Source: Emcibacter sp.
GTDB lineage: Bacteria; Pseudomonadota; Alphaproteobacteria; Sphingomonadales; Emcibacteraceae
DNA length: 37,350 nt
NCBI GenBank assembly: GCA_021774875.1
Contig: JAJFIP010000261.1
Span: 1 to 37,350 of the forward strand
Direction: 5' to 3'
Shown: in pieces, positions 1 through 37,350 of the stretch
Layout: every line of letters starts with the position of its first letter
Position numbering within the stretch: the first letter of the stretch is position 1
Notes under the pieces: generated by a model
Seen by the model: only the letters and a program-made list of their open reading frames with translations
Told to the model about the DNA's origin: nothing
Database searches by the model: none
Translations under genes and position numbers: made by a program

Positions 1-1176
1 TATTTTCATTTTTCCTTTGATATGTCTCTTCGTTGGGCTCTGGTAGCCAGTGAATAAAGGTGATTGGAGTAGCGTGTCTATCTCATTTCTCAAGAATGGT
101 CTTCTCTTTTTACCAGACTTGTTTCCTTTTTTCTTGGCAAGCTTTATGTTGGTTGCCGGAGATGCCTCAACATACCCATCATCCACAGCCCATTGAAAGA
201 ACGCCTTTACGAGGGATAAATATTTTTGGCATGTCTTGAAACTATTGCGAACGACATTTGTGTCTTGTTTACTTTTGAATACTACTTTTTTTAATGTGAG
301 TTTTTTGTAACCTTTTTTCTTGGAATAATTTTTAGGCATAAGAGTCAGCATGTCTTTAAAATTACGAACGTCAGCTTTGGTTATTGTATTAAGTATTTTA
401 TCTTCGCCAAACAAATCCAGTATCCAATTATAGACCCTTTGATAATCCTCTTTAGTACCAAGCTTGATTTCATCCTTCTTATATAATTTGTGACGGTTAA
501 TAGCCTCGGATAAAGAAATTTGTTCGATTGTCTGCTTTGCGTAAGCAGCAATCTGTGTGGGGACGAAGAGAGGGTCTTGAGGGGTTGTTTCAGTGTGTTG
601 CCCAGTTAAGTGTGCGTGATAAATTCGTAATGCCTCTGCGTGAGCTCTACAAATCAAACTCCCCAGTATAATGTATTCATTTGAGTTCCTTGATGGTATT
701 TTTTGGCCTATATCCTCGAAACTCTGATCAATTTGATAACAAATATCTGGACTAAACTTCTTGGATATGGTCATTTTTTTAAATGAATCTATGGAATTGG
801 GAACTTTGGATGCTTGCCATTCTGGATCAAATCCTTTCCTATTCTTGGTCACCGAGGCAAGATGAGGGCCTAATTCTATTTCATCAAGGTAAGATTGGAG
901 TTCCCTTCTAAAGTAATCTCTCGCAATTTCCTTTGCTTCAGGACTGATGTTATCGGATAACATAGGTTCAACACTCTCTAGGATATGTTTATACTTAAGA
1001 TCAATATAAGCGCATCTTAATCGAGCTTCCTCAACATTACCAGTTTTCAACGACCGTCGTATTTCCCTCATGCCGAGATGCTGATTAATCAGTCCGTACA
1101 ATTGTCGACGATAATAATACACACTATCTTTTATATATAATTTAGGTGTACCTGTGTGATGAAAGCCCCCTTTCAT
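1..1176 (-). CDS. Tyrosine site-specific recombinase (phage/island integrase), cut by window start
   Basis: The ORF track lacks this gene because it has no stop inside the window. I translated the minus strand from ATG at 1176-1174 to base 1 and found 392 uninterrupted codons. The N-terminus (YYYRRQLYGLINQHLGMREI, then RRSLKTGN) resembles the N-terminal domain common in integrases of the DUF6538 type. Residues of roughly 245-350 look like the SAM-like core-binding domain (DYQRVYNWILDLFGEDKI, AFFQWAVDDGYVEASPATNI). The catalytic R-H-R-Y domain should lie beyond the left edge, so activity cannot be judged. The gene reads away from the 3' end of the adjacent tRNA-Ser, the standard arrangement for an element inserted in a tRNA gene. 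It is visibly richer in AT than the core genes to the right, consistent with transfer. Class is confident from architecture and context; the exact subfamily is inferred. Confidence 0.85.
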   Translation of the reverse strand, partial: MKGGFHHTGTPKLYIKDSVYYYRRQLYGLINQHLGMREIRRSLKTGNVEEARLRCAYIDLKYKHILESVEPMLSDNISPEAKEIARDYFRRELQSYLDEIELGPHLASVTKNRKGFDPEWQASKVPNSIDSFKKMTISKKFSPDICYQIDQSFEDIGQKIPSRNSNEYIILGSLICRAHAEALRIYHAHLTGQHTETTPQDPLFVPTQIAAYAKQTIEQISLSEAINRHKLYKKDEIKLGTKEDYQRVYNWILDLFGEDKILNTITKADVRNFKDMLTLMPKNYSKKKGYKKLTLKKVVFKSKQDTNVVRNSFKTCQKYLSLVKAFFQWAVDDGYVEASPATNIKLAKKKGNKSGKKRRPFLRNEIDTLLQSPLFTGYQSPTKRHIKGKMKI

Positions 1177-1188
1177 GATAGGTACCTC

Positions 1189-1220
1189 AGTGTACAGCCA
1201 AGTGTACTACCAAGTGTACT
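1189..1220. repeat. Three short direct repeats with 12-base period in the integrase leader
   Basis: AGTGTAC occurs at 1189, 1201 and 1213, so the starts are exactly 12 bases apart. The second and third copies extend to AAGTGTACT. A related AGTACT follows at 1228. On the minus strand they lie between a TATAAT at 1227-1222 and the integrase ATG at 1176. That position suits an operator for autoregulation, or arm-type binding sites for the integrase or an excisionase. The repeats are seen directly; the function is inferred. Confidence 0.6.
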
Positions 1221-1221
1221 C

Positions 1222-1250
1222 ATTATAAGTACTACTCCTCCATTAAGAGG
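1222..1250 (-). promoter_or_regulatory. Possible integrase promoter
   Basis: On the minus strand a perfect TATAAT lies at 1227-1222, about 46 bases before the integrase start codon. No good -35 box stands 16-18 bases upstream (CCTCTT), so the promoter may need an activator or be weak. The 12-base repeats sit just downstream of the -10 box, where a bound protein would block initiation. Confidence 0.4.
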
Positions 1251-1285
1251 GGTATTGTTATATAACAGGGGGTTAGGTATGAGAA

Positions 1286-1375
1286 TGGAGGAGAGGAAGG
1301 GATTCGAACCCTCGATACTATCGCTAGTATACACGCTTTCCAAGCGTGCGCCTTAAACCACTCGGCCACCTCTCC
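1286..1375 (-). tRNA. tRNA-Ser (anticodon GGA)
   Basis: The minus strand begins GGAGAGGTGGCCGAGTGG and folds as a class II tRNA. The 7-bp acceptor stem is GGAGAGG/CCTCTCC. The anticodon loop CTTGGAAAG gives anticodon GGA, flanked by a GC-rich stem. The long variable arm has a 6-bp stem (ATACTA/TAGTAT) closed by GCGA, and the T arm contains GGGTTCGAATCCC. The 3' CCA is encoded at 1288-1286. The discriminator base reads U, whereas bacterial serine tRNAs normally have G73. The integrase gene lies just past the 3' end, so the 3' part of this gene is probably the attachment core and may have been supplied by the inserted element. Confidence 0.96.
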
Positions 1376-1397
1376 ATTTCCACAGGATTGATGGCGC

Positions 1398-1425
1398 AAT
1401 ATACCTATCCTGAATAAGGATGCAA
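1398..1425 (-). promoter_or_regulatory. Probable tRNA-Ser promoter
   Basis: Reading the minus strand, TTGCAT (1425-1420) and TATATT (1403-1398) are separated by 16 bases. They lie about 22 bases upstream of the tRNA 5' end. Both boxes are close to sigma-70 consensus. Confidence 0.5.
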
Positions 1426-1472
1426 GTCATCAACCCTATTAAATTCCCATAATTTTGCTTTATTTTACTAAT

Positions 1473-1501
1473 TTGCCAAAATATAAGAATTGCGTTATAA
1501 T
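1473..1501 (+). promoter_or_regulatory. Strong sigma-70-type promoter
   Basis: TTGCCA (1473-1478), a 17-base spacer and a perfect TATAAT (1496-1501) form a near-consensus promoter. Transcription would start near 1508. This rules out the ORF-track start at 1490 and supports ATG 1529 as the start of the next gene. Confidence 0.75.
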
Positions 1502-1528
1502 TTTTTTATCAAATACAGAGGTTATAAC

Positions 1529-1828
1529 ATGATAGCAGTAAGATATTTTGGATTTGGATTATGTGCCTTTTCCGTATTGATATTGATATATGAAATTATA
1601 AAATATGTTGAGCGCCACACCCTCAATCTTATTACCCTGCGACAAGCCTGGCAGAATAGAAATGTTGGGGGCCAGACCAGCAGTAGCGGTTCCTCTGCTG
1701 ATAGCTCTTTACCAGGTTTCTTGGGTGATCTGGCCACGTTATTGCTTAACATGCCGCTGCTTTCTGTGGTGGTTTTGCTAGGTGTGTTTTTATTGTTTAT
1801 CACCCGGCATAATGACAGGGCGCGTTAA
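1529..1828 (+). CDS. Small two-TM membrane protein of unknown function
   Basis: The ORF track starts this at 1490, but the -10 box lies at 1496-1501, so ATG 1529 with the upstream GAGG is preferred. That gives 99 residues. Two hydrophobic segments are visible: residues of about 5-24 (FGFGLCAFSVLILIYEIIKY) and about 75-94 (LLSVVVLLGVFLLFI). Between them lies a short Gly/Ser-rich loop (GGQTSSSGSS). Rhizobial genomes encode small proteins of the same layout, an N-terminal helix, a 'LxxxW' stretch and a C-terminal helix ending in a basic tail, sometimes labelled PetM-like. The resemblance is from memory and the label says nothing about role. The gene sits alone between tRNA-Ser and rpmF. Its function is unknown. 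Confidence 0.65.
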   Translation: MIAVRYFGFGLCAFSVLILIYEIIKYVERHTLNLITLRQAWQNRNVGGQTSSSGSSADSSLPGFLGDLATLLLNMPLLSVVVLLGVFLLFITRHNDRAR

Positions 1829-1842
1829 TAGTCAAGAAGTGC

Positions 1843-1871
1843 TTGACAATGGGCCGTCATTTAACGATAAC
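1843..1871 (+). promoter_or_regulatory. rpmF promoter
   Basis: A perfect TTGACA (1843-1848) is followed after 17 bases by GATAAC (1866-1871). It lies about 110 bases before the rpmF ATG, leaving a leader of roughly 100 bases. Confidence 0.65.
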
Positions 1872-1978
1872 ACACTGTTTTTGAGATTCAGGCTCTTTTA
1901 AATCATATTTTCAAGGGCAGAGATGGTGCTGAAATTATCGACATACATCCAGAATTAAAGTTTAGTTAGGATAAGAAA

Positions 1979-2164
1979 ATGGCCGTTCCTAAAAGGAAAA
2001 TATCACCACACCGCCGTGGTAACCGTCGTTCACACGATAGCTTGAGCGTCGATACCTATGTGGAAGATAACGAAAGTGGCGAATTGCGTCGTCGTCATCA
2101 TATTGACCTGAGTACAGGAAAATATCGTGGACGGCAGATTCTGGAGCCAAATGACAACTATTAG
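1979..2164 (+). CDS. rpmF: 50S ribosomal protein L32
   Basis: This 61-residue protein begins [20 protein letters not shown] and continues with [18 protein letters not shown], the characteristic alphaproteobacterial L32 sequence. L32 is a small basic protein of the large ribosomal subunit. No zinc-binding cysteines are present, as expected for this group. In many proteobacteria rpmF is followed by plsX and fabH. Here it is monocistronic, with its own promoter at 1843 and a strong terminator at 2189-2223. The start is fixed by the conserved AVPKRK N-terminus. Confidence 0.98.
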
Positions 2165-2188
2165 GATTCTGGAAAAATATATTACGTC

Positions 2189-2223
2189 AAAAACCGGCTG
2201 GATTATTCTCGCCGGTTTTTTTT
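2189..2223 (+). terminator. Rho-independent terminator after rpmF
   Basis: The inverted repeat AAAAACCGGC / GCCGGTTTTT (2189-2198 and 2211-2220) has a 12-base loop and a run of eight T in total. It separates rpmF from the 6S RNA gene. Confidence 0.9.
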
Positions 2224-2291
2224 GTGTTCAGAGGTCAAGGCCAGAAAAACCAATTCGGCTATTGCTGAAAGCCGCAAGTCGTCCTACATAG

Positions 2292-2460
2292 GGGGAGGTG
2301 GTTCTGTCCTGTGCGTGTTTTATCTTACTCCCCGGGGCGATAATTTTTCCGAAGGGAGCTGTCCCTGTCCGGGCCGTGGTCCGGTTATTACGGCGCCCAC
2401 CTGTTTTAACAGGTTCCGGAGGATAATACGTAAAGCACGGCAGAGACGGTTCCGCCACTC
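2292..2460 (+). ncRNA. ssrS: 6S RNA
   Basis: This stretch lies directly upstream of fau, the conserved position of ssrS in proteobacteria. The ends pair into a long imperfect closing stem: CTGTGCGTGTTTTA near 2309 pairs with TAAAGCACGG near 2431, and the outer GTGG pairs with CCGC near 2453. The core contains ACGGCGCCCACCTG ... CAGGTTCCGGAGGA (about 2390-2422), which I recognise from alphaproteobacterial 6S RNAs, and a CCCCGGGG element near 2331. 6S RNA mimics an open promoter and sequesters sigma-70 RNA polymerase in stationary phase. The ends are good to about 10 bases. The ORFs called here at 2222-2482 (+) and 2228-2458 (-) are artefacts of this RNA. Confidence 0.8.
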
Positions 2461-2478
2461 TTTTTATATTGGAAATAA

Positions 2479-3084
2479 ATGAAACAGAAAAAATCAGCTC
2501 TGCGTCGGGAAATGAAAACCATACGTGAGAATCTTCCTGCGCAAGATGATGATATGGCGGCCCGGTTAATTACATCCCGTATATTACGTCTGCCGGAAAT
2601 GGCCGGGGAAATTCAGCGCGGTATCAAGGCGAGCAGCAATGAGCCGCATATTGTCGCAGGATATTATCCGATCCAGTCTGAAGTTGATTGCCTGTTTATC
2701 CTCAAAGCCCTGAATGCGATTCAGTGCCGCTGTGCTTTGCCGGTCATTACGGGTAAAAATCAATATCTGGCCTTTAAGGAATGGGACTTGACCGGGGAAC
2801 TGACGGACGGGCCTTATGGCACGAGGGAGCCGCTTTCGGGCCTGCTCAATGTTATGCCGGATATTATTCTGGTGCCGCTACTTGCTTTTGATGAAAATGG
2901 CCACAGGTTGGGCTATGGCGGCGGCTATTATGATCGCACTTTAGAGGAATACCGCCACAAAGGTCATGACTTTACCGCAATCGGTGTTGCTTTTGATGGT
3001 CAGAAAAGCGATCATATACCCGTAGCCGGACATGACCAGCCCCTTGACATTATTGTCACAGAAAAGAAAGTTTACCGACCGTGA
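2479..3084 (+). CDS. fau: 5-formyltetrahydrofolate cyclo-ligase
   Basis: The 201-residue product converts 5-formyl-THF to 5,10-methenyl-THF using ATP, returning the stored folate to the one-carbon pool. The signature LGYGGGYYDRTL is at about residues 153-164. The N-terminal KSALRREMKTIREN helix supplies the usual early basic residues, and GYYPIQSEVD is the conserved substrate-side segment. Length is typical. It follows the 6S RNA gene with a gap of about 20 bases and is probably cotranscribed with it, as in E. coli ssrS-ygfA. Its stop overlaps the GTG start of the next gene, so translation is probably coupled. Confidence 0.95.
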   Translation: MKQKKSALRREMKTIRENLPAQDDDMAARLITSRILRLPEMAGEIQRGIKASSNEPHIVAGYYPIQSEVDCLFILKALNAIQCRCALPVITGKNQYLAFKEWDLTGELTDGPYGTREPLSGLLNVMPDIILVPLLAFDENGHRLGYGGGYYDRTLEEYRHKGHDFTAIGVAFDGQKSDHIPVAGHDQPLDIIVTEKKVYRP

Positions 3085-3896
3085 GATTATTATATTTAGG
3101 TGATATTGTCGGACGCGCTGGTCGCACACTTGCCATAGAGAAAATTCCCGAGTTTCGGAAGGCGCTCAAACTGGACTTTGTCGTCATCAACGGGGAAAAT
3201 GCAGCTTCGGGATTTGGCATTACTGCCAAAATATGCCGGGAATTTTTTGATGCCGGAGTTGATGTCATCAGTACGGGCAACCACGTCTGGGATCAAAAAG
3301 AAACCAAAACCCATATCGCCAGCGAGCCGCGCCTGATCAGACCGATAAATTATCCGGCGGGTACTCCGGGCCGGGGCAGTGTCATGGTTCAGGATACGCG
3401 GGGCCGTAATCTTCTGGTCATAAATGTTATGGGGCAGGTTTTTATGGGCGGGCTGGATGATCCCTTTGCGGCCGTGGATGCAGAACTAAAAAAATATCCC
3501 CTCGGCAGTGGCGCGAAATTCATTCTGGTGGATATTCATGGGGAGGCAACATCGGAAAAAATGGCCATGGGTCATTTCTGTGATGGCCGTGCCTCACTTG
3601 TTGTTGGTACCCATAGCCATGTACCCACAGCGGACGCTCAAATTCTGGACGGCGGTACGGCTTACCAGACGGACGCGGGTATGTGCGGTGATTATAACAG
3701 CGTGATCGGCATGGATAAGGCCGAGCCTTTACAGCGTTTCACCCGCAAAATTTCCACGGGCCGTTTTGCCCCAGCCTTGGGGGAGGCGACCCTGTGCGGT
3801 GTATTCGTGGAAAGCGACGACAAAACCGGCCTCGCCAAACGCATCGAGCCATTGCGTCTGGGGGCAAGACTGCACGGGGCTATGCCGGTTTTATAG
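3081..3896 (+). CDS. YmdB-family metallophosphoesterase
   Basis: The product has 271 residues and starts at GTG 3081, overlapping the fau stop (GTGA). It belongs to the TIGR00282/YmdB family. The N-terminus RLLYLGDIVGRAGR holds the first metal-binding motif (GDxxG). Further metal-site segments are VVINGENAASGFGI, STGNHVWDQKE, LVDIHGEATSEK and VVGTHSHVPTADA. B. subtilis YmdB is a dinuclear metal phosphodiesterase acting on 2',3'-cyclic AMP and affecting RNA turnover. The substrate in this organism is not known. The pairing with fau is common in alphaproteobacteria. Confidence 0.93.
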   Translation: MRLLYLGDIVGRAGRTLAIEKIPEFRKALKLDFVVINGENAASGFGITAKICREFFDAGVDVISTGNHVWDQKETKTHIASEPRLIRPINYPAGTPGRGSVMVQDTRGRNLLVINVMGQVFMGGLDDPFAAVDAELKKYPLGSGAKFILVDIHGEATSEKMAMGHFCDGRASLVVGTHSHVPTADAQILDGGTAYQTDAGMCGDYNSVIGMDKAEPLQRFTRKISTGRFAPALGEATLCGVFVESDDKTGLAKRIEPLRLGARLHGAMPVL

Positions 3897-3943
3897 AAGC
3901 CACATTCTTGTTTTCCCAAAATAATATGATATGGTTCATTTGT

Positions 3944-3960
3944 CTTCACATGGTGTGAAG
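3944..3960 (+). other. Perfect inverted repeat just before the FMN riboswitch
   Basis: CTTCACA-TGG-TGTGAAG is a perfect 7-bp palindrome with a 3-base centre, four bases before the riboswitch P1 stem. It could be an operator at the ribH2 promoter or a hairpin at the transcript 5' end. A weak promoter (TTGTTT 3908-3913, 16 bases, TATGGT 3930-3935) would place it around the transcription start. Confidence 0.4.
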
Positions 3961-3963
3961 ATT

Positions 3964-4112
3964 GTTCTCAGGGCGGGGCGAAATTCCCCACCGGCGGTGA
4001 GGAGTGATATGCTTCAAGCCCGCGAGCGCCTTTTATCGTCATTAACAATAAAAGGGTCAGCAGATTCGGTGAAACTCCGAAGCCGACGGTCATAGTCCGG
4101 ATGGTAGAGAAC
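3964..4112 (+). promoter_or_regulatory. FMN riboswitch (RFN element)
   Basis: All RFN hallmarks are present in order. P1 pairs GTTCTC (3964-3969) with GAGAAC (4107-4112). Then come AGGGCGGGGCGAAATTCCCC, ACCGGCGGT, GCCCGCGAGCGCC, a variable hairpin (CTTTTAT...AATAAAAG), GATTCGGTGAAACTCCGAAG, and CCGACGGTCATAGTCCGGAT. The element binds FMN and represses riboflavin genes. It precedes ribH2 by 85 bases. Such a riboswitch in front of a stand-alone ribH2 is known in Rhizobiales such as Brucella. Confidence 0.98.
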
Positions 4113-4165
4113 GAAAGTGAAAGACGGATTGCGTTTAGCGGACCGTCCCTGTTTTCGTGCGCCTT

Positions 4166-4191
4166 GGTTCTGTTTTTATATAAAAAGGACC
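4166..4191 (+). promoter_or_regulatory. Shine-Dalgarno-sequestering hairpin (riboswitch expression platform)
   Basis: GGTTCTG-TTTTTATATAAA-AAGGACC folds into a stem of nine pairs (one G-U) with one mismatch. It hides the AAAGGA that serves as ribosome binding site for ATG 4198. There is no T-tract terminator between the aptamer and the gene, so control is more likely at translation than transcription. The hairpin is seen; the switching mechanism is inferred. Confidence 0.5.
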
Positions 4192-4197
4192 AAACTC

Positions 4198-4677
4198 ATG
4201 GATAATTTATCCCAACAAAACCCCGAAATTCTTCGGGTCGCATTTATCAAAGCAGGATGGCATGCCGACATCGTTGGCCAATGTTATCAATCCTGTTTAA
4301 ATTATATAAAACAACAGTCAAACGGATGCTGTCATGTTGATGCGTTTGATGTGCCGGGGGCATTGGAAATCCCCCTATTGGCGCAGGATTTGGCAAATTC
4401 AGGCCAATATCATGCCATCATAGCATCCGCATTAATCGTGGATGGTGGTATCTACCGACACGACTTCGTCTCGTCTGCCGTTATTGATGGCATAATGCGT
4501 GTCCAGCTGGATACGGGAATACCTGTATTCTCTGCAGTACTTACACCGCATCATTTTCATGAAAGCAAGGATCATAAAGAATTCTTTTATGATCACTTTA
4601 AGGTGAAAGGACAAGAGGTGGCCGAGGCTTGCCTGATGATGATAGCCATCAGAAGACAGATCAGTCTTGCGGCTTAG
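4198..4677 (+). CDS. ribH2: 6,7-dimethyl-8-ribityllumazine synthase, RibH2 type
   Basis: The enzyme condenses 5-amino-6-ribitylaminouracil with 3,4-dihydroxybutanone phosphate, the penultimate step of riboflavin synthesis. The ORF track starts at 4117, but that falls in the riboswitch platform. ATG 4198, 7-9 bases after AAAGGA, gives 159 residues, the usual length. Landmarks are RVAFIKAGWHADIV (substrate loop), DAFDVPGALEIPLLA, ALIVDGGIYRHDFVSSAVIDG and FSAVLTPHHFHE. The His in HHFHE matches the proton-transfer His of the family. IYRHDFV rather than RGxTxHFD marks the RibH2 (type II, decameric) branch. It is a solo gene, away from other rib genes, under FMN control and followed by a hairpin terminator. 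Confidence 0.93.
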   Translation: MDNLSQQNPEILRVAFIKAGWHADIVGQCYQSCLNYIKQQSNGCCHVDAFDVPGALEIPLLAQDLANSGQYHAIIASALIVDGGIYRHDFVSSAVIDGIMRVQLDTGIPVFSAVLTPHHFHESKDHKEFFYDHFKVKGQEVAEACLMMIAIRRQISLAA

Positions 4678-4681
4678 TTTT

Positions 4682-4720
4682 AAATTGATACTCCGGCACA
4701 GACCGCCGGAGTATCAATTT
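4682..4720. terminator. Strong hairpin after ribH2
   Basis: AAATTGATACTCCGGC and GCCGGAGTATCAATTT form a perfect 16-bp inverted repeat with a 7-base loop. The A/T tails allow function in both directions, although the T run after the stem is short (TTT then CCCC). It insulates ribH2 from the parDE module. Confidence 0.75.
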
Positions 4721-4752
4721 CCCCCTCTAGGCTCAGAGTAAATTGATTTACC

Positions 4753-4799
4753 TTGCAAAAATCAGTAGAAAATACTATTATGTAAGTATATGTATTACA
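4753..4799 (+). promoter_or_regulatory. parDE promoter with overlapping palindromic operator
   Basis: TTGCAA (4753-4758), a 17-base spacer and TATTAT (4776-4781) form a promoter. The imperfect palindrome TGTAAGTATATGTATTACA (4781-4799) begins at the last base of the -10 box and covers the start region. ParD antitoxins of the ribbon-helix-helix type bind such sites, with or without ParE, to repress their own operon. The sites are read from sequence; binding is inferred. Confidence 0.6.
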
Positions 4800-4815
4800 A
4801 TAATGAGGTAAAGCA

Positions 4816-5073
4816 ATGTCCAGAACAATTACATTCCAACCTAATGAAGAACTTGGCAGCTTCATCGAGGGACAAGTAGAAATAGGCAATTTTCAAAATC
4901 AAAGTGAAGTTGTAAGGGCAGGGCTGCGATTGCTCCAAGAACAAAACGCAGAATCTAAGCTACAACAACTAAGAAATTTAATTGATGAAGCAGAAAATAG
5001 CCCTACAATGGAAAACTGGTCTAAAGAAGAGTTCTTAACACGGATGAAAAGCAAGGTGAATGCCTCACAATAA
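4816..5073 (+). CDS. parD: ParD-family type II antitoxin
   Basis: An 85-residue protein. The N-terminal half is a ribbon-helix-helix DNA-binding domain: SRTITFQPNEELGSFIEGQV (beta strand and helix 1) followed by FQNQSEVVRAGLRLLQE (the typical 'SEVVRAGLRLL' helix). The C-terminal half (about residues 50-85, EAENSPTMENWSKEEFLTRM) is charged and should wrap around the toxin. The 3' end overlaps parE by 14 bases. The promoter region carries a palindrome suitable for autoregulation. The coding region is richer in AT than the flanking yebC and ribH2 genes, as is usual for mobile toxin-antitoxin modules. Confidence 0.92.
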   Translation: MSRTITFQPNEELGSFIEGQVEIGNFQNQSEVVRAGLRLLQEQNAESKLQQLRNLIDEAENSPTMENWSKEEFLTRMKSKVNASQ

Positions 5074-5362
5074 TAGGTTTTATGTCCGTAAAACGGCTGA
5101 CAAAGATTTAGATAAAATCTTTGTCTATAGTGTTGAGAATTTCGGTATGAAACGCGCTGAACAATATATTAACGACATAGTAACCGCCTTTCAGAATTTA
5201 GCAGAAAATTATAAGCAGAGCAGGGACTGTAGCCACGTAAGACCTAATTTATATGCATGGGACGTTGTGTCTCATGTAATTTTTTATAAGCCTACAAATG
5301 ACGGCGTATCTATCTATCGGATATTACATAGCTCAATGGATTATAAAAAACACATAAATTAA
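5060..5362 (+). CDS. parE: ParE/RelE-family toxin
   Basis: This 100-residue protein starts inside the end of parD (ATG 5060, after AAGGTG). It has the ParE fold signature: RKTADKDLDKIFVYSVENFG at the N-terminus, RAEQYINDIVTAFQNLAEN as helix 2, and the C-terminal strands HVIFYKPTNDGVSIYRILHSSMDY. ParE toxins usually poison DNA gyrase, whereas RelE relatives cleave mRNA on the ribosome; sequence alone favours ParE. The family's conserved 'GxRxxxxg.HvvfY...' region is recognisable as DVVSHVIFY. The gene looks intact, so the module is likely to be functional. Confidence 0.9.
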   Translation: MPHNNRFYVRKTADKDLDKIFVYSVENFGMKRAEQYINDIVTAFQNLAENYKQSRDCSHVRPNLYAWDVVSHVIFYKPTNDGVSIYRILHSSMDYKKHIN

Positions 5363-5558
5363 GGCAGGGGGCTTACCATTTATTTTCCCAATCCATGGAT
5401 TACGGTTATTCGCAGTGTGAACCATTTATCTCAAACAGGCATTTTTTCCCAAAAAAATCAATTCCCTGTTCACAAACGTCAATCAGTGTATTATCACAGT
5501 CTGGAACCTTATTTTACAATATAAGGACCTGATAACAGGGCTTTTTGGGAACAGACAT

Positions 5559-6308
5559 ATGGCAGGCCATTCCAAGTTTAAGAATATTATGTACCGCAAG
5601 GGCGCACAGGATAAAAAGCGCTCGTCTCTTTTCAGTAAATTATCCAAGGAAATAACCGTTGCTGCCAAGATGGGTGGCCCGGATATGGACAGCAACCCGC
5701 GTCTGCGTCTGGCTGTGCAAACCGCCCGCGGCCAATCCATGCCTAAGGATAATATCCAGCGCGCCATTAATAAATCACAGGGCGGCGATGCGGAAAGCTA
5801 TGACGAAATCCGTTATGAGGGCTATGGCCCCGGCGGCACGGCGATAATAGTTGAAAGCCTGACCGATAACCGCAACCGGGCGGCATCGGACATTCGCACA
5901 GCATTTGCCAAGAATGGCGGCAACCTCGGTGAAACCGGGAGCGTGGCGTTTCAGTTTGATAAAGTAGGCGAGATCATATTTGAAGCTGAGGCATCTTCCG
6001 CTGATGATATGTTTGAAAATGCATTGGAAGCAGGGGCAGAAGATGTGGTTTCAGATGATGAAACCCATGAAATCTATTGTGCCATGGAAGACATGCAAAC
6101 CGTGACGGCGGCCCTGACGGAGGCTGTGGGTAGTGAGCCAAAATCCGCAAAGCTAATCTGGAAACCGCAGAATCCTGTCGAGGTGGATTTGGAATCTGCC
6201 CGCAAATTACTGAAAATGATTGATGTTCTGGATGATCTTGATGATGTGCAGAATATCTACGGCAACTATGAAATTTCAGAACAGGTAATGGAGCAGCTTA
6301 GCGCGTGA
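5559..6308 (+). CDS. yebC: YebC/PmpR-family protein (TACO1-like)
   Basis: The product has 249 residues and begins [20 protein letters not shown], the family's hallmark start (normally 'MAGHSKWANIKHRK'). It continues with [20 protein letters not shown] and [10 protein letters not shown], then [14 protein letters not shown] and [19 protein letters not shown], covering the three YebC domains. The family was described as transcriptional regulators (PmpR in Pseudomonas). More recent work on YebC and mitochondrial TACO1 points to easing translation of polyproline stretches. It is the first gene of the yebC-ruvCAB block, and its stop overlaps the GTG start of ruvC. Conservation with ruv genes is widespread. 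Confidence 0.95.
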
Positions 6309-6883
6309 CAACAGGAAGGCCCACAAAACAGCGATTGATTGGCCTGGACCCCGGTTTGCAAAAAACCGGCTGGGGCATCATCGATGTTGAAGGGTCCAGA
6401 CTTATTCATGTTGCCAATGGTGTTGTTTATTCCGATAGAAGTTACAGTCTGGCAGAAAGACTTATGCAGCTCTTTGACGGTCTGCAACAGGTGATGAGCG
6501 ACTGGGAGCCCCATTCAGCGGCGGTAGAAGAAACCTTTGTCAATAAAAACCCATCTTCGACCCTGAAACTGGGACAGGCGCGGGGTATTGCGCTTCTGGT
6601 TCCGGCACTGGCGGGGGTTAGTGTGGCGGAATATTCGCCCAATCATATCAAAAAAACCGTCGTTGGCTCTGGTCATGCGGGCAAGGAGCAGGTGGCGGCC
6701 ATGCTGAAAATACTTTTACCCCAAGCGACCATCAACGGCGAGGATGCCGGGGACGCGCTGGCTGTGGCCATATGTCATGCCCATAGCGGCGGCGGACACG
6801 GCACACTTCATGAAACGGTGACCAAAGACCCCTCAGGTGCGACCAGAGGCGGTGCCCAGATATTATACCGGGGAAGCCGTTGA
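6305..6883 (+). CDS. ruvC: Holliday junction endonuclease RuvC
   Basis: RuvC resolves four-way junctions made by recombination and fork regression, cutting symmetrically. The 192-residue protein begins at GTG 6305, overlapping the yebC stop. The four catalytic acidic residues are visible in context: D in [13 protein letters not shown] in [20 protein letters not shown], and the C-terminal pair in [15 protein letters not shown]. The C-terminal tail (about 25 residues after the last motif) is basic and slightly longer than in E. coli. Its stop overlaps the ruvA start region. Confidence 0.97.
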
Positions 6884-7497
6884 TGATTGCCAAGCTGAAA
6901 GGTCTTGTGGATACCATAGGCGAGGACAATTGTGTCATTGACGTGAACGGGGTTGGTTATCTGGTTTTCTGTTCCGGGCGCACTTTGGGCAACCTGCCAT
7001 CCGAGGGTGAGGCGGTCACGCTGATGATCGAAACCCATGTGCGCGAGGATCACATTCACCTGTTTGGCTTTACCTCTGAGATGGAAAAAGACTGGTTTAA
7101 TCTGATACAGACCGTGCAGGGTGTGGGCGCGAAAGTCGCGCTGGCCATATTTTCGTCTGTGGCTATTGATGAATTATCAAATTCCATTGCCGCACAGGAT
7201 AAAACGGTGGTGGGCCGGGCAAAAGGGGTCGGCCCGAAACTTGCTACCCGGATTATTACGGAATTAAAAGACAAGGTAGCGCATTTTGCCGTCACGACGT
7301 CATTTTCCCCGCCCAAGGGCGGCACTGCACCCGCGCCTGACAATTCCGCCAAACAGGATGCGGTATCTGCTCTGGTCAATCTGGGCTATCGTCAGACAGA
7401 GGCCTATATGGCAGTCTCAGGCGTGGCGCGTTCATATGAAGGTGAAGCCGGGGTTTCAGACCTGATCCGTCTTGGGCTTAAGGAGCTTGGCCAATGA
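6883..7497 (+). CDS. ruvA: Holliday junction branch migration protein RuvA
   Basis: RuvA forms the tetrameric platform that binds the junction and loads RuvB. The ORF track starts at TTG 6880, but the family begins 'MIGKLKG', so ATG 6883 ([10 protein letters not shown]) is chosen, giving 204 residues. It overlaps the ruvC stop by one base. Domain I is the OB fold ([33 protein letters not shown]). Domain II carries helix-hairpin-helix motifs ([33 protein letters not shown]). A proline-rich linker ([12 protein letters not shown]) leads to domain III ([19 protein letters not shown]), which contacts RuvB. Confidence 0.96.
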
Positions 7498-8564
7498 GTG
7501 ATACTGGGATGGATTCCGGGACAGATTCTGGGAAGGATAATCGCGAAATCAGCGGCGGGCAGAAAAACGGTGATGAGGTGGAAACTTCAATCCGGCCTAC
7601 GCGATTAAGTGACTTCATTGGTCAGCGCAAAATCTGCGATAATCTGAAAATCTTTATCGAGGCCGCCCGTATGCGCAACACTGCGCTGGATCATGTGCTG
7701 TTTTATGGCCCGCCCGGATTGGGCAAAACCACTTTGGCACAGATTATGGCGCGGGAACTTGGGGTGAATTTTCGGGCGACCTCTGGCCCGGTTATATCCA
7801 AGGCTGGTGATCTTGCGGCATTGCTGACCAATCTGGAAGAAAATGACATTCTGTTCATTGATGAAATCCACAGGCTTAATCCGGCGGTGGAGGAAATACT
7901 CTATCCGGCCATGGAGGATTATCATCTGGACCTGATCATAGGCGAAGGTCCGGCGGCCAGGTCCGTGCGTATTGATCTGCCGCCGTTCACGCTCATCGGG
8001 GCGACCACAAGATCCGGCCTGCTGACCACCCCGCTCAGAGACCGGTTTGGTATTCCCATTCGGCTGGAATTTTATTCTGCGGAAGATCTGGAAACCATTG
8101 TCAGGCGTGCGGCGCGGGTGCTGGGTGTAGAAATGACCAGCGACGGGGCCAGAGAAATTGCCCGGCGCGCAAGAGGTACGCCGCGTATTGCCGGACGATT
8201 GTTGCGGCGGGTTGCCGATTATGCGCTGGTACGGGCCGATGGTGGCATCGACGCCCAAGTGGCGGATAAGGCCCTTACCCGGCTGGAAGTGGATGGGCGT
8301 GGTCTGGATTCCATGGATCATAAATATCTCAAATGTATTGGGGTAAATTACAATGGTGGGCCGGTGGGTATTGAAACTCTGGCGGCGGCATTGTCTGAAC
8401 CACGGGACGCTATTGAAGAGATTATCGAGCCTTACCTAATCCAGACCGGACTGGTGCAGCGGACCCCGCGCGGACGCATGTTGTCGCCGCAAGGGTATGA
8501 TCATATTGGTGTGACTATTCCAAAAGATCAGGATAAAACGCAAATGAATTTGCTGGATGAGTGA
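7494..8564 (+). CDS. ruvB: Holliday junction branch migration ATPase RuvB
   Basis: A 356-residue AAA+ motor that drives branch migration with RuvA. Walker A is GPPGLGKTT at about residues 72-80; Walker B is [10 protein letters not shown]; sensor 1 is [19 protein letters not shown] and the sensor 2 region is [18 protein letters not shown]. The C-terminal winged helix contains [15 protein letters not shown]. The first 30 residues are a Ser/Asp/Gly-rich extension ([13 protein letters not shown]) before the conserved [12 protein letters not shown]; this acidic tail is longer than in E. coli. The start ATGA overlaps the ruvA stop. Confidence 0.98.
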
Positions 8565-9003
8565 AATGGCTGAACTTTCGCCACATTCTGGCATTATCAA
8601 GGATGGGATACATATCCTGCCGCTGCGGGTTTATTACGAGGATACGGACGCTGGCGGCATAGTATATTATGCTAACTATTTGAAATATATGGAACGGGGA
8701 CGATCGGAAATGCTGACAATGCTCGGAATCGATCAAAGGAAAATGCTGGAATTTCTGAAGCCGGATGATATTAGGTTCGTCGTTGTCAGGTCGGAAATTG
8801 ATTATGTGAACTCAGCCAGACTGAATGATGAGATTACCGTCCATACCAAAGTTGCTCAATTGGGCAGGGCGAGCCTGATGATGGCACAGGAAGTATGCAG
8901 GGCAGGTGAAATGCTGGCCAAGGGTATTGTCAGGGTTGCGGCCCTGAATGCTCAGGATAAACCCGCGCGACTACCCAACAAAATTATCCAAAAATTTACT
9001 TAA
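8557..9003 (+). CDS. ybgC: Acyl-CoA thioesterase YbgC (Tol-Pal associated)
   Basis: This is a 148-residue hotdog-fold protein. The conserved active-site segment [30 protein letters not shown] contains the catalytic Asp (YEDTDAGG). [20 protein letters not shown] forms the later strands. YbgC hydrolyses short acyl-CoAs in vitro and interacts with acyl carrier protein. It is almost always the first gene of the tol-pal cluster, linking phospholipid metabolism to envelope constriction. It overlaps the end of ruvB by eight bases; ATG 8566 is an alternative start. This overlap joins the ruv and tol parts into one transcriptional block. Confidence 0.94.
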
Positions 9004-9035
9004 AGCCAAAAACTGATTTAGGAATAGGGACAGCA

Positions 9036-9770
9036 ATGCAGGAAGATACAGTTGGAAATGCAGTCGATATCATTGATCTGGGCAGTGATATACCGGATTT
9101 TTCCCTTTGGGGAATGTTCTCTCAGGCTGACTGGATTGTGCAGCTGGTGATGCTGGTGTTACTTGGGTCTTCCCTGTGGTGTTGGGCGATTATCTTTGAC
9201 AAAAGCAAGCGCATCCGCCGCGTCATCGCACAGGCAGACAAGTTTGATGCTGAATTCTGGTCCGGCAATTCGCTGGAGGATCTCTACGCTCGGGTCAAGA
9301 AAAATCCGGATCATCCCATGGCCGCGCTTTTTGTTGCCGCCATGCGGGAATGGCAGCGGTCAGTGGGTGGTCGGGGGGTCAGCAAGCTGGGTATGGGCCT
9401 TCAGGATAGAATATACCGGGTCATGCGGGTGACGGTCAGCCGGGAAATGGAACGACTGGAAAACTATCTGAGCTTCCTTGCTACTGTGGGGTCTACGGCA
9501 CCATTTGTTGGGCTTTTCGGCACAGTTTGGGGGATTATGAATGCTTTTGAGCAAATTGCCCTGACCCATAATTCATCCCTTGCCGTTGTTGCCCCCGGTA
9601 TTGCCGAGGCCCTGTTTGCCACGGCTATGGGATTGGTGGCAGCGGTGCCTGCGGTGGTGGCCTATAACAAGATCAGCAATGAGCTTGGACGTTATGCCAA
9701 CCGGTTGGAGGGATTTGCTGATGAGTTTGGTACCATCCTGTCCCGCCAACTGGATGAGGAGCATCATTGA
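9036..9770 (+). CDS. tolQ: Tol-Pal system inner-membrane protein TolQ
   Basis: TolQ is a 244-residue member of the MotA/TolQ/ExbB proton channel family that pairs with TolR to energise TolA. TM1 is at about residues 32-52 (DWIVQLVMLVLLGSSLWCWAIIF). A large cytoplasmic loop follows. TM2 and TM3 lie in FLATVGSTAPFVGLFGTVWGIM and GIAEALFATAMGLVAAVPAVVAYN, which include the family's conserved Thr and Gly residues. The start is preceded by GGGACAG. It ends four bases into tolR (overlap at 9767-9770), indicating coupled translation and fixed stoichiometry. Confidence 0.97.
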   Translation: MQEDTVGNAVDIIDLGSDIPDFSLWGMFSQADWIVQLVMLVLLGSSLWCWAIIFDKSKRIRRVIAQADKFDAEFWSGNSLEDLYARVKKNPDHPMAALFVAAMREWQRSVGGRGVSKLGMGLQDRIYRVMRVTVSREMERLENYLSFLATVGSTAPFVGLFGTVWGIMNAFEQIALTHNSSLAVVAPGIAEALFATAMGLVAAVPAVVAYNKISNELGRYANRLEGFADEFGTILSRQLDEEHH

Positions 9771-10201
9771 TGCAGATGCACGGTGGACATAAATTCATCG
9801 GCTCCAGCCGCCGGCATAAGCCTATGAGTGAAATTAATGTGACCCCCTGTGTCGATGTGATGCTGGTGTTGCTGGTGGTTTTTATGGTTGCCGCCCCGTT
9901 GCTGACAGTTGGTATTCCCATAGATTTGCCAAATTCAGCGGCCAAGGCTTTGCCGGAAAATACTAAACCCCTGTCCATTACCATTGCCAAAGATGGTCAG
10001 CTTTATCTTCAGGATGAAGCCATAGATCTGGCCGAATTGGTGCCGCGACTGAAAGTAATATTTGCCGGACGCAAGGACGGAAGGATATATATTCATGGCG
10101 ACAGGACCGTTGATTATGGCGTGGTTATGAAAGTGATGGGGCGTATGAATGGTGCCGGATTTTCAAGAGTTGCCCTTGTGACAGATACGGAGAATAGATA
10201 A
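9767..10201 (+). CDS. tolR: Tol-Pal system protein TolR
   Basis: TolR is a 144-residue ExbD/TolR-family protein with one N-terminal TM helix (about residues 24-44) and a periplasmic domain. The conserved MSEINVTPCVDVMLVLLVVF contains the essential membrane Asp in the 'TPxVDVMLVLL' motif, which carries protons with TolQ. The periplasmic part includes IHGDRTVDYGVVMKVMGRMNGAGF, typical of the family. The Cys in TPCVDV is a common variant. It is followed two bases later by the tolA start. Confidence 0.96.
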   Translation: MMQMHGGHKFIGSSRRHKPMSEINVTPCVDVMLVLLVVFMVAAPLLTVGIPIDLPNSAAKALPENTKPLSITIAKDGQLYLQDEAIDLAELVPRLKVIFAGRKDGRIYIHGDRTVDYGVVMKVMGRMNGAGFSRVALVTDTENR

Positions 10202-10203
10202 AA

Positions 10204-11031
10204 TTGCGTGATGCAGTCATCATATCGGTTATTTTCCATTTCGTTGTGATGGCGTCGGGAATGGTCGCCCTGCCAATGCTCAGACCCGACAGACCAGACA
10301 TCATGAAAGTTATCCCCATAGAGGTGATCAAGATTGGTGATGTGACAAAATTACGCACTCAGGAAAAAAAACCAGACCCCATAATCAAGAAGCCAAATAA
10401 AAAATCACCGGAGCGTAAGGTGGAAATGCCGCCGGAGCCGCCAAAACTGGCCTCCACCATGCCCCTGCCGGATATGAAGTCAAAACCGAAACCAAAAAAG
10501 AAAACCACGATCAAGAAGCCAACAAAAGTGACGTCCAAGCGCGCACCAAGGATCACGCCCAAAACTAAACCGCGCCGGTTTAATGCCGGCAAACTTGCCG
10601 TGCTTCTGGATAAGCGGGAACAATCAGAGCCGGATATACTGGAAAAGTTGAAAGACAGGGACTACGGCAAGGAAAAAGTAATCAGCACCATTGATATACA
10701 GCAGCAGACCCTTAGTCTCATTGATGCCATTGACAAGCATATCTATGACAATCAGTGCTGGAATATTCCGGCTGGGGCCAAGGGGGCAGAGGGCCTGCGG
10801 GTGACAATCAGGTTTCGCCTGAGCCCCGAAGGAGAATTAATTGGATCACCAAAGGTTGTGGATAGTGGGCGGATGAATTCACCGGGTCAGGAATTTTACC
10901 GAACCGCTGCGGAAAGTGCGCTTAGGGCAGTGCGTAAATGTGCGCCTTATGATTTCCTGCCCAAGGCTCAATATGACCTGTGGCGGGATATGGAAATAAT
11001 TTTTGACCCTGAACATATACTGAGTAGCTAA
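10204..11031 (+). CDS. tolA: Tol-Pal system protein TolA
   Basis: TolA spans the periplasm and connects the TolQR motor to Pal and TolB. This 275-residue version starts at TTG 10204, two bases after the tolR stop, with GGAGA upstream. The N-terminal anchor is residues of about 4-25 ([20 protein letters not shown]). Domain II is a short Lys/Pro-rich stretch (about 55-125, [29 protein letters not shown]) rather than the long Ala-rich helix of E. coli. The C-terminal domain is typical: [49 protein letters not shown]. The two Cys (QCWN and KCAPY) are the conserved disulphide pair. Confidence 0.94.
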
Positions 11032-11033
11032 CA

Positions 11034-12404
11034 ATGAAATATATGGAGATACGCGTGAGGTTGTGTAAAATATTGATATTGATCATGGCAGGTATTGCTG
11101 TGGCTGTTCCCGTTGTAAATGCAAAAATTGTTGTTGATGTCAACCGGGGTCATGCGGACCCTTTGCCCATAGCCATCACTGATCTGATTGGAAATGAAAG
11201 TGATATTATATCTGGTGGATCGGTTAAGAACTATGGCCAGCGTATCGCCCTTGTGGTTAAGGCGGATCTGACCCGTTCCGGTCTGTTTCAGATGGTGGAC
11301 AGTGCGGCCTTTATCAAGTCGGCAAATCCGCTGACAACGTTACGAAACCCGAATTTTAACAACTGGAAAGCCATCGGAGCGCAAGCTCTTATGAATGGCT
11401 CGATTTCTTTGCAGGAAGATGGGCGACTGAAAGTGGAATTCAGACTTTGGGATGTTCTGGGCAGTAATCAATTGACCGGACTGCGGTATTTTACATCACC
11501 AAAAAACTGGCGACGCATTGCTCATCTTATCTCTGATGCCATCTATAAGCGGTTGACCGGGGAGAGTGGGTATTTTGATACCCGGGTGGTTTATATTTCA
11601 GAAAGCGGCCCGGCGACGGCGAGGGTAAAGCGTCTTGCGATAATGGATCAAGACGGCCATAATCATGTGTTCCTGACCAATGGCAAGAATCTTGTACTGA
11701 CGCCACGGTTCTCACCAACGGCACAGGAAATTACCTATCTGTCCTATTTTGATGATAACCCGAGGGTCTATCTTTATAATATTGACAGCGGCAAGCAGGA
11801 AATTCTCGGCGACTTTCCCGGCATGACCTTTGCCCCGCGCTTTTCTCCCGATGGTAACAAGGTGATCATGTCTCAGGCCTTCAAAGGCAATTCAGATATT
11901 TATGTCATGGAACTCACCACACGTAGAATTCAGCGTCTGACCAGCCATACCGCCATCGATACTTCGCCCAGCTATTCACCTGATTCGCGCTATGTTACAT
12001 TTAATTCGGACCGTGGCGGCAGTCAGCAGATCTATGTCATGGATGCAGATGGCAAGAATATCAAGCGCATCAGTTTTGGCAAAGGCCGTTACAGCACACC
12101 CGTCTGGTCACCAAGAGGAGATCTGATAGCCTTTACAAGGCAGTATCGGGGAAAATTTTATATTGGGGTGATGCGCCCGGATGGCAGTGGCGAGCGGCTT
12201 CTATCCGAGAGTTACCTTGATGAAGGGCCGACATGGACACCCAATGGACGGGTGATTATGTACTTCCGCCAGCAGCCCTATGACAGCCGTGGGCGCGGCG
12301 GAGAGACACAATTATGGACCGTCGATCTGACCGGATATAATGAGAGGCAGATGATTACGCCACTTGATGCGTCAGATCCTGCATGGTCCCCCTTGATTAG
12401 ATAA
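11034..12404 (+). CDS. tolB: Tol-Pal system beta-propeller protein TolB
   Basis: TolB is a periplasmic protein that cycles between Pal and TolA. The 456-residue precursor has an N-terminal signal peptide ([19 protein letters not shown], cleavage likely after VNA). The N-terminal alpha/beta domain covers about residues 32-165 ([34 protein letters not shown]). The six-bladed WD40-like propeller follows, with repeats such as [68 protein letters not shown] and [16 protein letters not shown]. The start is two bases after the tolA stop. A 136-base gap follows before pal. Confidence 0.97.
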
Positions 12405-12540
12405 ATGATTCTGTTATAGTTCCATCGGATTGCTGTATAGTTCATTATTAGATTGTAAACAGGCAACCGCCAATTCTTACGGGGAATGGCATTTCATCGG
12501 TTGGACAAAAATATATTAAGTAACGTGGAAGGACCACTAA

Positions 12541-13086
12541 ATGCTGGAAAAAATGAATGGCGTAAAATACTGGGCACTCATCGGGGCTGTCCTGCTTTTA
12601 AACGCTTGTGCGAATTCGAATACAGGTACTGTACCTGATACACCGACAGATCCTGTTGTCGAAACACAAGAGCCTGTTGTTGCTGAACCAACAGAGGATG
12701 TTACGACTGAACCCATGATGGAAGATCCCGATACACAGGAATCTCTTGATGCTGCTTCTGGTGGGGCGCTGGTCTATTTTGGTTATGACCGTTATGATCT
12801 GACCGCCGATGGCCGTTCCGGTTTGCAGACACAGGCGGCATGGCTGGTGGCTCATGCTTCTGTCAAAGTAACAGTCGAAGGCCATTGTGACGAGCGGGGC
12901 ACACGGGAATATAACCTGGCCCTTGGTGACAGGCGGGCAAATTCTGTGAAGAATTATCTGGTGGCACTAGGTGTTGATCCATCACGTATTCACACGGTAA
13001 GCTATGGCAAGGAACGCCCTGCTGTAACCGGTTCTGGTGAATCTTCATGGTCACAAAATCGCCGTGGTTACACCCGCGTAAATTAA
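12541..13086 (+). CDS. pal: Peptidoglycan-associated lipoprotein Pal
   Basis: Pal is an outer-membrane lipoprotein that binds peptidoglycan and completes the Tol-Pal link. The 181-residue precursor has a lipobox LLNAC, giving a lipidated Cys at about residue 23. An acidic, Pro/Thr-rich tether follows (about 26-70, EPTEDVTTEPMMEDPDTQ). The OmpA-like domain has YFGYDRYDL, VTVEGHCDERGTREYNLALG and RRANSVKNYLVALGV, the set that binds diaminopimelate. The strong Shine-Dalgarno GGAAGGA stands before the ATG. The 136-base gap after tolB could hold a separate promoter. A perfect terminator follows, as expected for an abundant lipoprotein. Confidence 0.96.
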   Translation: MLEKMNGVKYWALIGAVLLLNACANSNTGTVPDTPTDPVVETQEPVVAEPTEDVTTEPMMEDPDTQESLDAASGGALVYFGYDRYDLTADGRSGLQTQAAWLVAHASVKVTVEGHCDERGTREYNLALGDRRANSVKNYLVALGVDPSRIHTVSYGKERPAVTGSGESSWSQNRRGYTRVN

Positions 13087-13103
13087 TATTCTTAGACTTA
13101 CAG

Positions 13104-13143
13104 AATACCCGCGCGTCTTTCATGGCTGCGCGGGTATTTTTTT
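13104..13143 (+). terminator. Rho-independent terminator after pal
   Basis: AATACCCGCGC (13104-13114) and GCGCGGGTATT (13128-13138) form a perfect 11-bp stem with a 13-base loop, followed by TTTTT. It is the only strong terminator inside the yebC-thiD block. cpoB therefore probably depends on read-through or its own promoter. Confidence 0.9.
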
Positions 13144-13166
13144 GAATTTACGATCTGGAGCTTTTT

Positions 13167-13994
13167 ATGAGAAGAAAAAATATCTTTAGCCCTGCGATCA
13201 TCTTGATTGTGGTTATGGCAGTAATGCTGCCCATATCGTCTTATGCCCAGTCAACACAAAAACGGCTGGAGAATATCGAAAAACAGTTGAAGGCTGTGCA
13301 AAGGAAGGTTTTTAAGTCAGGAAGTAAATTATTCAAGGAGGAGCCATTAGCAGAACCTGAAGCAGGTGGGAGTGTCAGGTTAGCGGATATTGATGCCCGA
13401 CTTTCTCAGCTGGAATCGCAGCTTCGACAGCTTACCGGTCGCATCGAAGAAGGTAATTATCAGACCAATAAAATCAAGCAGCAGTTGGAAGTCATGGCCC
13501 GTGATTATGAATTTCGTCTGAATGAGCTGGAAAAATCAGGGTCAGCAGGTTCAAATATCATAAAGCCTGAGGTTACGCCGGATACAACAGTTGAAGATAT
13601 TCTGCCCGCCGGATCACAGGAACAGCAGTATAGCTATGCCCAAAAACTGGTGACCAAAGGACAATATGCCAAGGCCGAGGGCGCACTTGCCGAATTTCTC
13701 AAACGCTATCCAGAAGCGGACCTGGCTGGTAATGCCCAATATTGGCTGGGGCAGACCTATTACGTGCGTAAGATGTACACCAAAGCCACACGGGCATTTC
13801 TGGAAGGCTATAATAACTATCCCCAGAGTCCTAAATCTCCGGCTTTTTTGTTGAAAATTGGCATGTCGCTGAATGCCATGGGGGAAAAGAAGGATGCCTG
13901 TGATGCCTACCGTGAACTGGCATCGCGTTTCCCGGACAGTATGGAAAGCAAGAACAAACGCCCACCTGAAGAGAAACGGGCCAGTTGCCAGTAA
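13167..13994 (+). CDS. cpoB: Cell division coordinator CpoB (YbgF)
   Basis: CpoB is a periplasmic Tol-Pal partner that, in E. coli, coordinates outer-membrane constriction with septal peptidoglycan synthesis. The 275-residue precursor has a signal peptide (IFSPAIILIVVMAVMLPISSYAQ, cleavage near residue 28). A coiled coil follows (about 30-130, KRLENIEKQLKAVQRK; RLSQLESQLRQLTGRIEEG), then TPR repeats of the YbgF type (YSYAQKLVTKGQYAKAEGAL, AQYWLGQTYYVRKMYTKA, FLLKIGMSLNAMGEKKDAC). The start follows GGAGC. The gene ends seven bases before the tilS start. Confidence 0.94.
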   Translation: MRRKNIFSPAIILIVVMAVMLPISSYAQSTQKRLENIEKQLKAVQRKVFKSGSKLFKEEPLAEPEAGGSVRLADIDARLSQLESQLRQLTGRIEEGNYQTNKIKQQLEVMARDYEFRLNELEKSGSAGSNIIKPEVTPDTTVEDILPAGSQEQQYSYAQKLVTKGQYAKAEGALAEFLKRYPEADLAGNAQYWLGQTYYVRKMYTKATRAFLEGYNNYPQSPKSPAFLLKIGMSLNAMGEKKDACDAYRELASRFPDSMESKNKRPPEEKRASCQ

Positions 13995-14001
13995 TGCCCT
14001 G

Positions 14002-15276
14002 ATGGATACAGACCTCACATATGATGAATTTTCTGATCTGCTGCTGGCCATGAAGCCTGCGCCGAGAGAGAGGATCGCAGTGGCGGTGTCAGGCGGTGCT
14101 GATAGTATGGCTCTGACTGTGATGCTAGGTGAATATTGTCGGGCGCATGAAATTTCCCTGACCGCGGTGACAGTTGATCATGGCTTGCGCGAAGAGGCCA
14201 CTGATGAAGCCATTCAGGTGGGAAAGTGGCTCAAAAAACAGCATATTTCCCATGTGATTCTCAAATGGCAGGGGGATAAACCCAACAGCAATATTCAGGA
14301 TCAGGCCCGAATGGCCCGTTACCGTCTGATGGGAGACTGGTGTCAGAGTAATAATATCTCCCGGCTATTCCTTGCCCATCATCAGGGGGATCAGGCGGAA
14401 ACTTTCCTGATCCGTCTGTTTCGCGGCAGTGGTATTGACGGCCTGTCTGCCATGAAAGCCCAGACTGATTTTCCGCATCTTTTACCGACAGGGGATATTA
14501 CCCTCTGCCGGCCACTGCTTTCAGTGGCTAAGGCTCGTCTTGAAGCGACTTTGCGGCAGCGGGATCAGCCATGGATAGAAGACCCCAGCAATCACAATGA
14601 AGCCTTTATGCGGATCAAGGTGCGAAATCTGTTGCAGGAAAATGATATTGAAGGTCTGGACGAAGAACGGATGGCCCGAACGGCAGCAAGAATGGAGCGG
14701 GTACGATCCCTGTTGCAGTTTTTAACGGAGGATTTGATACAGCAGTCAGTGACTTTTTTCCCGGAAGGATATGCCGAGGTAAAGTTATTCCCCCTACATT
14801 CAGCCCATGAGGAGATCGCCCTGCGCTGTCTTGCGTCACTAATACGCAGGGTCAGTGGTAGCAAATATGTCCCGCGCATGAATAAGCTCGAAGCCCTGTA
14901 TGACAGATTGAAGGGGTCAGATTTTCCCGGTCAGACTTTGGCAGGATGTATGATTTCACCGTTACGGAACCAGCGGATCATGATCAGCCGGGAAAGTGCA
15001 GCTATAGAAGATGTCATCGATCTTGAAGCAGACATGAAAATATTATGGGATGGGCGTTTTCTTATTGAAAATCATGCGACAGCGGGTATCTTGAAAAAGC
15101 TGGAAGACACACAGTGGCAGACAGTGTGTCAGGAAAATCCGGCGTTAGCAAATCCAAAACCGGGTAAAACTATCAGGGACAGTCTGCCGTGTATTGTTTC
15201 AGATGATGGTAGAGTGATGTTGCCGGATTTTATACCGGGCTTTGAGAAAACAGGCTTTAAGGCCATATTTAAGTAA
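14002..15276 (+). CDS. tilS: tRNA(Ile)-lysidine synthase TilS
   Basis: TilS converts C34 of the CAU-anticodon tRNA-Ile to lysidine using ATP, so that it reads AUA. The track starts this frame at 13873, inside cpoB. ATG 14002, just after the cpoB stop, gives 424 residues and the normal N-terminal spacing. The PP-loop AVAVSGGADSMALTVMLGEY is at about residues 25-44. TVDHGLREEA, NIQDQARMARYRLM and FLAHHQGDQAETFLIRLFRGSG are the other N-terminal domain signatures. IKVRNLLQEN leads into a divergent C-terminal region. The CpoB-TilS-FtsH order is conserved in alphaproteobacteria. Confidence 0.95.
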   Translation: MDTDLTYDEFSDLLLAMKPAPRERIAVAVSGGADSMALTVMLGEYCRAHEISLTAVTVDHGLREEATDEAIQVGKWLKKQHISHVILKWQGDKPNSNIQDQARMARYRLMGDWCQSNNISRLFLAHHQGDQAETFLIRLFRGSGIDGLSAMKAQTDFPHLLPTGDITLCRPLLSVAKARLEATLRQRDQPWIEDPSNHNEAFMRIKVRNLLQENDIEGLDEERMARTAARMERVRSLLQFLTEDLIQQSVTFFPEGYAEVKLFPLHSAHEEIALRCLASLIRRVSGSKYVPRMNKLEALYDRLKGSDFPGQTLAGCMISPLRNQRIMISRESAAIEDVIDLEADMKILWDGRFLIENHATAGILKKLEDTQWQTVCQENPALANPKPGKTIRDSLPCIVSDDGRVMLPDFIPGFEKTGFKAIFK

Positions 15277-15373
15277 TCTTTTGTCAATGTTTTAGCTGCA
15301 AAATGCTGAAATGTGGATAAAATGCAAAAATAATGCTGCTATTGGCTTGTTTGAACCTCAAAAAGGCCTATTT

Positions 15374-15397
15374 ATGAGTGATAACAGTGACAATTGA
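15374..15397 (+). other. Seven-codon upstream ORF before ftsH
   Basis: ATG 15374 is preceded by AAAAAGG and encodes MSDNSDN before a TGA at 15395-15397. That stop overlaps the TTG (15394) which starts the annotated ftsH frame. The arrangement would allow termination and re-initiation. Alternatively a one-base sequencing or assembly error has split the true FtsH N-terminus. The ORF is seen directly; either reading is inference. Confidence 0.4.
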
Positions 15398-17340
15398 AAG
15401 ATACGCGAAATATGGGACGTAATATTGCATTATGGGCGATAATCATAATCCTGCTGTTGACCCTTTATTCCGCCCTGAATGGCGGAGAGCGTCAGAGCGC
15501 ACAGGCGGAAATTGATTTTTCCACTTTTCTTGATCGGGTGGAATCCGGTCAGGTCGTAAAAGTCACAATTCAGGGCAATGATATTGTTGGTGAATATGGG
15601 GCCGGGGCCAATGGTAATTTTCATACCCATGCGCCGGAATATCCGAACCTCGTTAACGACTTGCGGGCCAAAGGGGTGGTTATTACCTCTACTCCGGAAG
15701 AACAGGGCTCATTTCTGAATGTTTTCCTCGGCTGGTTGCCGATGATTGTTTTGATCGGGGTATGGATTTTCTTCATGCGCCAGATGCAGGGTGGTGGCAA
15801 TAAGGCCATGGGCTTTGGCAAGTCCAAGGCGAAATTGCTCAATGAATCACATGGCCGGGTCACTTTTGATGATGTGGCAGGTATTGATGAAGCCAAGGAA
15901 GAACTGGAAGAAATTGTTGAATTTTTGCAAGACCCGCAGAAATTTGAACGGCTCGGCGGCAAAATTCCAAAAGGTGCTTTGCTTGTCGGCCCACCCGGTA
16001 CTGGTAAAACCTTACTGGCCCGGGCGATTGCTGGCGAGGCTAACGTGCCTTTCTTCACTATTTCCGGCTCAGATTTTGTTGAAATGTTTGTCGGCGTAGG
16101 AGCCAGCCGGGTTCGTGACATGTTTGAACAGGCTAAAAGGAATGCGCCCTGCATTATCTTCATCGATGAGATTGATGCCGTTGGCCGGCATCGTGGTGCG
16201 GGCCTTGGCGGTGGCAATGATGAGCGGGAACAGACGCTCAATCAGCTGCTTGTTGAAATGGACGGGTTTGAATCAAATGAGGGCGTTATCTTAGTGGCGG
16301 CAACCAACCGCCCGGACGTGCTGGACCCTGCACTATTGCGCCCTGGTCGTTTTGACCGTCAGGTTGTGGTGCCGATGCCTGATATTATCGGGCGGGAGAA
16401 AATCCTCAAAGTTCATATTAAAAAGACTCCAAAACTGGCGGCAGACGTGGATGTTCGGGTTCTTGCAAGGGGCACCCCCGGTTTTTCCGGCGCTGATCTT
16501 GCCAATCTGATTAATGAAGGTGCTTTGCTTGCGGCCCGTAAAGGTAAGCGGGTCATCACTATGGATGACTTTGAAGAAGCTAAAGACAAAGTCATGATGG
16601 GGGCGGAACGCCGTTCCATGGTGATGACAGAAGAAGAAAAACGCATGACTGCTTTCCATGAAGCTGGCCACGCTTTGGTCGCGGCAAAATGCCCGGCATC
16701 AGACCCCATTCACAAGGCAACTATCATTCCGCGCGGTCGGGCACTGGGTATGGTGATGCGGTTGCCGGAAAAAGACAGCTATTCCTATGCCCGTGATAAA
16801 ATGCATGATGATCTTGCCGTGTCTATGGGTGGTCGCGTAGCAGAGGAAATATGTTTTGGCTATGATAAAGTGTCATCCGGTGCTTCTGGTGATATTGCCA
16901 GTGCCACCAGACTAGCTCGGGCTATGGTTACCAAATGGGGTATGAGTGACAAGCTCGGTATGTTGCAATATGGCGATAATCAGGAAGAAGTATTCCTTGG
17001 GCATTCAGTATCTCGCAGCCATGATATTTCAGATGAGACAGCAAAACTTATTGATCAGGAAGTTCGTGAAATTGTTGATGGAAGCTATGCCCGGGCCCAT
17101 AAAATATGTACCGATCATAGGGATTTACTGGATAAGCTCGGTAATGCGCTGTTGGAATATGAGACCCTGACTGGTGATGATATTGATAATATTATCGCGG
17201 GCAAGGAAATTCATAAAGACCTGTTCGGAGATGATAGTTCTGACGACACCCCGAATGCGGGGTCTGTTCCAAGTGCAGGCAGCAAGCCTGACGATGATAA
17301 GGGGGGGAGTTTCGGCTCTGACCCGGTTCCTGAAAATTAA
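15394..17340 (+). CDS. ftsH: ATP-dependent membrane zinc metalloprotease FtsH
   Basis: FtsH is an essential inner-membrane hexameric AAA+ protease degrading short-lived and damaged proteins, including LpxC and sigma-32 in E. coli. It has 648 residues from TTG 15394; ATG 15412 (MGRNIALW) is the alternative. TM1 is about residues 9-26 and TM2 about 110-128, with the small periplasmic domain between. Walker A is GPPGTGKT (199-206), Walker [12 protein letters not shown], and the second region of homology [12 protein letters not shown]. The zinc motif HEAGH is at 422-426, with the third ligand Asp in the later '[15 protein letters not shown]' region. The C-terminus is acidic and Gly/Ser-rich. No poor start codon is expected for such a protein, hence the upstream-ORF note. 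Confidence 0.97.
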
Positions 17341-17363
17341 TCATTTTATGAGGTTACGACCTT

Positions 17364-18452
17364 ATGCACGGACCCGTCGACAATAAAATTTACGCGCAGC
17401 CTCTGGGAATACTCAGGGGCTGTGTTGCTTCTGATGCTGTAAAGGCGGGTCATGCCCGCTGGCTGGTCGGTGGCCCCTCTGCCTTCACCATGATCAAAAT
17501 TATATTCCGCGATGGTCGCACCCGACGGGCAGAAGAACTGGTCCCCATATTCAGGCTTGATAAATATATCAGGGAATTGACCTCTTTTCAGCAGGAAGAA
17601 ATATCAACCCAGCTCATTAATATAAGTGAGGTTCGTGCTCCAAGGGGCTCCCTGATGTGGCAGCGGCCACTGCTTCAGGGTATAGTCAATGTGACACCAG
17701 ACAGTTTTTCTGACGGCGGCCGTTACGCACAAACGGATGAGGCCATCGCCCATGCCCGAAAACTGGTTGAGGCAGGCGCTGATTTAATTGATATAGGCGG
17801 TGAATCTACCAGACCCGGCGCGGCCAAAGTTACCATTGAGCAGGAACTGGACCGGGTGATTCCGGTCATTGCGGGACTGTCAGATATTTCTGTCCCCATT
17901 TCCATTGATACCCGAAACCAGCAAGTGATGGCATGTGCCATGAAGGCCGGAGCCAGTATCATAAATGATGTCAGTGCCCTCGGCCATGATGATCGTGCGC
18001 CAGCCTATGCGGCGGAAGTAAATTGCCCGGTCATCCTCATGCATGCCCAGAATAATCCTGATAATATGCAGGATAACCCGCAGTATGATGATGTCGTGCT
18101 TGATGTTTATGATTATCTGGAAAAACGGCTGGAAATATGCCAGAATACAGGCATAGACCGTGAACGGCTGATCATTGATCCGGGCATTGGCTTTGGTAAG
18201 ACGGTTGAACATAATATAGCATTAATGACCAGTCTGTCTTTGTTTCATGGGCTGGGGGTACCTTTGCTTCTGGGTGTTTCCAGAAAGAGCTTCATCGGCC
18301 ATATTACGGCTGAGAAGAATACGGATGAACGGCTTGCCGGATCACTGGCTTTTGGACAAATGGGCTATGATCAGGGGGTTCAGATATTGCGGGTTCATGA
18401 TGTAAAAGAAAGCCGACAGGCACGGGATGCGTGGGTTGCATTGGGGAATTAA
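17364..18452 (+). CDS. folP: Dihydropteroate synthase (long alphaproteobacterial form)
   Basis: FolP joins p-aminobenzoate to dihydropterin pyrophosphate in folate synthesis and is the sulfonamide target. The TIM-barrel part begins near residue 104 with PLLQGIVNVTPDSFSDGGRY (loop 1). It continues with DLIDIGGESTRPGA (loop 2), PISIDTRNQQVM, IINDVSAL and DPGIGFGKTVEHNIALM, and ends with LLLGVSRKSFIG and GSLAFGQMGYDQGVQILRVHDV. The first ~95 residues are an extra domain (RGCVASDAVKAGHARWLVGG) seen in many alphaproteobacterial FolP proteins; its role is unclear to me. It follows ftsH by 23 bases and precedes glmM, a conserved order. Confidence 0.94.
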   Translation: MHGPVDNKIYAQPLGILRGCVASDAVKAGHARWLVGGPSAFTMIKIIFRDGRTRRAEELVPIFRLDKYIRELTSFQQEEISTQLINISEVRAPRGSLMWQRPLLQGIVNVTPDSFSDGGRYAQTDEAIAHARKLVEAGADLIDIGGESTRPGAAKVTIEQELDRVIPVIAGLSDISVPISIDTRNQQVMACAMKAGASIINDVSALGHDDRAPAYAAEVNCPVILMHAQNNPDNMQDNPQYDDVVLDVYDYLEKRLEICQNTGIDRERLIIDPGIGFGKTVEHNIALMTSLSLFHGLGVPLLLGVSRKSFIGHITAEKNTDERLAGSLAFGQMGYDQGVQILRVHDVKESRQARDAWVALGN

Positions 18453-18566
18453 CATTGTTGCCTCACAACAAACATAATTCGCGTGTTTTATTGTCTCTGT
18501 TCAGCATGTATTAACATCTGGATGATAATGATTAAATAATTGATATAAAAATAAAAAGCAAAAACC

Positions 18567-19916
18567 ATGACACGGAAATATTTTGGTACGGACGGTATTC
18601 GAGGCACAGCGAACGAGGGGAATATGACTGCAGAAGTTGCCATGCGCGTGGGCATGGCGGCGGCAAAGCATTTTATCCGGGGTGATCACACCCACAGAGT
18701 TGTCATCGGAAAAGATACCCGACTTTCAGGCTATATGCTGGAACCTGCACTGGCGTCCGGCTTTATTTCCATGGGCATGGATGTGATTATGGTTGGGCCC
18801 ATGCCAACACCGGCGGTGGCCATGCTGACCCATTCACTTCGCGCAGATCTCGGGGTAATGATTACCGCATCACATAATCCCTTTTGTGATAATGGTTTGA
18901 AATTATTTGGCCCTGATGGTTATAAATTATCCGATGCCATTGAAATGGAAATTGAACGGCGCATGGATAATGGTTATGCCGATAATCTGGTGCCGTCTGC
19001 CAAGCTGGGCCGGGCACAGCGGTTGAAAAATGCCGTGGGTCGTTATATGGAATTTGCCAAGAATACTTTTCCAAAACATCAACGGCTGGATGGCTTGAAA
19101 ATTGTTGTCGACTGTGCCAATGGTGCGGCTTACAGATCTGCTCCAGAAGTTTTATGGGAATTGGGGGCTGAAGTTATACCAATAGGCGTTAATCCGAATG
19201 GTACTAATATTAATGATAATTGTGGTTCCACCTTTCCGGAGCTGATTTGTGATAATGTGGTGCTTCATAACGCCGACATTGGCATTGCACTGGACGGTGA
19301 TGCGGACCGCCTGATTATCTGTGATGAAAAGGGCCGGATCATTGATGGTGATCAGCTTATGGCGACCGTCGCAACTAACATGAAACAGACAGGGAAACTG
19401 AGCGGTAATGCTGTGGTGACCACGATTATGTCTAATCTCGGCCTTGAAAAATATCTGGAATCCATCGGGCTTGATCTGATCCGTACTCAGGTAGGTGACC
19501 GCTATGTGGTGGAAGCCATGCGCGAGCAGAACCTGAATTTGGGCGGTGAGCAGTCAGGCCATATTGTGATGAGTGATTTTGCCACAACCGGAGACGGCCT
19601 GATTGCGGCATTGCAGATATTATCAGTTCAGGTTTCGACCGGAAAAAAGGTCAGTGAAATTTGCAATCTGTTTACCGCCTATCCTCAATTGCTGAAAAAT
19701 GTCCGTTACGAACCTGACTCGGACCCTTTGACTCAGGCCAGCGTTAAAGCGGCTATTGTCGAGGGTGAAAACCGGCTGAACGGCTGTGGCCGTGTGGTAA
19801 TCCGCAAATCCGGAACCGAGCCCTTGATCAGAGTGATGGCAGAAGGCCAGGATGACAAGTTGATTACCGCTGTGGTGGATGATATTGTCAGTTCAGTCGA
19901 ACAATTGTCAACCTAG
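18567..19916 (+). CDS. glmM: Phosphoglucosamine mutase GlmM
   Basis: GlmM interconverts glucosamine-6-phosphate and glucosamine-1-phosphate on the route to UDP-GlcNAc for peptidoglycan and lipopolysaccharide. The 449-residue protein starts [14 protein letters not shown]. The catalytic phosphoserine is in [12 protein letters not shown] (Ser at about 102). The metal loop is LDGDADRLI at about residues 243-251, the sugar loop is [10 protein letters not shown], and the phosphate-binding loop is [15 protein letters not shown]. All four motifs are intact. A 114-base AT-rich gap separates it from folP and may hold a promoter. Confidence 0.98.
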
Positions 19917-19931
19917 GCCATAAATTCACAT

Positions 19932-20723
19932 ATGAATGGAAAAATTTTTACCATCGCCGGGTCTGATCCCAGCGGGGGTGCTGGCATTCAGGCCGACATC
20001 AAGACCATATCTGCTCTGGGCGCATATGCTATGGCGGCGATAACAGCCCTTACTGTTCAGAATGCTCAGAAAGTGTATGACGTACATCCTGTGGCCGCAG
20101 ATATTGTGGCGGCACAGGTGACAGCGGTGCTAAAGGATATTAGGCCCGATGCCATAAAGCTAGGAATGTTGGGATCGGCAGAAATAGTGAGTAGCCTCGG
20201 GCAGATATTGGCTGACCATAGTGATCTTGCCCTGATTGTTGATCCGGTCATTCTGGCCACCAGTGGTCACAGGCTATTGGAGAAAAACGGCATCGAGATC
20301 CTGATTGCGGATATTTTTCCTTTGACTGATCTGTTGACCCCTAATCTGGCAGAAGCGGCATTGCTTGCGGGAATGGACGACATTCATTCCATTGATGATA
20401 TGAAGCGGGCTGGACAGAAATTACGCGCGATGGGCGCTCAGGCTGTTCTGATCAAGGGTGGTCATCTGTCAGGCGATATTCTGACCGATGTGTTGATTAC
20501 TGAGGATGATGACTATGAATTTTCAAGCCCCTTGATTTCCACAAGCAATACCCATGGAACCGGCTGCACTCTGGCCTCTGCTATAGCAACCGGGATTGGG
20601 CAGGGAATGGGCTTATGTGATGCGGTAGGCCGAGCCCATAAATACGTCCATAAAGCCATTTTGCAAGCCCCCGGTTTTGGTCAGGGCACGGGACCACTCA
20701 ATCATTTGGTAGGCCTTGATTAA
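19932..20723 (+). CDS. thiD: Hydroxymethylpyrimidine/phosphomethylpyrimidine kinase
   Basis: ThiD phosphorylates HMP and HMP-phosphate in thiamine pyrophosphate synthesis. The 263-residue ribokinase-fold protein begins with FTIAGSDPSGGAGIQADIKT, which binds the pyrimidine, then YAMAAITALTVQNAQ. IKLGMLGSAEIV and LIVDPVILATSGHRLL follow. The C-terminal anion-hole signature is TSNTHGTGCTLASAIATGI. It lies 15 bases after glmM and is likely cotranscribed. No TPP riboswitch is visible, so this copy is probably not thiamine-regulated through RNA. Confidence 0.95.
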   Translation: MNGKIFTIAGSDPSGGAGIQADIKTISALGAYAMAAITALTVQNAQKVYDVHPVAADIVAAQVTAVLKDIRPDAIKLGMLGSAEIVSSLGQILADHSDLALIVDPVILATSGHRLLEKNGIEILIADIFPLTDLLTPNLAEAALLAGMDDIHSIDDMKRAGQKLRAMGAQAVLIKGGHLSGDILTDVLITEDDDYEFSSPLISTSNTHGTGCTLASAIATGIGQGMGLCDAVGRAHKYVHKAILQAPGFGQGTGPLNHLVGLD

Positions 20724-20790
20724 TATGGGTTTTGGCGATAACATGGCCAACTATTTTATCAAATTATAATAAGATCCGGGATATAACATA

Positions 20791-23145
20791 ATGAAAAAAT
20801 ATTTTCTGATTGGGGTAATTGCATTTTTTACTTCGTTTTTTACGACTTCTGTAAACGCGCAAACCGTTGAACAACTGAATGATAAATTTCGTCAGTTAAG
20901 TGACGAAGTTCTGCCAACCCCTAATGTTTACCGCACCGCATCCGGCGCCCCGGGCCATAAATACTGGCAGCAACAAGCCGACTATGTCATTGATGTGACA
21001 CTGGATGATGAAAAACAACGCATCATCGGTGCGGCAAAGATTAAATATCACAATAATTCCCCGGATACCCTGCGTTATCTGTGGATACAGCTTGACCAGA
21101 ATCGTTTTGCCCATGAGTCAGGACAGCGCAAAACAAATTTCGCCGATGGCAAATCAAAAACGGGTTATGCTGTTCTACGTCAGAAGATGTATGAAAAAAC
21201 CTATGATGGCGGTTATAAAATATCTGCGGTGACCGACAGCGGCGGGGCTGACCTAAAATATATTATTAATGATACCATGATGCGTATTGACCTGCCGTCG
21301 CCTTTGCGCCCCGGTCAAAAGCTGAATTTTGCCATTGATTGGTCTTATAATATTCTGGATGCAAAAATCATCCGTGCCCGTGGCGGCAAAGAATATTTCA
21401 AGGATGATGACAATTATATTTATGAAATAGCCCAGTGGTTTCCCCGCATGGCGGCCTATTCCGATTATGATGGCTGGACCAATAAACAGTTTCTGGGTAA
21501 CGGCGAATTCACCCTTGAATTTGGTGATTATGATGTCTCGATCACCGTACCTGCGGATCATATTGTCTCCGCCACCGGTGTGCTGCAAAATCCCAAAGAT
21601 GTCTTGACCACAGTACAGCGCGATCGCCTTAAGGAAGCCAGGATCGCGAAAACGCCGGTGATGATTGTCACCACCGAAGAAGCGGACGCGAAACTGAAAC
21701 ATCGGGCTAAAACCACCAGCACTTGGCGTTTTACTGCCTCTAATGTCCGTGATTTTGCCTTTGCCTCTTCGCGCAAGTTTCTGTGGGATGCCCAGGGCTA
21801 TTATCAGCCGGAAAATGGCAAGACCGTGATGGCCATGTCCTTTTTCCCCGAAGAAGGCAACCCGATCTGGGAAAAATATTCGACCCAGGCGATCATTCAT
21901 ACACTGGAAGTTTATAATAGATATTCCCTTGTCTACCCCTATCCCGTGGCTCAGTCCATTAATGGCCCGGTGGGTGGCATGGAATACCCCATGATCTGCT
22001 TCAATGGCCCGCGCCCGACCAAAGATAAGAAAACCGGCAAGAAAACCTATAGCCGCCGGACAAAATATGGCCTGATTTCAGTTATTATCCACGAAGTAGG
22101 CCATAATTATTTCCCCATGATCGTTAACTCCGATGAAAGACAATGGACGTGGATGGATGAGGGACTGAATACATTCCTGCAAAATCTGGCTGAAGAAGAA
22201 TGGGAAAAAGATTACCCAACGCGCCGTGCGGAGCCCTATCAGATTGTGAATTATATGAAAAGCACCAAGCAGGTGCCAATCATGACCAACAGCGAATCTA
22301 TTCTGCAATTTGGCAATAATGCTTATGGTAAGCCAGCCATCGCACTTAGAATATTGCGGGAATCTGTCATGGGTCGGGAATTATTTGATTTTGCCTTCCG
22401 GGAATATTCAAGACGCTGGAAATTCAAACGCCCGACACCGACTGACCTGTTCCGCACCATGGAGGATGCCAGCGGGGTTGATCTGGACTGGTTCTGGCGT
22501 GGCTGGTTTTATACCACCGATAATGTTGATATTTCGCTGGACAATGTGCGCCTGTTTAATGTCAACACAAAAGACCCTGAGGTCGAAGAGCCTTTTAAAC
22601 GAGACAAATCAAAGGAAAGAGGCTTGACGCCAGACCGTGAGGCAGACAAAGACCTGCAAAAAAGAACCGACCGTTTTCCTGAACTTCTCGATTTCTATAA
22701 CGAGAATGATCGATATAGCGTCACCAATAAACAGCGTAATAAATATAATAGTCTGGTCAAAGGTCTGAAGGACTGGCAGAAAAAACTGCTCACCGAGAAA
22801 TCCAACATTTACCTGATGGATTTTAGCAACAAGGGCGGGCTGGTGATGCCCATATTCCTTGAAGTGACGTATGAGGATGACAGCACCGAAGAAATACGTC
22901 TGAATGCGGAAATCTGGCGCAAGAATTCGCATAAAGTCACCCGTATGCTGATCACGGATAAGACGGTCAAATCTGTGACCGTTGACCCGCACTGGGAAAC
23001 AGCAGACATCAATATGGCTAATAATCATTTTCCCCGCCGTATAGAGAAATCCCGTATTGAGCTGATCAAGCGCAAAAAGTCCCGCGATATGATGAAGGAA
23101 TTTGAAACCAAGCTGAAAAGCGATGACGACAAGAAGAAGGATTAA
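20791..23145 (+). CDS. Secreted M1-family zinc aminopeptidase
   Basis: The precursor has 784 residues with a signal peptide (KKYFLIGVIAFFTSFFTTSVNAQ). The M1 zinc site is complete: HEVGH at 434-438 and the third ligand Glu457 in DEGLN, giving HExxH-x18-E. The amino-terminus-binding motif reads GGMEYP instead of the classical GAMEN; this variant is familiar among bacterial secreted M1 enzymes. An N-terminal beta-sandwich domain precedes (YVIDVTLDDEKQRIIGAAKIKYHNNS), and the C-terminal ~250 residues are highly charged and end in a Lys/Asp tail (KSDDDKKKD). Expected activity is periplasmic or outer-membrane peptide trimming; substrate unknown. It is followed 11 bases later by a DUF6702-like gene. 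Confidence 0.92.
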   Translation: MKKYFLIGVIAFFTSFFTTSVNAQTVEQLNDKFRQLSDEVLPTPNVYRTASGAPGHKYWQQQADYVIDVTLDDEKQRIIGAAKIKYHNNSPDTLRYLWIQLDQNRFAHESGQRKTNFADGKSKTGYAVLRQKMYEKTYDGGYKISAVTDSGGADLKYIINDTMMRIDLPSPLRPGQKLNFAIDWSYNILDAKIIRARGGKEYFKDDDNYIYEIAQWFPRMAAYSDYDGWTNKQFLGNGEFTLEFGDYDVSITVPADHIVSATGVLQNPKDVLTTVQRDRLKEARIAKTPVMIVTTEEADAKLKHRAKTTSTWRFTASNVRDFAFASSRKFLWDAQGYYQPENGKTVMAMSFFPEEGNPIWEKYSTQAIIHTLEVYNRYSLVYPYPVAQSINGPVGGMEYPMICFNGPRPTKDKKTGKKTYSRRTKYGLISVIIHEVGHNYFPMIVNSDERQWTWMDEGLNTFLQNLAEEEWEKDYPTRRAEPYQIVNYMKSTKQVPIMTNSESILQFGNNAYGKPAIALRILRESVMGRELFDFAFREYSRRWKFKRPTPTDLFRTMEDASGVDLDWFWRGWFYTTDNVDISLDNVRLFNVNTKDPEVEEPFKRDKSKERGLTPDREADKDLQKRTDRFPELLDFYNENDRYSVTNKQRNKYNSLVKGLKDWQKKLLTEKSNIYLMDFSNKGGLVMPIFLEVTYEDDSTEEIRLNAEIWRKNSHKVTRMLITDKTVKSVTVDPHWETADINMANNHFPRRIEKSRIELIKRKKSRDMMKEFETKLKSDDDKKKD

Positions 23146-23156
23146 TAATTCTAGAA

Positions 23157-23660
23157 ATGAGATTTTTTCTTAAATCTTTAACAGTTGTCGTAATATGTGT
23201 GATGTGCGTGGTTCAGGTGAGCCGCGCCCATCGTTTTTATGCTGCATTCACCCAGATTGATCTGCGGGATAAGACCAAGACTATTGAAATCACTCACCGC
23301 CTTGTCACCCATGATGTGGAGGACTTGTTGCGCTCAAAACTGGGCAATGCTTCAAGTTTGACTGACGCGGAAATCGAGCCAATTTTGAGAGATTCTATCG
23401 AGGACAGCTTTGCCCTGTTTGACGGGCAGGGCAAACTCCTTATCCTGACATGGATTGCCATGGAATATGAAACCGACACAGTCCATGTCTATCAGGAAGC
23501 CCCCCTGCCCGATGAGCCGTCCGAGCTGACCATCATCAACCGCCTGTTCATGGAATTGTTTGATGATCAGAAAAATACAGTTAATGTAGAGTGGAACGAA
23601 AATATCCGCACTAATATCTTTGTCAAGGGCGATGAGCAGCAGAAAGTTAGTTTTAAATGA
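23157..23660 (+). CDS. Exported DUF6702-like protein
   Basis: The product has 167 residues with a signal peptide (FFLKSLTVVVICVMCVVQVSRAH). The mature part starts HRFYAAFTQIDLRDKTKTIEITHRLVTHDVEDLL, which resembles the DUF6702 pattern 'HpfyvSvteie.n.ktktlEit.rif..Dle'. The family has no assigned function. Its partners are often M1 peptidases, as here, where the spacing is 11 bases. A role as periplasmic accessory or folding partner of the peptidase is a guess. The His right after the predicted signal cleavage site might bind metal, as it would form an N-terminal 'H' in the mature chain. Confidence 0.75.
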   Translation: MRFFLKSLTVVVICVMCVVQVSRAHRFYAAFTQIDLRDKTKTIEITHRLVTHDVEDLLRSKLGNASSLTDAEIEPILRDSIEDSFALFDGQGKLLILTWIAMEYETDTVHVYQEAPLPDEPSELTIINRLFMELFDDQKNTVNVEWNENIRTNIFVKGDEQQKVSFK

Positions 23661-23744
23661 CTTGTATGTCCTAGAACACCCAATGCAGACATTGGAGTGA
23701 ATAGAAAATATTAAATATTAGAACACAAATTATAGTGATATAAA

Positions 23745-24554
23745 GTGGATTCCATAATGGATTATATAGGATCAATCAACTCTGGTTTACTTGGTGGTAT
23801 GTTGGCGGTTCCAGCAACGATATTGGTTGCCTATAGCTGCAAATTACCCCACCCCAAGCTTACTGATTTGAATGAAAAAATTCAAAAAAAGAGGTGGGAT
23901 AACTGGGGAGTTAAATTTGGTTTTCTATGGACGATTTCCTTTTTTGGTTTGTTCTTTTCTTTGATGTTTGGCTTGATTGGGGTTCATGTTTGGCTGATAG
24001 ATCCCCTATTGAATAGAACTAGTTTGACCTTTCTTTGGGTTGCACATCCGGTATCAGTCTTTCCAATGCTAGGAATTTCTATCTATTTCAGCATGAACTT
24101 ATGTCGCAAGAGGGGGATGAAATATGGGGGTATGGCGTATCGAAGGTATGCTTTATTTAAGGCTCTTCAATATAAAATAGATCCAATCAAGATGCAGAAA
24201 AGATTGTTACGTCCTCTTCAAATACTATCTATCATTGGTTTGATAATGGCATCTTTGGTACATGTTAGCATTGAGGGGAGCAACTTTTCTCATTTACCCT
24301 ATCTGGAACTTGAGAAAACCACTTTTGATCTGAGTCATGCTACAGAAGTTACGATTTATTCAAATTCAATTGCACCAAATGGTGACGTTGTGAATAATTC
24401 CGACATTGTTATTAAATTCGAGAATGGGCAAATTTTTAACTCACATAATACACAGCTTTATTTTGCTGCTCCGCGCATGTTGAAACTGGCAAAACTCGTT
24501 GAAAAATACTCGAAAATTAAGTTGAAAATTTCCAATATGGTGAACCCTTATTAA
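23745..24554 (+). CDS. Multi-pass membrane protein of unknown function
   Basis: I do not recognise this 269-residue protein. Start is GTG 23745 or ATG 23757. Hydrophobic segments lie at about residues 14-32 (GLLGGMLAVPATILVAYSC), 58-85 (FGFLWTISFFGLFFSLMFGL), 93-119 (LTFLWVAHPVSVFPMLGISI) and 154-175 (LRPLQILSIIGLIMASLVHV). The last ~90 residues form a soluble domain (HATEVTIYSNSIAPNGDVVN), probably periplasmic. Codon use is visibly richer in AT than neighbours, suggesting recent acquisition. It stands alone between the M1/DUF6702 pair and the convergent map gene. Confidence 0.7.
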   Translation: MDSIMDYIGSINSGLLGGMLAVPATILVAYSCKLPHPKLTDLNEKIQKKRWDNWGVKFGFLWTISFFGLFFSLMFGLIGVHVWLIDPLLNRTSLTFLWVAHPVSVFPMLGISIYFSMNLCRKRGMKYGGMAYRRYALFKALQYKIDPIKMQKRLLRPLQILSIIGLIMASLVHVSIEGSNFSHLPYLELEKTTFDLSHATEVTIYSNSIAPNGDVVNNSDIVIKFENGQIFNSHNTQLYFAAPRMLKLAKLVEKYSKIKLKISNMVNPY

Positions 24555-24601
24555 TAAATCTGGTTAATATGAGTAGGTACTTTTCTGGCAGAAACGGACT
24601 G

Positions 24602-25444
24602 TCAATTAGCCCTTCCTGACTCCGTAAATATCACCAGTCCATCTTCCGTTATCCCAACCGTATGCTCGGCCTGGGCGCTTAACTTCCGATCGCGGGTGAC
24701 GGTTGTCCAGCCATCGGCGAGCGTTTTTACCTCATGGCCGCCGATGTTCAGGATCGGTTCGATGGTGAATATCATGCCGGGTAGCAGGGTTGGTCCCATG
24801 TCTTCCGGCTCCACATGGATCACTTCCGGGTTGTCATGGAATGTAAGCCCGATGCCGTGGCCGCAGAAGTCGGTGGCGATGCTGTAGCCGTAATCTTTGG
24901 CGACCTGTCCACAGGCGATGCCAATATCACCGAGCAGGTTGCCGGGTTGTGCGGCGGTTATTCCGGCGGCCAGAGATTTTTCCGTGGCCTCGATCAGGCG
25001 GCGGGCTTTTATGGGGATTTTATCGCCGACCATATACATGCGGCTGGTGTCTCCGTGCCAGTGGTCCGGTCCATCAAGGCGTGGGGTCACATCAATATTG
25101 ATAATATCACCGTTTTTAATAATTTTTGTTGCACTCGGGATGCCATGAACCGCCACATGATTGACCGAGATGCAGCTGGCGTGCTGATAGCCGTGATAGC
25201 CAACGGTGGCGGGTACGGTCCCCTGTTCTGTCATAAATTTATGGATCATTCTGTCCAGTTCGGCGGTGCTAATGCCGGGTCTGACGTGGGGAGCAATGAA
25301 ATCAAGTGTCTCCGCCGCAATGCGGCCTATTTTAGCCATAAATTTAAAATCATCCTCGGTATGCAGGGTGATCGGGCCGTGGGGATAACCATCCAGATGT
25401 TTTCGGATACGTTTGGTCGGGAATTGCATAATTCTAAGTAGCAT
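24602..25444 (-). CDS. map: Type I methionine aminopeptidase
   Basis: Map removes the initiator methionine from new proteins. The five metal ligands are all visible: Asp in GDIINIDVTP, Asp in HWHGDTSRMYM, His in FCGHGIGLTFH, Glu in GMIFTIEPIL and Glu in SAQAEHTVGI. YHGYQHASCISVNHVAVHG carries the conserved active-site His. Length is 280 residues from ATG 25444, or 275 from ATG 25429 (MQFPTKR). It begins four bases after the stop of a TetR-type regulator on the same strand, so it appears to be coupled to it. Housekeeping map usually sits with rpsB or secY genes, so this is likely a second, regulated copy. Confidence 0.93.
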   Translation of the reverse strand: MLLRIMQFPTKRIRKHLDGYPHGPITLHTEDDFKFMAKIGRIAAETLDFIAPHVRPGISTAELDRMIHKFMTEQGTVPATVGYHGYQHASCISVNHVAVHGIPSATKIIKNGDIINIDVTPRLDGPDHWHGDTSRMYMVGDKIPIKARRLIEATEKSLAAGITAAQPGNLLGDIGIACGQVAKDYGYSIATDFCGHGIGLTFHDNPEVIHVEPEDMGPTLLPGMIFTIEPILNIGGHEVKTLADGWTTVTRDRKLSAQAEHTVGITEDGLVIFTESGRAN

Positions 25445-25447
25445 AAG

Positions 25448-26032
25448 TCATTCCAGTAGTTCAAGTGTTGCCCGCCCGCAGGCAAGGGCGGCTTCACGGC
25501 ATTTTAACGAGGGTGATGCTTGTTTCATGCGCAGGGTGGGTTTCATGGCGGCGATGGGGCCGTCAAAAATGGCAAAATTCACCAGTGCCAGATTGGACGC
25601 GCTTAAGTCTTTTTTTCTGTGCTTGAGCAGTGCGGATAATCCGGCACCCAGTTTTTTATTTATCCCATTCAGTTTCTTATGTAATTCGGCAGGTAGTTCA
25701 CCATCGATCAGATCATTTTCACCGTAAAGCATGATCAGCCGAGCCATTTCAGGATTTTCCCCAGCCCAATGTATCAGGGCCACAATAGCGCCTGCGCTTT
25801 GACCTTGCTCAAGCAGGGGCAGCATATCATCGGTCATGGAACCAAGGCAGTGCACCCATGCCGCCCCCAAGAGTGCCGAACGGGATTTAAAACGGTGATA
25901 GATTGACCCCGTCGGCGCACCGGCAGATGCGGCAATTGACGCCATGGTCGCCGCCGCCGGGCCGCCCATCGAAATCAGGGTAATTGCTGACTGAATGAAG
26001 CTATTATCATCAAATTTTGCCGTTCTGACCAT
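25448..26032 (-). CDS. TetR/AcrR-family transcriptional regulator
   Basis: The 194-residue protein has an N-terminal helix-turn-helix (TMASIAASAGAPTGSIYHRFKSRSALL, about residues 29-55), the classical TetR pattern with 'GxIYHRFxSR'. The C-terminal ligand-binding part is not informative about effector. The gene lies directly upstream of map (three-base gap) and likely controls this two-gene operon. A palindrome at 26038-26056 abuts the start codon and is the probable operator. Nothing indicates an efflux target. Confidence 0.9.
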   Translation of the reverse strand: MVRTAKFDDNSFIQSAITLISMGGPAAATMASIAASAGAPTGSIYHRFKSRSALLGAAWVHCLGSMTDDMLPLLEQGQSAGAIVALIHWAGENPEMARLIMLYGENDLIDGELPAELHKKLNGINKKLGAGLSALLKHRKKDLSASNLALVNFAIFDGPIAAMKPTLRMKQASPSLKCREAALACGRATLELLE

Positions 26033-26037
26033 GAATT

Positions 26038-26056
26038 AGAATACTCATTCTAGAAT
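26038..26056. promoter_or_regulatory. Palindromic operator candidate for the TetR gene
   Basis: AGAAT-ACTC-ATTCTAGAAT contains the inverted repeat AGAAT/ATTCT (26038-26042, 26047-26051) and the perfect 10-bp palindrome ATTCTAGAAT (26047-26056). It lies between the divergent TetR gene (start 26032) and the asparaginase gene. Two overlapping dyads could bind two dimers. The binding protein is inferred from position. Confidence 0.55.
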
Positions 26057-26151
26057 ATATAGTCAAATATAATAATTTTTGCCTTTTTTACGGCTTTAAT
26101 TTGTCGGAAAAAAGAGTAAACTGCTTATTACAATGCAAAAAGGCTCAGACA

Positions 26152-27213
26152 ATGAAATATTTTTTAGCAATTTTGATAATGGCGGGGTTATATGTGATGA
26201 CATCACATGGAGCGGCATTGGCCCATGATGAGGACAAAGATAAATATGTTCTGGTCATTCATGGCGGTGCTGGCACAATCCTGAAGGAAAAAATATCTGA
26301 GGAGCAGGAAACTGCCATCCGGGCCAAGCTTGAAGAAGCCCTACTTACCGGGCAGGCAATTCTGGAGCGCGGCGGGGAAGCGGTGGACGCGGTAGTAGCC
26401 ACGATCAAGGTGATGGAAGATTCACCCCTGTTCAATGCTGGCAGGGGTGCTGTCTTTAACCATGAGGGCTATAATGAAATGGATGCATCACTCATGGACG
26501 GGAGAGATTTGAATGCGGGCGCCGTTGCTGGTGTTACGTCGGTGAAAAATCCCATCACCCTTGCCCGGGAAGTAATGATAAATTCAAAGCACGTCATACT
26601 AAGCGGAAAAGGCGCTGAGGAATTTGCCAAATCCCGACAGATAGAACTGGCTGATCCGGAATATTTCAGAACCGAGAAAAGATGGAATCAGCTGCAAAAG
26701 GCTCTGGAGAAGGATATAGTACGGCTTGATCATGATGGCGATCAGACATCAGACAGCATTACTGACACAGAAGGTGACCCCATCGATCCTGAGCATAAAT
26801 TTGGCACGGTTGGGGCGGCGGCTCTGGATATGCACGGTAATCTTGCGGCGGGAACTTCTACTGGCGGTATGACCAACAAACGCTGGAACCGGATCGGGGA
26901 TTCACCGGTTGTCGGGGCCGGAACCTATGCGGATAATAATAGTTGTGCCGTCTCTGGCACCGGGCACGGCGAGTATTTCCTTCGTGCGGTCGTGGCCCAT
27001 AGTATATGTGCCTTGATGGAATATAAGGGGCTGACCCTGGCACAGGCCGCCGATGAGATTGTCATGCATAAGCTGGTTGATATGGGCGGTGAAGGGGGAA
27101 TCATTGCTGTTGACGGGCAGGGAAATGTTGCTATGCCCTTTAATACTGAAGGCATGTACAGGGGATATATCAAGGGCCATGACAAACCAGTTATAGGGAT
27201 ATATAAAGACTAG
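26152..27213 (+). CDS. Exported isoaspartyl peptidase/L-asparaginase (Ntn hydrolase, type 2)
   Basis: The track starts at TTG 26101, but ATG 26152 gives a clean signal peptide (KYFLAILIMAGLYVMTSHGAALA) and a 353-residue precursor. YVLVIHGGAGTI opens the mature enzyme and INAGRGAVFNxxGxxEMDAS appears as FNAGRGAVFNHEGYNEMDAS. The nucleophile is Thr219 in KFGTVGAAALDMHGN, where the precursor cuts itself into alpha and beta chains. The substrate loop TSTGGMTNKRWNRIGDSPVVGAGTYA is intact. Family members hydrolyse isoaspartyl dipeptides and asparagine. Export suggests a scavenging role in the periplasm. The linker before the nucleophile (DHDGDQTSDSITDTEGDP) is long and acidic. A secreted amidohydrolase follows. 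Confidence 0.92.
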   Translation: MKYFLAILIMAGLYVMTSHGAALAHDEDKDKYVLVIHGGAGTILKEKISEEQETAIRAKLEEALLTGQAILERGGEAVDAVVATIKVMEDSPLFNAGRGAVFNHEGYNEMDASLMDGRDLNAGAVAGVTSVKNPITLAREVMINSKHVILSGKGAEEFAKSRQIELADPEYFRTEKRWNQLQKALEKDIVRLDHDGDQTSDSITDTEGDPIDPEHKFGTVGAAALDMHGNLAAGTSTGGMTNKRWNRIGDSPVVGAGTYADNNSCAVSGTGHGEYFLRAVVAHSICALMEYKGLTLAQAADEIVMHKLVDMGGEGGIIAVDGQGNVAMPFNTEGMYRGYIKGHDKPVIGIYKD

Positions 27214-27267
27214 AGGCTATGTTTTTCGCCTCGGGGAAATTATTCAAAAATTAATGGGAAAAGAAAA

Positions 27268-28956
27268 ATGCTAATTATGAAATTTAAGATTGCGCTATGC
27301 GCTTTGGTAATCATCACGCTTGTTGGTTGCGGTAATGATGCCACAAAAGTCGAGAATTACGATGTTATCATTCGCGGCGGCACCATATATGATGGCAGTG
27401 GGGAAGCTGGCGTAGTTGGTGATGTGGCCATCAACGGCGATCAGATTATTGCCGTTGGGGATATTGGCTCGGCAGTGGCTATTCAGGAAGTTGATGCCAC
27501 CGGGCTAGCAGTGGCACCGGGTTTTATCAATATGATGAGCTGGGGACCGAGTACGCTAATTATGGATGGCCGCGGGGTTAGCGATATAAAACAGGGCGTA
27601 ACACTGGAAGTCTTTGGCGAAGGCTTCTCGTTCGGCCCGCTTAATCCTGCCATGAAAGAAAATTTTCTAACAGACTGGGGTGTCGAGGCTAAATGGACAA
27701 CGTTAGGAGAATATCTGGAATATCTGGAAGAGAAGGGGGTTTCGCCCAATATTTCATCCTTTGTCGGCGCGGCGACCTTACGGATTCATGAGGTTGGTTT
27801 TAATAACCGCAAGGCAACACCAGAAGAAATGGAGCGCATGAGGGAACAGATGCGGGCTGCCATGAAAGAAGGTGCTCTGGGTGTGGCATCATCGCTGATT
27901 TATCCTCCGGGTAGTTTTGCCGATACCGAGGAATTGATTGAATTGTCAAAAGTTGCTGCAGAGTATGGTGGCATGTACGCCTCTCATATGCGAGATGAGG
28001 CCGACAGTATTTTTGAAGCCGTGGATGAACTTATCACCATCACCCGAGAAGCCAAAATTGCATCGGAAATTTATCACATCAAACTGGCCAGTCCGAGGGT
28101 ATGGGGCCGTTATGATGAACTGGTGGCAAAAATTGAAGCGGCGCAGGCCGAAGGCCTGAAAATAACTGCCGATATATATACCTATCCCGCAGGTTCAACC
28201 GGACTGGATTCTGTCTTTCCGGCTTGGGTAAAAGAAGGCGTGAGAGAGGATATGGTCAAGCGATTTCTGGACCCCGAAACCCGCCAGAGAATAATCAGGG
28301 AAATGAACCAACTCAGCACTGAATGGGAAAATATGTTTCTTAATGCCAAGCCCGAAGGCATCTTGCTGGTCGGTTTTGAAAACAAGGAACTGGATAAATA
28401 TATTGGCAAGACCCTGGCCTTTGTGTCGGCGGAAAGAGGCACCAGTCCTGAAAATACGGCAATGGATTTGATCGTTGAAAATGGTAACCGTGTTCAGACG
28501 GTTTATTTCACTCAGTCAGAAGACGTGGTGCGTAAATTTACCGCTGTTCCCTGGGTGAGTTTTAACTCTGATGCCGCAGCTCTTGCCGCTGAAGGGGCCT
28601 TTCTTGAGGATAGTACCCACCCCAGGGCCTATGGCTCTTTTGCCCGTCTTCTGGCTAAATATGTCCGGGAGGAGAAAACAGTGCCGCTTGGGGAAGCCAT
28701 TCGCAAACTGGCAGCATTGCCAGCGGATAATATGTCCTTAAAGGGTCGGGGCTATCTGAAGGCTGGATATTTTGCCGATATAGCCATATTTAATCCCGAT
28801 ACCATTCAGGATCATGCCACCTTTGAAAAACCACATCAATATGCCACAGGCATGAAATATGTCTTTGTCAATGGAACATTAGTATTGGACGAAGGTGAAC
28901 CCACAGGGGCAACCGCGGGGCGATTTATTCGCGGTCCCGGCTGGAAAAAACCGTAA
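27268..28956 (+). CDS. Amidohydrolase-superfamily lipoprotein, N-acyl-D-amino-acid deacylase-like, lacking HxH
   Basis: A 562-residue lipoprotein: signal ALCALVIITLVGC with lipidated Cys near residue 18-20. The composite N-terminal beta domain (YDVIIRGGTIYDGSG) and the family's closing segment (FADIAIFNPDTIQDHATFEKP) match D-aminoacylases and dihydroorotase-like enzymes. Residues corresponding to later metal ligands are present: SHMRDEAD (about 239), EIYHIKLAS (about 267) and SFNSDAAAL (about 433). However, the strand-1 HxH motif ('PGFIDVHTH') is replaced by APGFINMMSWGPS. The enzyme could use one metal or have a changed chemistry. Similar HxH-less relatives exist in my memory under the same name. 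It follows the asparaginase by 54 bases, and both act outside the cytoplasm. Confidence 0.85.
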   Translation: MLIMKFKIALCALVIITLVGCGNDATKVENYDVIIRGGTIYDGSGEAGVVGDVAINGDQIIAVGDIGSAVAIQEVDATGLAVAPGFINMMSWGPSTLIMDGRGVSDIKQGVTLEVFGEGFSFGPLNPAMKENFLTDWGVEAKWTTLGEYLEYLEEKGVSPNISSFVGAATLRIHEVGFNNRKATPEEMERMREQMRAAMKEGALGVASSLIYPPGSFADTEELIELSKVAAEYGGMYASHMRDEADSIFEAVDELITITREAKIASEIYHIKLASPRVWGRYDELVAKIEAAQAEGLKITADIYTYPAGSTGLDSVFPAWVKEGVREDMVKRFLDPETRQRIIREMNQLSTEWENMFLNAKPEGILLVGFENKELDKYIGKTLAFVSAERGTSPENTAMDLIVENGNRVQTVYFTQSEDVVRKFTAVPWVSFNSDAAALAAEGAFLEDSTHPRAYGSFARLLAKYVREEKTVPLGEAIRKLAALPADNMSLKGRGYLKAGYFADIAIFNPDTIQDHATFEKPHQYATGMKYVFVNGTLVLDEGEPTGATAGRFIRGPGWKKP

Positions 28957-28972
28957 TTAACAAGTCCTGAAC

Positions 28973-29302
28973 CTAGGCACCTCCGGCGCGAAATTGTTCG
29001 TGATGACGGATGACCTCGGTAATGATGAAGTGGAGGAATTTCTCAGAAAAATCCGGGTCCAGTTTGGCTTTTCTGGATAGGTCGCGCAGTCGTTCAATCT
29101 GCCTTTGTTCCCGGTCTTTGTCTGCGGGTGGCAGGTCGAACTTAGCTTTAAACTCTCCCACATGCTTGGTGATTTTAAAGCGTTCGGCAAGCATATGGAT
29201 TAATGCCGCATCTATATTGTCGATACTATCCCGGTAAGATGCCAGAATTTCAATTTGTTGATCTGATATTGAGATCAGGGTTTTTTCTGTTTTTCTGGTC
29301 AT
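28973..29302 (-). CDS. Chorismate mutase, AroQ type
   Basis: The 109-residue all-helical protein matches the CM_2 domain: SYRDSIDNIDAALIHMLAER (helix 1), ITKHVGEFKAKFDLPPADKDREQRQIERL and FSEKFLHFIITEVIRHHEQF (helix 3). Arg in the first helix and Lys/Arg in VGEFKAK and DREQ correspond to the substrate-binding basic residues. It rearranges chorismate to prephenate for phenylalanine and tyrosine. There is no fused prephenate dehydratase. The gene is three bases downstream of the CDP-alcohol phosphotransferase stop, which places it at the end of a lipid-related operon rather than with aromatic genes. Confidence 0.92.
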   Translation of the reverse strand: MTRKTEKTLISISDQQIEILASYRDSIDNIDAALIHMLAERFKITKHVGEFKAKFDLPPADKDREQRQIERLRDLSRKAKLDPDFSEKFLHFIITEVIRHHEQFRAGGA

Positions 29303-29305
29303 GGT

Positions 29306-30196
29306 TCAGATGATTTCTTTCAGCCGTATTGAAAATAACTGGTTTAACAGGCGTTGCTTTTGAATCAAAACTATCAGAATCGGGGTTAGAATAGCAATCT
29401 CGAACCAGAAAAAATAAATTGGCTGCCCGGCAATACAGGCAATGAAGATGGCTATGGTTCGGTAATTGGCACACATGACAGACCAAGTATTGACAGCCGG
29501 GGCATAGGTTTCCCGGTATAATGTCCTGATTTCATTTGTCTTATCCTGATTGTCCTGTAGAGCATTTCTCAAGCTTTTGCGATGCGCAGAGTTAATGCCG
29601 CTTGACCTGCGCTGCATTCTGACATAACCGATATGGAATTGGCTCATTATAAAGGCCAGGGCTGATTTACCCTTGAGGTCCGCGATCATGTGACTTATTT
29701 CCGGCAGGGCCGCAGATTGTTTGCCGTGGCCCCAGTAATCATATTCCCCGCGCTGCAATTCATAAGCACTGGATTGTATGGCATGTAGAACCACGGCGGC
29801 CAGAATAATATACCAGACTTCAGAATAGCCCTGCTGTGAAAGGGCGAGGCCTAGCCCCAGATAAACGCTGAAAAAAGTCACATAATCACAAACACCATCC
29901 AGTACTTTGCCGATTTCCGAATAACTTTTGGTCAGTCGGGCCAACTGTCCGTCAGCCCCGTCCATGATGTGCCAAAGTATCATGCAGATAAATCCGGCGA
30001 CTGCCATATAAGGGTTGTGGTAGTTAAAGTAGGCAAAACCCGCCAATATGCCAAACATCATTCCGGTCAGCGATACCATATTGGGGGAAATATTTTTGGC
30101 GGCAAACTTCGGGACCAGCCAGCCGCTGATGGGATGAATGAAGTAAAGATTTGTATATTCTTCAATTTCACCGGTACGCTTTACAGGATCTGTCAT
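29306..30196 (-). CDS. CDP-alcohol phosphatidyltransferase family protein, intact motif
   Basis: This 296-residue membrane protein carries the complete family motif D(x)2DGxxAR(x)8G(x)3D(x)3D: DGADGQLARLTKSYSEIGKV then LDGVCD, with Asp79, Asp82, Asp100 and Asp104. ISPNMVSLTGM is the typical lead-in helix ('TPNxvT'). Several TM helices are visible (MAVAGFICMILWHI; FFSVYLGLGLALS; IAIFIACIAGQPIYFFWF). Such enzymes transfer a phospho-alcohol from a CDP-linked donor to an acceptor alcohol in phospholipid head-group synthesis. The acceptor cannot be told. It sits 12 bases after a larger protein with a degraded version of the same motif, and just before chorismate mutase. Confidence 0.9.
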   Translation of the reverse strand: MTDPVKRTGEIEEYTNLYFIHPISGWLVPKFAAKNISPNMVSLTGMMFGILAGFAYFNYHNPYMAVAGFICMILWHIMDGADGQLARLTKSYSEIGKVLDGVCDYVTFFSVYLGLGLALSQQGYSEVWYIILAAVVLHAIQSSAYELQRGEYDYWGHGKQSAALPEISHMIADLKGKSALAFIMSQFHIGYVRMQRRSSGINSAHRKSLRNALQDNQDKTNEIRTLYRETYAPAVNTWSVMCANYRTIAIFIACIAGQPIYFFWFEIAILTPILIVLIQKQRLLNQLFSIRLKEII

Positions 30197-30208
30197 CGTA
30201 TATTGTTT

Positions 30209-31567
30209 CTATAAGATATTGGGTTTTTTGAATTTTTCAGCGAAATTTTCACTATTGGCTATGGTTATGTTTTTGAGATGATACACAAGTCGTGCCTGAT
30301 GTACAAAGAAAGTTATCGTGCCGTAGGCGCAAATAAAGCCAAAGCCCATATACCACTGGTCACTCAGGGCAAAAGGAAACAATGCCCACATTAGTGTATT
30401 GCGTCTGCCGGCGATCAGTTGGAATTTCCGGTCAAATGATGCGGTATCGCAGATCTGAAAATTGGTCAGACGGTAAAAAAACTTACTCTGAATTTCATCG
30501 GCAATCTGAAATAATACCAGAGCTGTTGCCATGATATAGGGGGCTTCGCCGTGGGAGTCTGATAAAAAAACTGCAATGGCAAAATACCAGCCATAGGCCA
30601 TCAACTTACCGATCAGATGTTTGAAGTCATCAACTCTGGACGTCTGTATTTCTACCCGGGCAAGTTTGCCATCAACACCACCCAGAATGCCCACAGCATA
30701 TGCCCCGAGTAGAGCAGGCATCAGGTGACCGCTGCCGAAAAGATATATGATAGCGAAACCAAACAGACCCGCCATAATGGTTACGTGATAGGGGGATACC
30801 GGACATTTACACAATTGCTTGACAATAAAATTTTCAATTGGCCGGTGAATATAATGCGCGACCCAGTCCAGATTTCCTTTCTGGGCATATTCAAGCATAA
30901 CATCTGTTCCCTTGTCACCGTCGGGACGCTGGAGGACAGGGAACCACACCAGATCCACATTCCGGTTCAGGTTTGCCATATAAAGTGGAATTTCCACAAC
31001 TTTTGTGATTTCACAGTCGCCTGCTCTCGAAATTGCTTTCAGGCTACCGGGCAGTCCTTCCAGGCTGTTAAGCTTGCGTACATTAGCCGCCAGGGTGGTG
31101 CTGGATAATTTGGCAATGGAGCCAAAATAACCCTCCTGATCTTCAAGCTGAAGCAGAATACCGGCAGCCGTGCGTTCTTCCAGAAATTCATGATGGCCGA
31201 TAAGACTGATTACTGTGGGTGAAGGATGGGTCGCCACCTGATTAATGATGCGGTCATCAACGACAACGCCCTCTTCAATCAGAAACCAGATATTACCCTC
31301 ATTGTTATGTTCCAGAAGCCTCAGGGGGGCGTCTTTGGTATTATGGATAAAAATTCTTTCGGGACGTTTTGTGCAATTCTGGATTTCTCTTTCAAAATCC
31401 TGCATGAACCAATCGGTTATCACATGCATTTCAGTGACACCTATGGCCTTCATCTGTTTCATTTGCCGAGCAAATATACTTAAGCCCCCGACATGGATCA
31501 GGTTTCGCGCCAATGTGCTGACGGTTTCGGATTCCTGACCGGTTATCAGGAGGGCTTTTTTCGTCAT
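30209..31567 (-). CDS. Two-domain protein: nucleotidyltransferase-like plus degenerate CDP-alcohol phosphotransferase
   Basis: The 452-residue protein resembles the archaeal and thermophile inositol-phosphate cytidylyltransferase/DIPP synthase fusion in layout. Residues of about 1-230 look like a nucleotidyltransferase fold (LIHVGGLSIFARQMKQMKAI, GVTEMHVITDW, IWFLIEEGVVVDDRII), but the usual GxGxR loop is replaced by ITGQESETVS and the metal Asp region reads EEG. Residues 245-452 are a CDP-alcohol phosphotransferase membrane domain (CPVSPYHVTIMAGLFGF). Its motif reads GGVDGKLARVEIQTSRVD then DFKHLIGK: Asp1 is Gly296, Asp3 is His317 and Asp4 is Lys321; only Asp299 remains. Catalysis by the standard mechanism is unlikely. 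It overlaps no gene and leads the operon with the intact transferase and chorismate mutase. Confidence 0.8.
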   Translation of the reverse strand: MTKKALLITGQESETVSTLARNLIHVGGLSIFARQMKQMKAIGVTEMHVITDWFMQDFEREIQNCTKRPERIFIHNTKDAPLRLLEHNNEGNIWFLIEEGVVVDDRIINQVATHPSPTVISLIGHHEFLEERTAAGILLQLEDQEGYFGSIAKLSSTTLAANVRKLNSLEGLPGSLKAISRAGDCEITKVVEIPLYMANLNRNVDLVWFPVLQRPDGDKGTDVMLEYAQKGNLDWVAHYIHRPIENFIVKQLCKCPVSPYHVTIMAGLFGFAIIYLFGSGHLMPALLGAYAVGILGGVDGKLARVEIQTSRVDDFKHLIGKLMAYGWYFAIAVFLSDSHGEAPYIMATALVLFQIADEIQSKFFYRLTNFQICDTASFDRKFQLIAGRRNTLMWALFPFALSDQWYMGFGFICAYGTITFFVHQARLVYHLKNITIANSENFAEKFKKPNIL

Positions 31568-31648
31568 TAGTTACGGCCCCAAGTCATTTTGTGTCATTAC
31601 ATATCTTAACATGACAGTCATTTAAGGCAACAATCCGGCAAAGAAAAA

Positions 31649-33064
31649 TTATTTTGCCGCCCGGCTGATATTTTTGATTATTTGCCATGCTTTGTCCAGA
31701 TGCTTTTGCTCAGTCGCAGGGGCTCCGCTAACCAGACGAATGGCATATTTTCCGTTAATACGTGTCTGGGTCAGGTAAATGTCACCCGTATCATTGATGG
31801 CTTCAAATATCCTCTCATTCAGGGCATCAAGCTGAGCTTCAGACTTATCATCTGGATGATAACGAAAACAGAATAATGCCAGCGGGTTGGGCGCCAGCAG
31901 TTCAAAGTCCTGCTCCCTGTCTATTTGTTCTGCCAGCGTATGGGTCATTTCAATATGGCGCCGGATATGATTTTGCAACCCCGTGATGCCATATGATCGT
32001 ATGACAAACCACAATTTCAGCGCCCGAAAGCGGCGGCCCAATACAGGCCCCCAGTCCCGGTAATTATTGACCTGATCGCCCTCGCGGGTTTTCAGATATT
32101 CCGGCAATATCTCGAAAGTGCGGATCAGGGCGGCTTTATCCCGGATAAAAAATGCCGAACAGTCAAATTGCGTCAGCAGCCATTTATGGGGGTTAAAGAC
32201 AAAACTGTCGGCATACTCTATGCCTTTTATCATCCATTGATATTCCGGCAGTACCAGCGCACTGCCTGCCCATGCCGCATCCACATGGAGCCAGACGTCG
32301 TATTTTCTGCAGATTTCACCTATGGCCTCAAGCGGGTCAATAGCAGACAGGCTGGTGCTGCCCAGAGTGGCGACAACACAGGTTGGTTTATGACCGTCTT
32401 CAATATCCGCAGCTATAGCTTTGTCCAATTCAACTGGGATCATGGTAAAATTTTCATCAACCGGAATTTTGCGCAGGTTATCAGAGCCCAATCCAGCCAT
32501 GCGGATACCTTTATCGGTGGAGGAATGAACCTCTGCTGAGGCATAACAGCAATGCCGCCCGGCTTTACTTAAACCCCGGTGATTGGTCTGATAATCATTG
32601 AGTGTCTCACGGGCAGTAAGGAAGGCGGCGAGCATGGCCGTGGATGCTGTATCCTGTATGACGCCGTGAAAATTGGCAGGCAGGCCGATCATTTCTCTTA
32701 GCCAGTCCAGAACCCGCTCTTCCAGTTCTGTTGCCGCTGGCGAAGTTTGCCAGCTCATACATTGGGCCGCCAGCGTGGAGGTAAGCATTTCCGCAAGAAT
32801 TGATGGTGGACTGGCATTGGCAGGAAAATAAGCCATAAACCCCGGATGCTGCCAATGGGTCATGCCGGGCATGATAATATCCTGAAAATCCCGGAAAATG
32901 TCATCCATAGGCTCAGGATCGGTCGGTGCAAATAAAGGAAGCTGCGCCATTATTTCACCCGGCTTGGTTAGGGGCTTGACCGGATAGCTTTCGATATTTT
33001 CCATATAATCAGCCATCCAGTCGACAAATTTATGGGCATTTTTTCTGAAATCCTGAGAATTCAT
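31649..33064 (-). CDS. Group II PLP-dependent amino acid decarboxylase (aromatic-L-amino-acid decarboxylase-like)
   Basis: The 471-residue protein begins MNSQDFRKNAHKFVDWMADY and GFMAYFPANASPPSILAEML, the sequence pattern of plant and animal aromatic amino acid decarboxylases. The PLP Lys is Lys294 in SFVFNPHKWLLTQFDCSAFF; the ring-stacking His is at 180 (AEVHSS) and the pyridine-binding Asp at 262 (WLHVDAAWAGS). HWQHPGF and SWQTSPAATELE form the substrate site seen in AADC. The substrate could be tyrosine, phenylalanine, tryptophan or DOPA; it cannot be chosen from sequence by eye. It is divided from the downstream operon by 81 bases and from the upstream acyltransferase by 62 bases on the same strand. 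Confidence 0.9.
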   Translation of the reverse strand: MNSQDFRKNAHKFVDWMADYMENIESYPVKPLTKPGEIMAQLPLFAPTDPEPMDDIFRDFQDIIMPGMTHWQHPGFMAYFPANASPPSILAEMLTSTLAAQCMSWQTSPAATELEERVLDWLREMIGLPANFHGVIQDTASTAMLAAFLTARETLNDYQTNHRGLSKAGRHCCYASAEVHSSTDKGIRMAGLGSDNLRKIPVDENFTMIPVELDKAIAADIEDGHKPTCVVATLGSTSLSAIDPLEAIGEICRKYDVWLHVDAAWAGSALVLPEYQWMIKGIEYADSFVFNPHKWLLTQFDCSAFFIRDKAALIRTFEILPEYLKTREGDQVNNYRDWGPVLGRRFRALKLWFVIRSYGITGLQNHIRRHIEMTHTLAEQIDREQDFELLAPNPLALFCFRYHPDDKSEAQLDALNERIFEAINDTGDIYLTQTRINGKYAIRLVSGAPATEQKHLDKAWQIIKNISRAAK

Positions 33065-33126
33065 AAGGTTTCCTGCTCATAGTTAGCCCTGATTATACCG
33101 ATAAACTTTTAGTATAGATATATGGT

Positions 33127-33696
33127 TTATGTCTGACGTCTGCCTTTAATGCCTTTATAGAGAGCCTGAATTTCTATCATATCCTTTTCCACATTGCCGG
33201 TCGGGGTAAAGGTTGGGCCGAAGCCAATTACTTTTTGCTCATAGTCAAAAAAACCCCGGCCTATGGGAACCCCGGCCCCGTAAGCAATATGATAAAACCC
33301 TCTTTTCCATTTTTTGACCTTGGAGCGGGTGCCCTCGGGGGCAATGGCGATGATCAGATGGTCATGGTTGTTAAAGGCATCTATGGTCGATTGCACCACA
33401 TTACTGGATTTGCTGCGGTCAATGGGCAGGCCGCCCAGCCAACGCATTAGTGGGTTGAGTGGCCCTGTAAATATACTGTCTTTACCCAGCCAGGTGAAAT
33501 CAAGACGCAAGAGAAAGGCTGTTGCCAGAGCCAGAGGGAAATCCCAGTTGCTGGTATGGGGCGCACCGATTACGACAAATTTATCAATATCCGGCGGGCG
33601 GCCTTCTATGCTCCAGCCCATTAATTTAAAGGCGGTCCAGGAAAGCGCAGTAAAGAAGTGACTGATCACAGGGGTGTTAAAAACCGACCGTCGCAA
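33127..33696 (-). CDS. PlsC-like lysophospholipid/glycerophosphate acyltransferase
   Basis: A 189-residue protein with the acyltransferase motifs in order: FVVIGAPHTSNWDFPLA (HxxxxD, catalytic His and Asp), WLGGLPIDRSKSS (glycerophosphate binding), and IIAIAPEGTRSKVKKWKRGFYHIA (EGTR). Length is shorter than PlsC (about 240) and typical of small 'glycerol acyltransferase' proteins. The N-terminal hydrophobic segment (FNTPVISHFFTALSWTAFKLMGW) probably lies on the membrane. The expected role is acylation of lysophospholipid or another alcohol. It is on the same strand as, and upstream of, the PLP decarboxylase and CDP-alcohol transferase genes; whether it is in their operon is uncertain. Confidence 0.88.
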   Translation of the reverse strand: MRRSVFNTPVISHFFTALSWTAFKLMGWSIEGRPPDIDKFVVIGAPHTSNWDFPLALATAFLLRLDFTWLGKDSIFTGPLNPLMRWLGGLPIDRSKSSNVVQSTIDAFNNHDHLIIAIAPEGTRSKVKKWKRGFYHIAYGAGVPIGRGFFDYEQKVIGFGPTFTPTGNVEKDMIEIQALYKGIKGRRQT

Positions 33697-33755
33697 AATA
33701 AATCCTTAAACTAATTTTATTTTGTAAGGCGGGCAGGGTATCAGCTAGTCAAGGC

Positions 33756-35378
33756 TCAGGCAAGGTTGGCATCTTTCAGGCCAGCCAGATATTTTGTGAG
33801 GTCTTGTTCGCGCCGGAACCATTTTCGGCATTCTTTTTCTGCATTCTCAGGAAAATCGGGATAAAGCCTAAGCACATTTGCGCGGGAATTTCCGGCCTCT
33901 TGAACATTGCCTAGCTTGGCATAGATAATCGCCTGTAGCGCGTGGGGCCAAAACCAGTCAGGGGTTTCGATATGGCGCACCTGCTCAATGGCGCGATTAT
34001 ATTCACCGCGAATATAATGGTCATGGCACAGGGCGAAACGGCACCAACCCGGATGCTGGGGGTTCAGGGCCATGGCCTTGCGGACCAGTGACAATCCCTC
34101 GTCCAGCTTGCCAAGCAGACACAGATATACCCCGCTATCAGCGAGAATTGCCGGACTGTTGGGGGCAATGCTCAGGCCCATACGGATATTATCTTCAAAT
34201 TTCTCGATGTCGCCTTTGTGAAAATTAATGATGGTCATGGCATACCATGCGGTGGAATATTTGGAGCTGAGGCCGATAGATTTTTCCGCATATTTCCGCG
34301 CCTGTTCCAGCGGGTCTTGTGAGCGAATATTAAAGCTGAAGCGATATTCATCTAGGGCGAGAAAGGCAAGCCCGGCCCAGGCTTCAGGATAATTGGGATC
34401 AATTTTGACTGCCTTTTCCAGACTGTCTCTTGCTTTCAGGTGTGTTTCCGGCGAAAGTTCAAACAGATAATCATGGAGCAGCAAAGTACTTTCATAGGCT
34501 TCCATAAATTCGGTGGTGCTGCGTTTCATATTTACGGCACTGGTCCGCATGACGGCCCCATATGTATCACCGATGGTGGCAGCCACATGGCTGGCGATCT
34601 CATCCTGCACGTCGATCAGATTTTCAGGTGTCAGTTTACGGTCATAATTTTCCGACCAGACCACAGCCGCATTGGTCGCGTTCAGCAGTTGGGCTGAAAC
34701 CCTGATCTGATTCCCGGCCCGCCGGATACTGCCTTCCAGAATATAATGGGCTTCCAGTTCTGCACTTAGCCGCCTGATGTCAACGGCCTTGCCCTTATAT
34801 GGCGATGTGGTGCGCCGGGAAATCACATACAGTGACGGGCTTAAGGACAGGTGATTGATAATCTCTTCGGTAATGCCGTCACAGAATAATTCCTGAGTTG
34901 CTTCGCCACTTAAATTCTCAAAGGGTAAAACAGCAATAGCCGGACCCGTGGGTGGAGCCGCAGCAGCCGAAAATACCGGGTCTTTTTTTACGGGTGGGGA
35001 TGAGTTTTCTGATAGCTCTATCTTTGGGGCATAGGCACCTTTGGGCAAGGAGATACTGATCCGGTCTTCCTGACCCTCTTCCAGATAATAATGTTCAAGT
35101 AGCCGTCTGAGCCTTCCGGCTTCAACCCGCACGATGGCATCAGTCTGCGGGTCGAATGTCTCGTCCTTGTCAAAGACTTCCAGACCCAGCGTGTAGCCCT
35201 TGATCAGATGGGAACGCTTGCCGAGAAATTCTTCCACCACATATTCAAGAAACCGTATGATACGGTTTTTATTTTTGAAGGTTTCACTGGCCACAATGGA
35301 TCCGAGTTGCGTTGTGATCTGTTCTGGTGATAGAGAAATGTCTGGCGGCATATATGGTTTCTTACAATTTTGTCTCAA
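33756..35378 (-). CDS. Predicted regulator with N-terminal winged-helix-like, TolB-like and TPR domains
   Basis: The 540-residue protein has three parts. Residues of about 15-115 (NRIIRFLEYVVEEFLGKRSH, KGYTLGLEVFDKDETFDPQT, DAIVRVEAGRLRRLLEHYY) match a helical domain found at the N-terminus of many alphaproteobacterial TPR and adenylate-cyclase-like proteins; DNA binding is presumed but unproven. Residues of about 148-270 (IAVLPFENLSGEATQELFCD, LSAELEAHYILEGSIRRAGN) are the TolB-like N-terminal domain. The remainder is TPR repeats (YPEAWAGLAFLALDEYRF, SPAILADSGVYLCLLGKLDE). No signal peptide is seen. It resembles CadC-like one-component regulators in outline but lacks an obvious TM helix. The target genes are unknown. 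Confidence 0.8.
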   Translation of the reverse strand: MRQNCKKPYMPPDISLSPEQITTQLGSIVASETFKNKNRIIRFLEYVVEEFLGKRSHLIKGYTLGLEVFDKDETFDPQTDAIVRVEAGRLRRLLEHYYLEEGQEDRISISLPKGAYAPKIELSENSSPPVKKDPVFSAAAAPPTGPAIAVLPFENLSGEATQELFCDGITEEIINHLSLSPSLYVISRRTTSPYKGKAVDIRRLSAELEAHYILEGSIRRAGNQIRVSAQLLNATNAAVVWSENYDRKLTPENLIDVQDEIASHVAATIGDTYGAVMRTSAVNMKRSTTEFMEAYESTLLLHDYLFELSPETHLKARDSLEKAVKIDPNYPEAWAGLAFLALDEYRFSFNIRSQDPLEQARKYAEKSIGLSSKYSTAWYAMTIINFHKGDIEKFEDNIRMGLSIAPNSPAILADSGVYLCLLGKLDEGLSLVRKAMALNPQHPGWCRFALCHDHYIRGEYNRAIEQVRHIETPDWFWPHALQAIIYAKLGNVQEAGNSRANVLRLYPDFPENAEKECRKWFRREQDLTKYLAGLKDANLA

Positions 35379-35430
35379 TGAATTTTATTATAGGGACAAA
35401 TAAGGCAGAATTTAAACCCTCAATCTAAAA

Positions 35431-36567
35431 TTATGCCGTTATCATGGACCGGTTGATGATCATGCGCTGAATGTCTGACGTGCCTTCATATATCTGGCAG
35501 ACGCGCACATCACGGTATATGCGTTCCAGCGGAAAATCGCTCAGATAGCCATAGCCGCCAAGGGTCTGTATTGCCGCAGAGCAGATTTCTTCGGCAACTT
35601 CGGAGGCGAATAATTTCGCCATACAGGCTTCGGTGAGACAGGGAATTTCCCGGTCCTTGAGCGATGCCGCATTCAACACCAGCAGTCGGGCCGCTTCCAG
35701 TTTTGTCGCCATATCGGCAAGTCGAAAACCTACAGCCTGATGGCGGATGATGGTCTTTCCAAAAGAGGTGCGCTCATTGGCATAAGCGGTCGCCTGCTCC
35801 AAGGCGGCTTTTGCCATGCCGACACTTTGGGCGGCAATGCCGATACGTCCGGTCTCAAGATTGGACAGGGCCACGCTGTAGCCCTGATTCACCTCACCAA
35901 GCAGCATATCCTGCGTGACCGCCATATCCTGAAAAATCAGGGTGCAGGTTTCAGACGATTTCTGGCCGAGCTTTTTTTCCACCCCGGCGACCGTATAGCC
36001 GGGCAGATCAGTGGGTACCAGAAAAGCGGAAATGCCTTTTTTGCCCAGATCCGGGTCGGTGACGGCAAATATGATCGCCGCGCCGCCTAACTTGCCAGAG
36101 GTAATGAATTGTTTGGTGCCGTTAATCACCCAGCCCTCATTGGTTCTTTTGGCACTGGTTTTGAGCATACTGGCATCTGATCCGGCCTGGGGTTCGGTCA
36201 GGCAGAAAGCACCAATGATCTTGCCCTGCGCCAGAGGCTTGAGGAATTTTTCCTTTTGATCGTCAGTGCCATCCTTTAGCACTGCCGCACAAACCGGGGC
36301 GTTATTAACGCTCATTATGGTGCTGACACCACCGTCACCGCCAGCAATTTCCATCAGGGCAAGGGCGTAGGATACATAATCTGTTTCCGCACCACCCCAT
36401 TGTTCGGGTATGGTCATACCCATCAGGCCTAGCTCCCCCATGCGGTGCAGAACCTCCATAGGCAGATCACCTGTCTTGTCCCACTCCGCCGCATTTGGTG
36501 CCAGTTCGTTGGCGGCGAAGGTGCGGGCCATATCCCGGATCATTTCCTGTTCTTCAGTGAGCAGCAT
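35431..36567 (-). CDS. Acyl-CoA dehydrogenase
   Basis: The 378-residue flavoenzyme introduces a double bond into acyl-CoA and passes electrons to ETF. Signatures: IGAFCLTEPQAGSDASMLKT (first Prosite motif), GWVINGTKQFITSG, and the C-terminal QTLGGYGYLSDFPLERIYRDVRVCQIYEGTSDIQR. The catalytic Glu is in YEGTSDIQRM, as in short- and medium-chain enzymes. The gene begins one base after the stop of the thiolase gene, so the two form a beta-oxidation-type operon. Chain-length or branched-chain preference cannot be read with confidence. Confidence 0.95.
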   Translation of the reverse strand: MLLTEEQEMIRDMARTFAANELAPNAAEWDKTGDLPMEVLHRMGELGLMGMTIPEQWGGAETDYVSYALALMEIAGGDGGVSTIMSVNNAPVCAAVLKDGTDDQKEKFLKPLAQGKIIGAFCLTEPQAGSDASMLKTSAKRTNEGWVINGTKQFITSGKLGGAAIIFAVTDPDLGKKGISAFLVPTDLPGYTVAGVEKKLGQKSSETCTLIFQDMAVTQDMLLGEVNQGYSVALSNLETGRIGIAAQSVGMAKAALEQATAYANERTSFGKTIIRHQAVGFRLADMATKLEAARLLVLNAASLKDREIPCLTEACMAKLFASEVAEEICSAAIQTLGGYGYLSDFPLERIYRDVRVCQIYEGTSDIQRMIINRSMITA

Positions 36568-37350
36568 TTACATAACCTCCACAGCCATAGCGGTGGCTTC
36601 ACCGCCGCCAATGCAGAGAGAGGCTATGCCCCGTTTTTTATTGTAAGTTTTGAGTGCCGAAATCAATGTGACCAATATTCGGGCCCCCGATGCTCCGATG
36701 GGATGACCCATGGCACAGGCGCCGCCGTGGACATTCACCTTGCCATGGTCCAGATCAAGGTCGCGCATAGCCGCCATAGTGACAACGGCGAAAGCTTCAT
36801 TTATTTCATACAGGTCAACATCGGCATCGGTCCAGCCGACCTTTTCATAAAGTTTGTTTATGGCCCCGATGGGGGCGGTGGAAAACCATTCCGGTGCCTG
36901 AGCATGGGCACTATGTCCAACGATTTTGGCAATGGGGCCAAGGCCGCGCTTTTGAGCCTCCGACTGTTTCATCAGAATTAAAGCCGCCGCCCCATCGGAT
37001 ATGGAACTTGAATTGGCAGCCGTTACCGTGCCATCCTTGGCGAAGGCCGGACGCAGGTTCGGGATTTTATCTATACGTGCCTTGCCCGGTTGCTCGTCCG
37101 TGTCATAGATGGCCTCACCTTTGCGGGATTTTACCGTTACCGGAGAAATCTCGTTTTTAAAATAACCTTTTTCTATAGCAGCATTGGCCCGGTTCAGGGA
37201 TGTAATGGCATAATTATCCTGGGCCTCACGGGTGAATTGATAATGCCGGGCGGTCTGTTCTGCGAAAACACCCATCAGCTTTCCCTTGTCATAGGCATCT
37301 TCCAGACCATCATGGAACATACTGTCCTTGACTTCGCCGTGACCGATACG
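36568..37350 (-). CDS. Acetyl-CoA C-acyltransferase (thiolase), 5' end outside window
   Basis: The track begins at an internal Met (37320), but the frame stays open to 37350 (RIGHGEVKDSMFHDGLEDAY), so the N-terminal third, with the nucleophilic Cys, lies beyond the right edge. The C-terminal part is complete. It shows NEAFAVVTMAAMRDLDLDHG (NEAF), HGGACAMGHPIGASGARILV with the second active-site His, and CIGGGEATAMAVE with the second Cys. Thiolases split 3-ketoacyl-CoA or condense two acetyl-CoA. Sequence of the SMFHDGLxDA type is common to acetyl-CoA acetyltransferases of the PhaA/AtoB branch. It ends directly before the acyl-CoA dehydrogenase gene. Confidence 0.94.
   Translation of the reverse strand, partial: RIGHGEVKDSMFHDGLEDAYDKGKLMGVFAEQTARHYQFTREAQDNYAITSLNRANAAIEKGYFKNEISPVTVKSRKGEAIYDTDEQPGKARIDKIPNLRPAFAKDGTVTAANSSSISDGAAALILMKQSEAQKRGLGPIAKIVGHSAHAQAPEWFSTAPIGAINKLYEKVGWTDADVDLYEINEAFAVVTMAAMRDLDLDHGKVNVHGGACAMGHPIGASGARILVTLISALKTYNKKRGIASLCIGGGEATAMAVEVM

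Follow-up and report, generated by a model that had tools for sequence, protein, structure and literature searches.

An intact CDP-alcohol phosphotransferase and a degenerate fused relative in a putative inositol-lipid pathway of Emcibacter

INTRODUCTION

Why would a marine bacterium hold a degenerate enzyme directly beside an intact member of the same family? The question is raised by a 37,350-nucleotide stretch of an Emcibacter genome, called the window here, whose source contig is part of a 3.9 Mb draft genome. Four genes on its minus strand are of concern: an aromatic-L-amino-acid decarboxylase-like PLP enzyme (31649..33064; PF00282, 377.9 bits); a 452-amino-acid fusion of a nucleotidyltransferase (NT)-like domain with a CDP-alcohol phosphotransferase (CDP-AP)-like domain, called BIG (30209-31567); a 296-amino-acid CDP-AP, called SMALL (29306-30196); and an AroQ-type chorismate mutase (28973-29302; NF006691, 151.5 bits with a cut-off of 120). 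The decarboxylase and BIG are separated by 81 nt, BIG and SMALL by 12 nt, and SMALL and the chorismate mutase by 3 nt, and spacing this tight suggests a single operon of four genes. An original prediction, made from the DNA alone, had placed the last three open reading frames at these positions and this strand, and it had proposed that BIG, a once bifunctional enzyme, may now serve as a regulatory or structural partner of SMALL.

RESULTS AND DISCUSSION

SMALL carries a complete CDP-AP signature

SMALL is the probable catalytic protein of the pair. It scored 54.1 bits against PF01066 (cut-off, 22), and its signature, D79-x2-D82-G-x2-A-R-x8-G96-x3-D100-x3-D104 (29885..29962, minus strand), agrees with the DxxDGxxAR-x8-G-x3-D-x3-D pattern of class I CDP-alcohol phosphotransferases. 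As predicted, all four Asp residues are present, and the signature positions are invariant across 12 aligned sequences with identities down to 23%. About six hydrophobic segments were found by a simple hydropathy scan. The best NCBIfam matches, which were sub-threshold, were archaetidylinositol-phosphate and phosphatidylinositol-phosphate (PIP) synthases. Among solved structures, the SMALL profile matched AF2299 and CEPT1/CPT1 (8GYW, E 1.6e-7; 8ERO, E 1.3e-6) ahead of PIP synthase. CEPT1/CPT1 uses a CDP-alcohol as the head-group donor and diacylglycerol as the acceptor; SMALL differs from it in being shorter, with its six or so segments, and in having genetic partners that point to inositol.

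Both halves of BIG lack their catalytic signatures

The absence of catalytic signatures from both halves of BIG was established from its open reading frame by Pfam, NCBIfam, HMMER, and hhalign comparisons. The N-domain (residues ~1 to 205; 30953..31567, minus strand) matched the IPCT-like family in an hhalign profile comparison with a probability of 87% (E 3.7e-6). It has TGQESETVSTLAR in place of the GxGxR loop, whose loss had been noted in the original prediction, and the Lys of the PKPL motif is replaced by Arg21. Arg21, GG27-28, Glu98, Asp104, and Arg106 are conserved, and there are N-domain residues that are invariant across families.

The CDP-AP-like membrane domain (residues ~230 to 437; 30257..30880, minus strand) was recognized by hhalign against SMALL (98.9%, E 2.7e-17) and by HMMER against 4MND and AF2299. 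Its signature region (residues 296 to 321, GGVDGKLARVEIQTSRVDDFKHLIGK; 30605..30682, minus strand) reads G296-x2-D299-G-x2-A-R-x8-D313-x3-H317-x3-K321 in an ungapped register, which does not fit the class I pattern. In this register, Asp1 is replaced by Gly, Asp3 by His, and Asp4 by Lys, exactly the substitutions first reported, and the Gly preceding Asp3 is also gone. In a gapped register, favored by HMMER against 4MND and by hhalign against SMALL, Lys316 and Gly320 occupy the Asp3 and Asp4 positions. Asp3 and Asp4 are thus absent from BIG in both alignment registers. Its Pfam CDP-AP score of 13.7 bits is below the cut-off of 22, with relatives above it at 34.8 and 37.9 bits. An AlphaFold2 model of BIG built from four sequences had a mean pLDDT of 36.

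The proposed IPCT/DIPPS-type layout was confirmed. BIG is closest to the IPCT/DIPPS fusion of Archaeoglobus fulgidus (4MND; NF041135), with the NT-like domain followed by the CDP-AP membrane domain, and among solved structures the BIG profile matched 4MND best (E 1.4e-10). Unlike that fusion, BIG has neither the GxGxR loop nor the PKPL Lys nor the CDP-AP Asp set, and the corresponding activities lie in separate genes here. Against NF041135 (cut-off, 580), BIG scored 45 bits and a relative keeping the first two Asp residues (D1/D2) scored 63.9 bits. Judged from its sequence, BIG shares its architecture with IPCT/DIPPS, yet it is not placed among the members because the defining catalytic features are lacking. 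AF2299 (4O6M), a solved structure related to BIG as well as to SMALL, likewise joins a CDP-AP to a soluble domain of the cytidylyltransferase-like kind, but it carries a canonical signature in the aligned stretch, which BIG does not.

Decay of the BIG signature

A sequencing or assembly error behind the broken motif was rejected, because the window and 13 other genomes all show an open BIG frame. It is full length and uninterrupted in 12 congeneric genomes and continuous in a 13th, where a contig edge ends it; a 14th (G014) holds a fragment of 62 amino acids. None of the full-length or long copies in the genus of the window has a frameshift or stop. The decay also differs from species to species, which counters the error reading as well.

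In BIG relatives outside this genus, the CDP-AP half carries LDG(V/L)DGKLAR-x8-G-x2-E-H-x2-(D/T)-K-x2-EY. His and Lys at the Asp3 and Asp4 positions are thus family-wide; in gapped alignments (HMMER and hhalign), a one-residue deletion brings the E and D of the BIG family to these positions. The GxGxR loop was absent from every full-length relative read, and the PKPL Lys is Arg in most. None of the full-length relatives read within the order had an intact nucleotidyltransferase domain, and searches beyond the order, covering 385 genomes from the class and 399 from the phylum, yielded no full-length relative. The loss of the loop and the altered Asp3/Asp4 region are old, being common to all relatives found. 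The loss of Asp1 and of the remaining signature is, by the same comparison, confined to some BIG lineages and took place at least three times.

The original prediction had held that an intact motif in relatives of the large protein would mark its motif as erroneous. The relatives still have D1, D2, G, A, R, and an E/D pair, with the Asp3/Asp4 region altered, and this half-intact motif is best explained as lineage-specific decay, not error. The idea of a once bifunctional enzyme was likewise upheld in part: descent from an IPCT/DIPPS-like protein and pseudoenzyme status fit the comparisons, but wholesale decay in this genome does not, because the loop loss and the Asp3/Asp4 change occur in every relative found.

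Within the genus of the window, the ten signature columns of BIG have a mean pairwise identity of 0.21, versus 0.98 in 11 relatives; an identity this low was reached in 0 of 20,000 permutations. All ten columns vary within the genus, whereas the variant signature, its E, H, and K included, is essentially invariant in the 11 relatives. Fifty other columns conserved in the relatives retain an identity of 0.69. The least conserved stretch in the genus is residues 301 to 320 (0.34), and the most conserved is residues 1 to 40 of the N-domain (0.85 to 0.88). For the same genome pairs, dN/dS was 0.14 to 0.25 for BIG and 0.10 to 0.15 for SMALL, with dS near 1, close to saturation, for most pairs; in the close pair G008/G010 (dS 0.19), it was 0.135 for BIG. 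Purifying selection acts on BIG in this genus. In a BIG tree computed without the signature columns, the signature state (decayed or kept) changed at least three times, in the family of the window, in a second family (f2), and in G068, the exact number being uncertain owing to long branches.

Genes of a putative CDP-inositol pathway

The neighborhoods of relatives outside the genus contain myo-inositol-1-phosphate synthase (MIPS; PF01658, E 2.9e-36), a nucleotidyltransferase whose GxGxR loop is intact (PF12804), and a flippase of the Polysacc_synt type, and several of these clusters also hold an MMPL-type transporter. SMALL, BIG, MIPS, and the cytidylyltransferase are contiguous in one genome (G160). 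Sphingomonas parapaucimobilis has a SMALL-MIPS-NTP transferase operon, in which the three genes have overlapping ends and BIG is missing. In the genome of the window, MIPS and an IPCT-like gene are adjacent on another contig (G000:C139:13736-14863 and 14888-15604), and the flippase is on contig C186. Among 201 genomes of the order, SMALL and MIPS were both present in 63, SMALL alone in 2, MIPS alone in 11, and neither in 125 (p 6e-38). The two genomes with SMALL only are incomplete metagenome-assembled genomes (MAGs), 69% and 83% complete. MIPS and the IPCT-like gene are kept in G012 and G023, where SMALL is broken or absent.

The top solved matches of the IPCT-like cytidylyltransferase profile were all IPCTs (2XME, 1.9e-28; 4MND, 1e-27; 4JD0, 3.8e-23). 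The stand-alone enzyme on C139 has the loop AAGQGTRM, with invariant G, R, and K positions, and inositol-1-phosphate is its predicted substrate. CpgD of Caulobacter, a related cytidylyltransferase, can use other phosphates (PMC12275187), so the neighboring MIPS is what the assignment to inositol relies on. From gene linkage and family, SMALL is probably a CDP-inositol-dependent transferase. The earlier guess that the head group might require CDP-inositol fits these findings, with an IPCT-like cytidylyltransferase and an inositol-phosphate synthase as the genetic partners.

The flippase, and the MMPL-type transporter of several clusters, point to a lipid product; we lean towards one that may be phosphatidylinositol- or inositol-ceramide-like. 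CDP-APs with soluble acceptors have a six-segment layout (PMC4634129), and the similar number of hydrophobic segments in SMALL counts against a lipid acceptor; the match of its profile to the lipid-acceptor enzymes CEPT1/CPT1 counts for one.

A grouping of this kind has been described in another phylum. In Prevotella and Bacteroides vulgatus, a putative alternative inositol-lipid cluster comprises MIPS, an NTP transferase, a CDP-AP, and a HAD hydrolase, and it has been proposed to act by way of CDP-inositol (Heaver et al. 2022, PMC9246714). The same combination of MIPS, NTP transferase, and CDP-AP is found in the relatives studied here, and the window genome splits it over contigs. In contrast to the published cluster, a flippase, in some genomes an MMPL transporter, and the additional BIG protein are present. 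No HAD hydrolase was found among the neighbors identified or in the annotated S. parapaucimobilis region.

Distribution of BIG and SMALL

Co-occurrence was assessed in the same 201 genomes, many of them MAGs. Both genes were present in 27, BIG alone in 6, SMALL alone in 38, and neither in 130 (Fisher p 1.7e-10; 4e-6 without the genus of the window). The pair was thus found in other genomes, as the original prediction had suggested checking: of the 33 genomes that contain BIG, 27 contain SMALL, usually in an adjacent position, and in the genus of the window SMALL directly follows BIG wherever one contig holds both. All 11 relatives that keep D1/D2 are in genomes with SMALL and MIPS, which links BIG to the pathway in its ancestral function.

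BIG is nevertheless dispensable: 38 of the 65 genomes with SMALL lack it, so it is not generally required as a subunit or partner. In genus g5, 13 sampled members are without it and G021 alone carries it; it is also absent from many other genomes. Two of the six BIG-only genomes are incomplete MAGs of the genus of the window. In the other four (G018, G025, G048, and G052), MIPS is also missing and the signatures are decayed; because these genomes keep BIG alone, its retained role may be independent of SMALL.

Neighboring genes

The chorismate mutase occurs in the same neighborhood in G016, G017, G019, G020, G022, and G024, in variable positions. A functional part for it was unsupported, since its position varies and its product is unused by the inferred pathway members; on this evidence, it appears to be a syntenic bystander. 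The decarboxylase is a conserved neighbor of BIG in the genus of the window and in G016/G017. It was considered as a source of a head-group amine and rejected, because it is aromatic amino acid decarboxylase-like, with DOPA decarboxylases as the closest solved structures, and because the adjacency is conserved within one family only.

Proposed role of BIG and competing explanations

In the explanation that we favor, MIPS would form inositol-1-phosphate, and the stand-alone IPCT-like cytidylyltransferase would convert it to CDP-inositol. With CDP-inositol as the donor, SMALL would pass inositol phosphate on to an acceptor that is most likely a membrane lipid, and the resulting lipid would be moved by the associated flippase. 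BIG would descend from an IPCT/DIPPS-like fusion, both catalytic functions of which would now be covered by the IPCT-like enzyme and SMALL. In the genus of the window, BIG would be a double pseudoenzyme kept for a noncatalytic job, most likely to bind SMALL by means of the CDP-AP fold that both have, and/or to bind, with its N-domain, the cytosolic cytidylyltransferase or the nucleotide made by that enzyme. We regard the explanation as a whole, namely a CDP-inositol pathway with SMALL as the catalytic protein and BIG as a noncatalytic partner, as fairly probable, with the substrate inferred from families and linkage. What the data show directly is the signature decay, the purifying selection, the gene linkage, and the pathway genes themselves; the acceptor and the partner role are proposals. 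The comparisons suggest that BIG is best read as a pseudoenzyme accessory, possibly aiding SMALL. The more specific proposal that this doubly inactivated IPCT/DIPPS-type fusion is now a regulatory or scaffolding subunit, coupling the soluble CDP-inositol maker to the membrane phosphotransferase, is tentative, and we consider it possible rather than probable.

Three other explanations were weighed against this one. SMALL could be a PIP synthase acting on CDP-DAG and inositol-1-phosphate, with CDP-inositol serving another enzyme, such as the second fused CDP-AP, of the c58 type, and with BIG unrelated to the SMALL reaction. Its best sub-threshold NCBIfam matches agree with this, as do the canonical-motif c58-type proteins of the same genus, which are encoded next to a second flippase. 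However, the S. parapaucimobilis operon has no adjacent c58, and the SMALL profile reaches AF2299 and CEPT1/CPT1 before PIP synthase; we consider this explanation unlikely, although it retains some weight. It is a little harder still to believe that BIG is a functionless relic, a redundant second transferase of the inositol pathway that is now decaying. The three or more changes of signature state would be expected of a relic, as would the absence of BIG from the 13 g5 members and many other genomes and its retention in the four genomes named above, where the rest of the pathway is missing. The genus copies, however, are full length or long without frameshift or stop, and their dN/dS is low (0.14 to 0.25), that of the G008/G010 pair (0.135) being equal to that of SMALL. 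Moreover, the other conserved columns are kept (0.69) where the signature is not, and N-domain identity is 0.85 to 0.88.

Least probable, in our view, is that BIG is still catalytic through a remodeled site, either in the N-domain or at the variant CDP-AP site of the relatives, DxxDGxxAR-x8-G-x2-E-H-x2-D-K. The near invariance of this variant signature in the 11 relatives suggests an active variant site there, and the N-domain residues invariant across families are also in keeping with catalysis. Against it, all ten signature columns vary in the genus of the window, the nucleotide-binding loop is gone in all relatives, and the same genome encodes both an IPCT-like enzyme and a CDP-AP that are intact.

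Implications

No paper on pseudoenzymes in the CDP-AP family was found in the open-access literature, which is weak evidence of absence, and no description of Emcibacter polar lipids was found in the literature as judged by title and abstract. As reported previously, Novosphingobium acidiphilum contains a phosphoinositol dihydroceramide-like lipid, and both known clusters are absent from it (PMC9246714). The SMALL-MIPS-IPCT set is a candidate to fill this gap, by extension from other genomes of the order, Sphingomonas included. For the synthesis of inositol lipids in Alphaproteobacteria, it offers a genetic candidate that can be tested. The BIG family is a natural experiment, in which 11 relatives keep a variant signature and several lineages have lost the signature, and the possible conversion of a membrane CDP-alcohol phosphotransferase into a noncatalytic partner can be tested in it directly. 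If the explanation favored here is true, BIG would be a pseudoenzyme of the CDP-AP family, with at least three separate signature losses in one bacterial order, and part of an uncharacterized proteobacterial inositol-lipid pathway.

Variants of BIG and SMALL in relatives

In Sphingomonas parapaucimobilis, a minimal operon of three genes with overlapping ends (L139:8001-10668; NZ_CP155750.1, a replicon of 853 kb) encodes a CDP-alcohol phosphotransferase (CDP-AP), inositol-3-phosphate synthase, and an NTP transferase, and both a flippase and BIG, the degenerate nucleotidyltransferase-like/CDP-AP fusion, were absent from its neighborhood. In the congener G012, SMALL, the intact CDP-AP, was split into two pieces (L085; G012:C17:176-1101) and BIG was absent. 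The inositol-phosphate synthase and cytidylyltransferase were nonetheless present. In the relative G183, a 375-aa protein is encoded beside SMALL (L126:6987-8114, plus strand), and its N-terminal start (VIVFASGRDAERLVAGVPAAARSVREARRAG) resembles a degenerate nucleotidyltransferase; this protein may be a further BIG-like pseudoenzyme.

Other fused CDP-APs

Family f4 and genome G025 encode a fused CDP-AP of another kind, in which a short N-domain accompanies the canonical motif (L074:9086-10288, minus; L075:8648-9841, plus; L076:4712-5869, plus). Among its conserved neighbors is a nucleotidyltransferase that groups with the IPCT-like sequences, and inositol-phosphate synthase was absent from these genomes. 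There is also a third fusion, roughly 400 aa long (L077:8427-9572, minus; L078:5236-6441, minus; L079:5620-6828, plus), which combines an N-domain lacking GxGxR with a CDP-AP domain carrying the canonical motif and could be another CDP-inositol user. L077 and L079 have a second paralogue of the flippase next to it. In the window genome, the contig ends at this point, leaving only the flippase visible (G000:C102:3641-4786).

Other genes in and around the inositol cluster

Across several genera in the family, SMALL and the flippase are adjoined by a conserved protein that appears to be secreted and is about 370-410 aa long (cluster c13; L063:7293-8450, L071:7539-8642, and relatives); Pfam comparison gave no family above threshold for it. 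In a number of other families within the order, the inositol cluster includes an MMPL-family transporter (L067:7614-10298, L083:3942-6362, L123:7319-9808, and L124:7977-10463), which suggests that the product of the cluster is carried onward as a lipid.
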